Source: a virus. Taken from it: a DNA stretch of 41,705 nucleotides. Location: positions 1-41,705 of the IMG/VR virus record IMGVR_UViG_3300009506_000077. One strand, written 5' to 3'. The translations under genes were made by a program, and so were the position numbers. A model generated the notes under the pieces. The model was not told the DNA's origin. It worked only from the letters and a program-made list of their open reading frames with translations, and ran no database searches. Positions 1 through 41,705 of this stretch are shown here, one piece after another; position 1 is the stretch's first letter, and each line of letters begins with the position of its first letter.

Positions 1-144
1 AAACAGCTCGGCGCATCGAATCTCTGAGCAACTATATCCTCTCCCGGGGCCTCCAGAAGAAGTACAAGAGCCACTACCACACTATCCTCACATGGGAAAG
101 GAGCGAACATGGTCAATCCACTTCAGGAAGACAGCCTGCTGGAC
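1..144. repeat. Terminal direct repeat (left copy), circular overlap
   Basis: Bases 1-144 are identical to 41562-41705. A single gene, the replication initiator, reads through the join without a break, so the molecule is either circular or circularly permuted, and the unique length is 41,561 bp. A true short direct terminal repeat, as in T7-like phages, is possible. The repeat lies inside coding sequence, which makes an assembly overlap of a circular or permuted genome more likely. Confidence 0.95.
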
Positions 145-299
145 GAGTATTTTCCGCGCGAGGAAACGGCCATGGACAGCCTAACGGAATCCCTTCAGGC
201 GAGAACTGGAAACCCGAAGACTATTGCGGCCCAGGCACCATCTCAGACAACCCCGTGGCTGGAGAGGTATCGAGCAATCCCGCAACCCCAAGCCCGTGA
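1..299 (+). CDS. Replication initiator (DUF4373/DnaD-like), C-terminal part
   Basis: This is the continuation across the circular join of the gene that starts at 40988. In the frame beginning at base 3 it reads TARRIESLSNYILSRGLQKK and then a YKSHYHTILTW block. That block is the usual C-terminal ending of phage DUF4373 initiators, a conserved Y-K-S-H-Y-x-T-I-L-x-W motif that normally closes the protein. Here the frame stays open for about 60 further codons to a TGA at 297-299. The last 191 bases overlap the next gene, which starts at 109 in another frame. The complete protein would be 290 residues. The tail beyond the motif is polar and Pro/Gly-rich and looks constrained by the overlapping gene. 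Confidence 0.8.
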   Translation, partial: TARRIESLSNYILSRGLQKKYKSHYHTILTWERSEHGQSTSGRQPAGRVFSARGNGHGQPNGIPSGENWKPEDYCGPGTISDNPVAGEVSSNPATPSP

Positions 300-1149
300 C
301 GGTTGCCCGCGATGTGGTGGGACAGGGCGTGAGAGCGTGCGCAATGGCGCAAACACGTACACCCAGCGATGCCGTGCTCCTGGATGCCTGGAGGATGATC
401 GCCAGCGGTACAGCGACGAAGTGATACCGCTCAGGCGAGAGCGTGAGGCGAGATTGGCGCCTAGGATCTACTCATGCCTTCAATGCTATGATGCCGGGTT
501 TGTCTATCCAAGTTTGCCCGATGGCCGCTCAGACCGTTCGCGCATCGTGGTGTGCCCGGCATGTCGGGGAGGTACGATTCAGCCGGTACCACGTGCGCCG
601 GAAGCGCACGTGCAGGCGGAGCGCAAGCGGGCGCCGGAGCAAACCTTCGCCTCATTCCTCCCCAGGCCAGGTACAGAGGCAGCAGTCGCGGCGGCTAAGG
701 CGCTTGCCCATGCCCAGGGCAAGCCGTGGCTCACACTTGTAGGTCCACGCGGTTGCGGCAAAAGCCATCTGGCCCAAGCCATCGTGGGCGAGTGGTGTGC
801 AACGCAAGGGCCAGACGCCGATGCCCACTACCTGTCATGGCCCGACTTCTGGAGGTCTTGCCTTGCGGCCCAAGACGGCCACGAGCAGGCGGCCATGGTA
901 GAGCAAGTCAAAGGCTGGCGGATGGTGGTGCTCGATGAAGTCGCGGACCAGAGCGCGACGCCGGCTAGCCTCAAGGCAATGGAGGAGATCGCAGACTGGC
1001 GCTACCAGGCCGGCGCGCCAACGGTATACATCTCCGATTGGCCGCGCAACCGATGGCCCGCTGGTGCGCTTGTGTCGCGCACGGATGATGTAGCCATGTG
1101 CGCCAACGTGGCGGTCACGGCTGGCAGCTACAGGCTGGTGTCCAGGTGA
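109..1149 (+). CDS. DnaC/IstB-like AAA+ helicase loader with zinc motifs
   Basis: A 346-residue ATPase expected to load the host replicative helicase at the phage origin. A Walker A motif GPRGCGKS lies near residues 212-219 and a Walker B VVLDEV near 272-277. The N-terminal half holds two DnaJ-like Cys clusters: CPRCGG at 66-71 with a second Cys pair in the 80s-90s, and CLQC near 124 with CPACRGG near 150. The ATG at 109 has an AAAGGAG SD seven bases upstream. It overlaps the end of the initiator gene by 191 nt, and an initiator followed by a loader is the standard phage order. Length and motif order fit DnaC-type loaders with an added zinc-binding N-terminus. The ATPase call is firm; the loader role is inferred from context. 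Confidence 0.85.
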   Translation: MVNPLQEDSLLDEYFPREETAMDSLTESLQARTGNPKTIAAQAPSQTTPWLERYRAIPQPQARDGCPRCGGTGRESVRNGANTYTQRCRAPGCLEDDRQRYSDEVIPLRREREARLAPRIYSCLQCYDAGFVYPSLPDGRSDRSRIVVCPACRGGTIQPVPRAPEAHVQAERKRAPEQTFASFLPRPGTEAAVAAAKALAHAQGKPWLTLVGPRGCGKSHLAQAIVGEWCATQGPDADAHYLSWPDFWRSCLAAQDGHEQAAMVEQVKGWRMVVLDEVADQSATPASLKAMEEIADWRYQAGAPTVYISDWPRNRWPAGALVSRTDDVAMCANVAVTAGSYRLVSR

Positions 1150-1206
1150 CACGCCACCAGCATCGGCCCGGCAGGTGACGTTGACCGCGACGGACTACAG
1201 GAGGCG

Positions 1207-1470
1207 ATGAATGTGCACGGCGACCCGGTAGCATGGGCGGAAAAGCAAGAGCTACACCGCTTGTTGATACAGGCGCTAAACATGCTGAGCGAGCCGCAGC
1301 GGTCGGTCATCATGTGGCGGGTAGGATGGTACACAAAACCGCTGAAGCTACGGGAGATAGGCGAGGTCATGGGTCAAAACAAAAACTGGACATCTAACCA
1401 ACTACATAAAGCGCTACGGCGTCTGTGTCATCCACAATACAGCCGTGCGCTAGTGACGTTTCTGGAGTAG
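1207..1470 (+). CDS. Sigma-70 region-4-like helix-turn-helix protein
   Basis: An 87-residue protein. The stretch LSEPQRSVIMWRVGW, then KLREIGEVMG and a helix with NQLHKALRRL, follows the pattern of sigma factor region 4 and related phage HTH proteins (L-x-x-x-x-R-x-V-I then L-x-E-I-G). It probably binds DNA and could act on late transcription; that role is inference. The AGGAGG SD at 1199-1204 is only two bases from the ATG at 1207 but eight bases from an in-frame GTG at 1213, so the true start may be 1213. It sits between the helicase loader and a run of unknown early genes, where phage late regulators often occur. Confidence 0.65.
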   Translation: MNVHGDPVAWAEKQELHRLLIQALNMLSEPQRSVIMWRVGWYTKPLKLREIGEVMGQNKNWTSNQLHKALRRLCHPQYSRALVTFLE

Positions 1471-1490
1471 GAGGGACAGGAGGCGTTAGG

Positions 1491-1799
1491 ATGGAGCAAC
1501 TAGACGCGAGCCGGTATGATGATCTGTTTTACAAGCCAATCAAGCGAATCTGCGATGTGAAGGCAGAATGCCCGCCGAACATAGTCGATGAGATACGAGC
1601 CAGTGGGTCGGTTTCAATTGCGCGAGAGCCGCAGAGCCGGCATGTGCTGGTGCAGACGGAAGATGGGACAGTGTACCGCATTGCTGACTACGTGCTTGTT
1701 GACTCCGAGGCATTGCAGGCGGCATTGTGGCAGGCAAGGGACAAAAGTGGCAGTGTCGCTGCCCGCCAGAATGCCCAGGAATACCGAAAGGGAGAATGA
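1491..1799 (+). CDS. Hypothetical early protein, 102 aa
   Basis: I do not recognise this protein. The ATG at 1491 is chosen because AGGAGG lies seven bases upstream (1478-1483); an earlier in-frame start at 1425 would overlap the previous gene and has no SD. The middle reads SIAREPQSRHVLVQTEDGTV, which looks like a small beta-rich domain. The C-terminal 25 residues are polar (QARDKSGSVAARQNAQEYRK) and probably helical. Its stop is one base before the next ATG, so it is in the same operon. Confidence 0.6.
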   Translation: MEQLDASRYDDLFYKPIKRICDVKAECPPNIVDEIRASGSVSIAREPQSRHVLVQTEDGTVYRIADYVLVDSEALQAALWQARDKSGSVAARQNAQEYRKGE

Positions 1800-1800
1800 G

Positions 1801-2133
1801 ATGGCGACAGTTATAAGCAAGTATGAACGAGAGACGGTAATCACATTCAACGAGGAAGAGCAAATTGCCCACATCTTCACGTATAACAGAGCGTGGCAGC
1901 GGCACCTGGAGGGGCGGATGGGGTTGAAGGCAGACACAGACAATGGGGCGGGAGGCCGTGACTACACGTTGCCGAAAGCGAGGATACGTAAGCCCATGCC
2001 CAAGCGGCCCGGGAAGGTGATGACGGCAGAACAGCGGGCGGTGGTGAGAAAACGGTTTGCGGCGGCGCGCCAGAATGCCAAAATGGGGCAGGTTGGTATA
2101 TCAGGAACAATGAAAACTGGACATGAAAAGTGA
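1801..2133 (+). CDS. Conserved small phage protein, 110 aa
   Basis: The N-terminus has the pattern ETVITFNEEEQIAHIFTYNR, followed by WQRHLE. From memory this resembles a widespread family of small phage early proteins (T-x-I-x-x-N-x-x-E-x-x-A-x-I-Y-T-x-x-x-x-W) of unknown function. The second half is basic (LPKARIRKPMPKRP), then a Lys/Arg/Ala-rich helix, so nucleic-acid binding is possible. The start has GGGAG just upstream. It follows the previous gene by one base. Confidence 0.65.
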   Translation: MATVISKYERETVITFNEEEQIAHIFTYNRAWQRHLEGRMGLKADTDNGAGGRDYTLPKARIRKPMPKRPGKVMTAEQRAVVRKRFAAARQNAKMGQVGISGTMKTGHEK

Positions 2134-2198
2134 AACCCAAGGGATTGGGCAGGGCAGACTCCACTTGACCGTTATTTCAAGGCAGAAATGGGGCAAAC

Positions 2199-2447
2199 AT
2201 GTTCGGATGCAGGAAGGAACAGGAATACAACCAGGAGGAGTCAATACCACAGACCTGCATACTCGACTGTCCGGTATGCCAGCACGAGACGGTGATGCTT
2301 GTGGGTGCGACCGATGGGGAGCGGTACTACGGTATACTGCGGCCATTTTACTTCGGGTTTGAGCATCCGGCGTGGAAGTGCGCCACATGCGGGACGGCGT
2401 TTGTGGAGGAGACCAGGCTTGTGAAGCTGGAGGTCAAGCATGACTGA
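2199..2447 (+). CDS. Zinc-ribbon protein, 82 aa
   Basis: Two Cys pairs, CPVC near residue 24 and CATC near residue 61, make a four-Cys zinc ribbon with a beta hairpin between them. The function is unknown; such phage ribbons often contact nucleic acid or host polymerase. There is no strong SD before the ATG at 2199. It overlaps the next gene by 8 nt (2440-2447). The 65 bases between the previous gene and this one hold nothing I can identify. Confidence 0.6.
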   Translation: MFGCRKEQEYNQEESIPQTCILDCPVCQHETVMLVGATDGERYYGILRPFYFGFEHPAWKCATCGTAFVEETRLVKLEVKHD

Positions 2448-2979
2448 CTTGAAGGCAGGCGATTGGGTGACGCTACGCCGGGGGGCGTGGTCGAAGGTTT
2501 GCAGGTTGCACCGGGTGAACATACCAACAACCGACATCTGGATAGCTGAACGCGGGGATGGCTCAGGCTATGGGATATACGAGAGTGAGGTCATAGCGCG
2601 CTGGTTCAACGATGTGGACGGGACGGTGTACGGCGACGACGGTCACGGGATACCTCCGGGCATGACGTGGCATGACCTGGCTGAGTACCTAGTGCGGCTG
2701 GATGCCATCAATGTCATGGCCTCCGCCACGCGACCCGATGGATTACGAGTTCTGGTGAAGAAAGGGGGTGAGAGCGTGATTACCTGTCCAGACTGCGGAC
2801 AGGAGTACGACCCACATAGGCGGCACTTCTGTCCCAGCAAGGTTATGCCAAACCGGGGGCACCGCCCGGGGAAACAAACGTTGGCGCGTGAGAGGTTCCC
2901 ATTCGCAGTCGAGGTTATTGACGCGTGCGACCACGAGAAGATTGAGCGCATAAAGGCTGAAATCGAAAAGGAGGGATAA
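2440..2979 (+). CDS. Hypothetical protein with zinc motif, 179 aa
   Basis: The N-terminal ~50 residues (LKAGDWVTLRRGAWSKVCRL) look like a small beta-barrel. The middle has an acidic stretch and a helix MTWHDLAEYLVRLD. Near residue 115 is CPDCGQEYDPHRRHFC, a Cys-Cys/His-Cys zinc-binding knuckle, and the end is basic-helical. I do not recognise the family as a whole. It starts inside the previous gene and ends next to an AAGGAGG that serves the following gene. Confidence 0.55.
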   Translation: MTDLKAGDWVTLRRGAWSKVCRLHRVNIPTTDIWIAERGDGSGYGIYESEVIARWFNDVDGTVYGDDGHGIPPGMTWHDLAEYLVRLDAINVMASATRPDGLRVLVKKGGESVITCPDCGQEYDPHRRHFCPSKVMPNRGHRPGKQTLARERFPFAVEVIDACDHEKIERIKAEIEKEG

Positions 2980-3007
2980 CATAGACACGTCGAACGAGTA
3001 CATCAAC

Positions 3008-3478
3008 ATGTGCCTGACAGCACGAGAGGTTCAGGTTGACCACAAGTGGGCAGAGGGAGATTGGTTTTGGGATGGGGCTCAGGTCAAGTGCATCGGGAGC
3101 GACCTGTTCGGTGTTGTGGAGTACGCAGAGAGACCGTTAAGCGAGGTACGTGTTCCCCTGCTGCCACGTCTCACTGCCATGGAACTTGACCCGCAGGACA
3201 GGGTGACGGTACCGGACTTCGATGTGCTGACATTTCAGCGGTTTGAGTACGGGAGAGTGACCTGGCTTCCCAGGCAGGACCAGTTACAGACCATGGTGAA
3301 TGGGGCCGCGATAAGCGCAAGGGAACTAGGCTGGTGGTTCGGCAACTGGTGTGATCGAGATGGAGACCCATCTGTCGGTATGGATGAACTATGGCTTTCC
3401 TACGTAATGCACGAGAAGTATGGCAAGCGATGGAACGGTGACAACTGGATTAGCGAAAAAAAGGGAGACGAAAGGTGA
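3008..3478 (+). CDS. Conserved phage protein, 156 aa, probable non-ATG start at 2981
   Basis: From ATG 3008 the product begins MCLTAREVQ. The frame is open upstream and reads IDTSNEYINMCLTAREVQ from an ATA codon at 2981. That is the N-terminus I would expect for a common phage family (D-T-x-x-E-Y-I-x-M-C-x-x-A-x-E-I-Q). An AAGGAGG at 2968-2974 lies six bases before the ATA, while the ATG at 3008 has no SD. The gene therefore probably starts at 2981, giving 165 aa, through ATA initiation, a mutated start codon or a base error. The rest is Trp-rich (WAEGDWFWD, WWFGNWCDRDGD). Function unknown. It overlaps the next gene by GTGA. Confidence 0.65.
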   Translation: MCLTAREVQVDHKWAEGDWFWDGAQVKCIGSDLFGVVEYAERPLSEVRVPLLPRLTAMELDPQDRVTVPDFDVLTFQRFEYGRVTWLPRQDQLQTMVNGAAISARELGWWFGNWCDRDGDPSVGMDELWLSYVMHEKYGKRWNGDNWISEKKGDER

Positions 3479-3879
3479 AACGGATACTGGCGGTCTTGGC
3501 GGTTCTGGCAATTCTGGCGGGAGCTTTTTTGATGCCGGCTCAGGGCGTGCAGGCGGCGCCGGGGATGAAGGTCTCTATCGTGACCACGTACACGCACAGC
3601 CTCACGCCCGGACAGGACTTTTTCATCTGGGCGACGGTGACACAGGGCAAGCAACCGGTTCCCGGGGTTGTGGTGCATAAGTACGCTTACCAGCTTGACG
3701 CGGCATGGACCAACTGGAACACGGCCATAACTGACGAGAATGGCATGGTGTTCTTCACACTGCATGTGGGGCAGAGTACCGGCTGGTGGTGGGTGCGAAT
3801 CTACCTGTACCCACTGGATGGGGGTGCGTGCGATCTCGTCAGATACCAGGTGCGCATACCACGCGGCGGAAAGCAGTAG
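3475..3879 (+). CDS. Secreted Ig-like beta-sandwich protein
   Basis: A 134-residue protein with a clear signal peptide: MKRILAV, a hydrophobic core LAVLAILAGAFLM, then a likely cleavage site after AQGVQA near residue 27. The mature part reads like a bacterial Ig-like/Big-1-type domain: TPGQDFFIWATVTQGKQPVP and a GVVV strand, then TDENGMVFFTL, and a final aromatic-rich strand. GTG start at 3475, overlapping the previous stop. It would be exported from the infected cell or placed at its surface. A secreted beta domain in the early operon suggests surface modification or superinfection control, but the function is unknown. Confidence 0.65.
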   Translation: MKRILAVLAVLAILAGAFLMPAQGVQAAPGMKVSIVTTYTHSLTPGQDFFIWATVTQGKQPVPGVVVHKYAYQLDAAWTNWNTAITDENGMVFFTLHVGQSTGWWWVRIYLYPLDGGACDLVRYQVRIPRGGKQ

Positions 3880-3886
3880 GGGGGCC

Positions 3887-4111
3887 GTGGAGACCTATGC
3901 CACCACCGACCTGACATTGGCGGCCTTCCTGATGTGCAGGGGTGCGATGGTGCTGGGTGTGACGGGGCCGGTCTACAAGAGGACGATTGAGCTTGGGCCT
4001 GTGGTGGGGGATGACATATTTCGGTACATGACCGGGGAGGCCATGGTCAACGTGCGGATGATGGACAGGGCCAGACAGAACGTCATGCAGAGGGTGAGGA
4101 GTTTGGCATGA
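3887..4111 (+). CDS. DUF5659-like small protein
   Basis: A 74-residue protein starting at GTG 3887 behind a G-rich SD. The start ETYATTDLTLAAFLMCRGAM and the end MDRARQNVMQRVRSL match the DUF5659 pattern (T-D-L-x-L-A-A-F-L-x-x-x-G, a central beta strand, a helix after V-x-V/L). The biochemical role of the family is unknown; it is common in phages and plasmids. It overlaps the next gene by ATGA. A longer frame from 3740 would run through the previous gene and is not favoured. Confidence 0.6.
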   Translation: METYATTDLTLAAFLMCRGAMVLGVTGPVYKRTIELGPVVGDDIFRYMTGEAMVNVRMMDRARQNVMQRVRSLA

Positions 4112-4335
4112 AAGCGACACCCGATGACTTCGCCGAACTACAGGGAATATTCCAGTTGGCTGCCGATAACGCTGTTAGCCTGTGTCTTAGCTATCACGAA
4201 TGCTGTGACGAGTGGTCGTGGCAGGTTATGTCTCCGGCGCCCGCCGAAGAATACGAGACCGACTGGGTTACCCTTGCATACGTCAACGAGGACATCAAGA
4301 AATGGTTGAACTCACTAGCAGATGGGAAGCCATGA
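4108..4335 (+). CDS. Hypothetical protein, 75 aa
   Basis: An acidic small protein (about 15 Asp/Glu) with an N-terminal helix (DFAELQGIFQLAADNAV) and a Trp-containing beta stretch. It is translationally coupled on both sides by ATGA overlaps (4108-4111 and 4332-4335) and has GAGG upstream. I recognise no family. Confidence 0.55.
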   Translation: MKATPDDFAELQGIFQLAADNAVSLCLSYHECCDEWSWQVMSPAPAEEYETDWVTLAYVNEDIKKWLNSLADGKP

Positions 4336-4535
4336 CTGCCGACCGTTCAGGACAACTAGCTGACCACTGCACCTGCAAGTTCGGGGCAGATGGGAGGATT
4401 GTAAGTCTCTGCGGATATTGCAGGGACCGCAAGGACCGGGAACGATTCGTGCCGTACTTCAATGTCCACGTAGAGCCTCGTGGCAGGAACTCGGCTATTA
4501 TTACCCGAACACAGCGTACATATGATGGTGGCTAA
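4332..4535 (+). CDS. Small Cys-rich protein, 67 aa
   Basis: The start at 4332 is picked because it overlaps the previous stop as ATGA; the same frame is open upstream but lies inside the preceding gene. Cys pairs CTC near 14-16 and CGYC near 28-31 form a compact zinc knuckle, followed by KDRERFVPYFNVHVEPRG. Last gene of the rightward early run; a promoter follows two bases after its stop. Function unknown. Confidence 0.55.
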   Translation: MTADRSGQLADHCTCKFGADGRIVSLCGYCRDRKDRERFVPYFNVHVEPRGRNSAIITRTQRTYDGG

Positions 4536-4536
4536 C

Positions 4537-4565
4537 TTGACAGAATGGTCATTTTGTGGTAATGT
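4537..4565 (+). promoter_or_regulatory. Candidate late promoter (TTGACA-17-TAATGT)
   Basis: TTGACA at 4537-4542, a 17-bp spacer, then TAATGT at 4560-4565. The -35 is a perfect consensus and the -10 is weak. It begins right after the last early gene and lies before the packaging and structural genes, so it is the natural late promoter. The other three promoters found in this genome share the same TTGACA and 17-bp spacing. Confidence 0.65.
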
Positions 4566-4606
4566 AACGAGACAAATGCGTTTCATCTAGGGACAATAAG
4601 AGCGAG

Positions 4607-4653
4607 AGCGGGCGCGGCCCTACGCCCAGGGCCAGCAACCGCTTTTGCTTTTT
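4607..4653 (+). terminator. Intrinsic terminator-like hairpin in the late leader
   Basis: An outer stem AGCGG (4607-4611)/CCGCT (4639-4643) encloses a perfect 6-bp stem GGCCCT (4616-4621)/AGGGCC (4628-4633) with a 6-nt loop. It is followed by TTTGCTTTTT on the + strand, a U-rich tract. It lies about 40 bases after the expected start of the 4537-4565 promoter and before the next gene, so it may attenuate late transcription. Confidence 0.55.
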
Positions 4654-4666
4654 GTGAGGCCGGTCA

Positions 4667-4870
4667 GTGACGGTATATGTCAAGGCCGGCCTTTTCATTT
4701 GCGCCTCGTGCGGCATTATCACACTTGACTCTGACAAGCCGTGTCAGTGCGGAAATGCTACCTTCTGTGATTTCCTGGTGCCTGCTGAAGACCCTGTTGG
4801 CTACGACACGGGAGCGGGCACGGGTGTTTCCAATTCCTACTATGGGCCTACCCCGTTTGATGCGGGTTGA
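4667..4870 (+). CDS. Small zinc-ribbon protein, 67 aa
   Basis: GTG start at 4667 with GAGG eight bases upstream. The Cys pattern CASCG (near 12-16), then CQCG (near 27-30) and a further Cys, looks like a rubredoxin-type or zinc-ribbon knuckle. The C-terminal 25 residues are Gly/Tyr-rich and probably disordered. First gene after the terminator-like hairpin. An ATG at 4677 in another frame gives an Arg/Pro-rich product and is less credible. Confidence 0.45.
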   Translation: MTVYVKAGLFICASCGIITLDSDKPCQCGNATFCDFLVPAEDPVGYDTGAGTGVSNSYYGPTPFDAG

Positions 4871-4876
4871 AGGGCT

Positions 4877-4908
4877 GTGGGCACATGGGGGCTTATGCCC
4901 CCGCCCAC
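4877..4908 (+). other. Stable intergenic RNA hairpin
   Basis: GTGGGC (4877-4882), a four-base bulge, GGGGGC (4887-4892), a TTAT loop, GCCCCC (4897-4902) and GCCCAC (4903-4908): twelve strong base pairs with one bulge. No U-tract follows (AATAAGCC), so it is not a classical terminator. It may be an mRNA-processing or stability element between two small late genes. Confidence 0.5.
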
Positions 4909-4932
4909 AATAAGCCACCGGGAGCATGAAGG

Positions 4933-5082
4933 ATGAGTCCGTTGACAGCCAAAGGCCGCAAGATAAAGCGGGCGATGCGTAAGGAGTACGGGAAGGAACG
5001 CGGTGACAGAGTGTTCTACGCATCGCAGAACAAAGGGACCATCAAGGGGACGCACAAGACGAAGAAGCGGGGAAAGAAGTGA
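4933..5082 (+). CDS. Very basic 49-aa conserved phage miniprotein
   Basis: The product begins MSPLTAKGRKIKRAMRKEYG, continues with DRVFYASQNKGTIKG and ends in a Lys-rich tail. This matches a familiar phage miniprotein pattern (L-T-x-K-G-x-K-I-x-x-A-M-x-x-x-Y-G, then V-F-Y-A-S-x-N-K-G-x-I-x-G) that often lies near terminase genes. About 40 percent of residues are Lys or Arg, so nucleic-acid binding is likely. AAGG lies just before the ATG, and the stop overlaps the next GTG (GTGA). Confidence 0.7.
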   Translation: MSPLTAKGRKIKRAMRKEYGKERGDRVFYASQNKGTIKGTHKTKKRGKK

Positions 5083-5414
5083 AGGAATCCAAGCGCCTCA
5101 AGATATTCCGGCGTGAGTTCGAGCGGCGTCAGAAGCAGTTCGGACTCTGTGGTTATCAGGTCTTCTTCGAGGAAAAGAAACTTGAGGACTGTTTCGCCAA
5201 CATCACCCAGAATCATGGAGACATGGTAGCAACTGCCCGCGTGAATAGCGACCCTCACGGTGACCGAAAACCCATTGAGAGCGCCAAGCACGAGGCGATC
5301 CACCTGCTCATAGGCAAGTTAGAGTATCTTGCCAAACGGCGGTACGTGTCTGAGGACGAAATCTATACCTGCGCCGAGGAACTGACCGTCAAGCTGATGG
5401 GGTTGATACCATGA
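5079..5414 (+). CDS. HExxH putative metallopeptidase-like protein
   Basis: A 111-residue protein with HEAIH at 71-75, the zinc-binding HExxH signature, inside a helix KHEAIHLLIGKLEYLAKRRY. It is followed by an acidic helix EDEIYTCAEELTVKL that could supply the third ligand (Glu). This is the layout of small phage zincin-like proteins of unknown substrate. GTG start overlapping the previous stop; four-base overlap with the terminase small subunit. A structural rather than catalytic role cannot be excluded. Confidence 0.6.
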   Translation: MKESKRLKIFRREFERRQKQFGLCGYQVFFEEKKLEDCFANITQNHGDMVATARVNSDPHGDRKPIESAKHEAIHLLIGKLEYLAKRRYVSEDEIYTCAEELTVKLMGLIP

Positions 5415-5920
5415 CACGCGGCAATGGCATGGCGGCGGCCCGGGCCGCTTGGAAGCACGGCAAGCCAAAGGGCCGACCCACGGATGCGGTACTGGCGGAT
5501 TGGCGCCGCAAGGTCATGGAGGGTATGGTCAAGCTACAGAGCCGGGAGGAGATTGCGCTGGCCGTTGGGTGTAGCGTGGCCTTCGTCGCCAAGCAAGAGC
5601 GCGGAATCCTCAAGGATTGGGCCTATCTCGACCGGGACAGGACCGAGGAGCAAAGAGCCAAGCAACTGAGGGGTCTTGAGTGGGCGCTATCTGAACTGGT
5701 CAAGCAAAGGCGTGATGGTGACGTGACCATCGGACTTCTTGCTGAACTACGCAACAATATCATGGACCAGGCGAAGCTCACCGGGACTATCGCTGTTCCT
5801 CCCCCGGTCACCAACATCAACAATCAGAACGGGCCGGTGACATTTAACTACATCAACCGACTTCCAGAACCGGCAACATGGCAGGAGGTACAGCCATCGG
5901 CGCTGATAGAAGGGAAGTAG
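5411..5920 (+). CDS. terS: Terminase small subunit
   Basis: A 169-residue protein directly before and overlapping the terminase large subunit. The N-terminus is basic (AAARAAWKHGKPKGRPTD). An HTH-like segment SREEIALAVGCSVAFVAKQE at about 44-63 fits the DNA-binding domain of small terminases. A long helix (TEEQRAKQLRGLEWALSELV) suits the oligomerisation core, and a Pro/Asn-rich C-terminal tail could contact TerL. Role: recognises phage DNA and positions the packaging motor. The call rests on position plus layout. Confidence 0.75.
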   Translation: MTRGNGMAAARAAWKHGKPKGRPTDAVLADWRRKVMEGMVKLQSREEIALAVGCSVAFVAKQERGILKDWAYLDRDRTEEQRAKQLRGLEWALSELVKQRRDGDVTIGLLAELRNNIMDQAKLTGTIAVPPPVTNINNQNGPVTFNYINRLPEPATWQEVQPSALIEGK

Positions 5921-7206
5921 CACCCGCCTACGAGCCGTCACCTAAGCAGTGTTTGGCTCATGCTGCGGCTGAGCGTTTTGTCTTGTTTGGAGGCGCCGTC
6001 GGTGGCGGCAAGACGGCGTGGCTTGTGAATGAGGCCATCCGGCTCAGTATGAAGTGGCCCGGCAATGCTGGCTACCTCTGCCGTCACGAGCTACAGTCAT
6101 TCAAACGCACGACGCTTGAGGAACTATTGAAGTTCCTCCCGCCGGAACTGATTGCGAAACACCACCAGACTGACCACTTCATCCGGTTCACAAACGGCTC
6201 TACCATCTGGTACGGCGGCCTGGGCGACGACCGGGAGGGCATAGACCGCATCAAGAACATGAACCTTGGCTGGTTCGGCATTGACCAGGCTGAGGAGACA
6301 ACCGAAGGCCATTTCACCATGCTTGCCACCCGTCTTCGGTTGGTCCTGCCCGGCATCCACTACCGTGGCCTGCTTACTGCCAATCCAGCGCCTGGGTGGG
6401 TCAAGGAGAGGTTCATTCAGTCGCATCATGACAATCATGTCTTCATCCCTTCATTCATCCGGGACAATAAGTACCTGCCTAGTGACTACGAGCAGCAGCT
6501 ACGCGACTCCGGGCTGCCGGCGGAGCTTATCTCGCAATGGGTGGAGGGGAACTGGGATGTGGCAAGCGGCGCGAATGAGTTGATACCCTACCAGTACATC
6601 AGGGCAGCCATCAACCGGGAGATTATCGGTCAGGACGGGGCAACCGTCATCGGTGTTGATGTGGCGCGCCTTGGTAGTGACGAATCGGTCGCCATCGTGC
6701 GCCGGGGAGACCTGGTGCTTGACATCCAGTCATGGGGCAGGCAGGACACCGTTTTCTCGACGGGGCGGGTCAATGCTCTCGTGGAACAGTACCGGCCGAA
6801 CCTCGTGGCGGTTGACGAGATAGGCGTCGGCGTTGGTGTACTCGACCCGCTGCGGGCTGCTGGCGTCAGGGTGAGGGGTATCAACGTCGCGGGGAAGGCG
6901 CTAGACGATATTCACTTCGCCAATCTGCGGGCCGAGATGTATCAGGCCCTCGCCAAGAGGTTCGAGCAAGGCCGCATTTCGATACCGGACCATCAAAGGC
7001 TCTGCGCCGACCTTTCGGTGCTGGCCTACAAGTTCGACAACCACCAACGGCTTTTGATTGAGGCGAAGGAAGACCTGCGCCGGCGCCTGGGCCGCAGCAC
7101 CGACTATGCCGATGCCTTGATGCTTTCCTTTGTGAATGCCCAGTGGATTCAAGAGCCCGACCTGTGGGCGCGGCGGCAACCGACTTCTTACCTGGTGAGA
7201 CGATGA
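5878..7206 (+). CDS. terL: Terminase large subunit
   Basis: The 442-residue packaging ATPase/nuclease. Walker A GGAVGGGKT is at 38-46 and a Walker B-like segment GWFGIDQAEE near 131-140. The RNase-H-like nuclease has VIGVDVARLGSDES near 257-270 (first Asp), LVAVDEIG near 308-315 (second acidic pair) and STDYADALML near 407 (third Asp). It overlaps terS by 43 nt. No better start exists downstream before the conserved SPKQ segment, so ATG 5878 is kept although it lacks a clear SD. It drives DNA into the prohead through the portal that follows. Confidence 0.93.
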   Translation: MAGGTAIGADRREVAPAYEPSPKQCLAHAAAERFVLFGGAVGGGKTAWLVNEAIRLSMKWPGNAGYLCRHELQSFKRTTLEELLKFLPPELIAKHHQTDHFIRFTNGSTIWYGGLGDDREGIDRIKNMNLGWFGIDQAEETTEGHFTMLATRLRLVLPGIHYRGLLTANPAPGWVKERFIQSHHDNHVFIPSFIRDNKYLPSDYEQQLRDSGLPAELISQWVEGNWDVASGANELIPYQYIRAAINREIIGQDGATVIGVDVARLGSDESVAIVRRGDLVLDIQSWGRQDTVFSTGRVNALVEQYRPNLVAVDEIGVGVGVLDPLRAAGVRVRGINVAGKALDDIHFANLRAEMYQALAKRFEQGRISIPDHQRLCADLSVLAYKFDNHQRLLIEAKEDLRRRLGRSTDYADALMLSFVNAQWIQEPDLWARRQPTSYLVRR

Positions 7207-8876
7207 ACGTTGACGACATGGTAACGCTCAGGGAAGACCTGACCACGTACTACGCCACGATGCACGAGAACATGGAGGAAGCGGCAGCGTTCTACCATTC
7301 CGAGTACACACAGATGATTGTGGACTACAGTGCCGGTAAAGTGTCGGACTTCAAGCCCTACAAGTTGCCGGATGCTAAGACAAAGACGGACATACTTGTG
7401 GACCAAACCATGTCTATCGGTCGAGTGGTCAACTGTGAGCCTTGGGCGGAGTCTCAGAAGGTCAAGGCGCTGGCCGAAAAGCTCAAGAAGTGGGGGCAGG
7501 CGACCCTCGATGAATCCGAGCGGCACTGGTCTTTCAACTTTGTCAGGGACATGACAAAGCAACTCATCCTCTACGGCATGACCGCCCGCAAGTTGCTCTG
7601 GAATCAGGATGTGTGGCCGGATAAGCCGACGACCGACGATGAGATGGAGAACGCGAAGTACGAGAACAAGCGCAAGCGCGCCTTTCCGTTCTACATCGCC
7701 ACGGTCAACCCGATAAACCTCAAGATTGACCCATCAATGGAGGCGCCGCAGTTCGTCATCGAGGAGTTCGAGCGGCCCGCCATTATGGTCAAGCAACTGC
7801 ACCCAGAATGGGACATGGGGAAGTACAACCCGATGGATATGGTCAAGTGGTGGGAGTTCTGGACGGCGGATGAGTTTTGTTATTTCGTGGAGAACACGCC
7901 GGTTGGTGACATCCGAGAAAACTTCATGGGATTCCTTCCCTACGAGATCGGCTACAGCGGATTCGGTGAGGCATCACCGGCGGCTGGGCCTGAGTACCGC
8001 GCCATCGGTCTCGTGCAGGCGGCAATGGATAGTATTAGACACAAGTCGGAATTGATGACGGCCATCCAGTATTACATCATGTCCTACGCCTATGGAATCC
8101 CGACGGTGGTTGAGCCGCCGGCTCAAGATTTCACCATTCCTCAGTTGGGACTTGTTGGCGTGATACCGAAGCACTACGAGTACGAGAACAAGTTGCCGCC
8201 ACCCCTCAATCAAGAAGCATGGCGCGTCCTCAGCTTCTTCGACAACGCCATTGACGAGGCAACAGCCAATCCGGTGCTTCAGGGCCAGCGCCCGGGCAAT
8301 GCCCGCAGCGGGTATGACCAAGCAGTTTCGGTGAGCAATGCACGGATGCGGCTTGTCGGCCCGGTCAACACGACCGAGAACATCCTGGGTAAGACGCTCG
8401 ACCAGATGGGCAAGCTCATTCACGACCAGTGCGATGGGCCGGTCACGATAGGCTCGACCACCGTAACTCCGGGGGACTTTGAGGCTGAACCCTACTTCAC
8501 CGTGAGGTTCGAGGGCGAGACCCCGGAGGAACGCGACAGGCGTTATCAGGTTGGCTTGAGCGTCTGGGGCAAGCTGAGCGAAGACACCATCATACGCGAC
8601 TTCTTCGGAAAAGACCCGGTCCACGAGATGGAGCAGAAGGCGGTCGAGCAGGTTCTCGTGTCGCCGACCATCCAGCAGTCAATCGCCAACGGCGCCATCA
8701 AGAAGTTCGGGTTTGACCGCTTCATTCAGGGAGAGGAAGAGGCGCAGGCGGTACAGAAAAGGGAATCTGCACGGATGCCTAACCGTCCCATAACCCGTCA
8801 GATGCAGCGCCTCGACCAGATGGGGCAGCCGAGGCCGCTTGGCAGCCCGCAAGAGGAGCCACAGTATGCCGAGTAA
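7203..8876 (+). CDS. Portal protein
   Basis: A 557-residue protein immediately after terL with an ATGA overlap at 7203-7206. It has features typical of podovirus-type portals: a long helical N-terminus (DMVTLREDLTTYYATMHENM), acidic and Trp-rich wing segments, a central segment with AIQYYIMSYAYGIPTVVEPP, an ARSGYDQAVSVSNARMRLVG segment and a Gln/Pro-rich C-terminal tail. Forms the dodecameric portal ring. The longer frame from 7143 would start inside terL and is rejected. Confidence 0.85.
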   Translation: MNVDDMVTLREDLTTYYATMHENMEEAAAFYHSEYTQMIVDYSAGKVSDFKPYKLPDAKTKTDILVDQTMSIGRVVNCEPWAESQKVKALAEKLKKWGQATLDESERHWSFNFVRDMTKQLILYGMTARKLLWNQDVWPDKPTTDDEMENAKYENKRKRAFPFYIATVNPINLKIDPSMEAPQFVIEEFERPAIMVKQLHPEWDMGKYNPMDMVKWWEFWTADEFCYFVENTPVGDIRENFMGFLPYEIGYSGFGEASPAAGPEYRAIGLVQAAMDSIRHKSELMTAIQYYIMSYAYGIPTVVEPPAQDFTIPQLGLVGVIPKHYEYENKLPPPLNQEAWRVLSFFDNAIDEATANPVLQGQRPGNARSGYDQAVSVSNARMRLVGPVNTTENILGKTLDQMGKLIHDQCDGPVTIGSTTVTPGDFEAEPYFTVRFEGETPEERDRRYQVGLSVWGKLSEDTIIRDFFGKDPVHEMEQKAVEQVLVSPTIQQSIANGAIKKFGFDRFIQGEEEAQAVQKRESARMPNRPITRQMQRLDQMGQPRPLGSPQEEPQYAE

Positions 8877-9057
8877 AGACCGGACCAGCCTGCCGACCAA
8901 GATTGCCTTTGCTGTGGCGAAGGCAATGGAGCAGATAGATGACCGGCTCACGAAAGAGGCGTCCGTTCCCTTCATGATGGAGGAGCGTCCGATGACGAAG
9001 CAAGAGCGCCTTATCCAGCAGGCGCATGAGGCGGTGACCAATGACACTATGGGATGA
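8866..9057 (+). CDS. Small hypothetical protein, 63 aa
   Basis: ATG 8866 is preceded by AGAGGAG and overlaps the portal gene end by 11 nt. The product is mostly helical and charged (KIAFAVAKAMEQIDDRLTKE, then KQERLIQQAHEAV). It overlaps the next gene by 17 nt. Possibly a minor head component; no family recognised. Confidence 0.55.
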   Translation: MPSKDRTSLPTKIAFAVAKAMEQIDDRLTKEASVPFMMEERPMTKQERLIQQAHEAVTNDTMG

Positions 9058-10111
9058 AGGCGACCCCTTTGCGGTCAACTGGGACGAGTGGACGGCCGCT
9101 CAGAACAAGCAGGGCAACGAGGAAGACGTTACACAGACCCCAAGCTGGGGCTGGCGCGATGTTGACGGCGTGCAACGCTGGGTACCGCTCGATGAACGGG
9201 GCAATGCCCTTTTGACCGGCGTGCCGGCCAAAGGTACCCCTGGATACTTCGAGGGATTCTCCTATGGTGCTCCACGAACAACGCGCACTCTGGCGCCGCA
9301 GGTCACGCCTGGGGGCATGTACGAAGGGGCATGGGGTGGTCGTAGACTACCGAACACGCAAGAAGAGAACTGGCTATGGCGGACAGCCGGGATAACACCT
9401 CCTCCCGGTCCCGGTCAAGCGGGCTACCAGAGCCCGACCGAGGTTGCCCAACAGGAGGAAGCGCGTCAGGCGCTCACGCAGTTCCTCGAGGGTGTCTGGA
9501 AGCCGGTACAGGTTGATGTTCCACAACTGAAGGGTGGTGAAGCCTTTGGCACGCCTCAAGAGGTCGTGGACTGGCTGCGCGGCAGCGGCTATCAGCCCGT
9601 AGTATCAAGGGCAGCCGGGACGAGCAACGAGCCGATGCAGGTTATCACCGTTGCGGCCAAAGACCCAACGACAGGAGAGTGGGGCAACTTCAAGGACATC
9701 TGGCTTACGACCAGTTCATTCTCTGACCCGAACGCGCCAAACCCTACCGCGTGGGACGAACCGTGGGGCCGCAACATCGTGGTGGCTAACGTGTCCCCCG
9801 CATTCAGCGGCATGGAACGGTCGCAAGTCGAATCGGTCTGGCCAACAGAACAACGACCTTCGGGACAGCAGCCTGTCCGGGTATCAACGACACAGACGCC
9901 GGAAGGCTATGGCAGCGAAGGCAGTCCGCCAGTGATGGATCTAAGCCTTCCTAACTTCACGCCTCAGACGTGGATTGCGAAGGGACCGAGGGAACAGGCC
10001 AAAATCAAGGCAAGGATAGAGGCTACCGGCGCCAATTTCGACCAGTGGCTCAAGGACCAGTACGTACCCTGGGTGACACCGACGAATCTCCGTGTTGCGA
10101 GGTATCGCTGA
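9041..10111 (+). CDS. Hypothetical head-region protein, 356 aa
   Basis: Not recognised. It is rich in Pro, Gly, Trp and Thr with few long helices (TPSWGWRDVDGVQRWVPLDE, then TPPPGPGQAGYQSPTEVAQQ), which suggests an extended, partly disordered virion protein. There is no signal peptide or membrane segment. Its place between portal and the giant polyvalent protein suggests a product packaged in the head with it. GAGG precedes ATG 9041. Confidence 0.55.
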   Translation: MTLWDEGDPFAVNWDEWTAAQNKQGNEEDVTQTPSWGWRDVDGVQRWVPLDERGNALLTGVPAKGTPGYFEGFSYGAPRTTRTLAPQVTPGGMYEGAWGGRRLPNTQEENWLWRTAGITPPPGPGQAGYQSPTEVAQQEEARQALTQFLEGVWKPVQVDVPQLKGGEAFGTPQEVVDWLRGSGYQPVVSRAAGTSNEPMQVITVAAKDPTTGEWGNFKDIWLTTSSFSDPNAPNPTAWDEPWGRNIVVANVSPAFSGMERSQVESVWPTEQRPSGQQPVRVSTTQTPEGYGSEGSPPVMDLSLPNFTPQTWIAKGPREQAKIKARIEATGANFDQWLKDQYVPWVTPTNLRVARYR

Positions 10112-10112
10112 C

Positions 10113-13100
10113 GTGACGTGGTTTGAGTCTCAGTGGCTTCCGCAGGCGCAGTCGTGGCTTGACGAAGCAAGAGCACGCGACCGTCAGGCCGCGTATCTGC
10201 GTTCGCAAGAGTTCCTTCGGCTCAACCCATGGGCGGCTGAGGAACTGCGGGCGCAGCAGAAGAAGGAACAGGAAGCCGCTGAGCACGAAGCATACATGAA
10301 TAGCGTACTCCCTAACGGAATGACTGTGCGCGAGTATGCCAGACAGGCCATGGGTGGCGCAACGCCATCCGCGCCATCTACCCCGCCGAATGCTGCGCCG
10401 TCTGCTCCACCAGCAAGCCAGGATGTGGCAGGCGCTCTTGCCCAGCGTGACGGCGCAGCGATAACCGAATACGAGGGGACGACACAGAAGACCAATGCCA
10501 TCAAGCCAGGGCTGAAGGCGAACACGGTTGTTGTTGACCTTCTCGACGAACTGGGTGGTGAAGCGAAGGCAAGCGAGGCGGCGCGTAAGAAGTGGCAAGC
10601 TGAGGACAATCTGCGACGGTATGGTATCGTGAATCCGAGCCAACTGACCAAAGACATGCGCGACATGCCGGGCAGTAATCCTTTCGTGACGCCCTACTTC
10701 GGCATGGGGCCAACGGCGGGGCAGTGGCAACCGACTGAGGCTGACCAATCGTGGCTTACCGGGGCGATGGGCGCGCTAGGAACGGTCAATGCGCCCTTCG
10801 AGTACCAATCAGCCGTCTATCACGGGCAGGCGCCGGGATTGACCCAGAACATACGTCAGTCGGCAGCGATAACCAAGGGCATGACGCGGGAGCAAGCCCA
10901 GGCGCAGGTCGCTGAGAACGTCAGGCAACGTTCTTTGTCTGCCGGCGAAGCCTTCATGGACGCTATTCAGAAGTACCGTGAGGCTGATATTCCGTTCTGG
11001 TCCCGGCTTGCCGGTGAGTCAACCAATCCGATCTTCTTCGTACCGGTTGCGCAGGTAGCTGAGGGCCTTGGGTTGGGCGCACGGGCCATCAAGGCGGGAT
11101 TGACTATAGACAATGCCATGGCAACAGTCGGGACGCTTGGAATGAACAAGGCCCTCGAAGCCCTCGTTGCTCGTGGCCTGCAACCATTGGCAAAGAAGGT
11201 TGCAACGCGGGCGGCCCTGAGTGCGGCTGAGAAGGCGAAGGTCACCGAGGCACTTGAGGGCATAGCCGCAGAGACAACCGGTGCGCCAGAGGCCATAGAC
11301 ACCATAGGCAGGCAAAGGGCGGCACTCGCGGTTGAGGAGGCGGCAAAAGAAACTCCTACTCCAGTCTTGGAACCGAAGGTTCCAGAGGCTCGCGCTGCAC
11401 CGCCGAAACCGCCGCCAGGGAGGCCGGCAAAGGCGGCGCTTGTTCCTACCCCGGAAGTCAAACCCCCAGTGGTCGAGACTGCCATGACCGAGCCGATAGC
11501 GCCGGTTAGTGCCACGATGGTCACTGACGAGCGATTAGTGAAAGCGTGGAATGGCAATCGCTTCACCGAGTTCGAGAAGCGACGAATGGCCGAGGAGGCT
11601 AAACTCAAGGCACCGGCTCGCGTCGGCAAGAATAAGCATTGGTGGATGTTGACAGAAAACGAGAGAGTGCAACTTGAGCCAGTGCTGCGCAAGGAGGTAT
11701 CACCCGCAGCCAAGCCTTCCGTGGCCGAGGCTCCGAAGGCGGCGCCCAAAGAGCCGTGGCAGATGACGCGGACTGACTTCATCAACCAAGAGGTCGCTGG
11801 CAACTACGCCCAACTGGAGCGAGAGAAAGGCGCAAAGGCGAGTGCGCTATCTCTTGGAAAGTATGCGCCAGGAACAAGGGCTGAACAAGAATCAAAGACG
11901 TGGTTCAGCTTATCGCACGAACACAGTGTTGCCCGTGCCCTTTCTGAGGGCAAGCCCGTCCCGCCCGAAGTGCTGAAAGACTACCCTGATCTTGCGGCGA
12001 AGGTGGCGCCTGCGCAGGCAGCGACGCCGCCAGCAGCGACGGTTCCTTGGAAACTTATGTCTACCAATGACCAGGCTAATGCCTTTGGCTTGAGTCAAAA
12101 GGTGGCGCAACACGCTGAATATCCTCAACTGAAGAAACTTGTTGATACGCGGTATTCGCGTGCCATTGGCGAAAAGCGGACTTATGCCCCTGATGATGAA
12201 CAGTATCGCTACCTAGTGGCTGGCCCCGGAACCACAAGAAGTTCTGCTATAGCAGAACTTCAGAACAAAATCGCACGAGATGTCGGTATTGGTTTGAGAC
12301 GTGATGTCGGTCTATTCAAAAGTGTCACACTCGACATTCCACAGCCCAAAACAGAACTAACTAAGCCGTTGCCCGGGCAGATGACGCTTGGTCCTGGTGG
12401 CCGTGCCGCTATCGTTGGCGCTTCGGCAATCCCCGCAGCCGTCGAGCAGACCCAGGAACCAGACAAAACGCAGGTGTCGGCTCTGTGGTGGCTGCCAGCT
12501 ATTGCCGCAGGAGCAGTCGGTTCGGCTGTTGCTTTGAGGCGCCTTCCAACGGCAGCACGAGCCGCCCGGACGGCCATAGCAGAGTCGGGCTTCAAGTCTC
12601 TCGACAGAATTACACAGCTTGCAGCGGCCAGTGTGGAGCGAGATAGGCCGGGCACGATTACCGGAACGCTTCTCAAGGTTCCGGGCCTGAAGAAGGTATT
12701 GACCTTCGAGCGTCCGGGACTTGCCATGACCGGCAAGAATGAGAAGGTTCTTGTCGGCATGGTTGCGGAAACGGCAGCGCGCTCAGATGTAAACGCTCGC
12801 TTGCTAGGAAGCCGCGTGAAGGCAATCAATGGTCTGCGAGATGCGTTCGGAGAAAAGGCACTACATGGCGAGAAGGTGCCTGTGCGGTTTCGCGGTACTA
12901 CCGCCGACGCTTCTCCTATTGACGGCACGCTCCTTGACATAGCGCAGCGGCCCCAGCTATACGACCTAACACCCCAACAGGCACGGGCGCTTGACTTGCT
13001 TCAGTCTCACAACGATAGCGGACTTCGACTCGTGACTGAGGGCTACGGGGCGGATATAGGCCGCTATCCTGTGGCTACCGGCGGTGCGTATCTGCCGAAC

Positions 13101-15818
13101 GTTGACGTTGACAAGCCGATACTTGACCAACTGGGAAGTGAGACAAGGGCTGTTGCGACCGGTCGGTCGAAGACTCGTTTCTATGCCTCTGCCGCCGACC
13201 GGATGGCTGCTGACGCTACGTTTAAGCCAGAGACCGATGTGCAGCGCCTCATCGAGGGCGCCGATAGCTTCAAGGCCAGCGCTGCCGGCGGTGAGACGCT
13301 TCGTCACACGCTTGGCGGCAAGACGCGGTTGGAGGTCATGCAGGAGACCCATCCTGAACTGTACTCCAAGATGACCGCCTTGAAGTCCAGACTGGGCAAG
13401 CTGCGCGGTTCTCTAGGAACGTTGGACAGAAAACTCGATACGGCTGTTTCTGACTTCATCAAGTCACCCACAGAGCCGGAAGACTTCAATGCTCTGCGAG
13501 ACGCTTTCGACGTGTCTTTGGCATCCGGGCCACGTGCCGGGATGGGCGCTGCTGAAATAGAACGCGAGATTGCTGGAGTCAAGCGACAGATTGCTGCCCT
13601 TCGGCCAGCATGGGAAGTCGCCAACCCGAAGCCGTACGTCATGGTCCAGCAAGGAATCTTTAGGTACTTCCCGGTAGATACGGCAAACCTCATAAACCAG
13701 ACGCGGCAAGTGACAAACAACCGCCTTCTCAACTTCGTCGAATCCTGGCGTGGTCAAGCGTTTTCAGGTGACTTCTCTCCGTTCGCAATACAGGATGCCC
13801 TCGGAGTTCTGGCTGACCCCATCGGCAGTGCTAAGACCGCACGAGGCGCAATAACAAAGGCTCGTGTAGCCGGTGACCCGTTCCGCTCCATGAAGGTGTC
13901 CGCACTGGCTGAGGATGTGGCCGCCGACCCGGACGGGTGGGCCGAATACGCGGCACTCATGGGACGCCGGCTGGCAGGAACACCGGAGGAGTTTAGCGCG
14001 GGATTCCTCACGAAGATTCCGAAGTTCTCGAAGTTCAACGAAGCAACCTATGTCACCGTGACACGTGGCTCGAAGGCTCTTTACGACAGGACGTGGAAGT
14101 CTCTTGCGAGTAGCGGCCTTCCAGAACTGGAGGCTAAAGTCGTAGCCGCTCACACGGCAAGCGAGATTTACCCCCTGGTCAATGTCTCACGCCTCGGCCA
14201 GTCGCAGGCAAGGGCGGCGGTTCTGCGCGCCCTACCCACATCGTACTCATTCATCCGCCAGCCGGCCAACATGATGCTGGACGCGGGAAAGGGAATCTGG
14301 AAGCTTGCTATCAGGCAGCCGCTCACACAGTCAGAAAAGGTGTCTGTCAGGTTGATGACAACTATGGCGGCATCCGTCCTTGCGGCATCTGCCGCCAGTG
14401 CAGCGGCCACGGCTGCGGTGCGTGGTCAAGACGTGCTCAAAGCGATGAAGGATGCCGTCAATCCTGACCCGAACAACGGGAAGTTCGCCAGCATCATAGT
14501 CGGCGACATACGGATTCCCATAGGCGGACCGTACCGCGCTCTATTCCGGGCAATGACTCCGAAAGAGGTACCAGGCATTCCAATAGCGGTTCCGATGGCA
14601 GGGATTCCTCAGTTTGTCATGAATAGAATCTCGCCGGCGCTTCGGACACAGCTTGACCTCATAAAGAATAAGGACTACTACGGCAACCAAATACTCAAGG
14701 GCGACTTTCCAGAACAGGTCATGCGTGGTTTGGCTTATGAGGCTGAGGGCGCGATGCCCCTTACCGTTGGCGCAGGCGTCGAGTCCATCAGGACCGGCGG
14801 CGAAGGCGGGTCTCCACTTCAGCAGATGCTTGGTCAGTTCGCTGGGGTCAACGTCATCGAAGCTACGCCGGCACAAAGACGCGATGGCTTGCGAGATATC
14901 ATAGCACGCCAGCAGGGCAAACAGTCCTGGTGGGAACTCTCCGGCGACAAGCGGAAAGAACTTACAGAGTCCAATGCTGACCTCAAGAAGGCAACTGAGG
15001 ATGCGGCAGCGAAATGGGCAGCCACAACTACGCCGGAGGCTATGCTGTCCAATCAGGTCACCAAAGACCTTGACGAAGCCTACACCACGTACAGCGAGGG
15101 AATCACTAAGGCCGCTGAGCTAGCAGAGATGGCCGCCCGGGAGAATGACCAGTACGCCTATGTCAACTTCAAGGATGCGGTCAAGACGTGGGGCACGTTC
15201 CTCGGAATAAGACGCGACCAGATCGAAAACAATCCTGAGTACAAGACGGTCATAGATAAGTGGGCGCAACTGTCCAAGCAGAAAAAGGACGACCTGCAAC
15301 GTGATGGGCTACAAGAGGCGGCGGAGGACGTGGCCTACGAGCAGTATCAGGCAATCAAGAACGACCCCAGTTTTGAAATCAATGACGCGCAGTACGGGGA
15401 TACCTTCGACTTCGATAGTTACCAGGTGGCGCTTGAGACATTTCGGAATCAGTGGGGCGACCAGATGTTCCAATACGTGAAGGAACGGGCGGCGTCGAAC
15501 AAAGAGGAGCTACCCCAGGCGTACTTTGACTATCAGAGGGCTAAAGAGGCTCTTAGGCCATACTGGGACTTGGACAAGAAGGCAAAGGCTGCTGGTCCAC
15601 CAGACCTCGACCGACAGATTAAAGCTTACGATACATTGTCATTCACTACACCGACGGACAAGATGGGCTCGTTGCGGATGATGTTTCCTGCGGTCGCGGC
15701 ATACAGAAAACTTCTCGACATGATGCAGATGTCATGGAGAGAACTGCATCCAGATGGCGATGCGCTCTTGACGAAATACTACCATCGCAAGCCCATAGCT
15801 TTGCAGGTGACACGGTGA
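10113..15818 (+). CDS. Giant polyvalent virion/ejected protein, ~1,901 aa
   Basis: The largest gene, one seventh of the genome. I start it at GTG 10113 (GCGAGG SD ten bases upstream, one base after the previous stop); a GTG at 10092 is also possible. A helical N-terminus leads to a Pro-rich linker near 415-455. Small repeated-type modules follow, including SEGKPVPPEVLKDYPDLAAK near 610-630, a motif I know from large polyvalent proteins of phages and conjugative elements. Then come a hydrophobic stretch near 790-812, a long helical region, a second Ala-rich hydrophobic segment near 1414-1440 and a helical C-terminus. Lying between portal and scaffold, it is probably packaged and ejected into the host like podovirus internal proteins. 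No catalytic domain was recognised. Confidence 0.7.
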   Translation: MTWFESQWLPQAQSWLDEARARDRQAAYLRSQEFLRLNPWAAEELRAQQKKEQEAAEHEAYMNSVLPNGMTVREYARQAMGGATPSAPSTPPNAAPSAPPASQDVAGALAQRDGAAITEYEGTTQKTNAIKPGLKANTVVVDLLDELGGEAKASEAARKKWQAEDNLRRYGIVNPSQLTKDMRDMPGSNPFVTPYFGMGPTAGQWQPTEADQSWLTGAMGALGTVNAPFEYQSAVYHGQAPGLTQNIRQSAAITKGMTREQAQAQVAENVRQRSLSAGEAFMDAIQKYREADIPFWSRLAGESTNPIFFVPVAQVAEGLGLGARAIKAGLTIDNAMATVGTLGMNKALEALVARGLQPLAKKVATRAALSAAEKAKVTEALEGIAAETTGAPEAIDTIGRQRAALAVEEAAKETPTPVLEPKVPEARAAPPKPPPGRPAKAALVPTPEVKPPVVETAMTEPIAPVSATMVTDERLVKAWNGNRFTEFEKRRMAEEAKLKAPARVGKNKHWWMLTENERVQLEPVLRKEVSPAAKPSVAEAPKAAPKEPWQMTRTDFINQEVAGNYAQLEREKGAKASALSLGKYAPGTRAEQESKTWFSLSHEHSVARALSEGKPVPPEVLKDYPDLAAKVAPAQAATPPAATVPWKLMSTNDQANAFGLSQKVAQHAEYPQLKKLVDTRYSRAIGEKRTYAPDDEQYRYLVAGPGTTRSSAIAELQNKIARDVGIGLRRDVGLFKSVTLDIPQPKTELTKPLPGQMTLGPGGRAAIVGASAIPAAVEQTQEPDKTQVSALWWLPAIAAGAVGSAVALRRLPTAARAARTAIAESGFKSLDRITQLAAASVERDRPGTITGTLLKVPGLKKVLTFERPGLAMTGKNEKVLVGMVAETAARSDVNARLLGSRVKAINGLRDAFGEKALHGEKVPVRFRGTTADASPIDGTLLDIAQRPQLYDLTPQQARALDLLQSHNDSGLRLVTEGYGADIGRYPVATGGAYLPNVDVDKPILDQLGSETRAVATGRSKTRFYASAADRMAADATFKPETDVQRLIEGADSFKASAAGGETLRHTLGGKTRLEVMQETHPELYSKMTALKSRLGKLRGSLGTLDRKLDTAVSDFIKSPTEPEDFNALRDAFDVSLASGPRAGMGAAEIEREIAGVKRQIAALRPAWEVANPKPYVMVQQGIFRYFPVDTANLINQTRQVTNNRLLNFVESWRGQAFSGDFSPFAIQDALGVLADPIGSAKTARGAITKARVAGDPFRSMKVSALAEDVAADPDGWAEYAALMGRRLAGTPEEFSAGFLTKIPKFSKFNEATYVTVTRGSKALYDRTWKSLASSGLPELEAKVVAAHTASEIYPLVNVSRLGQSQARAAVLRALPTSYSFIRQPANMMLDAGKGIWKLAIRQPLTQSEKVSVRLMTTMAASVLAASAASAAATAAVRGQDVLKAMKDAVNPDPNNGKFASIIVGDIRIPIGGPYRALFRAMTPKEVPGIPIAVPMAGIPQFVMNRISPALRTQLDLIKNKDYYGNQILKGDFPEQVMRGLAYEAEGAMPLTVGAGVESIRTGGEGGSPLQQMLGQFAGVNVIEATPAQRRDGLRDIIARQQGKQSWWELSGDKRKELTESNADLKKATEDAAAKWAATTTPEAMLSNQVTKDLDEAYTTYSEGITKAAELAEMAARENDQYAYVNFKDAVKTWGTFLGIRRDQIENNPEYKTVIDKWAQLSKQKKDDLQRDGLQEAAEDVAYEQYQAIKNDPSFEINDAQYGDTFDFDSYQVALETFRNQWGDQMFQYVKERAASNKEELPQAYFDYQRAKEALRPYWDLDKKAKAAGPPDLDRQIKAYDTLSFTTPTDKMGSLRMMFPAVAAYRKLLDMMQMSWRELHPDGDALLTKYYHRKPIALQVTR
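12238..12261. repeat. 24-bp perfect palindrome inside the polyvalent protein gene
   Basis: GAAGTTCTGCTA is followed directly by its reverse complement, with no spacer. It encodes RSSAIAELQ around codon 708 in a relatively AT-rich stretch (about 12050-12340). It could be a protein-binding site, a cruciform or a relic of an insertion. Confidence 0.7.
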
Positions 15819-15899
15819 AGAACCTACGCGCCGTGAGGCGCTGAGGAATAAGCGGAGCAACGCTGACACAGCGAAGCAACGCGAGACGGAGGCACAGGA

Positions 15900-16679
15900 A
15901 TGGAAGGCATTGACGAGAAAGGGATAGAGATAGTTGAAGTCGAGGAAACGCCGACGGGCGAATCCGAAGCGACTGAACCTACCGCTACCCAGGAAACGCC
16001 AAAGCCGCAACCGAGCGAGGAGTTCAAGGGAATCCAGCGGGCACTGGCACAACGGGACAGGGAAGTGGCGCGGATAAGAAGCGAGCTTGAGGAGGAGAGA
16101 GCGGCACGTCGCCAGCAAGAGGCGCTTACAAGGCGTCTCGACAGTCTGCAAGACACGATAGCGGGCCTCTTGGAGGCCCAGGCCAGAACGGGCACACTTG
16201 ACCCGGACGCGCAGACGGCCTTGCAGTCAACGGTGACGAAGCTCCGTGAGGAACGGGAGAGAGGGCAGCGCGAATCCGCACAGTCACAGTGGCAGAAGGA
16301 GGCCAATGTCGTCATGAAGCAAATCTCTGAGATGGCGGAAGAGGCAGGCGTGCCTCTGACCCACGAGGGACTTCGTGATGTCAAGGCGCACTTCTTGGAG
16401 GCGGTGAAGACCGGCGACCGGGAGTCACTTCTCGGAAGCATAGGTGAGGCCAGGCGCCAGCTCGCTACCCTTGGAAAGACTACCTCGGTTGTTGACCCGG
16501 AGCAACAGAAACAAGAACAGGAGAAGAGGCGGGAAGCCAAGAGGCTTGACCTTGGTTCGTCTACGGGTGGTGGAGGGGGAACGCTGAGATTGGCTGACTT
16601 CCAGAAGATGTCGTGGCGGGAACAGCAGGCGAACCTCGATAAGTACACAGCAGCGCAAAAGGCAGGCCGCCTCAAGTAA
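15900..16679 (+). CDS. Scaffolding protein
   Basis: A 259-residue protein directly before the major capsid gene. The N-terminus is acidic and disordered (EIVEVEETPTGESEATEPTA). A long coiled coil follows (ALAQRDREVARIRSELEEER), then further charged helices, a Gly-rich break (SSTGGGGGTL) and a final helical hook (FQKMSWREQQANLDKYTAAQ). Length, charge and position fit an assembly scaffold with a C-terminal coat-binding hook. The 81 bases before it (15819-15899) hold only a short GCGCC/GGCGC hairpin near 15829-15842. Confidence 0.8.
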   Translation: MEGIDEKGIEIVEVEETPTGESEATEPTATQETPKPQPSEEFKGIQRALAQRDREVARIRSELEEERAARRQQEALTRRLDSLQDTIAGLLEAQARTGTLDPDAQTALQSTVTKLREERERGQRESAQSQWQKEANVVMKQISEMAEEAGVPLTHEGLRDVKAHFLEAVKTGDRESLLGSIGEARRQLATLGKTTSVVDPEQQKQEQEKRREAKRLDLGSSTGGGGGTLRLADFQKMSWREQQANLDKYTAAQKAGRLK

Positions 16680-16692
16680 CAAGAGGTGAGCA

Positions 16693-17550
16693 ATGGCATA
16701 TAACACTGGGACGACTCCCACTCTAGCAGAGTTGATTACCGCCGGGTTCAATCCGGCCATGTTCTCGACTCAGGTTTTCATGCACACGATGTCGAACCTC
16801 GTGGTGGGCGACACGTGCAACAGCGAGTTCCGCAAAGAGCTTCAGAAGGGCTACACCGTGACCATCCCGGTCATGAGTGAGATTAGCACGACTGAGGTCA
16901 CGCCCGGAACGAAGGCATCCGCATCCAACGCGGCGGGGACTCCGGCAACCATCACGGTTGACAAGTGGCGCTATTCAGCGGTCGAAATCTCGAAGATGAG
17001 CCAGATTGAGAACATCGTTGACTACATGGCAAAGGGCGCGAAGTCAGTGGGCTACGCTCTCGCCAAGTACGTTGACACCACCCTGGGGGCTCTGTTCTCC
17101 ACGCTCAATTCGAGCAGCGTCCTGGGGACCGATGGCACGGCGTTCGATGAAGACCTCTGGCTGTCCATCGTGCAAACGCTAGACGAGGCTGACGTACCGC
17201 TGGAGGACCGCGCCTGCATCACCGACCCCTCTGGCCGGGCAGACATGCGGAAGATCGACTCGTTCATCAAGACCGACTACGTGAGGGAGGCTGTGGTACC
17301 GACCGGCAAAATCGGCATCATAGACGGCATCGGCATCCGCATCACCAACAACCTCACGGCGGCCACGACCGGGAACTACGGCGTCATCAAGCACCGGGAC
17401 GCTATTAGTTTCGTCATGCAGAAGGACCCTGGTACCGAGGTAGTCCCCCTGCCGGCTGAGTTCCACACCCTCGTTATTGGGGATGTGATCTTCGGCTGCG
17501 CTGAGACCAGGGATGCCTTTGGTGTTCCGTTCTATACCAGGCACGCGTAA
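16693..17550 (+). CDS. Major capsid protein
   Basis: A 285-residue coat protein of the HK97/P22-like fold by layout. It has an N-terminal TPTLAELITAGFNPAMFSTQ helix, a basic strand FRKELQKGYTVTIPV and a beta segment with KWRYSAVEISKMSQIENIVD. The spine-helix region is MAKGAKSVGYALAKYVDTTL, and the C-terminal part has IGIIDGIGIRITNN and RDAISFVMQK strands. The pattern resembles coat proteins of podovirus-type phages (V-x-V-P-x-x-S, then K-x-x-x-x-x-I). SD GAGG before ATG. It sits 13 nt after the scaffold gene. Confidence 0.85.
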   Translation: MAYNTGTTPTLAELITAGFNPAMFSTQVFMHTMSNLVVGDTCNSEFRKELQKGYTVTIPVMSEISTTEVTPGTKASASNAAGTPATITVDKWRYSAVEISKMSQIENIVDYMAKGAKSVGYALAKYVDTTLGALFSTLNSSSVLGTDGTAFDEDLWLSIVQTLDEADVPLEDRACITDPSGRADMRKIDSFIKTDYVREAVVPTGKIGIIDGIGIRITNNLTAATTGNYGVIKHRDAISFVMQKDPGTEVVPLPAEFHTLVIGDVIFGCAETRDAFGVPFYTRHA

Positions 17551-17564
17551 AGGGAGGTAACTGA

Positions 17565-17882
17565 ATGCCCATCTATGACCTGACATGTGACGAATGCGGA
17601 AAGCGGGACCGGGACGCCTTTGTTGTGCCCGGGAAGCCTCTGCCGCAATGCTGCGGCAGGGAAATGAGGCGGCTGCCGACGCACCAGGCATACGTGTTTA
17701 TGGATGGGCTAGGAGGCTACCCTTCGAGGCGCAAAAGGCACTTCGGGTCGGCACCCTACACCGGCAGGGATTGGTACCAGACCGACCCGAAGGAGGAGAA
17801 ATCCGAAAAGGTGCTGGACCTCGAGGCCGATGCGAGGAGACGCAGGGAGAGCGAAAAAGAATCCCAATCCATCGGCGTCTGA
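17565..17882 (+). CDS. FmdB-type zinc-ribbon protein
   Basis: A 105-residue protein that starts MPIYDLTCDECGKRDRDAFV and carries the second Cys set in PQCCGREMRRLP, the classic FmdB/CxxC_CxxC_SSSS ribbon (M-P-x-Y-x-x-x-C-x-x-C-G, then C-C-G-x-x-M). The C-terminal half is basic and ends in a charged helix. Such ribbons often sit beside capsid genes in phages; the role is unknown. Strong GGGAGG SD. Confidence 0.7.
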   Translation: MPIYDLTCDECGKRDRDAFVVPGKPLPQCCGREMRRLPTHQAYVFMDGLGGYPSRRKRHFGSAPYTGRDWYQTDPKEEKSEKVLDLEADARRRRESEKESQSIGV

Positions 17883-17913
17883 TAAATAAGCGAGGAACAA
17901 AGGAGAAGGCAAA

Positions 17914-18648
17914 ATGCCGAATCAGGTAAAGGTTCAACGGACTCTCGACTTCGAGGGTGCGGCTGGCTACAAGGCAAACATTACGGGCAACCCGATGTCA
18001 GAGCGGGTCGTCTACTATCAGCACTTCGTTGGCCCCGGAGTAGATGAGACCAACGAAGTTGCGGTTAACGAATCCCACGGCGGAAGCGGTGCAATCAATG
18101 TCGCTGCCGGGGGAACCTACCGGCTCACGTCGAGCACTACGGACAACGACAAGACCGAAGTGGCCGGTGAACTGGTCTGGTACGCAGACTACAACTGCGT
18201 CATGGAGGCGCGGGTCAAGGTTGATGCCATAACGACCGTCGGCATGGTGGTGGGCTTCAGCGATGCGAAGGCAGAGGCAGACAATCAGGTGGCCTTCGAG
18301 ATAAACGGAGCAACCATCGTTGACCGATGCACGAATGGCGCGGCCTTTGCCTTCGACACCGATGCCACGAGCGCCGTCTGGTACATGTGCAATACCAATG
18401 CCGGCACACAGGCAGGAACGTCAACGGGGGTGGCGCCGGTAGCTGCCACCTATGAGGTATTCCGAGTGGCCCTGGATTCCAGCGGCAATGCGCGGTTCTA
18501 CCGCAACGGGACTCCCTGTGGTTACAAGGCGCTGGCTGTTGCAACCGCGACGGCGCTGACGTGGTACGTCGCTGAAATCTCGCGGGCCGGAACTGCTGCG
18601 AGGAACATGGACATTGACTACGTGTACTGCGCGCAAGACCTAGCGTAA
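17914..18648 (+). CDS. ConA/LamG-like virion decoration protein
   Basis: A 244-residue all-beta protein. The segment from VVYYQHFVGPGVDETN through GTYRLTSSTTDNDKTEVAGE and CVMEARVKVDAITTVGMVVG to YEVFRVALDSSGNARFYRNG follows the concanavalin-like jelly-roll layout (strand, aromatic, E-A-R-V, then F-R-V-x-x-D-x-x-G-x-x-x-F-Y). Located just after the coat gene, it is probably a capsid decoration or fibre protein that binds glycans. Good SD (AAGGAG). Domain call moderate, role inferred. Confidence 0.65.
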   Translation: MPNQVKVQRTLDFEGAAGYKANITGNPMSERVVYYQHFVGPGVDETNEVAVNESHGGSGAINVAAGGTYRLTSSTTDNDKTEVAGELVWYADYNCVMEARVKVDAITTVGMVVGFSDAKAEADNQVAFEINGATIVDRCTNGAAFAFDTDATSAVWYMCNTNAGTQAGTSTGVAPVAATYEVFRVALDSSGNARFYRNGTPCGYKALAVATATALTWYVAEISRAGTAARNMDIDYVYCAQDLA

Positions 18649-18659
18649 GGGGGTGACCG

Positions 18660-19088
18660 ATGGCTGACAGGATTCTGACCTGGTACACAGCAACATGGAA
18701 CCCTGGGGCCGCTCAGACGGGGCCTGCCTACTTTCTGGAGGCCGCCTATGAGCCGGTGGCGGTGCGCGTACACGCCGGCGTAGCTCCACGGACCGAGGAC
18801 CTGAAGTTCGACATCTTCGCCGATGGTGCGAGCATACTCGCCGACCATACCTCAAAGCAATACGTTCTTGCGACCGGGATTGAGATCCCGACCACGCCGG
18901 ACACTACGGCGTCGCTGTCTGCCGGCGAAAGCAGCGACGCCATGGCTGAGAACTTCAGCACGGACCTCATTGAAGCGGGGACGTGGGTAACGTGCCGCGT
19001 CTCGTGCAACGGTGAGGCACAGGACATCACGGTACAACTCGAACTGGACGAGGCTCTTGAGCCTATGGCTGGTGACGAGGATGAGTAG
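18660..19088 (+). CDS. Beta-rich virion protein, 142 aa
   Basis: The protein is acidic, with alternating strands (EPVAVRVHAGVAPRTEDLKF, then FDIFADGASILAD, and later TWVTCRVSCNGEAQDITVQL). This pattern is a single beta-sandwich. It occurs in the decoration cluster between the coat and tail genes, with SD GGGGG before ATG 18660. No family recognised. The 56 bases after it contain a short CTTTAC/GTAAAG hairpin. Confidence 0.6.
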   Translation: MADRILTWYTATWNPGAAQTGPAYFLEAAYEPVAVRVHAGVAPRTEDLKFDIFADGASILADHTSKQYVLATGIEIPTTPDTTASLSAGESSDAMAENFSTDLIEAGTWVTCRVSCNGEAQDITVQLELDEALEPMAGDEDE

Positions 19089-19144
19089 CGCCTTTACAGC
19101 GTTAGGCGGTAAAGAAACGCGGTAATCGAGAAGGAGAAACTGAG

Positions 19145-19831
19145 ATGGCTCTTATCAAGGCAAAGGCAAGGCAGACTGACGCATCGTTCGCGGCTTCTGA
19201 AGGCGATGATGTTTTCGCTCGCGCCATGCGCGATGGCAGTCTCTACACGAACAACTGGTTCATGGCCCAGGCAATCAAGGGCCGGGCGTTTGGTGTCAAT
19301 GGCGGTGTGCTAACCACGCCTCTGACGCTGAATGCAACCATTGCTGACGGCGAGCAAGACCTGCTGGTCAACGTTCCGACGAACACGACCATCATACCCG
19401 TCTACATTGCGGTGGACTTTGAGGACACCGGCACGGCCCAGGTGCTCGACGTTCTGGCGGTCGCCAGCGACATCTACGACAACGCCAACACCAGCACCGC
19501 CAAGACAATCTACAACATGCGCATTGACCAGCCGGCGGCCTCAAGATGCTCCGCCATGGCGGTCGTGACCGCTGGTGGCACGGCGGTCGAGACATCCAGC
19601 CACTTCGTCGAGTTCTGGCGGCCCTATGCCGGGTTCGGTGAGGATGCCTTCAACTCCTCGACCGGCTGGGTCAACTCGGCGGTCAATGGCTGCCACTGGA
19701 GCGTCGCGCAGGCCGTGGTTCCTCCCATCATAGTCGGCCCCGGCTCGCTCTCTGTGTTCGCATCGGCTCAGGCCGGGACGGGCTTCATTACGGCCATCTG
19801 GGTCGAGATTCCATCGGCGGAACTTGTGTAA
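19145..19831 (+). CDS. Beta-rich structural protein, 228 aa
   Basis: The N-terminus has KAKARQTDASFAASEGDDVF and RDGSLYTNNWFMAQAIKGRA; the centre (LVNVPTNTTIIPVYIAVDFE) has strands typical of phage head-surface or head-tail proteins. There is no Cys-rich motif, membrane segment or signal peptide. Strong GAAGGAG SD. Likely a structural component because of its position and composition; function unproven. Confidence 0.6.
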   Translation: MALIKAKARQTDASFAASEGDDVFARAMRDGSLYTNNWFMAQAIKGRAFGVNGGVLTTPLTLNATIADGEQDLLVNVPTNTTIIPVYIAVDFEDTGTAQVLDVLAVASDIYDNANTSTAKTIYNMRIDQPAASRCSAMAVVTAGGTAVETSSHFVEFWRPYAGFGEDAFNSSTGWVNSAVNGCHWSVAQAVVPPIIVGPGSLSVFASAQAGTGFITAIWVEIPSAELV

Positions 19832-19833
19832 CC

Positions 19834-20514
19834 ATGACATGCCACGAAGTCATTGACTGGCACACGCCGGCAACTGACTATGGCGAGGAGACGGTGGGAA
19901 ATCACCGTCTTGCGAAGATGGTGTGCCGGCCGGGGGTGAGGCGCCACATGCCCATCCTCGGCCGGACGGCCACTTCCTTTCGGCAACCTGTCACACTGAC
20001 GGTCCTTCAGGAAATGCACACCGGGCGCTGGCACGACTGGATGGCCGATGACCCGTACGACTACTGGGCCATGCAGGTGTATGCGAGGGCAGCGCATGGG
20101 AAGGTGGTCACGGCGGGCCTGGGGCTTGGCTTGCTGGCCCATGAACTTTTCAATAATCCCATGGTGACCAGTATCACGATTCTGGAACGCAGCGCCGATG
20201 TGGTGGCCTTGGTATACGGCTACCTGCCAGCGGATGATCGGCTGTCGCTCATTGTCGGTGACTACTGGGAATACCTCGAAAGCGGGAGCAACTTCGACAC
20301 GATTATCACCGATACGTGGAGAGCCGTTAACTCACACGACCTGTGGGCGCTGTTTAGCAGGGAAGTGACGCCGGCGCGTGACTGGCTGAGGGCAAAGTAT
20401 CCCGCCGCCACGCTAGTCTTTCACGGCTTCCCTGGGGCATCAGATATTCCACTGAGCGAGCCAGTATCACCTATCGAAAGTTGGGCCAAACCACGGGAGG
20501 CGGTTCATGCGTGA
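19834..20514 (+). CDS. Class I SAM methyltransferase / spermidine-synthase-like protein
   Basis: The 226-residue product has a Rossmann-type motif I KVVTAGLGLGLLAHELFNN, then a beta2 strand SITILERSADVVAL ending in the usual acidic residue. Next is LSLIVGDYWEYLESGSNFDT (motif II Asp) and FDTIITDTW (post-motif Asp). This order matches spermidine-synthase/methyltransferase folds. The substrate is unknown; such enzymes could act on a virion protein, a polyamine or a host target. It starts two bases after the previous stop with no clear SD, so it is probably coupled. It is an enzyme in a row of structural genes. Confidence 0.65.
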   Translation: MTCHEVIDWHTPATDYGEETVGNHRLAKMVCRPGVRRHMPILGRTATSFRQPVTLTVLQEMHTGRWHDWMADDPYDYWAMQVYARAAHGKVVTAGLGLGLLAHELFNNPMVTSITILERSADVVALVYGYLPADDRLSLIVGDYWEYLESGSNFDTIITDTWRAVNSHDLWALFSREVTPARDWLRAKYPAATLVFHGFPGASDIPLSEPVSPIESWAKPREAVHA

Positions 20515-20656
20515 CAGGGCAGTCATCGAGCACTGCGGCACAAGACCGGACATCCTGAGTCTGGAGGTGCTGCTCGACATACGCGACCTCATGGTCAAGT
20601 CCCTCAAGGCAACAAAGACAACGAGGAAACCCAGGAAACCGAGAAAGACAACATAG
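20507..20656 (+). CDS. Small basic-tailed protein, 49 aa
   Basis: The start MRDRAVIEHCGTRPDILSLE, a helix LLDIRDLMVKSLK and a Lys/Arg/Pro tail look like a small phage miniprotein seen near structural genes, a helix D-I-R-D-L followed by a basic end. ATG 20507 has GGGAGG six bases upstream and overlaps the methyltransferase end by 8 nt. Function unknown. Confidence 0.55.
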   Translation: MRDRAVIEHCGTRPDILSLEVLLDIRDLMVKSLKATKTTRKPRKPRKTT

Positions 20657-20664
20657 GCTAATCC

Positions 20665-20718
20665 AATCCTCCGTCATGATTGGCGGGCCGGACGAAAGTG
20701 GATAGCCCAGGGAGGATT
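20665..20718 (+). promoter_or_regulatory. Leader hairpin covering a ribosome binding site
   Basis: AATCCTCC (20665-20672) is the exact complement of GGAGGATT (20711-20718), which contains the SD of the gene at 20721. Inside lies a shorter GGGC/GCCC pairing. When folded, the 8-bp stem hides the SD, which suggests translational control of the 338-aa virion protein. Confidence 0.5.
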
Positions 20719-20720
20719 AC

Positions 20721-21737
20721 ATGGCAACCGAAGTTAAAGGCAGCGGCCTCACACGCAGCGAGGGTCAAACCCAGGCTCTCTCGACAACGGCGCTGTGCGT
20801 GGCTGTAAAGCCTGGGTTTGACGGAATCGAACTCTACTGCTCAGACACCGTACGTTACAGCCAAGGCCCCAAACTTGTGCAGGCGCTCTACTACACTGGG
20901 TCGTCGGGTGTCTATACCGACGTGACCACCCTTGCGACCGACAGGACCGGGCCGGTCACACTCAATAGCATGGCGACGGCGGACGCCCTTTGTCTCTGCC
21001 TCTCAGACCCGACACGTGGCATCTACTATGACGTGACGAACACCAACGGGAACGCGGCCACGCAGGTTATCACGTACACCTACGATGTGGCTGAGGCGGA
21101 CTACATCAAGATAACCGGCACTCTGAGCGGCACCTTCACTGTCGGCGAGACAGTGACCAGCACCTTTGATGGTGTGTTCGCTGCCTTGCCAAGCGCGACC
21201 GGTACTGTGGTCTACGACGGCAGCACCTATCTTGTCGTCAAGGCAAGCGCCGGGAATCGCTGGTTCACCGAGACGGCACTGGACGCGATGGCAACCGAGC
21301 ATGGTGGCGTAAGCGACCAGACAATCACCGGGTCAACCTCTGGCGAAACGGTGACAGCAGTCACCGCCGTGGCACAGGCCACCATCGGCACGAACTACTG
21401 GACTAGCCTCAGCGGGACGGATGGGACGATAGCCGTGGCTGGCAAGACACTGGGGCAGGATGGCCTTGTAACATGGACCACACCGACGGATTGGGTGGCC
21501 TCAAAACTGGACGGTTCGTACCAGCACGGCTACTGGGTCAAGTGGTCTCCAAGTGGGGCGCTGGACTCCAGCGTGACCGTTGTAGGCATCATCCCGGCGG
21601 CCTACGGCACAGCCTACGCCTACCTCATTGGCGGACTTTCCCGCAACCAGCGTTTCAACAGGGCTCATGTGGGCGGCTACGAACTCATCGCCCTCTCGGG
21701 CACTCCGACGGCCTACATCAACTGGGAACGGGACTAA
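20721..21737 (+). CDS. Beta-rich virion protein, 338 aa
   Basis: Composed of Thr/Ser/Gly-rich strands with a middle module (ITGTLSGTFTVGETVTSTFD and VVYDGSTYLVVKASAGNRW) that is like Ig-fold or fibre domains. The C-terminus ends in a helix NRAHVGGYELIALSG. No enzymatic motif. It precedes the tailspike and is likely part of the tail or head decoration. The SD GGAGG lies in a complementary stem (20665-20718). Confidence 0.6.
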   Translation: MATEVKGSGLTRSEGQTQALSTTALCVAVKPGFDGIELYCSDTVRYSQGPKLVQALYYTGSSGVYTDVTTLATDRTGPVTLNSMATADALCLCLSDPTRGIYYDVTNTNGNAATQVITYTYDVAEADYIKITGTLSGTFTVGETVTSTFDGVFAALPSATGTVVYDGSTYLVVKASAGNRWFTETALDAMATEHGGVSDQTITGSTSGETVTAVTAVAQATIGTNYWTSLSGTDGTIAVAGKTLGQDGLVTWTTPTDWVASKLDGSYQHGYWVKWSPSGALDSSVTVVGIIPAAYGTAYAYLIGGLSRNQRFNRAHVGGYELIALSGTPTAYINWERD

Positions 21738-21748
21738 GGAGGGCGACG

Positions 21749-23035
21749 ATGACAGGATACTCTAGCTCAGTCGCCAAGCCTCTTGGCAGAAAGGCCGATG
21801 TCGTCCTCGCCATGCCGGATGCAACCGGGACGGTAAGGGCTGGTGCGGACGCGGTAATCTCGTCAACCACGCCCATTGCTGACATCATGACATGGCGCGA
21901 CCGCATTTACGCAGAGCGCGGTGGCGGGCTTCTTCAGCTTTCAGCGGGTTCGTGCATAGCGGAGCAGACGCTCCTACTTGACAGGCCGGTTGACATACAG
22001 GGTGTAGGAAGCGGCAACTGGATGTCACCAGCGCCATACGCCCAAAACTCAACGTACATCGCGGCCACGACCGGGCGTGACTTCAACATGGTCGAAGTCA
22101 ACATGGCGTACAATGTCGAGCACATCACGCTCGCCAACCTCTGCATCGGCAATGGGATAGCCGGGAACTATGATGCCATCGTAATCGCGCAGACTGCCAA
22201 CAAGCAGACGCAGAATGTGAACCTATCAAACCTCCGGTGGTCATGCAGCGGGGCCAGGCACGGGCTTGTTATAACTCCAGATGTGGCCGCACAGGTTCTC
22301 TACCGGATTGTGGTTGACAACTGCATTTCTGAGGACTGTACGGGAGGCGATGGCATTCACATTGACGCTAGCACTGCAGCCGTGCAGCACGTCTACATCA
22401 ACAACTTCCGGGACCGCAATGACAAGAGAAGCATCTATGCGACCGGGGACGTGAGAGACCTTCAGGTGTTCGGCGGCCAGATAGCACCGAACGAGGAAGG
22501 CGTCTATCTGGACACGATAAGCACCGTCGGCAACATCGAGTTCATCAGCCTCCTATCGCTGGGCGCTGCGGCACCGACAAAGCCATTGTACTACCTCACC
22601 GGTGTTGACGGAGCCAAGTTCATCGGTGGCGGACACTGGAACGGCGGTAACGGGCGCGTTTATGGCTTCCAAGCCGTTCTCAGCGACTACCTCACGATAG
22701 ACGGGTTGATGCTCAACGGCCATCTAGAAGGCGGCATCCGGCTGGAGGGCTGCCAGTGGGCGGGCATCCATAACGTCATGCTGAGGAATAATTGTCAAAC
22801 CGCAGACAATACCTATGCTGAGATCGCCATGGTGTCAAGCGGCGCGACACACTGCAAGTACAATGTCATCCGCGGGGCGAGAATCTACGAGACGGCGGCC
22901 AACAAAGCCAAGTATGGAATCTCAGAAGCGGACGCGAACCAGGATTACAACACATGGGACGGGACGACCTACGGATGCCAGACTTCTCATTCTCTACGAA
23001 GCGGCGCACACTCAGCGTTTGCGCTCATGATATAG
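21749..23035 (+). CDS. Tailspike with right-handed beta-helix
   Basis: A 428-residue protein. After a short head-binding part (SSSVAKPLGRKADVVLAMPD), TIM-like coils begin at DRIYAERGGGLLQLSAGSCI, then LDRPVDIQGVGSGNW. Repeated N-x-x-I/L-x-N-x-x rungs (VEHITLANLCIGNG, NVNLSNLRWSCSGARHG, RIVVDNCISEDCTGGDGIHI, HVYINNFRDRN) follow, which is the pectate-lyase-like parallel beta-helix of phage spikes. It probably binds or cleaves host surface polysaccharide. ATG 21749 has an AAGGAGGG SD; the frame is open upstream to 21473 only because it runs through the previous gene. Confidence 0.8.
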   Translation: MTGYSSSVAKPLGRKADVVLAMPDATGTVRAGADAVISSTTPIADIMTWRDRIYAERGGGLLQLSAGSCIAEQTLLLDRPVDIQGVGSGNWMSPAPYAQNSTYIAATTGRDFNMVEVNMAYNVEHITLANLCIGNGIAGNYDAIVIAQTANKQTQNVNLSNLRWSCSGARHGLVITPDVAAQVLYRIVVDNCISEDCTGGDGIHIDASTAAVQHVYINNFRDRNDKRSIYATGDVRDLQVFGGQIAPNEEGVYLDTISTVGNIEFISLLSLGAAAPTKPLYYLTGVDGAKFIGGGHWNGGNGRVYGFQAVLSDYLTIDGLMLNGHLEGGIRLEGCQWAGIHNVMLRNNCQTADNTYAEIAMVSSGATHCKYNVIRGARIYETAANKAKYGISEADANQDYNTWDGTTYGCQTSHSLRSGAHSAFALMI

Positions 23036-23044
23036 GAGGACGAA

Positions 23045-23623
23045 ATGCCAGAAACCACGCAGCCACAAGACTCAAAGGGATTCGCACAGGGCAGCATCCA
23101 TCGGGTGCTTACTGGCTATTACCGTCCGCCGGAACCCGTACGCTCATACACGACACAGGTGCTCACCGCTGACCGTTTGTACCTGACCCGCATTACCGTG
23201 GAGGAACCGCAGACGTGGGATAGAGTTGCGGTTGAAACAACGGCGGCATCCGGCGCGGGAACAGCGGTACGGGTTGGCCTATACTTCAGCGCCGCATCTG
23301 GAATGACGCCGGCGGGTGCCCCGCTTATTGCGGACTGGGGCGAGATAGCGACGGATGCCAATGCAATCGACACGGCGACCATAGACTACACGGCCAAAGT
23401 TGGGGTCTACTGGTTGGCGATGTACGCCGAGTCAACGCCGACGGTGAGGGCCTTTCGGCCCGCGTGGCCCCTGGCCGGACACCTGACCGCGTGGTCGGAT
23501 GATTATGCCGGGTACTACTACTCCGGTAGCTATGGGGCGCTGGCCTCTACGTGTCCGGCAACGACCGGCCTAACCTACAACCCGCAGGTGTTGGTCTGCA
23601 TGAGAATAGCGAGTTACCCGTAG
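23045..23623 (+). CDS. Tail-associated beta protein, 192 aa
   Basis: A beta-sandwich protein with strands RLYLTRITVEEPQTWDRVAV and AVRVGLYFSAASGMTPAGAP, followed by DYTAKVGVYWLAMYAESTPT and a Tyr-rich loop DDYAGYYYSGSYGA. The layout fits receptor-binding or carbohydrate-binding tips that follow tailspikes. Strong AGGAGG SD nine nt after the spike stop. Function inferred from context only. Confidence 0.6.
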   Translation: MPETTQPQDSKGFAQGSIHRVLTGYYRPPEPVRSYTTQVLTADRLYLTRITVEEPQTWDRVAVETTAASGAGTAVRVGLYFSAASGMTPAGAPLIADWGEIATDANAIDTATIDYTAKVGVYWLAMYAESTPTVRAFRPAWPLAGHLTAWSDDYAGYYYSGSYGALASTCPATTGLTYNPQVLVCMRIASYP

Positions 23624-23633
23624 GAGAAGCGTC

Positions 23634-24941
23634 ATGAGCATAACAGCAGCGACTCTTGTGCAGCAACTTTCCGAGAAGCAGGGGGACTTCCTCTCCTTCA
23701 CGACCACGGGCGCGGGAGATTCAACGTCGGTTATCTCGACCACGCTGTCCGCCTACTTCACGACCGACGACGCTATCATCGGGTGGTGGCTCTACGTCAC
23801 GAGCGCCACCTGCCAGTACGAGGAAAAGCAGATAACGGACTACGCGGCCTCGACCGGGGACTGCACGACCATTGCCTTCAGCGGGACAGGCCCAGGGAAC
23901 AGCGCAACCGTGGAGCTTCACCGCGTCCGGCCATCTCTCAAGCTGGGATTCCTCAACCGGGCCATGGAGCGGGCATACCCCTACTTCTATGACCGGAAGG
24001 ATGACCGCAACCTCGTGAGCGGGAACTGGCTCATTGGTAGCCACTTTGAGGATTGGGCCAGTTCGTCCTACCCGGATGGGTGGGGTGTCACTGGGTCGCC
24101 TACAAGCTGCGCAGCGACGACGACAGCCGGGCAGTTCCGCTTCGGGTCAAAGGCCGTAGCCTTCGATGGTTCTGCTAGTTACGCCTCGGAGAACCTCTAC
24201 CAGGGACAGGATGAAAACCGCCGGCTGCTTGACCTCGGAGGCCACAACGTAGACGCCTACGTGTGGGCAAAGCATTCTGGTGGCGTAGGCACCGCATACA
24301 TGCAACTCTCGATAGTCGAACGTGCCTCTGGCGATATTACCTCTCACGTGAGCGATGCCTGCCCGGCGGCATTAGGGCTGTGGGCGAAATGCTCGCTTGA
24401 GAACAAGCTGGTTCCGTCAGACATAGACTACTTCAAGTTCATCATCTTTCCCGGAACAGGGGATGCCAGCTACTTCGACAATGCAGTTTTGTTCGGCCCG
24501 GTCGTCTATGAGTACGTTGTGCCTACCAGCCTCCAGCGGGTGCGCGAGGTCTACGTGTCGAGCAATGATTGGGACGACCAAACATTCGGACCGTTCACCA
24601 AGATGCGCGGGTGGACAATCACACAGGATAGCGGGACTCGGTACCTGCGTTTCAATAGCCAGCTTCCCCCCGACCGCAAGCGCCTGCGCATCGTTGGGGA
24701 TGGCTACTTTACCGCCCTCAGCACCTACGCAAGCACATGGAACATCACGGTCGAACAGGCGGCGGTCCTTGTGGACGGCGCGCTCTGGCTCTACTACGAA
24801 TCTGAGATAGGCAGCATCGGAGCGCGGGATGACTCGAAGTTCGAGAAGCGGTTGAACGCGCTCAAAGCGGACTTCGAAAACGGGAAGCGCAGACACATGA
24901 TGGCGCAGCCGCCGATTGACGCTCACCCTGGGGGCCTGTGA
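23634..24941 (+). CDS. Head-tail adaptor-like protein with inserted jelly-roll
   Basis: A 435-residue protein. The N-terminal part (LVQQLSEKQGDFLSFTTTGA to VRPSLKLGFLNRAMERAYPY) and the C-terminal part (LQRVREVYVSSNDWDD, then AAVLVDGALWLYYESEIGSI and a charged helix) look like the two halves of a podovirus tail adaptor. Between them, at about 130-290, sits an extra all-beta block (HFEDWASSSYPDGWGVTGSP, KAVAFDGSASYASE, VDAYVWAKHSGGVGTAYMQL, DYFKFIIFPGTGDASYFDNA) that reads like a CBM4/9-type jelly-roll. It is followed directly by the propeller protein. Adaptor call moderate; insertion call based on pattern. Confidence 0.6.
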   Translation: MSITAATLVQQLSEKQGDFLSFTTTGAGDSTSVISTTLSAYFTTDDAIIGWWLYVTSATCQYEEKQITDYAASTGDCTTIAFSGTGPGNSATVELHRVRPSLKLGFLNRAMERAYPYFYDRKDDRNLVSGNWLIGSHFEDWASSSYPDGWGVTGSPTSCAATTTAGQFRFGSKAVAFDGSASYASENLYQGQDENRRLLDLGGHNVDAYVWAKHSGGVGTAYMQLSIVERASGDITSHVSDACPAALGLWAKCSLENKLVPSDIDYFKFIIFPGTGDASYFDNAVLFGPVVYEYVVPTSLQRVREVYVSSNDWDDQTFGPFTKMRGWTITQDSGTRYLRFNSQLPPDRKRLRIVGDGYFTALSTYASTWNITVEQAAVLVDGALWLYYESEIGSIGARDDSKFEKRLNALKADFENGKRRHMMAQPPIDAHPGGL

Positions 24942-27211
24942 TGCCGACTCCGAGTAAGGACTTCGACATCACCCTGAAGACGAACAGCGGGACAGAGACC
25001 GGCTACAACCTGGCGCGGCGCAATGGGAAGCCGGTGTGGGATATGCAGGACGTGTCCTACTTCCCTCCAAACTACACTGTAGGCCAGCCTGGGGTAACTG
25101 ACACGCCGCCGTCCGTGGCGACCCCAATCTATCAGGGGGACTTCACTGGCGGCATCGGTGAGTCGCTGCAAAACACTGGCAAAGGCTACTGGATGGGGGC
25201 CGGTATTGACGCGAGTATTCCTGGCAGAGTCTTCCCCGGCCCTTACAAGACAGATGAATCATTCGGCGCTCTGACGATAACCAACGGGGGCTTCGAGACG
25301 GCCCTGGGCGCTGAATGGACTGTGCTGGGCGGTTTTGCCCGCAATGCCGTGGCAGACGCGGCGACCTCCAATGAGGGTGAGCATTACGTTGCGGCGACTG
25401 GCGCTGGCGGCAAGCAGACATGGAGTGGGGCCACTGTGACCGCCCTCCGTGGCAAGACGCTAGTGGTGACGTGCGCCACGCAGGATGCTGTAGGCGGTGC
25501 GGCCACGGCCCACATGTCTCTCGCAGACGGGACTTCAACGGATACTGCGGACAGTAGCGGTGCTGGCGGCGGTGTGTATCAAGGTCTTTCCGTAAGCATC
25601 ACCGTGGACGCGGCGGCGACTGACATCACCCTGACTCTCTATGTTACCGGCGCCAATCAGTGTTACTTTGATTCCGTTGTTGCCGGCGTTCCGAAGTGCT
25701 TTGCTCGCTACAATGGGGTAATGTACGTGAGCCGGGGCGCTCGCGTCGAGACATGGGTTGCCGGGGTAGTGACAGAGAGCCACGTCCTCCTACACGAGGT
25801 AAGCGACCTCAAGGTGTATGGAATCTATCTCCTGGCCGCCTGCGGCAGCAAGTGGCCCTACGCCTACTACGACCCTGCAACGTCGGCTTGGGTTGACAGC
25901 ACGTTGGCCGGGGTCAAGGCGTGTGCAGAACTGTTCGGCGTTGTGGGGACGACGCTTTACAAGGCCGTTGCCGGGGGCTTGGCTGCCGACCCCACGGCGT
26001 CTCAGGTAGTGGACGATATTAGCACAAGCACGAATCCCACCAACGCCGGGGACTGGGCAGCGACAACCGCCGTGGGGATGCCGCAGCACGACATCAACGG
26101 CCTGCCCAACGGGGTTGACGTATTCCTTTGCAAAGAGAACGGGGTGTACTCTCTTGATACTGGTGTCCCTTACCTCTATGCGGACCTGAAGGATGAGGAG
26201 GCCAGCACATCGGGAAAGTGGGCGGTGACGTTCGGGGGTGTGCTCATCAATCCGTGCGGGACCGTTGCTCTGAAGCGCATCACGGAAGCGGATGTGATAT
26301 ATGACATCGGGCCGTGCGAACTGGCGACCGACAACAGTGTCTACAGGTTGCGTGTCAAGGCAGTCGCCTCAGCCGGTGGATGGCTCTACGCTGTCATTCA
26401 CGGCAGCACCACGGCCATTCTACTGAAAGGCGGCATACCCCGGGGCGAGACAGAGTGGCGCTGGCATCCTATCTACTCGTGGACTGCCAGTGAGATTTAT
26501 GGCATGGCGATTGAGCCGGCCAGCACGCGGTACATCCTGGTGGGGACCGAAGACAAGATAGTCTACTTCAACCTGCCTGAAGCGAACGTTGACCTCGACA
26601 ATGATACCAACTACAAGTTTCAGACGGGCGGGACGCTCGTGACCCCATGGTACAACGGCGGACTGCCCGGTGTGAGCAAGGCATGGCAAAACCTCACTGT
26701 TGCCTCAGAACAATGCAGCACCGGTCACTACACCATCGGGGTCAAGTATCGCGTCACGCGGGGCGGCGCGTGGATCACCACGGGCCTGAGCGCAACCAGC
26801 ATCGTGACCAGCCCGTCGCAGACAATCTACTTCGGGCAAGGTGTGACCGGGACCGAGATACAGCTTCAGTTCACGTTCACGACGGATGACTCAACCACAT
26901 GCCCCATTCTCAACGCCTTCACGCTTGAGGGCCGCAGTCGGCCCACGAAGCACAAGAAGGTGCAGTTCGCCATAGACGCCTCGGAGAAGTTGGGGCGGTA
27001 TGCGGGCGGCATGGAGCGCATTTCAGTCTGGAGCAGGGTCGGCACACTTCTGGCCCTGGGGGATGAGACGAGCCCGGTTGCCTTGAAAGACCGGGCGGCG
27101 ACGACAAGATACTTTCACTTCGACACGAGGTACACCATCGAGGAAGACCAACAGGGGTTGCAGCCGACGGTGTGGGTGTGGTTTGATGGGACCGAAGCGA
27201 AGGTGGCATAA
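24941..27211 (+). CDS. Beta-propeller tail nozzle-like protein, 756 aa
   Basis: The start is taken at ATG 24941 (overlapping the previous TGA by one base) rather than GTG 24938. A GGGGG SD is close upstream. After an N-terminal segment RRNGKPVWDMQDVSYFPPNY and an inserted jelly-roll-like region near 115-240 (ITNGGFETALGAEWTVLGGF), propeller-type blades follow: ARYNGVMYVSRGARVETWVA, VYGIYLLAACGSKWPYAYYD, VDVFLCKENGVYSLDTG, GWLYAVIHGSTTAILLKGG, TRYILVGTEDKIVYF. This is the layout of podovirus tail nozzle/stabilisation proteins. The role is inferred from order after the adaptor. Confidence 0.65.
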   Translation: MPTPSKDFDITLKTNSGTETGYNLARRNGKPVWDMQDVSYFPPNYTVGQPGVTDTPPSVATPIYQGDFTGGIGESLQNTGKGYWMGAGIDASIPGRVFPGPYKTDESFGALTITNGGFETALGAEWTVLGGFARNAVADAATSNEGEHYVAATGAGGKQTWSGATVTALRGKTLVVTCATQDAVGGAATAHMSLADGTSTDTADSSGAGGGVYQGLSVSITVDAAATDITLTLYVTGANQCYFDSVVAGVPKCFARYNGVMYVSRGARVETWVAGVVTESHVLLHEVSDLKVYGIYLLAACGSKWPYAYYDPATSAWVDSTLAGVKACAELFGVVGTTLYKAVAGGLAADPTASQVVDDISTSTNPTNAGDWAATTAVGMPQHDINGLPNGVDVFLCKENGVYSLDTGVPYLYADLKDEEASTSGKWAVTFGGVLINPCGTVALKRITEADVIYDIGPCELATDNSVYRLRVKAVASAGGWLYAVIHGSTTAILLKGGIPRGETEWRWHPIYSWTASEIYGMAIEPASTRYILVGTEDKIVYFNLPEANVDLDNDTNYKFQTGGTLVTPWYNGGLPGVSKAWQNLTVASEQCSTGHYTIGVKYRVTRGGAWITTGLSATSIVTSPSQTIYFGQGVTGTEIQLQFTFTTDDSTTCPILNAFTLEGRSRPTKHKKVQFAIDASEKLGRYAGGMERISVWSRVGTLLALGDETSPVALKDRAATTRYFHFDTRYTIEEDQQGLQPTVWVWFDGTEAKVA

Positions 27212-27705
27212 TGAGCCCTAGCGACGAGGCGATTCTTCGTGAGTGTGTGGCTGGCATTCAGGTTCTAACCGCTCGTGTAGAAGAACGGCTGGATGGATTC
27301 ATGTCGCGCCAGGACGAGCGCCACAAAGAGAATCAAGACGCCATGCAGCGGAGCCGCGACGAAATAATCAAGATGCAGGCTCTCTATTCCGGGCTGTTCC
27401 CCCGGATGATGACAATAGAGGAGGAACTGGCTTCCATCAGGAAGTCAGGTTGTAGGCCGGAGTTCGAGGCCCAGGTGGTGCGGTGGCGAGAGTCAATAGA
27501 CAAGCGGCTGGATAATCTGGAGGCGTTCCGAGAGAGCTTCAGGAAACGCGAGGCCACAGGAGAAAAGAAACTGTTTGGCAAACTCCCCGTGACGACTGCA
27601 ATCTGGATAGCGATTGCGGTTCTATTCGGCCTGGTGCTGGGCGTCCCCCCGGAAGCGTTTGAGAGCGCGATAAGCGCGCTTATGAGGCTCTTCACAGGCT
27701 TGTGA
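27211..27705 (+). CDS. Holin-like coiled-coil membrane protein
   Basis: 164 residues: a long charged coiled coil (VEERLDGFMSRQDERHKENQ and onward to about 125), then one membrane helix LPVTTAIWIAIAVLFGLVLG near 124-146 and a short amphipathic C-terminus. This is the layout of hemolysin XhlA-like or holin-associated phage proteins. It starts at ATG 27211 with a TAATG overlap and is followed 31 bases later by the lysin-like gene, so a lysis role is likely but unproven. A tail protein with a membrane anchor is the alternative. Confidence 0.6.
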   Translation: MSPSDEAILRECVAGIQVLTARVEERLDGFMSRQDERHKENQDAMQRSRDEIIKMQALYSGLFPRMMTIEEELASIRKSGCRPEFEAQVVRWRESIDKRLDNLEAFRESFRKREATGEKKLFGKLPVTTAIWIAIAVLFGLVLGVPPEAFESAISALMRLFTGL

Positions 27706-27736
27706 ACGAGCAGTAAAATCTATGGAGGCGTCAACA

Positions 27737-28543
27737 ATGAGACCCATCGCACTCGTATTCTACGGCTGGCACAACAACACCCAGGACAACCGCATTTTGG
27801 CGGCCAAGCCCCTGTTCCTGTTCGACAACACCCCGAAAGGCCCGTGGCATGGGAACTGCTCTCCGTCCAAGTTCGAGCCAGCCGGGATTCATGTCTACTC
27901 ATACCTTACCAGCGGCTACGAGGGTGGCCGCCGAAGTATCCCCTCGGACCTTATGAGCAACCTTGCCTTCATTGACGCCATTGCGACCGAGGGCGTGACC
28001 GGCATCTTTCTCGATGAAGTATCCAACAATCCGGGGGCATCGAGCCTGAGTTACCTAAGAGAGATTTTCCAGAGATGCCGTGAGCGAGGTCTCAAGCTCA
28101 TCTTCAACACAGGTGTTAGCGGCTTTTCTAGTGACCTGTTCATGGCAGACTATGTGATGGCCCGGGAGAACTGGGACGGCACGCTCAGGGGCAGCGAGGC
28201 AAGCAATCCGGGGCGCGTTCTCACTCTCTCTCAGCAGGTGACTGATGCGGTGACCGCTGCGGAACTGACGAACAAGGCGCAGGAGTTAGGGCTTGCCGGG
28301 CACTACGCCGGCCCGTACACCAGCCTGCCGTCATGGTTCGAGGCGTACGTGGCTGCCGTGCCTGAGATAGTGTCGCCTGAGCCTGAGCCTAAACCAGAGC
28401 CCGAACCTGAGCCTCAGCCGCCTCCGCATTCCGTCATCACGGTGGCCCTGAATGCGCAGAACGGGATTGTCACGCCGGGCCAGTGGCAGAAGGACGCTGC
28501 CGGTAACTGGACCTGTGCATTGGATGTGGCGACTCCCGGCTAG
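27737..28543 (+). CDS. TIM-barrel glycosidase-like protein (spherulin-4-like), probable endolysin
   Basis: A 268-residue protein. ALVFYGWHNN, IHVYSYLTSGYEGGRR, GVTGIFLDEVSNNPG, YLREIFQRCRERGLKLIFNT, and ADYVMARENWDG mark a (beta/alpha)8 glycoside hydrolase like spherulation-specific family 4/GH114-type domains, with an Asp-Glu pair at the end of strand 4. A Pro-Glu repeat linker near 210-230 and a short C-terminal beta module follow, typical of a catalytic domain plus wall-binding domain. ATG 27737 (GAGG eight bases upstream) is preferred over ATG 27722. Placed after the holin-like gene, it is the lysin candidate; the substrate is unknown. Confidence 0.65.
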   Translation: MRPIALVFYGWHNNTQDNRILAAKPLFLFDNTPKGPWHGNCSPSKFEPAGIHVYSYLTSGYEGGRRSIPSDLMSNLAFIDAIATEGVTGIFLDEVSNNPGASSLSYLREIFQRCRERGLKLIFNTGVSGFSSDLFMADYVMARENWDGTLRGSEASNPGRVLTLSQQVTDAVTAAELTNKAQELGLAGHYAGPYTSLPSWFEAYVAAVPEIVSPEPEPKPEPEPEPQPPPHSVITVALNAQNGIVTPGQWQKDAAGNWTCALDVATPG

Positions 28544-28647
28544 CGCCAGCAGGTGTCTTTTGTTGCCTCGTCAATCGCCCTATCGACATCCCGGCGCAGC
28601 CAGGGGATATGCAGGATCAGCCAGCGCAGTAGGCGGACGCGCATCAT
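28540..28647 (-). CDS. Candidate 35-aa hydrophobic miniprotein
   Basis: Minus-strand ORF MMRVRLLRWLILHIPWLRRD, ending with an acidic helix and TCWR. An AGGAGG SD sits five bases before the second ATG (28644). It overlaps the last 68 nt of the radical SAM gene in another frame and overlaps the convergent lysin gene by 4 nt. The hydrophobic, basic N-terminus could associate with the membrane. It is the last possible gene of the leftward operon. Confidence 0.45.
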   Translation of the reverse strand: MMRVRLLRWLILHIPWLRRDVDRAIDEATKDTCWR

Positions 28648-29458
28648 GACCTCCTAGGATTGCCTTGATAACAGCGGGCCGACACCATAGCCTTGCCCAC
28701 TGTTGCACTTCGCGCGGATACGCTATTTTGTCGTCCGGGTCTCGGTATAACTGGACGAACGGGATGCAGCCAGCATTCCACACCGCGCGAATGCGGGCCT
28801 CTATTCTCTCTAGTGGTTCCTCGTGAGGTTTGGCGAGAACGTAGCAGTACAACTTGTTGCGTCCCAGCCATGATAGGATGCGTGCCGCTTCACGCAGTGG
28901 GTCAATGGAGCTTTCACGGTCACAGGCAAGCCACGCTGAGGCCACCCGGATGCGACGCAGGGCTTCGGATAGCTGCTCGGTCACAAGATCAGCCTGAAAG
29001 CCACCCCGGAAGTCGGCAGCCCTTGACTGCTTATTGAGCATGGAGAACACGGCCTGCTGGTGCTGCCACGAGCATTGAAGTAGGTTGTTGTCCTGTATGA
29101 TATGACCAGCGCAGATCGGAAGTTCGCGCAGCGTTCCCTCTCGTTCTGGAACAAAACACTCCGGGCAATGGTTCTCGCAACCCCGGCTTGTGAAGGTTAT
29201 GCCTTGCCTGACGAACATACCCGGCGTGAAGGTGTTGCATGGTGATCCGTAGGCGGGGCCGCCCAATTCCACATCTGAGTAGTATTGCGACCACGCTTCG
29301 GCCAGATACTCAGACTCCTTCCGGTCCCATGTGAAGCAGCAGGAGACCATGACCTTGTCGGCCTCTGGGCGCTCCAGCGGAGGCGGGCCGATGAAGGCGA
29401 GATTGTCGGTTGGCGTGTAGGACGTGCGCTGCGGGAAGACGCGAAGTACGCGCATCAT
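28580..29458 (-). CDS. Phage radical SAM protein, 292 aa
   Basis: The cluster TFTSRGCENHCPECFVPERE contains C-x3-C-x2-C, the [4Fe-4S]-binding signature of radical SAM enzymes. The N-terminus MMRVLRVFPQRTSYTPTDNL and the segment ELPICAGHIIQDNNLLQCSW match a phage-encoded radical SAM family I know from many metagenomic phages. An ACDRESSIDPL strand and RLWELG-type C-terminal region complete a partial TIM barrel. The substrate is unknown. It starts with an ATGA overlap on the methyltransferase stop, so it is coupled to it. Works only under reducing conditions, which hints at an anaerobic host. Confidence 0.8.
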   Translation of the reverse strand: MMRVLRVFPQRTSYTPTDNLAFIGPPPLERPEADKVMVSCCFTWDRKESEYLAEAWSQYYSDVELGGPAYGSPCNTFTPGMFVRQGITFTSRGCENHCPECFVPEREGTLRELPICAGHIIQDNNLLQCSWQHQQAVFSMLNKQSRAADFRGGFQADLVTEQLSEALRRIRVASAWLACDRESSIDPLREAARILSWLGRNKLYCYVLAKPHEEPLERIEARIRAVWNAGCIPFVQLYRDPDDKIAYPREVQQWARLWCRPAVIKAILGGHDARPPTALADPAYPLAAPGCR

Positions 29459-30597
29459 TTCATCTCCATCAGCAGCTGTCTGAGTCTTTCGACTGCCACC
29501 TGACACCATTGCTCGTCGAGTTCAATGCCCACCATTTTGATTCCCAATCGCTTCGCAGCCACCAGTGTGCTACCCGAACCCATGAACGGGTCGCAGAACA
29601 AGCCGCCGGTTGGAGTAGACACAAGCTTGATAAGATAGTGCATCAGGTCTGAGGGCTTGACGGTAGGGTGCTGCGGCAACTTGCGGCCTTCGCTGTCACG
29701 CTTTTGGCGGTCGCCGTTCCCGGCCTTCGCCGTGTAGAAGAAGCGGGAGGCGCCAGAAAGACCATCCCTTTCACCATGAAACCCTGTTACTAGGTCTGTG
29801 CCTTTACCGCCTCCGAATATGGCGTTAGCGGTGCGGCGCGATGACCAATGTCCATTGCCTACAGCACCGCTCTGCTCGTCCAGCATGGCGGCGGCGTCCT
29901 CATCCAACAGCAGGTTCGCGGGGTAACGGCCGCGCATAGTTTCTCCAAGCTGGCGCGACCCATGGATGCCACTGCCATAGACTGCCCCATCCATGGCTTT
30001 GTCATTGCGGCATTGTATGTGTGGTCGCGGTGTCTCTGTCGCAGTCCTGCACCCGTCCACATTCAAGCCAGCTACCCCATGTGCCAGCGCATTGTGCGCG
30101 TAGGTGCCATCAAGCGGCTTCATCGCCCACAACACCGGCTCCCAGGCGGGCTTCAAGCAGGACCCCCACGATTCCAGACCGCCTGCCATATCTACGCCGT
30201 GCAGGTGGCCGTAGTCCGTCTCAGCCATGACCGCCCTGCCCACATTGCGGGATTTCGGGAATCCCTGCCCGTACAGCCACATGAGCGTATCCCGAATCTC
30301 CCATCCGGCATCCTCGATCGCGCACGCCAGCCGGTGCCATGTGCGGGTGCCTGAGAAGGCTAGAAGGTTCGCTCCGGGCTTGCAGACATCCGATAATATG
30401 CACCAGAAGTATTCGCCGGGAACCTGCCTGTCCCAATCCTTGCCCATGAACTCCAGACCGTAGGGTGGGTCAGTGACAATGCCATCAAAGCCTATGTCCA
30501 GCTTGGGCAGCACCTCCCGGCAGTCGCCGTGGGCGATGGCGACCGAGGCGTCAGAGTAATACCACTTCACGCCAGTAGGGGGCCAAAGGTCTATCAT
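29455..30597 (-). CDS. Beta-class DNA N6-adenine/N4-cytosine methyltransferase
   Basis: A 380-residue protein. The catalytic motif IV TDPPYGLEFMGKDWD lies near residue 35 and the SAM-binding motif I FCDPFMGSGSTLVAAKRLGI near 330-350, preceded by HPTVKPSDLMHYLIKLV. Motif IV before motif I defines the beta class, usually N6-adenine or N4-cytosine. The middle (about 130-290) is the target-recognition part. Start at 30597 is supported by the ATGA overlap with the upstream gene. No cognate nuclease lies beside it except the VRR-NUC, so this is likely an orphan phage modification enzyme that protects DNA from host restriction. Confidence 0.88.
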   Translation of the reverse strand: MIDLWPPTGVKWYYSDASVAIAHGDCREVLPKLDIGFDGIVTDPPYGLEFMGKDWDRQVPGEYFWCILSDVCKPGANLLAFSGTRTWHRLACAIEDAGWEIRDTLMWLYGQGFPKSRNVGRAVMAETDYGHLHGVDMAGGLESWGSCLKPAWEPVLWAMKPLDGTYAHNALAHGVAGLNVDGCRTATETPRPHIQCRNDKAMDGAVYGSGIHGSRQLGETMRGRYPANLLLDEDAAAMLDEQSGAVGNGHWSSRRTANAIFGGGKGTDLVTGFHGERDGLSGASRFFYTAKAGNGDRQKRDSEGRKLPQHPTVKPSDLMHYLIKLVSTPTGGLFCDPFMGSGSTLVAAKRLGIKMVGIELDEQWCQVAVERLRQLLMEMK

Positions 30598-31112
30598 CTC
30601 ATCTCCAGCGGCAGCGACACCGCATCTATGCGATGTGCCGGGTCCGTTTTTCCTCGGTATGTGGCTCTTGAAGATGCCCGGCACCGGGAACACGTGAGGT
30701 GCTTGCTATCGTCACGGTCCCTGCCACATTCCGTGCACAGTCCAGATTTCTTGAACCTACGCCTCACCCGTCGTCGCACTGCGTTGTAACGCTCCCGGTT
30801 GAAACTTCGCTTCACGGCCTCATCTTGGCGCTGTCGACAGCGATGGCAGTATATGATGTCATCAAATCCGCGTTTACCACCGCAGACCGGGCAAAGGCCA
30901 TGGCTCAGGCGATCGTTGTACAGTCGTTGGCGACGTTCCCGTTTTACCGCTAGGCACCGACGGCACATGCGGTGCCCTTCGCTCGGTGGCCTTCTTCCAC
31001 ACTGGAGACACAGGCCAGCTTCTAGCCGTTCCCGCTGGCATTTTCTCCACCTGCTCGTGTCCATCACAAGCACCATCCGCGCCACTCCCGGCTCCTCGTA
31101 GAAGGCGGTCAC
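30594..31112 (-). CDS. Triple zinc-ribbon basic protein, 172 aa
   Basis: Three successive ribbons: GLCLQCGRRPPSEGHRMCRR with its final Cys, GLCPVCGGKRGFDDIIYCHR with its final Cys, and GLCTECGRDRDDSKHLTCSR with its final Cys. Linkers are very basic (RQRLYNDRLSHG; RYNAVRRRVRRRFKKS). GTG start at 31112 overlaps the C5 methyltransferase stop as GTGA. It sits between two DNA methyltransferases. Repeated G-L-C-x-x-C-G units with Arg-rich spacers occur in many phage/plasmid proteins of unknown function; nucleic-acid binding is likely. Confidence 0.7.
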   Translation of the reverse strand: MTAFYEEPGVARMVLVMDTSRWRKCQRERLEAGLCLQCGRRPPSEGHRMCRRCLAVKRERRQRLYNDRLSHGLCPVCGGKRGFDDIIYCHRCRQRQDEAVKRSFNRERYNAVRRRVRRRFKKSGLCTECGRDRDDSKHLTCSRCRASSRATYRGKTDPAHRIDAVSLPLEMR

Positions 31113-32209
31113 TGGCGGGCCTCTTGCTCGGCTATCGCCGCCAGTATCGGGTACACCTGTTGCGGCACGACTGCATTCCCCAGCACCTTCAGCTTGTTCA
31201 CTCGCCCTTCCCTTTCGTGCGCGAGCGGCGGCGGCATTTGCCAGTCTCCGCCGTACCAGTCGGGCAGTCCAGCCAGCCGGCCGGGAAGCCCATCATCCAG
31301 GCAACGAAGGCCGGATTGAGAGTGCCATTTCCGACCTCCCGATGAACATGCGAGGCGAGACTTGCATGTCGTATCACGTCCGTTTCGTGACGATCCGAAT
31401 CCGATGCCGACGGCATCGGGTATAGCCGCGCCACCTCCGCGCTCAGATACTTGCCGTGCGTTCCCGCTTCCTGACTCGGCGTTCTGTGCGTCGTCCTGTT
31501 CTCGTTGAGTGATGCTCGTGGTGTCGGCAGCAACGCCTTCAGCAACCCGCCCTCGTCCGGCCTGTCCTTCCCCTTGCTCATACGGTTGCCTATGGCATCG
31601 GCTACCGTCATTGTGGGCAACAATAAACACCCTGTCTCGCCTGTGCGGGGCGTTGACGGCGCAAGCTGGAACAATGACCGTCTCGCAGGCGTAGCCCGCA
31701 CCCTCCATGTCAGATAGCACACCGTCGAGGCCCATTGTGATGATTCCAGCAGGGTTCTCAAAACAGCACCAGTGAGGCTTGACCTCGGCAAGCACGCGGA
31801 TAGTCTCATGCCAGAGCCAACGGTCGTCCTTCTTGCCTCGTCGCTTCCCGGCGCAAGAAACGGGCTGGCAAGGAGGCGAAGCTGTGATGAGGGTGAGACC
31901 CTCTCTGATATTCGCTTTACCACTTGCGACAGATTGGAGCATCCGCCCTTTTTCCGCCTCAGAATAAGATTGCTGTCCGGGATGCTGAGGGCATCCATAG
32001 CCTGCGGCGTCGGCAAGAGCCTGTCGAACTGTGTCATCGGTCACGTCCTTCACATCTGGAATGATTGGTACTCCTGGCCAGTGGTGGCGTAGCACGACTT
32101 GACACCACGGGTCAATCTCACATAGCAGCACGGTGCGGAAGCCGGACCACTCAGCGGCAAGATCGAAGCCGCCCACGCCCGAAAATAGGCTGACATTGGT
32201 GAGGGTCAT
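31109..32209 (-). CDS. dcm: DNA (cytosine-5) methyltransferase
   Basis: A 366-residue enzyme that transfers a methyl group from SAM to C5 of cytosine. Motif I SLFSGVGGFDLA is at 7-18, motif IV SPPCQPVS at 111-118 with catalytic Cys 114, motif VI ENP at 151-153 (ENV in most), motif VIII CAVNAPHRRDRVFIVAH at 183-199, and motifs IX/X KLKVLGNAVVPQQVYPILAA near the C-terminus. A low-complexity target-recognition region lies at 205-300. Start at 32209 is set by ATGA overlap with the VRR-NUC gene. A 50-residue insertion sits between motifs II and IV. Probably an orphan anti-restriction enzyme. A second ORF runs inside it in another frame. Confidence 0.92.
   Translation of the reverse strand: MTLTNVSLFSGVGGFDLAAEWSGFRTVLLCEIDPWCQVVLRHHWPGVPIIPDVKDVTDDTVRQALADAAGYGCPQHPGQQSYSEAEKGRMLQSVASGKANIREGLTLITASPPCQPVSCAGKRRGKKDDRWLWHETIRVLAEVKPHWCCFENPAGIITMGLDGVLSDMEGAGYACETVIVPACAVNAPHRRDRVFIVAHNDGSRCHRQPYEQGEGQAGRGRVAEGVAADTTSITQREQDDAQNAESGSGNARQVSERGGGAAIPDAVGIGFGSSRNGRDTTCKSRLACSSGGRKWHSQSGLRCLDDGLPGRLAGLPDWYGGDWQMPPPLAHEREGRVNKLKVLGNAVVPQQVYPILAAIAEQEARQ
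31198..32037 (-). CDS. Nested ORF inside dcm, LLPTP/LNPxFVxWMMGFP family-like, 279 aa
   Basis: Same strand as the C5 methyltransferase, shifted by one base, open for 279 codons from ATG 32037 with GAAGGA eight bases upstream. The product has MTQFDRLLPTPQAMDAL, TLLESSQWASTVCYLTWRVR, SLFQLAPSTPRTGETGCLLL, LLPTPRASLNENRT, LSAEVARLYPMPSASDSDRH and GTLNPAFVAWMMGFPAGWLD. From memory these blocks (L-T-W-x-x-x-x-T-x-x-R-x-L-F-Q-L-A-P-S-x-P-R-T, repeated L-P-T-P-x-A-S-D, L-N-P-x-F-V-x-W-M-M-G-F-P-x-G-W) occur in proteins annotated around phage methyltransferases. Either a genuinely dual-coded protein, or a widespread spurious ORF that databases have propagated. Confidence 0.4.
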   Translation of the reverse strand: MTQFDRLLPTPQAMDALSIPDSNLILRRKKGGCSNLSQVVKRISERVSPSSQLRLLASPFLAPGSDEARRTTVGSGMRLSACLPRSSLTGAVLRTLLESSQWASTVCYLTWRVRATPARRSLFQLAPSTPRTGETGCLLLPTMTVADAIGNRMSKGKDRPDEGGLLKALLPTPRASLNENRTTHRTPSQEAGTHGKYLSAEVARLYPMPSASDSDRHETDVIRHASLASHVHREVGNGTLNPAFVAWMMGFPAGWLDCPTGTAETGKCRRRSRTKGKGE

Positions 32210-32556
32210 GCCAGCGTCCTCTCCGTTTCTGCGCGGTCCCTGGGTTCCCAGCAATACCACTCCGCACTTGCCCCTTGTAGACAGTCCTTCCAGGCGACCT
32301 GCTCAGGTGACAAGCGACCCCAGTGCGCCTTCACTTCTATAAACACCACGCGTTCACGCACGAGTACGAGGTCCGGGAATCCCGCACCGTCGCCGGCAAC
32401 CGCTGTCTGCCACTTGCCGCGCATGTTGAGCCCGGGCCGGAAGTGGGCGACCATCCACCCTTTCAGGTGCGCGTACTCTATGATGTTGGCTTGCCACTGT
32501 ACCTCGGACAGCGAGTCCGCCAGCAGTTGCGCCGCCGTGCGTCTGGGCCGGGTCAT
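32206..32556 (-). CDS. VRR-NUC domain nuclease
   Basis: A 116-residue protein with the PD-(D/E)XK layout of VRR-NUC: SEVQWQANIIEYAHLKGWMV (helix with the conserved Gln/Glu), FRPGLNMRGKW, DGAGFPDLVLVR (catalytic Asp), then VVFIEVKAHWGRLSPEQVAW (Glu-x-Lys and the following Ser-x-x-Q-x-x-W). Standalone phage VRR-NUC proteins are taken to act as structure-specific endonucleases in replication or recombination. It lies directly upstream of dcm (ATGA overlap), so a modification/restriction role is conceivable but not supported by its small size. Confidence 0.88.
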   Translation of the reverse strand: MTRPRRTAAQLLADSLSEVQWQANIIEYAHLKGWMVAHFRPGLNMRGKWQTAVAGDGAGFPDLVLVRERVVFIEVKAHWGRLSPEQVAWKDCLQGASAEWYCWEPRDRAETERTLA

Positions 32557-32732
32557 GGCTGCTTCTTCCCTGTCAGTAGATTAATACAGCAATCTTCACA
32601 CAGATGAGGCAAGCCCTGGGTCTCATCTGCTTCAACCTCTGTAGGTTGCTGACATATCATACAGGGTCGTAGTTCGCGCTGAGCCCTCTGGAATGGGATA
32701 CCGTTGCTGTCATAATCCCATATCAAGGTCAT
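32553..32732 (-). CDS. Zinc-ribbon miniprotein, 59 aa
   Basis: Starts MTLIWDYDSNGIPFQRAQRE and carries CMICQQPTEVEADETQGLPH followed by LCEDCC, a treble-clef-like zinc knuckle. Coupled on both sides by ATGA overlaps. First of three adjacent Cys-rich miniproteins. Function unknown. Confidence 0.6.
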   Translation of the reverse strand: MTLIWDYDSNGIPFQRAQRELRPCMICQQPTEVEADETQGLPHLCEDCCINLLTGKKQP

Positions 32733-32887
32733 GGCTGCTTCTTCTTTCCCCCGCAGATGGGGCAGACAAACACTCCACATAGCCTACGTTTGCACGAAAC
32801 ACAGCATTGCGGATTGACATAGGCAAGACAATCGGCTCCACATCTCGTACAGTGGCAAGGGGCCGCGCCGGTCACTTGCTTAGTCAT
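32729..32887 (-). CDS. Zinc-ribbon miniprotein, 52 aa
   Basis: MTKQVTGAAPCHCTRCGADC has the first Cys set; CCVSCKRRLCGVFVCPICGG supplies the second, possibly two zinc sites. Its VTGAAP segment also appears in the neighbour upstream, and the DNA encoding it shares an exact 17-bp repeat (32859-32875 and 33023-33039). The two genes therefore look like products of a local duplication. Coupled by ATGA at both ends. Confidence 0.6.
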   Translation of the reverse strand: MTKQVTGAAPCHCTRCGADCLAYVNPQCCVSCKRRLCGVFVCPICGGKKKQP

Positions 32888-33039
32888 TGCGTACCTTCCT
32901 CTTGGTAGCCGCCACATCTCATGCAATACCATTCGACTACCAAGTCTGTAAACTCAGCATTGCTCTCAGTATGTCCTCCAATGTAATGAGCAAACCTACC
33001 ACAATACAGACAGTGAAACGGAGGGGCCGCGCCGGTCAC
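32859..33039. repeat. 17-bp repeat in two adjacent zinc-ribbon genes
   Basis: An exact 17-base repeat (32859-32875 and 33023-33039) encodes the V-T-G-A-A-P segment in both neighbouring miniproteins. It supports a tandem duplication of the gene start followed by divergence. Confidence 0.7.
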
Positions 33040-33081
33040 GCGGCCCGACTGAGATTGTGGTTTTACGATTCGTGTGCTCAT
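32884..33081 (-). CDS. Zinc-ribbon miniprotein, 65 aa
   Basis: MSTRIVKPQSQSGRVTGAAP leads to FHCLYCGRFAHYIGGH and, after an acidic stretch, WYCMRCGGYQEEG, a four-Cys ribbon. The ATG at 33081 is used; a GTG at 33090 three codons earlier is possible. The RVTGAAP segment matches the downstream neighbour, consistent with duplication. Function unknown. Confidence 0.55.
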   Translation of the reverse strand: MSTRIVKPQSQSGRVTGAAPPFHCLYCGRFAHYIGGHTESNAEFTDLVVEWYCMRCGGYQEEGTQ

Positions 33082-33096
33082 AGTAGGCACCAGTCC

Positions 33097-33324
33097 CTAT
33101 TTACTTGCCACGCCCAAGACAAGGCGCTCGACATTTTCCCTGTCAGTTGGGAAGGGAGAAAACCATCTGACCTGCATTAGTGGAATATGGCGCTCCTGAT
33201 GCGCGTCATCGTGCCCTCCAGTCTTCTTCTGGCGAATCCACAGAAGGTATGCGCCAGCCCTCCATTCCTCCACATTATCGAATACCTGAATGTAGCCATC
33301 CCACCATCTTACTGTTAGCTTCAA
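33097..33324 (-). CDS. Hypothetical protein, 75 aa, TTG start
   Basis: The frame is open to 33459, but the upstream part lies inside the Gp37/Gp68-like gene. A TTG at 33324, four bases after that gene's stop and with GGGAG seven bases upstream, gives a product starting with KLTVRWWDGYIQVFDNVEEW after the initiator Met, a compact beta-rich start with an acidic-aromatic loop. Similar small DUF-type proteins (W-x-D-G-Y-x-x-x-F) occur widely in phages. Function unknown. Confidence 0.6.
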   Translation of the reverse strand: MKLTVRWWDGYIQVFDNVEEWRAGAYLLWIRQKKTGGHDDAHQERHIPLMQVRWFSPFPTDRENVERLVLGVASK

Positions 33325-33328
33325 CCTG

Positions 33329-34237
33329 TTACTCCCTTTCGTCCAGCTCGGACCGGTCCCCGGACGAGGGCGGTGGACTCTCCCCCCATGCAGGGGCATG
33401 CTGATGCCCGCAGCCTCTGATCCTTGGGCAGTAATCCGGCTTCTGAGGGTCGCAATCACAGTCGGTATAGGGGCATGTATCCTTCACCTCCTGCCGCAGT
33501 TCTTGGCCAGGATAAAGTGGCTGGAGGCTGTTCTTCAGGAATACGGCCGCGCCTACTCCGCTTGCAGCCCATAGCACACCGTTAATCCAGTTGCGTTCCG
33601 CTGGTAGTGATGGCTTCGTCTGCGAACCAACGATGACCCAGGATATTCCGGCACGTTCCAGTTCTACGCCGGTCATGCTCAGTTCCTCAAGAAGCGGCTC
33701 ACAACTGAGAAACTTCACGCTGGCCTTGACCTTGCCCAGGAAGTGGAGTGCTGGGGCAAGGAACTTCTGCCGTGTCACGGTCACCCCGACCCAGCAGTTA
33801 GGCGGGAAGGACGACCACTGTGCGAGGTTCTGAGGCTGTTTTGTCAGTAGGTAGAAACGGTGCCGCTCATTCCAGTAGAGCTTATTCATTACTTGCCGCG
33901 TCCAATCCCAGGGTACGCCAAGGCCGAACAGGTCGCCCATGTCACAGACGAAGATGCCCTTTGGACGCTCGCCGAAACTGTCGTCCAGCTTCCCCGGCCA
34001 GAAGCGCGGGTAGAAGGGATCGCGTGGATTCTCAATTACCGCTACGCCGCGGCTTGCGCTGGGAATCGTATAAACGTGCTTCAGCCTCCCATGCGCCAGC
34101 TGGTAGGCATAGCACGGGAAGCCGCCGCCCCGGCAGATGCCGTGGTCGTGGTTAAGGCAGCCGGTTATGGGATTCCAAGTATAGCCCGGGCTGCCGTTTG
34201 GGTTCTTGACCCACTCTATTTTCGTATGGCTGTTCAC
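33329..34237 (-). CDS. Phage Gp37/Gp68 family (DUF5131) protein
   Basis: A 302-residue protein. It begins with NSHTKIEWVKNPNGSPGYTW and NPITGCLNHDHGICRGGGFP, which holds the three conserved Cys residues of this family. GIFVCDMGDLFGLGVPWDWT, FYLLTKQPQNLAQW and WVGVTVTRQ, then VKFLSCEPLLEEL and GISWVIVGSQT follow the same family pattern. The family is thought to be radical-SAM-like because of its Cys cluster and TIM-like strands; no activity is proven to my knowledge. The C-terminal ~50 residues add seven more Cys (CPYTDCDCDPQKPDYCPRIR region), an unusual extension. GTG start by GTGA overlap. Confidence 0.82.
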   Translation of the reverse strand: MNSHTKIEWVKNPNGSPGYTWNPITGCLNHDHGICRGGGFPCYAYQLAHGRLKHVYTIPSASRGVAVIENPRDPFYPRFWPGKLDDSFGERPKGIFVCDMGDLFGLGVPWDWTRQVMNKLYWNERHRFYLLTKQPQNLAQWSSFPPNCWVGVTVTRQKFLAPALHFLGKVKASVKFLSCEPLLEELSMTGVELERAGISWVIVGSQTKPSLPAERNWINGVLWAASGVGAAVFLKNSLQPLYPGQELRQEVKDTCPYTDCDCDPQKPDYCPRIRGCGHQHAPAWGESPPPSSGDRSELDERE

Positions 34238-34509
34238 TTCCCGCTCCCTTCCTTGGCGAGCTCCAGGCCCGCTTCTTTGGCCCATGCCGAGAATAGCTTA
34301 CCAAGTTGCTCGGGCGTCGTGTCGGGCGGCATAGACGCTATGAAACTCATCATTCCTTTGACTCCGGCCGCATAGCTCGCGCGGGCTTGGGCTTCCAGAA
34401 GTTCCGTTATGGGAATATGGAGGATGATGTCACTCCTGCCGTCTTCGGACCACTGCTGCCGGACCTTGAGCTTCTTCAGACTGAGTACGCTGTCCTTCCA
34501 ATGGCTCAC
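34234..34509 (-). CDS. Hypothetical protein, 91 aa
   Basis: An N-terminal beta part (SVLSLKKLKVRQQWSEDG, ILHIPITELLEAQARASYAA) precedes helices and a tail ending LAKEGSGK. The same last eight residues end the upstream gene product, and the DNA around both stops is identical over 21 bases (34234-34254 and 34506-34526). Coupled by GTGA on both sides. Not recognised. Confidence 0.5.
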   Translation of the reverse strand: MSHWKDSVLSLKKLKVRQQWSEDGRSDIILHIPITELLEAQARASYAAGVKGMMSFIASMPPDTTPEQLGKLFSAWAKEAGLELAKEGSGK

Positions 34510-34526
34510 TTCCCGCTCCCTTCCTT
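34234..34526. repeat. 21-bp repeat at two gene junctions
   Basis: 34234-34254 and 34506-34526 are identical. Each holds the last codons of one gene (LAKEGSGK minus its start), the GTGA overlap and the SD for the next. The whole junction was copied. Confidence 0.8.
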
Positions 34527-34946
34527 CGCCAGCCGTTCCCGCTCCTCGTCTGTGTACGGCGTTGGGTTGATGTAGTGGCTGGCACCGGCAGCCTCGGCGT
34601 GCTTGAGCGCCTTGGCGACCGCGGCGTCGGTGCTGGCAAGAGGTTTCGTGATTCCGGCAAGGTAAGGGTCACTCGTTGTATCTGCTGGTGCCGCCTTCGG
34701 CTTCCGTCCGCGCCTGGCCTTCGGCGCTTCGGGGGCGGCCTTGGGCTTGCGCTTCCGCAGGCTCACCGGCTCGTCAGTCAAAACGATGGTAAACCTACCA
34801 CGTAATGCAGAGAACGCCTCAACTTGTTCGACGGTGATTGGTCTCCAACTCAGACTGATGGTCCCCACGTAGCATAGGTCGCCGTCGTCGGCGACCTTAT
34901 CTACGACATTGAGTAGTGCATCCTTCAGTATCAGTTTCACCTTCAT
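34506..34946 (-). CDS. Basic protein with AT-hook-like motif, 146 aa
   Basis: The N-terminal 60 residues are beta-rich (KVKLILKDALLNVVDKVADD, then RFTIVLTDEPVSL). The middle is Lys/Arg/Pro-rich (RKRKPKAAPEAPKARRGRKP) with two R-x-R/K-P-K repeats like AT-hooks, and the C-terminal part is helical, ending LAKEGSGK. DNA binding is plausible. SD AAAGGAG is one base before the ATG at 34946, which suggests that the GTG at 34940 may be used. Confidence 0.55.
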   Translation of the reverse strand: MKVKLILKDALLNVVDKVADDGDLCYVGTISLSWRPITVEQVEAFSALRGRFTIVLTDEPVSLRKRKPKAAPEAPKARRGRKPKAAPADTTSDPYLAGITKPLASTDAAVAKALKHAEAAGASHYINPTPYTDEERERLAKEGSGK

Positions 34947-35279
34947 TCTCCTTTCGTTCGGCGGGCTGGCCTGCGCCTTGGTGCTATCGCCCTCGCCCTC
35001 TGGTGCCGCGACTCCCTAGCCTACAGGCTCCCATGGCGCTTCATCCAGCCAGCCCACCGCTCCGGCCTTGCCGGGGGAGTGTAGCCGGTACTCGACCATG
35101 CTGACCCCCTGGCCGGAGGTTCTTGGCGGCTCTCCGAGTTGCACGGACTCGCGTAGTACCATCAGGACCAGTCTTGCACTTCACTGGTAGCCGCCATGTT
35201 GGGGCCGGGGCGACAAACTCCCGGCCCCGTACTAAGGAGGGACACGGGCCACGAAAGCCTGGGCCCCTCCGTGGCCCGC
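34947..35279 (-). other. Structured GC-rich gap in the leftward operon
   Basis: The longest non-coding stretch of the leftward operon, 333 bp. It holds a perfect 9-bp stem GGGGCCGGG (35201-35209)/CCCGGCCCC (35220-35228) with a 10-nt loop. A second stem CGGGCCAC/GTGGCCCG lies at about 35246-35279, and a GGAGGG/CCCTCC pair on the minus strand encloses part of it. No U-tract follows, so it is not a clear terminator. Two weak minus-strand ORFs cross it. It may be a non-coding RNA or leader. Confidence 0.4.
35016..35162 (-). CDS. Possible 48-aa ORF in the structured gap
   Basis: Starts ATG 35162 and contains VEYRLHSPGKAGAVGWLDEA followed by PWEPVG. An internal ATG at MVEYRL has AGGGGG six bases upstream. 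The composition is protein-like, but no family is recognised. A competing frame from 35283 (ATGA-coupled, 80 codons, Arg/Gly/Pro-rich) looks less natural. Confidence 0.3.
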   Translation of the reverse strand: MVLRESVQLGEPPRTSGQGVSMVEYRLHSPGKAGAVGWLDEAPWEPVG

Positions 35280-36230
35280 TCATTTGGTCTCAAACTCCGT
35301 CGGCGTTGCCGTCACGAGCCCGGCTGCATGAAGGAATCCCCATGCGCTGTCAAACGCCTTGATGTCCTCGAACCGGAAGGTCCGGCCTTTCGGCCACTGT
35401 GCGGCCAGAACCTCGGTCGCTCTAGTGTCGTCAACTCCCTGGGCATGAAAGGCCCGCTTGAAGTCGTCCACGCTGCCAAACATCTTGTCTTGCTGCTTCA
35501 CGGGCTGCCCGGTAGGGGCAGGGCCGGTGTCTCTCGGGCTAGCCGGAACAGGGGCCTTCTCGGTGCGTTCCTGCGCGATTTCGCCTGTCTCGGCATCGGC
35601 CTCAATGTCGCCACCCTTGAAGTCCTCAATGTCCTGGGTAAACATGTCGGACAGGCGGCCCACGCTCAGGGAAGCGTCAACCTCGGCGCGCTTCTTCGCC
35701 ATCTTGAGGATGGTGTTGACCTGGCTATAGATGTCCTCGTTGTCGAGGCGGTACATGGTGAACTCTTTGCCGGACTTCCGAGATCGGCGCTTCTGCATGA
35801 CGAGCTTCGACTTGTCCACTTCCGGCGGTACGTCTGACCCGAACACCCAGCGCCAGCGGTACTTGCTCTCTTTGCTGTTGCACTCGCCCAGGCCCTCGGA
35901 TACCACGACCCCGGTCCCGATATGGCGCGCCTGGCACTTCACGATGTAGCGGAAGAAGCCGGCCTGCCAGTCCTCTACCTTGTCAAGGATGGTGTACTCG
36001 TCGGCCAACTCAAGTAGCTTGAGAATCTTCTCAGCACCCGGTTTGAGTAGCGTCGGCTTGGTCCCCGTGCCCGGTATCACGCCGTAGTCATGGCCCTCTT
36101 TGAGTGTGGTTCTGACGAGTGCCTGAAAGCGCCCGATGGCAGCCAGTTTGGTTTTGAGTTGGCCTTCCTCTGGCACGTCCAATGCCCCCGGCGCTACTGT
36201 GATAGTGGCTAGTTCCCGTCCTGGTTCCAT
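35280..36230 (-). CDS. Conserved phage protein, possibly recombination-associated, 316 aa
   Basis: Its core reads FQALVRTTLKEGHDYGVIPG, then TKPTLLKPGAEKILKLLELA, GFFRYIVKCQARHIGTGVVV and GLGECNSKESKYRWRW. This is a well-conserved phage family I have met (E-G-x-D-Y-G-x-I-P-G, K-P-T-L-L-K-P-G-A-E-K) without a proven function. The central KMAKKRAEVDASLSVGRLSD helix is like segments in phage recombination proteins, and it sits in a cluster with VRR-NUC, so a role in DNA annealing is a guess. A Pro-rich linker near 225-250 joins a C-terminal helical domain. AGGAGG SD before the ATG. Confidence 0.6.
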   Translation of the reverse strand: MEPGRELATITVAPGALDVPEEGQLKTKLAAIGRFQALVRTTLKEGHDYGVIPGTGTKPTLLKPGAEKILKLLELADEYTILDKVEDWQAGFFRYIVKCQARHIGTGVVVSEGLGECNSKESKYRWRWVFGSDVPPEVDKSKLVMQKRRSRKSGKEFTMYRLDNEDIYSQVNTILKMAKKRAEVDASLSVGRLSDMFTQDIEDFKGGDIEADAETGEIAQERTEKAPVPASPRDTGPAPTGQPVKQQDKMFGSVDDFKRAFHAQGVDDTRATEVLAAQWPKGRTFRFEDIKAFDSAWGFLHAAGLVTATPTEFETK

Positions 36231-36273
36231 TGGTAAAACCTCCTGAGCCTGCCCGCCATTGAACGGTCGGGGC

Positions 36274-36468
36274 TTATGGCTTGCGAGACTGTGCCGCTAT
36301 GGCCCGCGCTTCTTCTTTGGCCGCCTGTACGCGCTGCGCCTTCTCGGGTTCCCCATGCACTGGACACCACGGCGCAACAAGGTGCCGCTTGTAGTGGTGA
36401 ATGAACCCGTCCATCTCAAGGGATGAACACTCCATGTCAAAGCAGGTGCACTTGTCTACCCCGTTCAT
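36274..36468 (-). CDS. Small Cys-rich protein, 64 aa
   Basis: NGVDKCTCFDMECSSLEMDG followed by APWCPVHGEPEKAQ gives four Cys and several His, a probable zinc site, and a helical, Ala-rich C-terminus. ATG overlaps the upstream stop (ATGA). The junction sequence around this start is nearly identical to the one at 36859-36880. Function unknown. Confidence 0.55.
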   Translation of the reverse strand: MNGVDKCTCFDMECSSLEMDGFIHHYKRHLVAPWCPVHGEPEKAQRVQAAKEEARAIAAQSRKP

Positions 36469-36674
36469 CGCGCCGCCTCCATCATATCGTACAGTGCGTT
36501 ATTGAACCAATGCTCGCACGCATCCTCATAAGCATCCGGTGTTTTCCTAAGCACGTCTATCAATCCCGGAGTACATACTTGGACGGAAAGCTGATGCATC
36601 AGCCGGACGCTCGGCGGGATGTCGGCAAACGGAATCCACTGCTTACCGGCCAACTCTGCTTCCTGTTTGGTCAT
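36465..36674 (-). CDS. Hypothetical protein, 69 aa
   Basis: A helical protein (EAELAGKQWIPFADIPPSVR, then DVLRKTPDAYEDACEHWFNN) ending in MMEAAR. ATGA overlaps on both sides. Not recognised. Confidence 0.5.
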   Translation of the reverse strand: MTKQEAELAGKQWIPFADIPPSVRLMHQLSVQVCTPGLIDVLRKTPDAYEDACEHWFNNALYDMMEAAR

Positions 36675-36868
36675 GGCTTCGCCTCCCCTTTCGGCAGCGG
36701 GTCAACGTAGTGCAGAGGGTCTCGCATATCCATGACGCCTAGGTTCAACTCGTCAATCTTGCGCATGGCTCGACGTACAATATCGCTAGGCAATTCTCCC
36801 CTGCGAGCCGCGGCGATGACATCATCGATTGTGATGCCTATTTGGTTCTTCGCCTCTGCCCCGTTCAT
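36671..36868 (-). CDS. Hypothetical protein, 65 aa
   Basis: Begins MNG like the gene two places downstream. The helix ITIDDVIAAARRGELPSDIV followed by a basic helix RRAMRKIDELNL could be a small HTH-like unit. ATGA-coupled on both sides. Function unknown. Confidence 0.5.
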   Translation of the reverse strand: MNGAEAKNQIGITIDDVIAAARRGELPSDIVRRAMRKIDELNLGVMDMRDPLHYVDPLPKGEAKP

Positions 36869-37353
36869 CTCGCCGCCTCCAGTCGCCCGAAGTAGGCCGC
36901 CTTGTCGAACTCCTCGTCTACCTCAGCGGCCAGTACAGCGGCTTCCTCGTCGGTCGGGCCGGCCATCAACTCGTTATACGCTTCCTCGGCGCAGGCGTTC
37001 TGGTAAGCGTCCTCAGCCATTCGCATAGCATCATCCTCCTGCTGCGCGACCCATGCCCGGATCTCCCGGTCGGTGATTGCCCACGAGTTGCGCCAGTTGG
37101 AGACAAACTCCAGCTTGAAGTCGTAGGCATACTGGCGGGCAAGGTCCGGGTCGCCAGTAGCATCACGCAGAAGCCAGCGGGCGAGGTCGGAAGGGCCGGT
37201 GCCAAGGTAGCCCCACGAAAAGTCGCCAACCATGAGCGCTGAGTCCCGGTACACAAAGTGAACTCCCGCGCGTGACCGTAGCCCCATGTACATCACCACA
37301 GGCTCTTTGTTTCGTGCGTCCACGCACTTGTTGGTCAATTCCCGGTCGTTCAT
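36865..37353 (-). CDS. DUF6166-like protein, 162 aa
   Basis: The segment GDFSWGYLGTGPSDLARWLL, then DPDLARQYAYDFKLEFVSNW and SWAITDREIRAWV matches the DUF6166 pattern (F-x-W-G-Y-x-G-x-G-P-x-D-L-A, then Y-x-x-F-K-x-x, W-x-I-x-x-x-E-I). It is preceded by a YMGLRSRAGVHFVYRD beta hairpin typical of the same family. The C-terminal 45 residues are acidic. The start at 37353 is set by ATGA overlap. Function unknown but widespread in phages and plasmids. Confidence 0.7.
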   Translation of the reverse strand: MNDRELTNKCVDARNKEPVVMYMGLRSRAGVHFVYRDSALMVGDFSWGYLGTGPSDLARWLLRDATGDPDLARQYAYDFKLEFVSNWRNSWAITDREIRAWVAQQEDDAMRMAEDAYQNACAEEAYNELMAGPTDEEAAVLAAEVDEEFDKAAYFGRLEAAR

Positions 37354-37547
37354 TTCTCTCCCTCCTGCAAACATTCCTTGCACTTCAGTGTTCTCCCCGA
37401 TATGTTCCAGCCTAGGATACGCTCGTACTTTGTGCAATATGGCTTCATGGCTATAGACTTGTCGTAATGTTGGCACTCCTGCATTGGTCCAAAGATTCCT
37501 CCAGTATAACAACCGTCACCTACTGGCCTATCTACGAGAGTAATCAT
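37350..37547 (-). CDS. Small Cys-rich protein, 65 aa
   Basis: ITLVDRPVGDGCYTGGIFGP precedes ECQHYDKSIAMKPYCTKYER and a final LKCKECLQEG: five Cys in a zinc-ribbon-like order (C-x-H, C, C-x-x-C). ATG at 37547, GAGG four bases upstream; a GTG one codon earlier is possible. AT-richer than its neighbours, so it may be a recent arrival. Function unknown. Confidence 0.55.
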   Translation of the reverse strand: MITLVDRPVGDGCYTGGIFGPMQECQHYDKSIAMKPYCTKYERILGWNISGRTLKCKECLQEGEK

Positions 37548-37553
37548 CACACC

Positions 37554-37727
37554 TCACTCAATATATGCTGGGCAACTTATGACACTATCCTCGAATGGCT
37601 CATCTAAGGCTAACCCGAACTCCATCTCGTCATTCCAACATTCAGGAACCCAAGGATAGTTGAGGCACCGTTTGCATAGATGCACAGGGCCATCATTTTC
37701 CCACAGCGTACTGTCTGCCACGGTCAT
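37554..37727 (-). CDS. Small Cys-rich protein, 57 aa
   Basis: Contains LCKRCLNYPWVPECWNDEME and a final VISCPAYIE: four Cys that could bind zinc. ATG 37727 gives an ATGA overlap, but its SD (AAGGAGG) is directly adjacent; the GTG at 37721 has better spacing (six bases). AT-rich like the preceding miniprotein. Function unknown. Confidence 0.5.
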   Translation of the reverse strand: MTVADSTLWENDGPVHLCKRCLNYPWVPECWNDEMEFGLALDEPFEDSVISCPAYIE

Positions 37728-37948
37728 ACCTCCTTGCTCAGCCATGGACACCAGCCGCCGGCGTCAAAGGCGCTCTCGTGAATCCTGAACGGCCTCTCGG
37801 TCAACACTACTTGGGCAACCTCCCGCCTCGTGTGCGGCATGTCCGGGCGCTGGGTTCCCGGATTGACTGTCTGCCACCACTCCAACCAGGTCAAGCCGCT
37901 TATCTGGCCGCAGCCGCGCAGGGTTAAGGCGCACTCAAGGTTTGTCAT
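37724..37948 (-). CDS. Hypothetical protein, 74 aa
   Basis: Begins MTNLECALTLRGCGQISGLT with a Trp-rich WLEWWQTVNPGTQ segment and ends FDAGGWCPWLSKEV. The start at 37948 was chosen because the preceding part of the frame lies in the upstream gene. It overlaps that gene by 14 nt. Not recognised. Confidence 0.5.
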   Translation of the reverse strand: MTNLECALTLRGCGQISGLTWLEWWQTVNPGTQRPDMPHTRREVAQVVLTERPFRIHESAFDAGGWCPWLSKEV

Positions 37949-38129
37949 GGGTGGCCTCCTCCCGCTTGCCGGGGCAGAACGGCTGGCGCTTGCTATCCAG
38001 TATGGCTGGCATCCATCGGTCAGTATTCCGCATGTAGATGTTGAAGCAGTCCTTAGTAGCCCCACATACCACACAGGTCTTGCGCTTATACCCCGGCTTA
38101 TAGGATGTCAGACGCCAATCGTGTTTCAC
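37935..38129 (-). CDS. Small zinc-binding protein, 64 aa
   Basis: GTG start at 38129 overlapping the upstream stop (GTGA). The product has KRKTCVVCGATKDCFNIYMR and later FCPGKRE: four Cys, a plausible zinc site. A longer frame to 38246 lies inside the paralogous ribbon gene and is rejected. Function unknown. Confidence 0.55.
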   Translation of the reverse strand: MKHDWRLTSYKPGYKRKTCVVCGATKDCFNIYMRNTDRWMPAILDSKRQPFCPGKREEATHDKP

Positions 38130-38269
38130 TTCATTCCATCCTTTGGCCGATCCCACAATGTCGAGTGGCAATGCCGGTTGGGGCATATCCTCGGCCGCTC
38201 GACCGTCCTCGGTATCCACTTGTGCCCGCACCTCAGGCACTCGCAAGGGGTGATAGTTTTCTGTTTCAT
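38126..38269 (-). CDS. Zinc-ribbon protein (WIPR/YWDRP type), paralogue of 40807-41004
   Basis: A 47-residue protein reading CECLRCGHKWIPRTVERPRI, then CPNRHCHSTLWDRPKDG. Its partner at 40807-41004 has CCLRCGHTWVPRREEPPLVC, then PKCNSPYWFKPR. Both belong to the common C-x-x-C-G-(x)-x-W-I-P-R ... C-P-x-C-x-S-x-Y-W-D-R-P ribbon family. The ATG lies about where transcription from the promoter at 38277-38305 should begin, so the mRNA may be leaderless. No SD is visible. Confidence 0.7.
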   Translation of the reverse strand: MKQKTITPCECLRCGHKWIPRTVERPRICPNRHCHSTLWDRPKDGMK

Positions 38270-38276
38270 GATACTC

Positions 38277-38305
38277 ACTATATCACGTGCTACCGCACCT
38301 GTCAA
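38277..38305 (-). promoter_or_regulatory. Internal leftward promoter TTGACA-17-TATAGT
   Basis: On the minus strand TTGACA is at 38305-38300, a 17-bp spacer follows, then TATAGT at 38282-38277. It contains GCACGTGA just before the -10, like the GCACGTGC of the main leftward promoter. The start codon of the ribbon gene (38269) is only seven bases past the -10. Confidence 0.75.
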
Positions 38306-38448
38306 TCCCCCCTGGTACCTTTTCTACCATGATTCAGTCCCCATGCCGTGACGCGGTTGACGGTGCGGCGGACGGGCTCGCCCATCAGGCCAAGGAATAG
38401 GGCGGCGCAGGTTATTAGGAATATGGCCCAAAAGATAGCGGCAATCAT
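38302..38448 (-). CDS. Small single-pass membrane protein, 48 aa
   Basis: MIAAIFWAIFLITCAALFLG is a membrane helix spanning nearly residues 2-22, followed by a short basic tail (EPVRRTVNRVTAWGLNHGRK). The start is fixed by ATGA overlap with the upstream gene. Could be an inner-membrane effector; a role in lysis is unlikely because it is in the early leftward operon. Its 3' end overlaps the promoter region at 38277-38305. Confidence 0.6.
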   Translation of the reverse strand: MIAAIFWAIFLITCAALFLGLMGEPVRRTVNRVTAWGLNHGRKGTRGD

Positions 38449-38774
38449 AACCGCACCATCCCGAACCGCACCCGGCGGTTGTAGTCGGCCATTCGGCAGG
38501 ATAAATAGTCTTGACCGCAACCACAACACCGTAGCTCATAATGAAAGCAGGGGTGATTGCGAGTAGCAAAACAATATTGGCCCTGCTTGTGCCACGCGCA
38601 CGGGTCAGCCGGCGTCGGCGGCGGCTGCTTGTCGGGGATCTTCGCCAAGCGGCGGAGTTGGGCAGCCCATTCTTCGCCCGCGTGGCGCTGCAACTGGTTG
38701 TAGCAGTTGGATGCCTCGTCCTCCAGCCACGCCGCGACCTTTGCCAGTTGTTCCGGGGTCAGTGACAGTTTCAT
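38445..38774 (-). CDS. Hypothetical Cys-rich protein, 109 aa
   Basis: The N-terminal half is helical (TPEQLAKVAAWLEDEASNCY, QLQRHAGEEWAAQLRRLAKI). The C-terminal half has six Cys, including ELRCCGCGQDYLSCR, a zinc-knuckle pattern. Strong AAGGAGG SD. Function unknown. Confidence 0.55.
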   Translation of the reverse strand: MKLSLTPEQLAKVAAWLEDEASNCYNQLQRHAGEEWAAQLRRLAKIPDKQPPPTPADPCAWHKQGQYCFATRNHPCFHYELRCCGCGQDYLSCRMADYNRRVRFGMVRL

Positions 38775-38929
38775 TTCACCTCCTTGCTACCATTGAGATA
38801 ATGCACTCGTTCCGCAGCATCCTGTTTGTTGTTATGGTCACTTTCCGGTTCCCATTCGCCATTTGGCTTGTAAAAGCCTACGGTCCACAAGTGCGGCTCG
38901 CTCCTTACGTAGACGTATTGGGTTGTCAT
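38771..38929 (-). CDS. Conserved small phage protein, 52 aa
   Basis: MTTQYVYVRSEPHLWTVGFY, then KPNGEWEPESDHNNKQDAAE and RVHYLNG form a recognisable phage miniprotein pattern (Y-V-Y-x-R-x-E-P-x-L-W-T-V-G-F-Y-x-P-x-G-x-W-x-x-E-S-D-H ... A-A-x-R-V-H-Y-L-N-G). Function unknown. AAGGAGG SD at the start; ATGA overlap with the downstream gene. It is too short to be found by a 60-codon cutoff. Confidence 0.75.
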   Translation of the reverse strand: MTTQYVYVRSEPHLWTVGFYKPNGEWEPESDHNNKQDAAERVHYLNGSKEVK

Positions 38930-39147
38930 TTCTCCTCCTTCGCTATAGCGGTTATCCAGTGGCGTTCCTCGTTGTCAGACTGCGCTTCGACCTCGACACG
39001 GGTAGCGCTGACTGCGCGGACATCATCGTCGGCACTGGATACGCCGATTGTGAGTGACAATAAGCGGCAAGCGAGGACGGCGGGACACGAGAAGCGCTTG
39101 TTGAACGTTACCCGCAGTATGAAGGTCCGCTGCCTGTGGCTGTTCAT
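38926..39147 (-). CDS. Hypothetical beta-rich protein, 73 aa
   Basis: NSHRQRTFILRVTFNKRFSC, then LLSLTIGVSSADDDVRAVSA and ATRVEVEAQSDNEERHWITA are alternating strands. Its first codons, MNSH, and the DNA just before them resemble the start of the Gp37/Gp68-like gene at 34237. ATGA overlap downstream. Function unknown. Confidence 0.55.
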   Translation of the reverse strand: MNSHRQRTFILRVTFNKRFSCPAVLACRLLSLTIGVSSADDDVRAVSATRVEVEAQSDNEERHWITAIAKEEK

Positions 39148-39314
39148 TTCGCGTTCTCCTTCTCTAGACGCGTTTTGGTTTCCTGCAATCGTCGAGCGAG
39201 TGGAGCAAACGGGTTTAGGCCGAGTTGCCGCTCAGTGCATAGCCGGACCAGGAAGTCGCGGTCGCTGAGTCTAGCTAACTCCTTGACAGTCCAAGTAAAT
39301 CTCAGGGGTGTCAT
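39144..39314 (-). CDS. Hypothetical protein, 56 aa
   Basis: MTPLRFTWTVKELARLSDRD followed by FLVRLCTERQLG and a basic-acidic C-terminal helix. Overall helical. AGGAGG SD near the ATG; ATGA overlaps at both ends. Not recognised. Confidence 0.6.
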   Translation of the reverse strand: MTPLRFTWTVKELARLSDRDFLVRLCTERQLGLNPFAPLARRLQETKTRLEKENAK

Positions 39315-39475
39315 TTCATTGCCTCCTCTCGTGCTATGGCGGCCCGAAGTTCATCTTCCAGGCGCCGGCGGTGGACATCGGCCCTGTGGCTCTCGTTGGC
39401 AATCCAGCCCGAATGCAGGTCGTCAACGAGTTCCCGTGCAATCTCGATCAGCGGGCGCGCCTTTGTGGTTGTCAT
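39311..39475 (-). CDS. Hypothetical helical protein, 54 aa
   Basis: IEIARELVDDLHSGWIANES, then HRADVHRRRLEDELRAAIAR form two charged helices. AGGAGG SD close to the ATG; ATGA overlaps at both ends. Not recognised. Confidence 0.6.
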   Translation of the reverse strand: MTTTKARPLIEIARELVDDLHSGWIANESHRADVHRRRLEDELRAAIAREEAMK

Positions 39476-39642
39476 TTCGCCTCCTCTTCCCCGATGGACT
39501 GTGCTACCCTGAACACCATCTTCATTATGCGCTCATATTGCACAGCCCCATCCTCCTTGGGAAACGTTGCTATTAACTCGTCGTTTCTGTACACCCCCCA
39601 TTCCCCAAGGCTTGTTTGCTTGTGACTATACCGTATCTTCAT
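39472..39642 (-). CDS. Hypothetical protein, 56 aa
   Basis: MKIRYSHKQTSLGEWGVYRN leads into DELIATFPKEDGAVQYERIM and a final helix. The start is a beta hairpin (Y-S-H-K-x-x-x-L-G-E-W-G-V-Y). A GAGGAGGC SD lies eight to nine bases before the ATG; its junction sequence is repeated at 40162-40193. Function unknown. Confidence 0.6.
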   Translation of the reverse strand: MKIRYSHKQTSLGEWGVYRNDELIATFPKEDGAVQYERIMKMVFRVAQSIGEEEAK

Positions 39643-40193
39643 TTCGTTGCCTCCTCAGTCTGCCGTGTTGGGCCGCATCTTGGTAAAGAGCGCCGCAAAT
39701 CCGCCATCCTTCGTGCGGTATGAGTGGCGAGCGGCCCTGTTGGCCTCTGCGGTCACGTTCTCGGGTTTGTCCTCAGTGATAGTGACACGCCGCTCCTCGT
39801 CGGGATTGTCCCAATCATAGTGTTCGTGAAAGCGCCGGATGGCGCGCGGTTGCTTGGTACGGTCCACGATATAGAAGCCGTTGTCCCCGTGGTCAGTGCG
39901 CACATGGCGCAATGCTGCCGGTGTGATAGCATCCGGGCCGTTGGCAACGCCTAGGCTCAAGCCGTCGGTCGTGTCCTGGTCGAAGAAGTCGCCGACGATG
40001 TGAACGAATCTGGCGCACTCGTAATCTGCATCCGCCCTTACGTGGCGCCGGTCCAGTTCGTCAAGGAACTGGTACACGGATTCAGGGCCGCCGTTCCAGT
40101 GGAGGTAGACGGCTGGGCTAATGTCCCCATTAGCCGTGAAGATGATTGTCGCTCTGTTTCCCATTTCGTTGCCTCCTCAGTTTGCCGCGTTGG
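39640..40193. repeat. 32-bp junction repeat
   Basis: 39640-39671 and 40162-40193 agree at 30 of 32 positions. They include the end of the upstream coding sequence, the stop, GAGGAGGC and the ATG of the next gene. In the second copy the coding part (ANAAN-like) survives only as a relic after the real stop at 40197. Confidence 0.8.
39655..40164 (-). CDS. Conserved phage/plasmid protein, 169 aa
   Basis: MGNRATIIFTANGDISPAVY, then LHWNGGPESVYQFLDELDRR and YECARFVHIVGDFFDQD are the conserved blocks of a family that is common in phages and plasmids (M-G-N-R-A-x-I-x-F ... V-Y-L-H-W-N-G-G-P-E-S-V). Its function is unknown. Good GAGGAGGC SD. The C-terminus has a basic-acidic alternating region. Confidence 0.7.
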   Translation of the reverse strand: MGNRATIIFTANGDISPAVYLHWNGGPESVYQFLDELDRRHVRADADYECARFVHIVGDFFDQDTTDGLSLGVANGPDAITPAALRHVRTDHGDNGFYIVDRTKQPRAIRRFHEHYDWDNPDEERRVTITEDKPENVTAEANRAARHSYRTKDGGFAALFTKMRPNTAD

Positions 40194-40196
40194 CGG

Positions 40197-40488
40197 CTAT
40201 CGTATTTCGACCTCGTAGCCTGCGGCCCGGAGTGCTGATGCCTCAAGCGCGATGATTGGTGCGCCACCGTGGGGCATCTCGCCTATGGTGGCAAGTGCGC
40301 TCCTCTTTCCACCATTGGAGCCGCCAGTTATTTCAACCTCCACATGGTCTAGCATGGCGCGGTCTGAGCACGTAACCTCAACCCCGACATTCCAGCCCCG
40401 GATATGCCCACTGATGCCGGTCTTGGCCGTTCCTTGGCGTGTCGGCTTTGGGCGGGGCTTGCCCCTTACGGCCCCGGAGAGCCGCCAT
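40197..40488 (-). pseudogene. Small gene interrupted by a one-base frameshift
   Basis: The ORF starts at ATG 40488 (MAALRGRKG) in one frame. The protein-like sequence continues one base shifted (KPRPKPTRQGTAKTGISGHI, then VEITGGSNGGKRSALATIGE, ending AAGYEVEIR, stop at 40197). Neither frame alone is complete: the second has no ATG, GTG or TTG before residue 40. The switch falls at the run of four C at 40462-40465 (GGGG on the minus strand). Removing one base gives a clean 96-residue protein, which points to a homopolymer error, a real mutation or programmed frameshifting. Confidence 0.5.
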
Positions 40489-40493
40489 CGGGA

Positions 40494-40676
40494 TTAGCTC
40501 ATCCCGTGCCCGGTGTCGTTGCTGTACCAGACTATCCAGCCGCCGGCCGCACGCTCATAGACATAGGTGCGATACCCACGCTCCCGACAGTACCGGGCGG
40601 CTTCGCGTGCCTCCCGGCGCGTGGGGTAGACATCGTATTTGCTGTACACTCGTCCTTGATAGGTTCTCGTTTCCAT
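40494..40676 (-). CDS. Hypothetical phage protein, 60 aa
   Basis: First gene of the leftward operon, right behind its promoter, with a strong GAAGGAGGG SD. METRTYQGRVYSKYDVYPTR, EAREAARYCRERGYRTYVYE and GGWIVWYS have the shape of a small alpha/beta protein (W-x-V-W-x-S end). Function unknown. Confidence 0.6.
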   Translation of the reverse strand: METRTYQGRVYSKYDVYPTRREAREAARYCRERGYRTYVYERAAGGWIVWYSNDTGHGMS

Positions 40677-40704
40677 CTCTGTCCCTCCTTCGTCCTACAC
40701 TCGT

Positions 40705-40733
40705 ATCATAGCACGTGCTGTGGTGCGTGTCAA
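40705..40733 (-). promoter_or_regulatory. Main leftward promoter TTGACA-17-TATGAT
   Basis: On the minus strand TTGACA (40733-40728), a 17-bp spacer, then TATGAT (40710-40705): a perfect -35 and a five-of-six -10. AGCACGTGCT, a perfect 10-bp palindrome, ends the spacer and touches the -10, a likely operator. It drives the leftward operon starting with the gene at 40676. Confidence 0.85.
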
Positions 40734-40777
40734 TAGGCTAGAACCTGGTAGTTATACTAGGTTTTCGGACAATCGGA

Positions 40778-40806
40778 TTGACAGGGCGCGTATATCGTGA
40801 TAAGGT
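40778..40806 (+). promoter_or_regulatory. Main rightward early promoter TTGACA-17-TAAGGT
   Basis: TTGACA at 40778-40783, 17-bp spacer, then TAAGGT at 40801-40806 directly before ATG 40807 (and ATG 40813). The -35 is perfect and the -10 is weak. It is divergent from the promoter at 40705-40733, with about 45 bp between the two -35 boxes. The overall sequence resembles the promoter at 38277-38305. Confidence 0.65.
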
Positions 40807-41004
40807 ATGAGTATGCCTAGCACAATCCAGCTTCCCCGATGGTGTTGTTTGCGTTGCGGCCATACCTGGGTGCCGCGTCGCGAGGAACCTCCCCTCGTTT
40901 GCCCGAAGTGCAATTCCCCCTACTGGTTCAAGCCCCGGCGCAATGACCTCCCGCGTGTACGCAGGAATAATGGTAAGGAGTCTCAGGGTGGCGCGACCAC
41001 GTAG
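40807..41004 (+). CDS. Zinc-ribbon protein, paralogue of 38126-38269
   Basis: A 65-residue protein. The ATG at 40807 touches the -10 box, so the true start is probably ATG 40813 (product begins MPSTIQLPRW), where the mRNA would be leaderless or have only a very short leader. CCLRCGHTWVPRREEPPLVC and PKCNSPYWFKPR form the C-x-x-C-G ... C-P-x-C ribbon. First gene of the rightward early unit, just before the replication initiator, which it overlaps by 17 nt. Perhaps a transcriptional or replication accessory; function unknown. Confidence 0.7.
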   Translation: MSMPSTIQLPRWCCLRCGHTWVPRREEPPLVCPKCNSPYWFKPRRNDLPRVRRNNGKESQGGATT

Positions 41005-41705
41005 CATCGGCCTGGAGTATTTCCCTCACGAGTGCCAGGCCCGCCACGATGATAAGCTCTCTCTTCTGATGGCTGAATGCGGCACTGATGCGTATGCCTG
41101 GTGGTTCATGCTTCTTGAGTGGATGTACGGCTCCGGTAACCTCATTTTCCCATCCCAAGATCATGCGGCCGTCGCTCTGTTGTCGCATGATTGTCGCGTC
41201 ACCGTGAAACGTTGGCGCAACATTGAACTCGTTGCGCTCAGATTGTCGTTAATAGAAAAATGCGACGGCGGTATCCGTTCCGACAACATAGACGATACGT
41301 TTAAACGCTGCTCCGCTGAACGTGATGCCAAGCGCCGGCAACGCGAGATTCGTCGTGGACAAACTGCTGGACAAACTACTCCCCGAATTAGTGACAAACC
41401 GGTGGACACGTCCAACACAAAGGAAAGGATACCAAAGGATATACAAAGGACAAACTCCCCTAATGATAATGTCCCCCCTTCTCCAAAATCCGAAATCATG
41501 CCCGGAGTCTTTTTGTCAGAGTCGGAACATCAAAGCCTGATAGCTCGCTTCGGCCCGGATGAAACAGCTCGGCGCATCGAATCTCTGAGCAACTATATCC
41601 TCTCCCGGGGCCTCCAGAAGAAGTACAAGAGCCACTACCACACTATCCTCACATGGGAAAGGAGCGAACATGGTCAATCCACTTCAGGAAGACAGCCTGC
41701 TGGAC
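40988..41705 (+). CDS. Replication initiator (DUF4373/DnaD-like), N-terminal part
   Basis: GTG start at 40988 with AAGGAG seven bases upstream. The N-terminus RPSIGLEYFPHECQARHDDK, then LSLLMAECGTDAYAWWFMLL and EWMYG is the DUF4373 pattern (Y-F-P-x-x ... D-x-K-L-x-L-L-x-x-x-x-G-x-x-A-Y-x-W-W-x-L-L-E). These proteins initiate phage replication by binding the origin and recruiting the helicase loader. A polar linker (about 110-160) leads to the C-terminal DnaB-recruiting segment, which runs over the circular join to base 299. The full length is 290 residues. No origin repeats were found within the gene by eye. Confidence 0.85.
   Translation, partial: MARPRSIGLEYFPHECQARHDDKLSLLMAECGTDAYAWWFMLLEWMYGSGNLIFPSQDHAAVALLSHDCRVTVKRWRNIELVALRLSLIEKCDGGIRSDNIDDTFKRCSAERDAKRRQREIRRGQTAGQTTPRISDKPVDTSNTKERIPKDIQRTNSPNDNVPPSPKSEIMPGVFLSESEHQSLIARFGPDETARRIESLSNYILSRGLQKKYKSHYHTILTWERSEHGQSTSGRQPAG
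41562..41705. repeat. Terminal direct repeat (right copy), circular overlap
   Basis: This is the second copy of the 144-bp sequence at 1-144, an exact match throughout. It contains the C-terminal part of the initiator gene and the SD and first codons of the helicase-loader gene, which start at 109 in the left copy. Confidence 0.95.

Follow-up and report, generated by a model that had tools for sequence, protein, structure and literature searches.

One phage gene very probably encodes a two-subunit C5-cytosine methyltransferase (C5-MTase) in two overlapping reading frames. The gene lies in our window, that is, the whole 41,705-nucleotide stretch of viral DNA that was analysed (IMG/VR record IMGVR_UViG_3300009506_000077). 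In the arrangement that we propose, the alpha chain, read in the dcm frame, would be the large domain responsible for SAM binding and catalysis, with motifs I–VIII followed by a disordered linker and then motif X. The beta chain (279 aa, +1 frame) would start internally, at an ATG with a Shine-Dalgarno (SD) sequence before motif IV, and would supply the small domain; its layout would comprise a conserved N-terminal part over motifs IV–VIII, a variable region for target recognition that holds LPTPxAxD modules, and motif IX. Alpha and beta, both presumably needed, would join to form a single enzyme for cytosine methylation of phage or host DNA, with target specificity residing in beta, and this methylation would probably shield phage DNA from restriction. 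The first-pass annotation had instead read the locus as a complete enzyme accompanied by a merely linked extra protein; our results point to a single enzyme in two halves, of which the nested one includes the variable region and motif IX.

The two frames of the dcm locus

The features of the locus are as follows.

31109–32260 (−): alpha ORF in the dcm frame, C5-MTase large domain, motifs I–VIII and X
31198–32037 (−): beta ORF, nested in the +1 frame, 279 aa, ATG start, most likely the small-domain subunit
32046–32051 (−): GAAGGA, SD-like, 8 bases 5' of the nested ATG
31610–32203 (−): alpha residues 20–217, catalytic domain with motifs I–VIII, AlphaFold2 (AF2) mostly of high confidence
31247–31600 (−): alpha residues 221–338, predicted disordered linker, pLDDT about 33–47; the nested frame is constrained here
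31115–31216 (−): alpha residues 349–382, motif X (KVLGNAVVPQQ...), AF2 pLDDT mostly 86–96, conservation in A2 and A6
31654–31716 (−): beta residues 108–128, conserved beta-hairpin YLTWRVRATPARRSLFQLAPS, pLDDT blocks 94 and 88, conservation in A3 and A4
31423–31533 (−): beta residues 169–205, LLPTPRAS... module, also found in actinobacterial-type viral enzymes
31267–31329 (−): beta residues 237–257, NGTLNPAFVAWMMGFPAGWLD, predicted C5-MTase motif IX (from hhalign, a motif IX HMM and position divergence)

The alpha product, which likely starts at the ATG at 32209, matched PF00145 (E 3e-34), and M.HhaI 10–181 aligns to the family profile, which is the basis for the alpha catalytic domain. The AF2 model of alpha was largely confident over residues 20–217, disordered over 221–338, and confident again in the motif X segment near the C-terminus. 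Foldseek searches with this model matched M.HhaI and M.HaeIII; by sequence and by predicted fold, alpha is related to the large domain of these monomeric C5-MTases (PF00145). In monomeric enzymes a single chain holds motifs I–VIII together with the target-recognition domain (TRD) and motif IX; this is not the case for the window alpha, and the model predicts that alpha has no ordered small domain of its own.

Much of what had been noted earlier about the nested ORF is borne out by the sequence, including its 279 codons, its ATG, its offset of one base from the dcm ORF on the same (−) strand, and the GAAGGA eight bases upstream (start context TGAAGGACGTGACCG-ATG). The product contains LFQLAPSTPRT, repeated LLPTP and LNPAFVAWMMGFPAGWLD, and QLAPSTPRTGETG does overlap motif VIII, as had been stated; the beta-hairpin at residues 108–128 overlaps alpha just upstream of and at this motif. 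The suspected resemblance to a known phage family also held, since the beta product matched PHROG_1008 'DNA methyltransferase' (E 1.8e-32). We found no models for beta in Pfam and NCBIfam.

Three neighbouring genes, all on the same strand, were recorded. An N6/N4 DNA methyltransferase gene (PF01555, E 2.9e-24; 29455–30693, −) lies nearby downstream of dcm, giving the phage a pair of closely spaced DNA methyltransferase genes of different kinds. A VRR-NUC domain gene (PF08774; 32206–32556, −) is directly upstream and overlaps the alpha ORF around the alpha start, and a gene for a DUF5131 protein (PF07505, E 2.6e-34) is found at 33329–34285 (−).

Dual coding in the +1 frame

The nested ORF is real and protein-coding. 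To sample dcm genes blind to the +1 frame, viral loci were retrieved with the dcm protein alignment only, using back-translated patterns that allow all synonymous codons. A strong nested-family match was present at exactly +1 in 80/80 of the loci selected in this way. These 80 ranked highest among 520 loci in their likeness to the window dcm, and so describe this dcm type rather than all phage C5-MTases. We then swapped dcm codons among synonymous positions, leaving protein and codon usage unchanged, and called a +1 ORF significant when an equally long one arose in at most 2 of 200 shuffles. The length of the +1 ORF was significant in 74/81 genes (3/81 for the +2 control frame), and 483 stops were observed in the +1 frame over the 81 genes vs 802 expected. 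For the window dcm itself, an equally long +1 ORF was kept in 3/10,000 synonymous shuffles. Monomeric C5-MTases showed no such excess, with 0/54 significant among those from bacterial genomes (1073 +1 stops vs 1085 expected) and 0/70 among viral ones (1373 vs 1365), unlike the split-type genes obtained from the same searches as the bacterial monomers (8/10 significant).

The first-pass annotation had left two options, namely that overprinting of a second protein is widespread among phage dcm genes or that a whole protein family is a frame artefact of dcm. Under the latter, conserved dcm residues and codon bias would suffice to keep the +1 frame open and similar among relatives. Some of the nested signal does arise in this manner, as about 58 bits of the nested HMM score survive synonymous shuffling, which the sharing of codon positions would lead one to expect. 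However, real genes averaged 169 bits vs 58 for shuffles, the lowest real gene (122 bits) scored above the highest of 4,050 shuffles (118 bits), and across the 81 genes none of the shuffles reached its own gene's nested-family score. With these shuffles and the monomeric controls, the artefact was rejected, and we consider it extremely improbable; the overprinted protein stands, given the 80/80 dcm-selected loci, the selection signal and the nested frame's own ribosome-binding sites.

The earlier suggestion to examine selection on the nested frame proved informative, in that a coding-type substitution pattern was found over the variable region and motif IX. It was obtained from frame-blind nucleotide alignments (349 pairs), whose divergences are descriptive rates because the pairs are phylogenetically non-independent and only gap-free blocks of 60% identity or more were admitted. 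Divergence at dcm codon positions 1/2/3 was as follows.

Motifs I–III (before the overlap):.207/.113/.497
Motifs V–VIII:.244/.120/.232
Variable region:.433/.222/.169
Nested WMMGFP block (motif IX):.241/.074/.091
Motif X:.156/.103/.522

Motifs I–III and X therefore show the normal dcm substitution pattern. Both frames are constrained over motifs V–VIII, and over IV–VIII divergence at dcm position 3 falls to.23–.37 vs.50 outside. In the variable region and the WMMGFP block, dcm third positions are slow and first positions fast, which is the pattern of coding in the nested frame; between motifs VIII and X the dcm frame evolves as a by-product of the nested frame. That dcm third positions are slowest in the variable region again argues against an artefact. 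So does a 37-residue stretch of the window beta (residues 169–205) which, when compared with viral loci L003–L005, is 78–84% identical in the nested frame and 19–41% in the dcm frame; for L004, nested codon positions of this module were conserved at.78/.84/.49. A 0-vs-340 count of stops in the dcm frame between motifs VIII and IX is biased, as the loci had been chosen for motif X in the dcm ORF, and it is excluded from our evidence.

Motif IX, genome context and likely expression of the nested protein

The dcm frame had been described as carrying the complete set of C5-MTase motifs. This did not hold, as motif IX is absent from the dcm frame and present in the nested one. The nested-frame stretch between alpha motifs VIII and X is closed by a block, LNPxFVxWMMGFPxGW, that resembles C5-MTase motif IX (in the monomers here, LTPRECARLMGFPD). 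An HMM of motif IX built from monomers gave 0 bits or more for 204/258 nested sequences, 9/258 dcm frames and 1/258 shuffled nested sequences; its median was 2 bits, so per-sequence similarity is weak. When nested and monomeric alignments were compared with hhalign, the motif IX block was the sole paired segment (probability 1.1%). Among PDB chains, the IX–X segment of locus L003 matched DNA methyltransferases only (4onj and 4onq), weakly (E 0.5). For the L100 type, the sole PDB match of the IX–X segment was judged to be due to chance. The AF2 model of beta alone was poor (pTM 0.26), too poor for a fold search.

The position of the halves varies between phages. In some of them the whole C-terminal half (variable region, motifs IX and X) sits in the beta frame; at L100, L172 and L223 the dcm frame ends after motif VIII, and IX and X are both in the nested frame. 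Mycobacterium phage Mundrea (78/77) and Streptomyces phage Euratis (33/34) have these two halves in neighbouring genes that barely overlap and are annotated 'DNA methylase'. The second genes of both pairs match PHROG_1008 and also match phrog_116 around 409–495, at the C-terminal part of the stretch (203–494) matched by the window dcm. Taken together, the motif IX block in beta, the occurrence of IX and X in the beta frame of the L100 type, and the Mundrea and Euratis halves suggest that the small-domain half, with the variable (target recognition) region and motif IX, is most likely encoded by the nested ORF.

Actinobacterial-type loci L003, L004, L005 and L008 have motif IX in the dcm frame (in L003 just before motif X), and the nested frame is thus not the carrier of IX there. 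At these four loci a long +1 ORF with LPTP modules is kept (about 250–330 codons), and it was non-significant in the shuffle test. At L255:2826-3792 there are two copies of motif IX, namely a degenerate one in the nested frame, which also holds motif X, and an intact one in the third frame; this layout looks like a recent frameshift or rearrangement.

It had also been proposed that relatives of the nested product be checked for overlap with dcm, and all screened loci overlap dcm in the same register (105/105 viral and phage loci and 80/80 bacterial-genome loci, retrieved largely by the nested family and sharing some contigs between sets). Groups named in the titles of the bacterial-genome loci include Bacillota, Bacteroidota, Pseudomonadota, Acidobacteria, Chloroflexota-type and candidate-phylum MAGs, and many of these loci are probably prophages. 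Both frames are annotated in some phage records (Bloom, K1ind2, PhiXhv-18) and one frame only in others (Klebsiella phage Soft); in databases, the second frame is a separate 'methyltransferase' or is omitted.

It is conceivable that the nested frame encodes a real overprinted protein with an independent function (anti-restriction, accessory or regulatory) that is only carried along with dcm. In favour of this, the nested frame has an internal ribosome-binding site of its own, and the N-terminal part of beta over motifs IV–VIII is unlike any known MTase part, with no match between the family profile and solved structures in the PDB. Nonetheless, at all of the 105 viral and phage and 80 genome loci the nested protein came with a dcm that overlaps or adjoins it. 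It has the motif IX that alpha is missing, in several phages also motif X, and alpha has no small domain of its own in the AF2 model. We regard an independent function as unlikely.

With regard to expression, a start preceding the nested core had a properly spaced SD match of 5 nt or longer at 138/258 loci, and the same criterion was satisfied by internal dcm-frame starts at 5/258. This contrast makes internal initiation the likely route by which beta is made. Alternatively, a programmed +1 frameshift after motif VIII might join the N-terminal part of alpha and the nested variable region with motif IX into a single-chain product. The switch of the constrained frame from alpha to nested after motif VIII would fit such a product, as would the nested frame running on to motif X in the Mundrea, Euratis and L100 types. 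However, constraint on the nested frame is already evident over motifs IV–VIII, upstream of such a shift, and nested starts with a good SD lie about 20–28 codons before the core in many loci. A frameshift product is therefore very unlikely in our view.

Putative recognition modules, known two-chain enzymes and implications

The nested-frame identity of the LLPTPRAS... module between the window and L003–L005 suggests that recognition modules may be exchanged between phages and offers a possible lead on specificity. By a simple regex, nested proteins hold 0 to 8 LPTPxAxD modules. In the window and in L001, an insertion between alpha motifs III and IV reads, in the nested frame, as extra LPTPxAxD-like modules (in the window LLPTPQAMDA, beta residues 7–16, 31990–32019, −), which places modules near the beta N-terminus as well. 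A bolder and tentative reading, to which we give clearly less than even chances, is that the nested frame is a modular specificity subunit whose LPTPxAxD modules serve as interchangeable units of target recognition and pass between unrelated phages.

The proposed enzyme would work by analogy with M.EcoHK31I (alpha/beta), the closest published case, whose beta ORF is reportedly embedded in the alpha gene and read in a different frame, as is the small chain at all of our screened loci. M.EcoHK31I (YGGCCR) consists of two polypeptides, of which the large one carries motifs I–VIII and X together with the predicted TRD, and the small one motif IX (PMC3404938); M.EaeI is its isoschizomer (Lee, Kam and Shaw 1995, as cited in PMC3404938). 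The large chain of the window type likewise has I–VIII and X without IX, and the small chain has motif IX, with weak per-sequence similarity. In contrast to the TRD predicted in the large chain of M.EcoHK31I, the window variable region is constrained in the nested frame and disordered in alpha. M.EcoHK31I was described as one restriction-modification enzyme, whereas the present arrangement is widespread in phages and probable prophages. In M.AquI (CYCGRG), the break falls within the variable region, some of which stays with the first chain while the remainder goes with IX–X (PMC3404938). The L100/L172/L223 type, Mundrea 78/77 and Euratis 33/34 are similar, with I–VIII and IX–X on separate chains; unlike M.AquI, the window type has motif X in alpha and beta wholly within the alpha gene. 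Our literature search found no report of a phage-wide two-frame arrangement.

What was an oddity known from one enzyme, M.EcoHK31I, would thus become a general coding strategy, seen at more than 200 phage, prophage and bacterial loci. PHROG_1008, which is matched by the window beta, the K1ind2 beta and the C-terminal genes of Mundrea and Euratis, bears a name with no subunit role and no mention of dcm overlap; it would gain a function as a predicted small-domain subunit. A pipeline that keeps just one of a pair of overlapping ORFs would discard half the enzyme, so that the methylation specificity of these phages could be neither assigned nor cloned correctly. If the modular reading were true, phages would alter methylation specificity through one frame and leave the other to the catalytic protein, in which the module DNA is a mere disordered linker. 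For the study of dual coding, the locus type is an extensive case that lends itself to testing, with two frames that would divide one enzyme between them.
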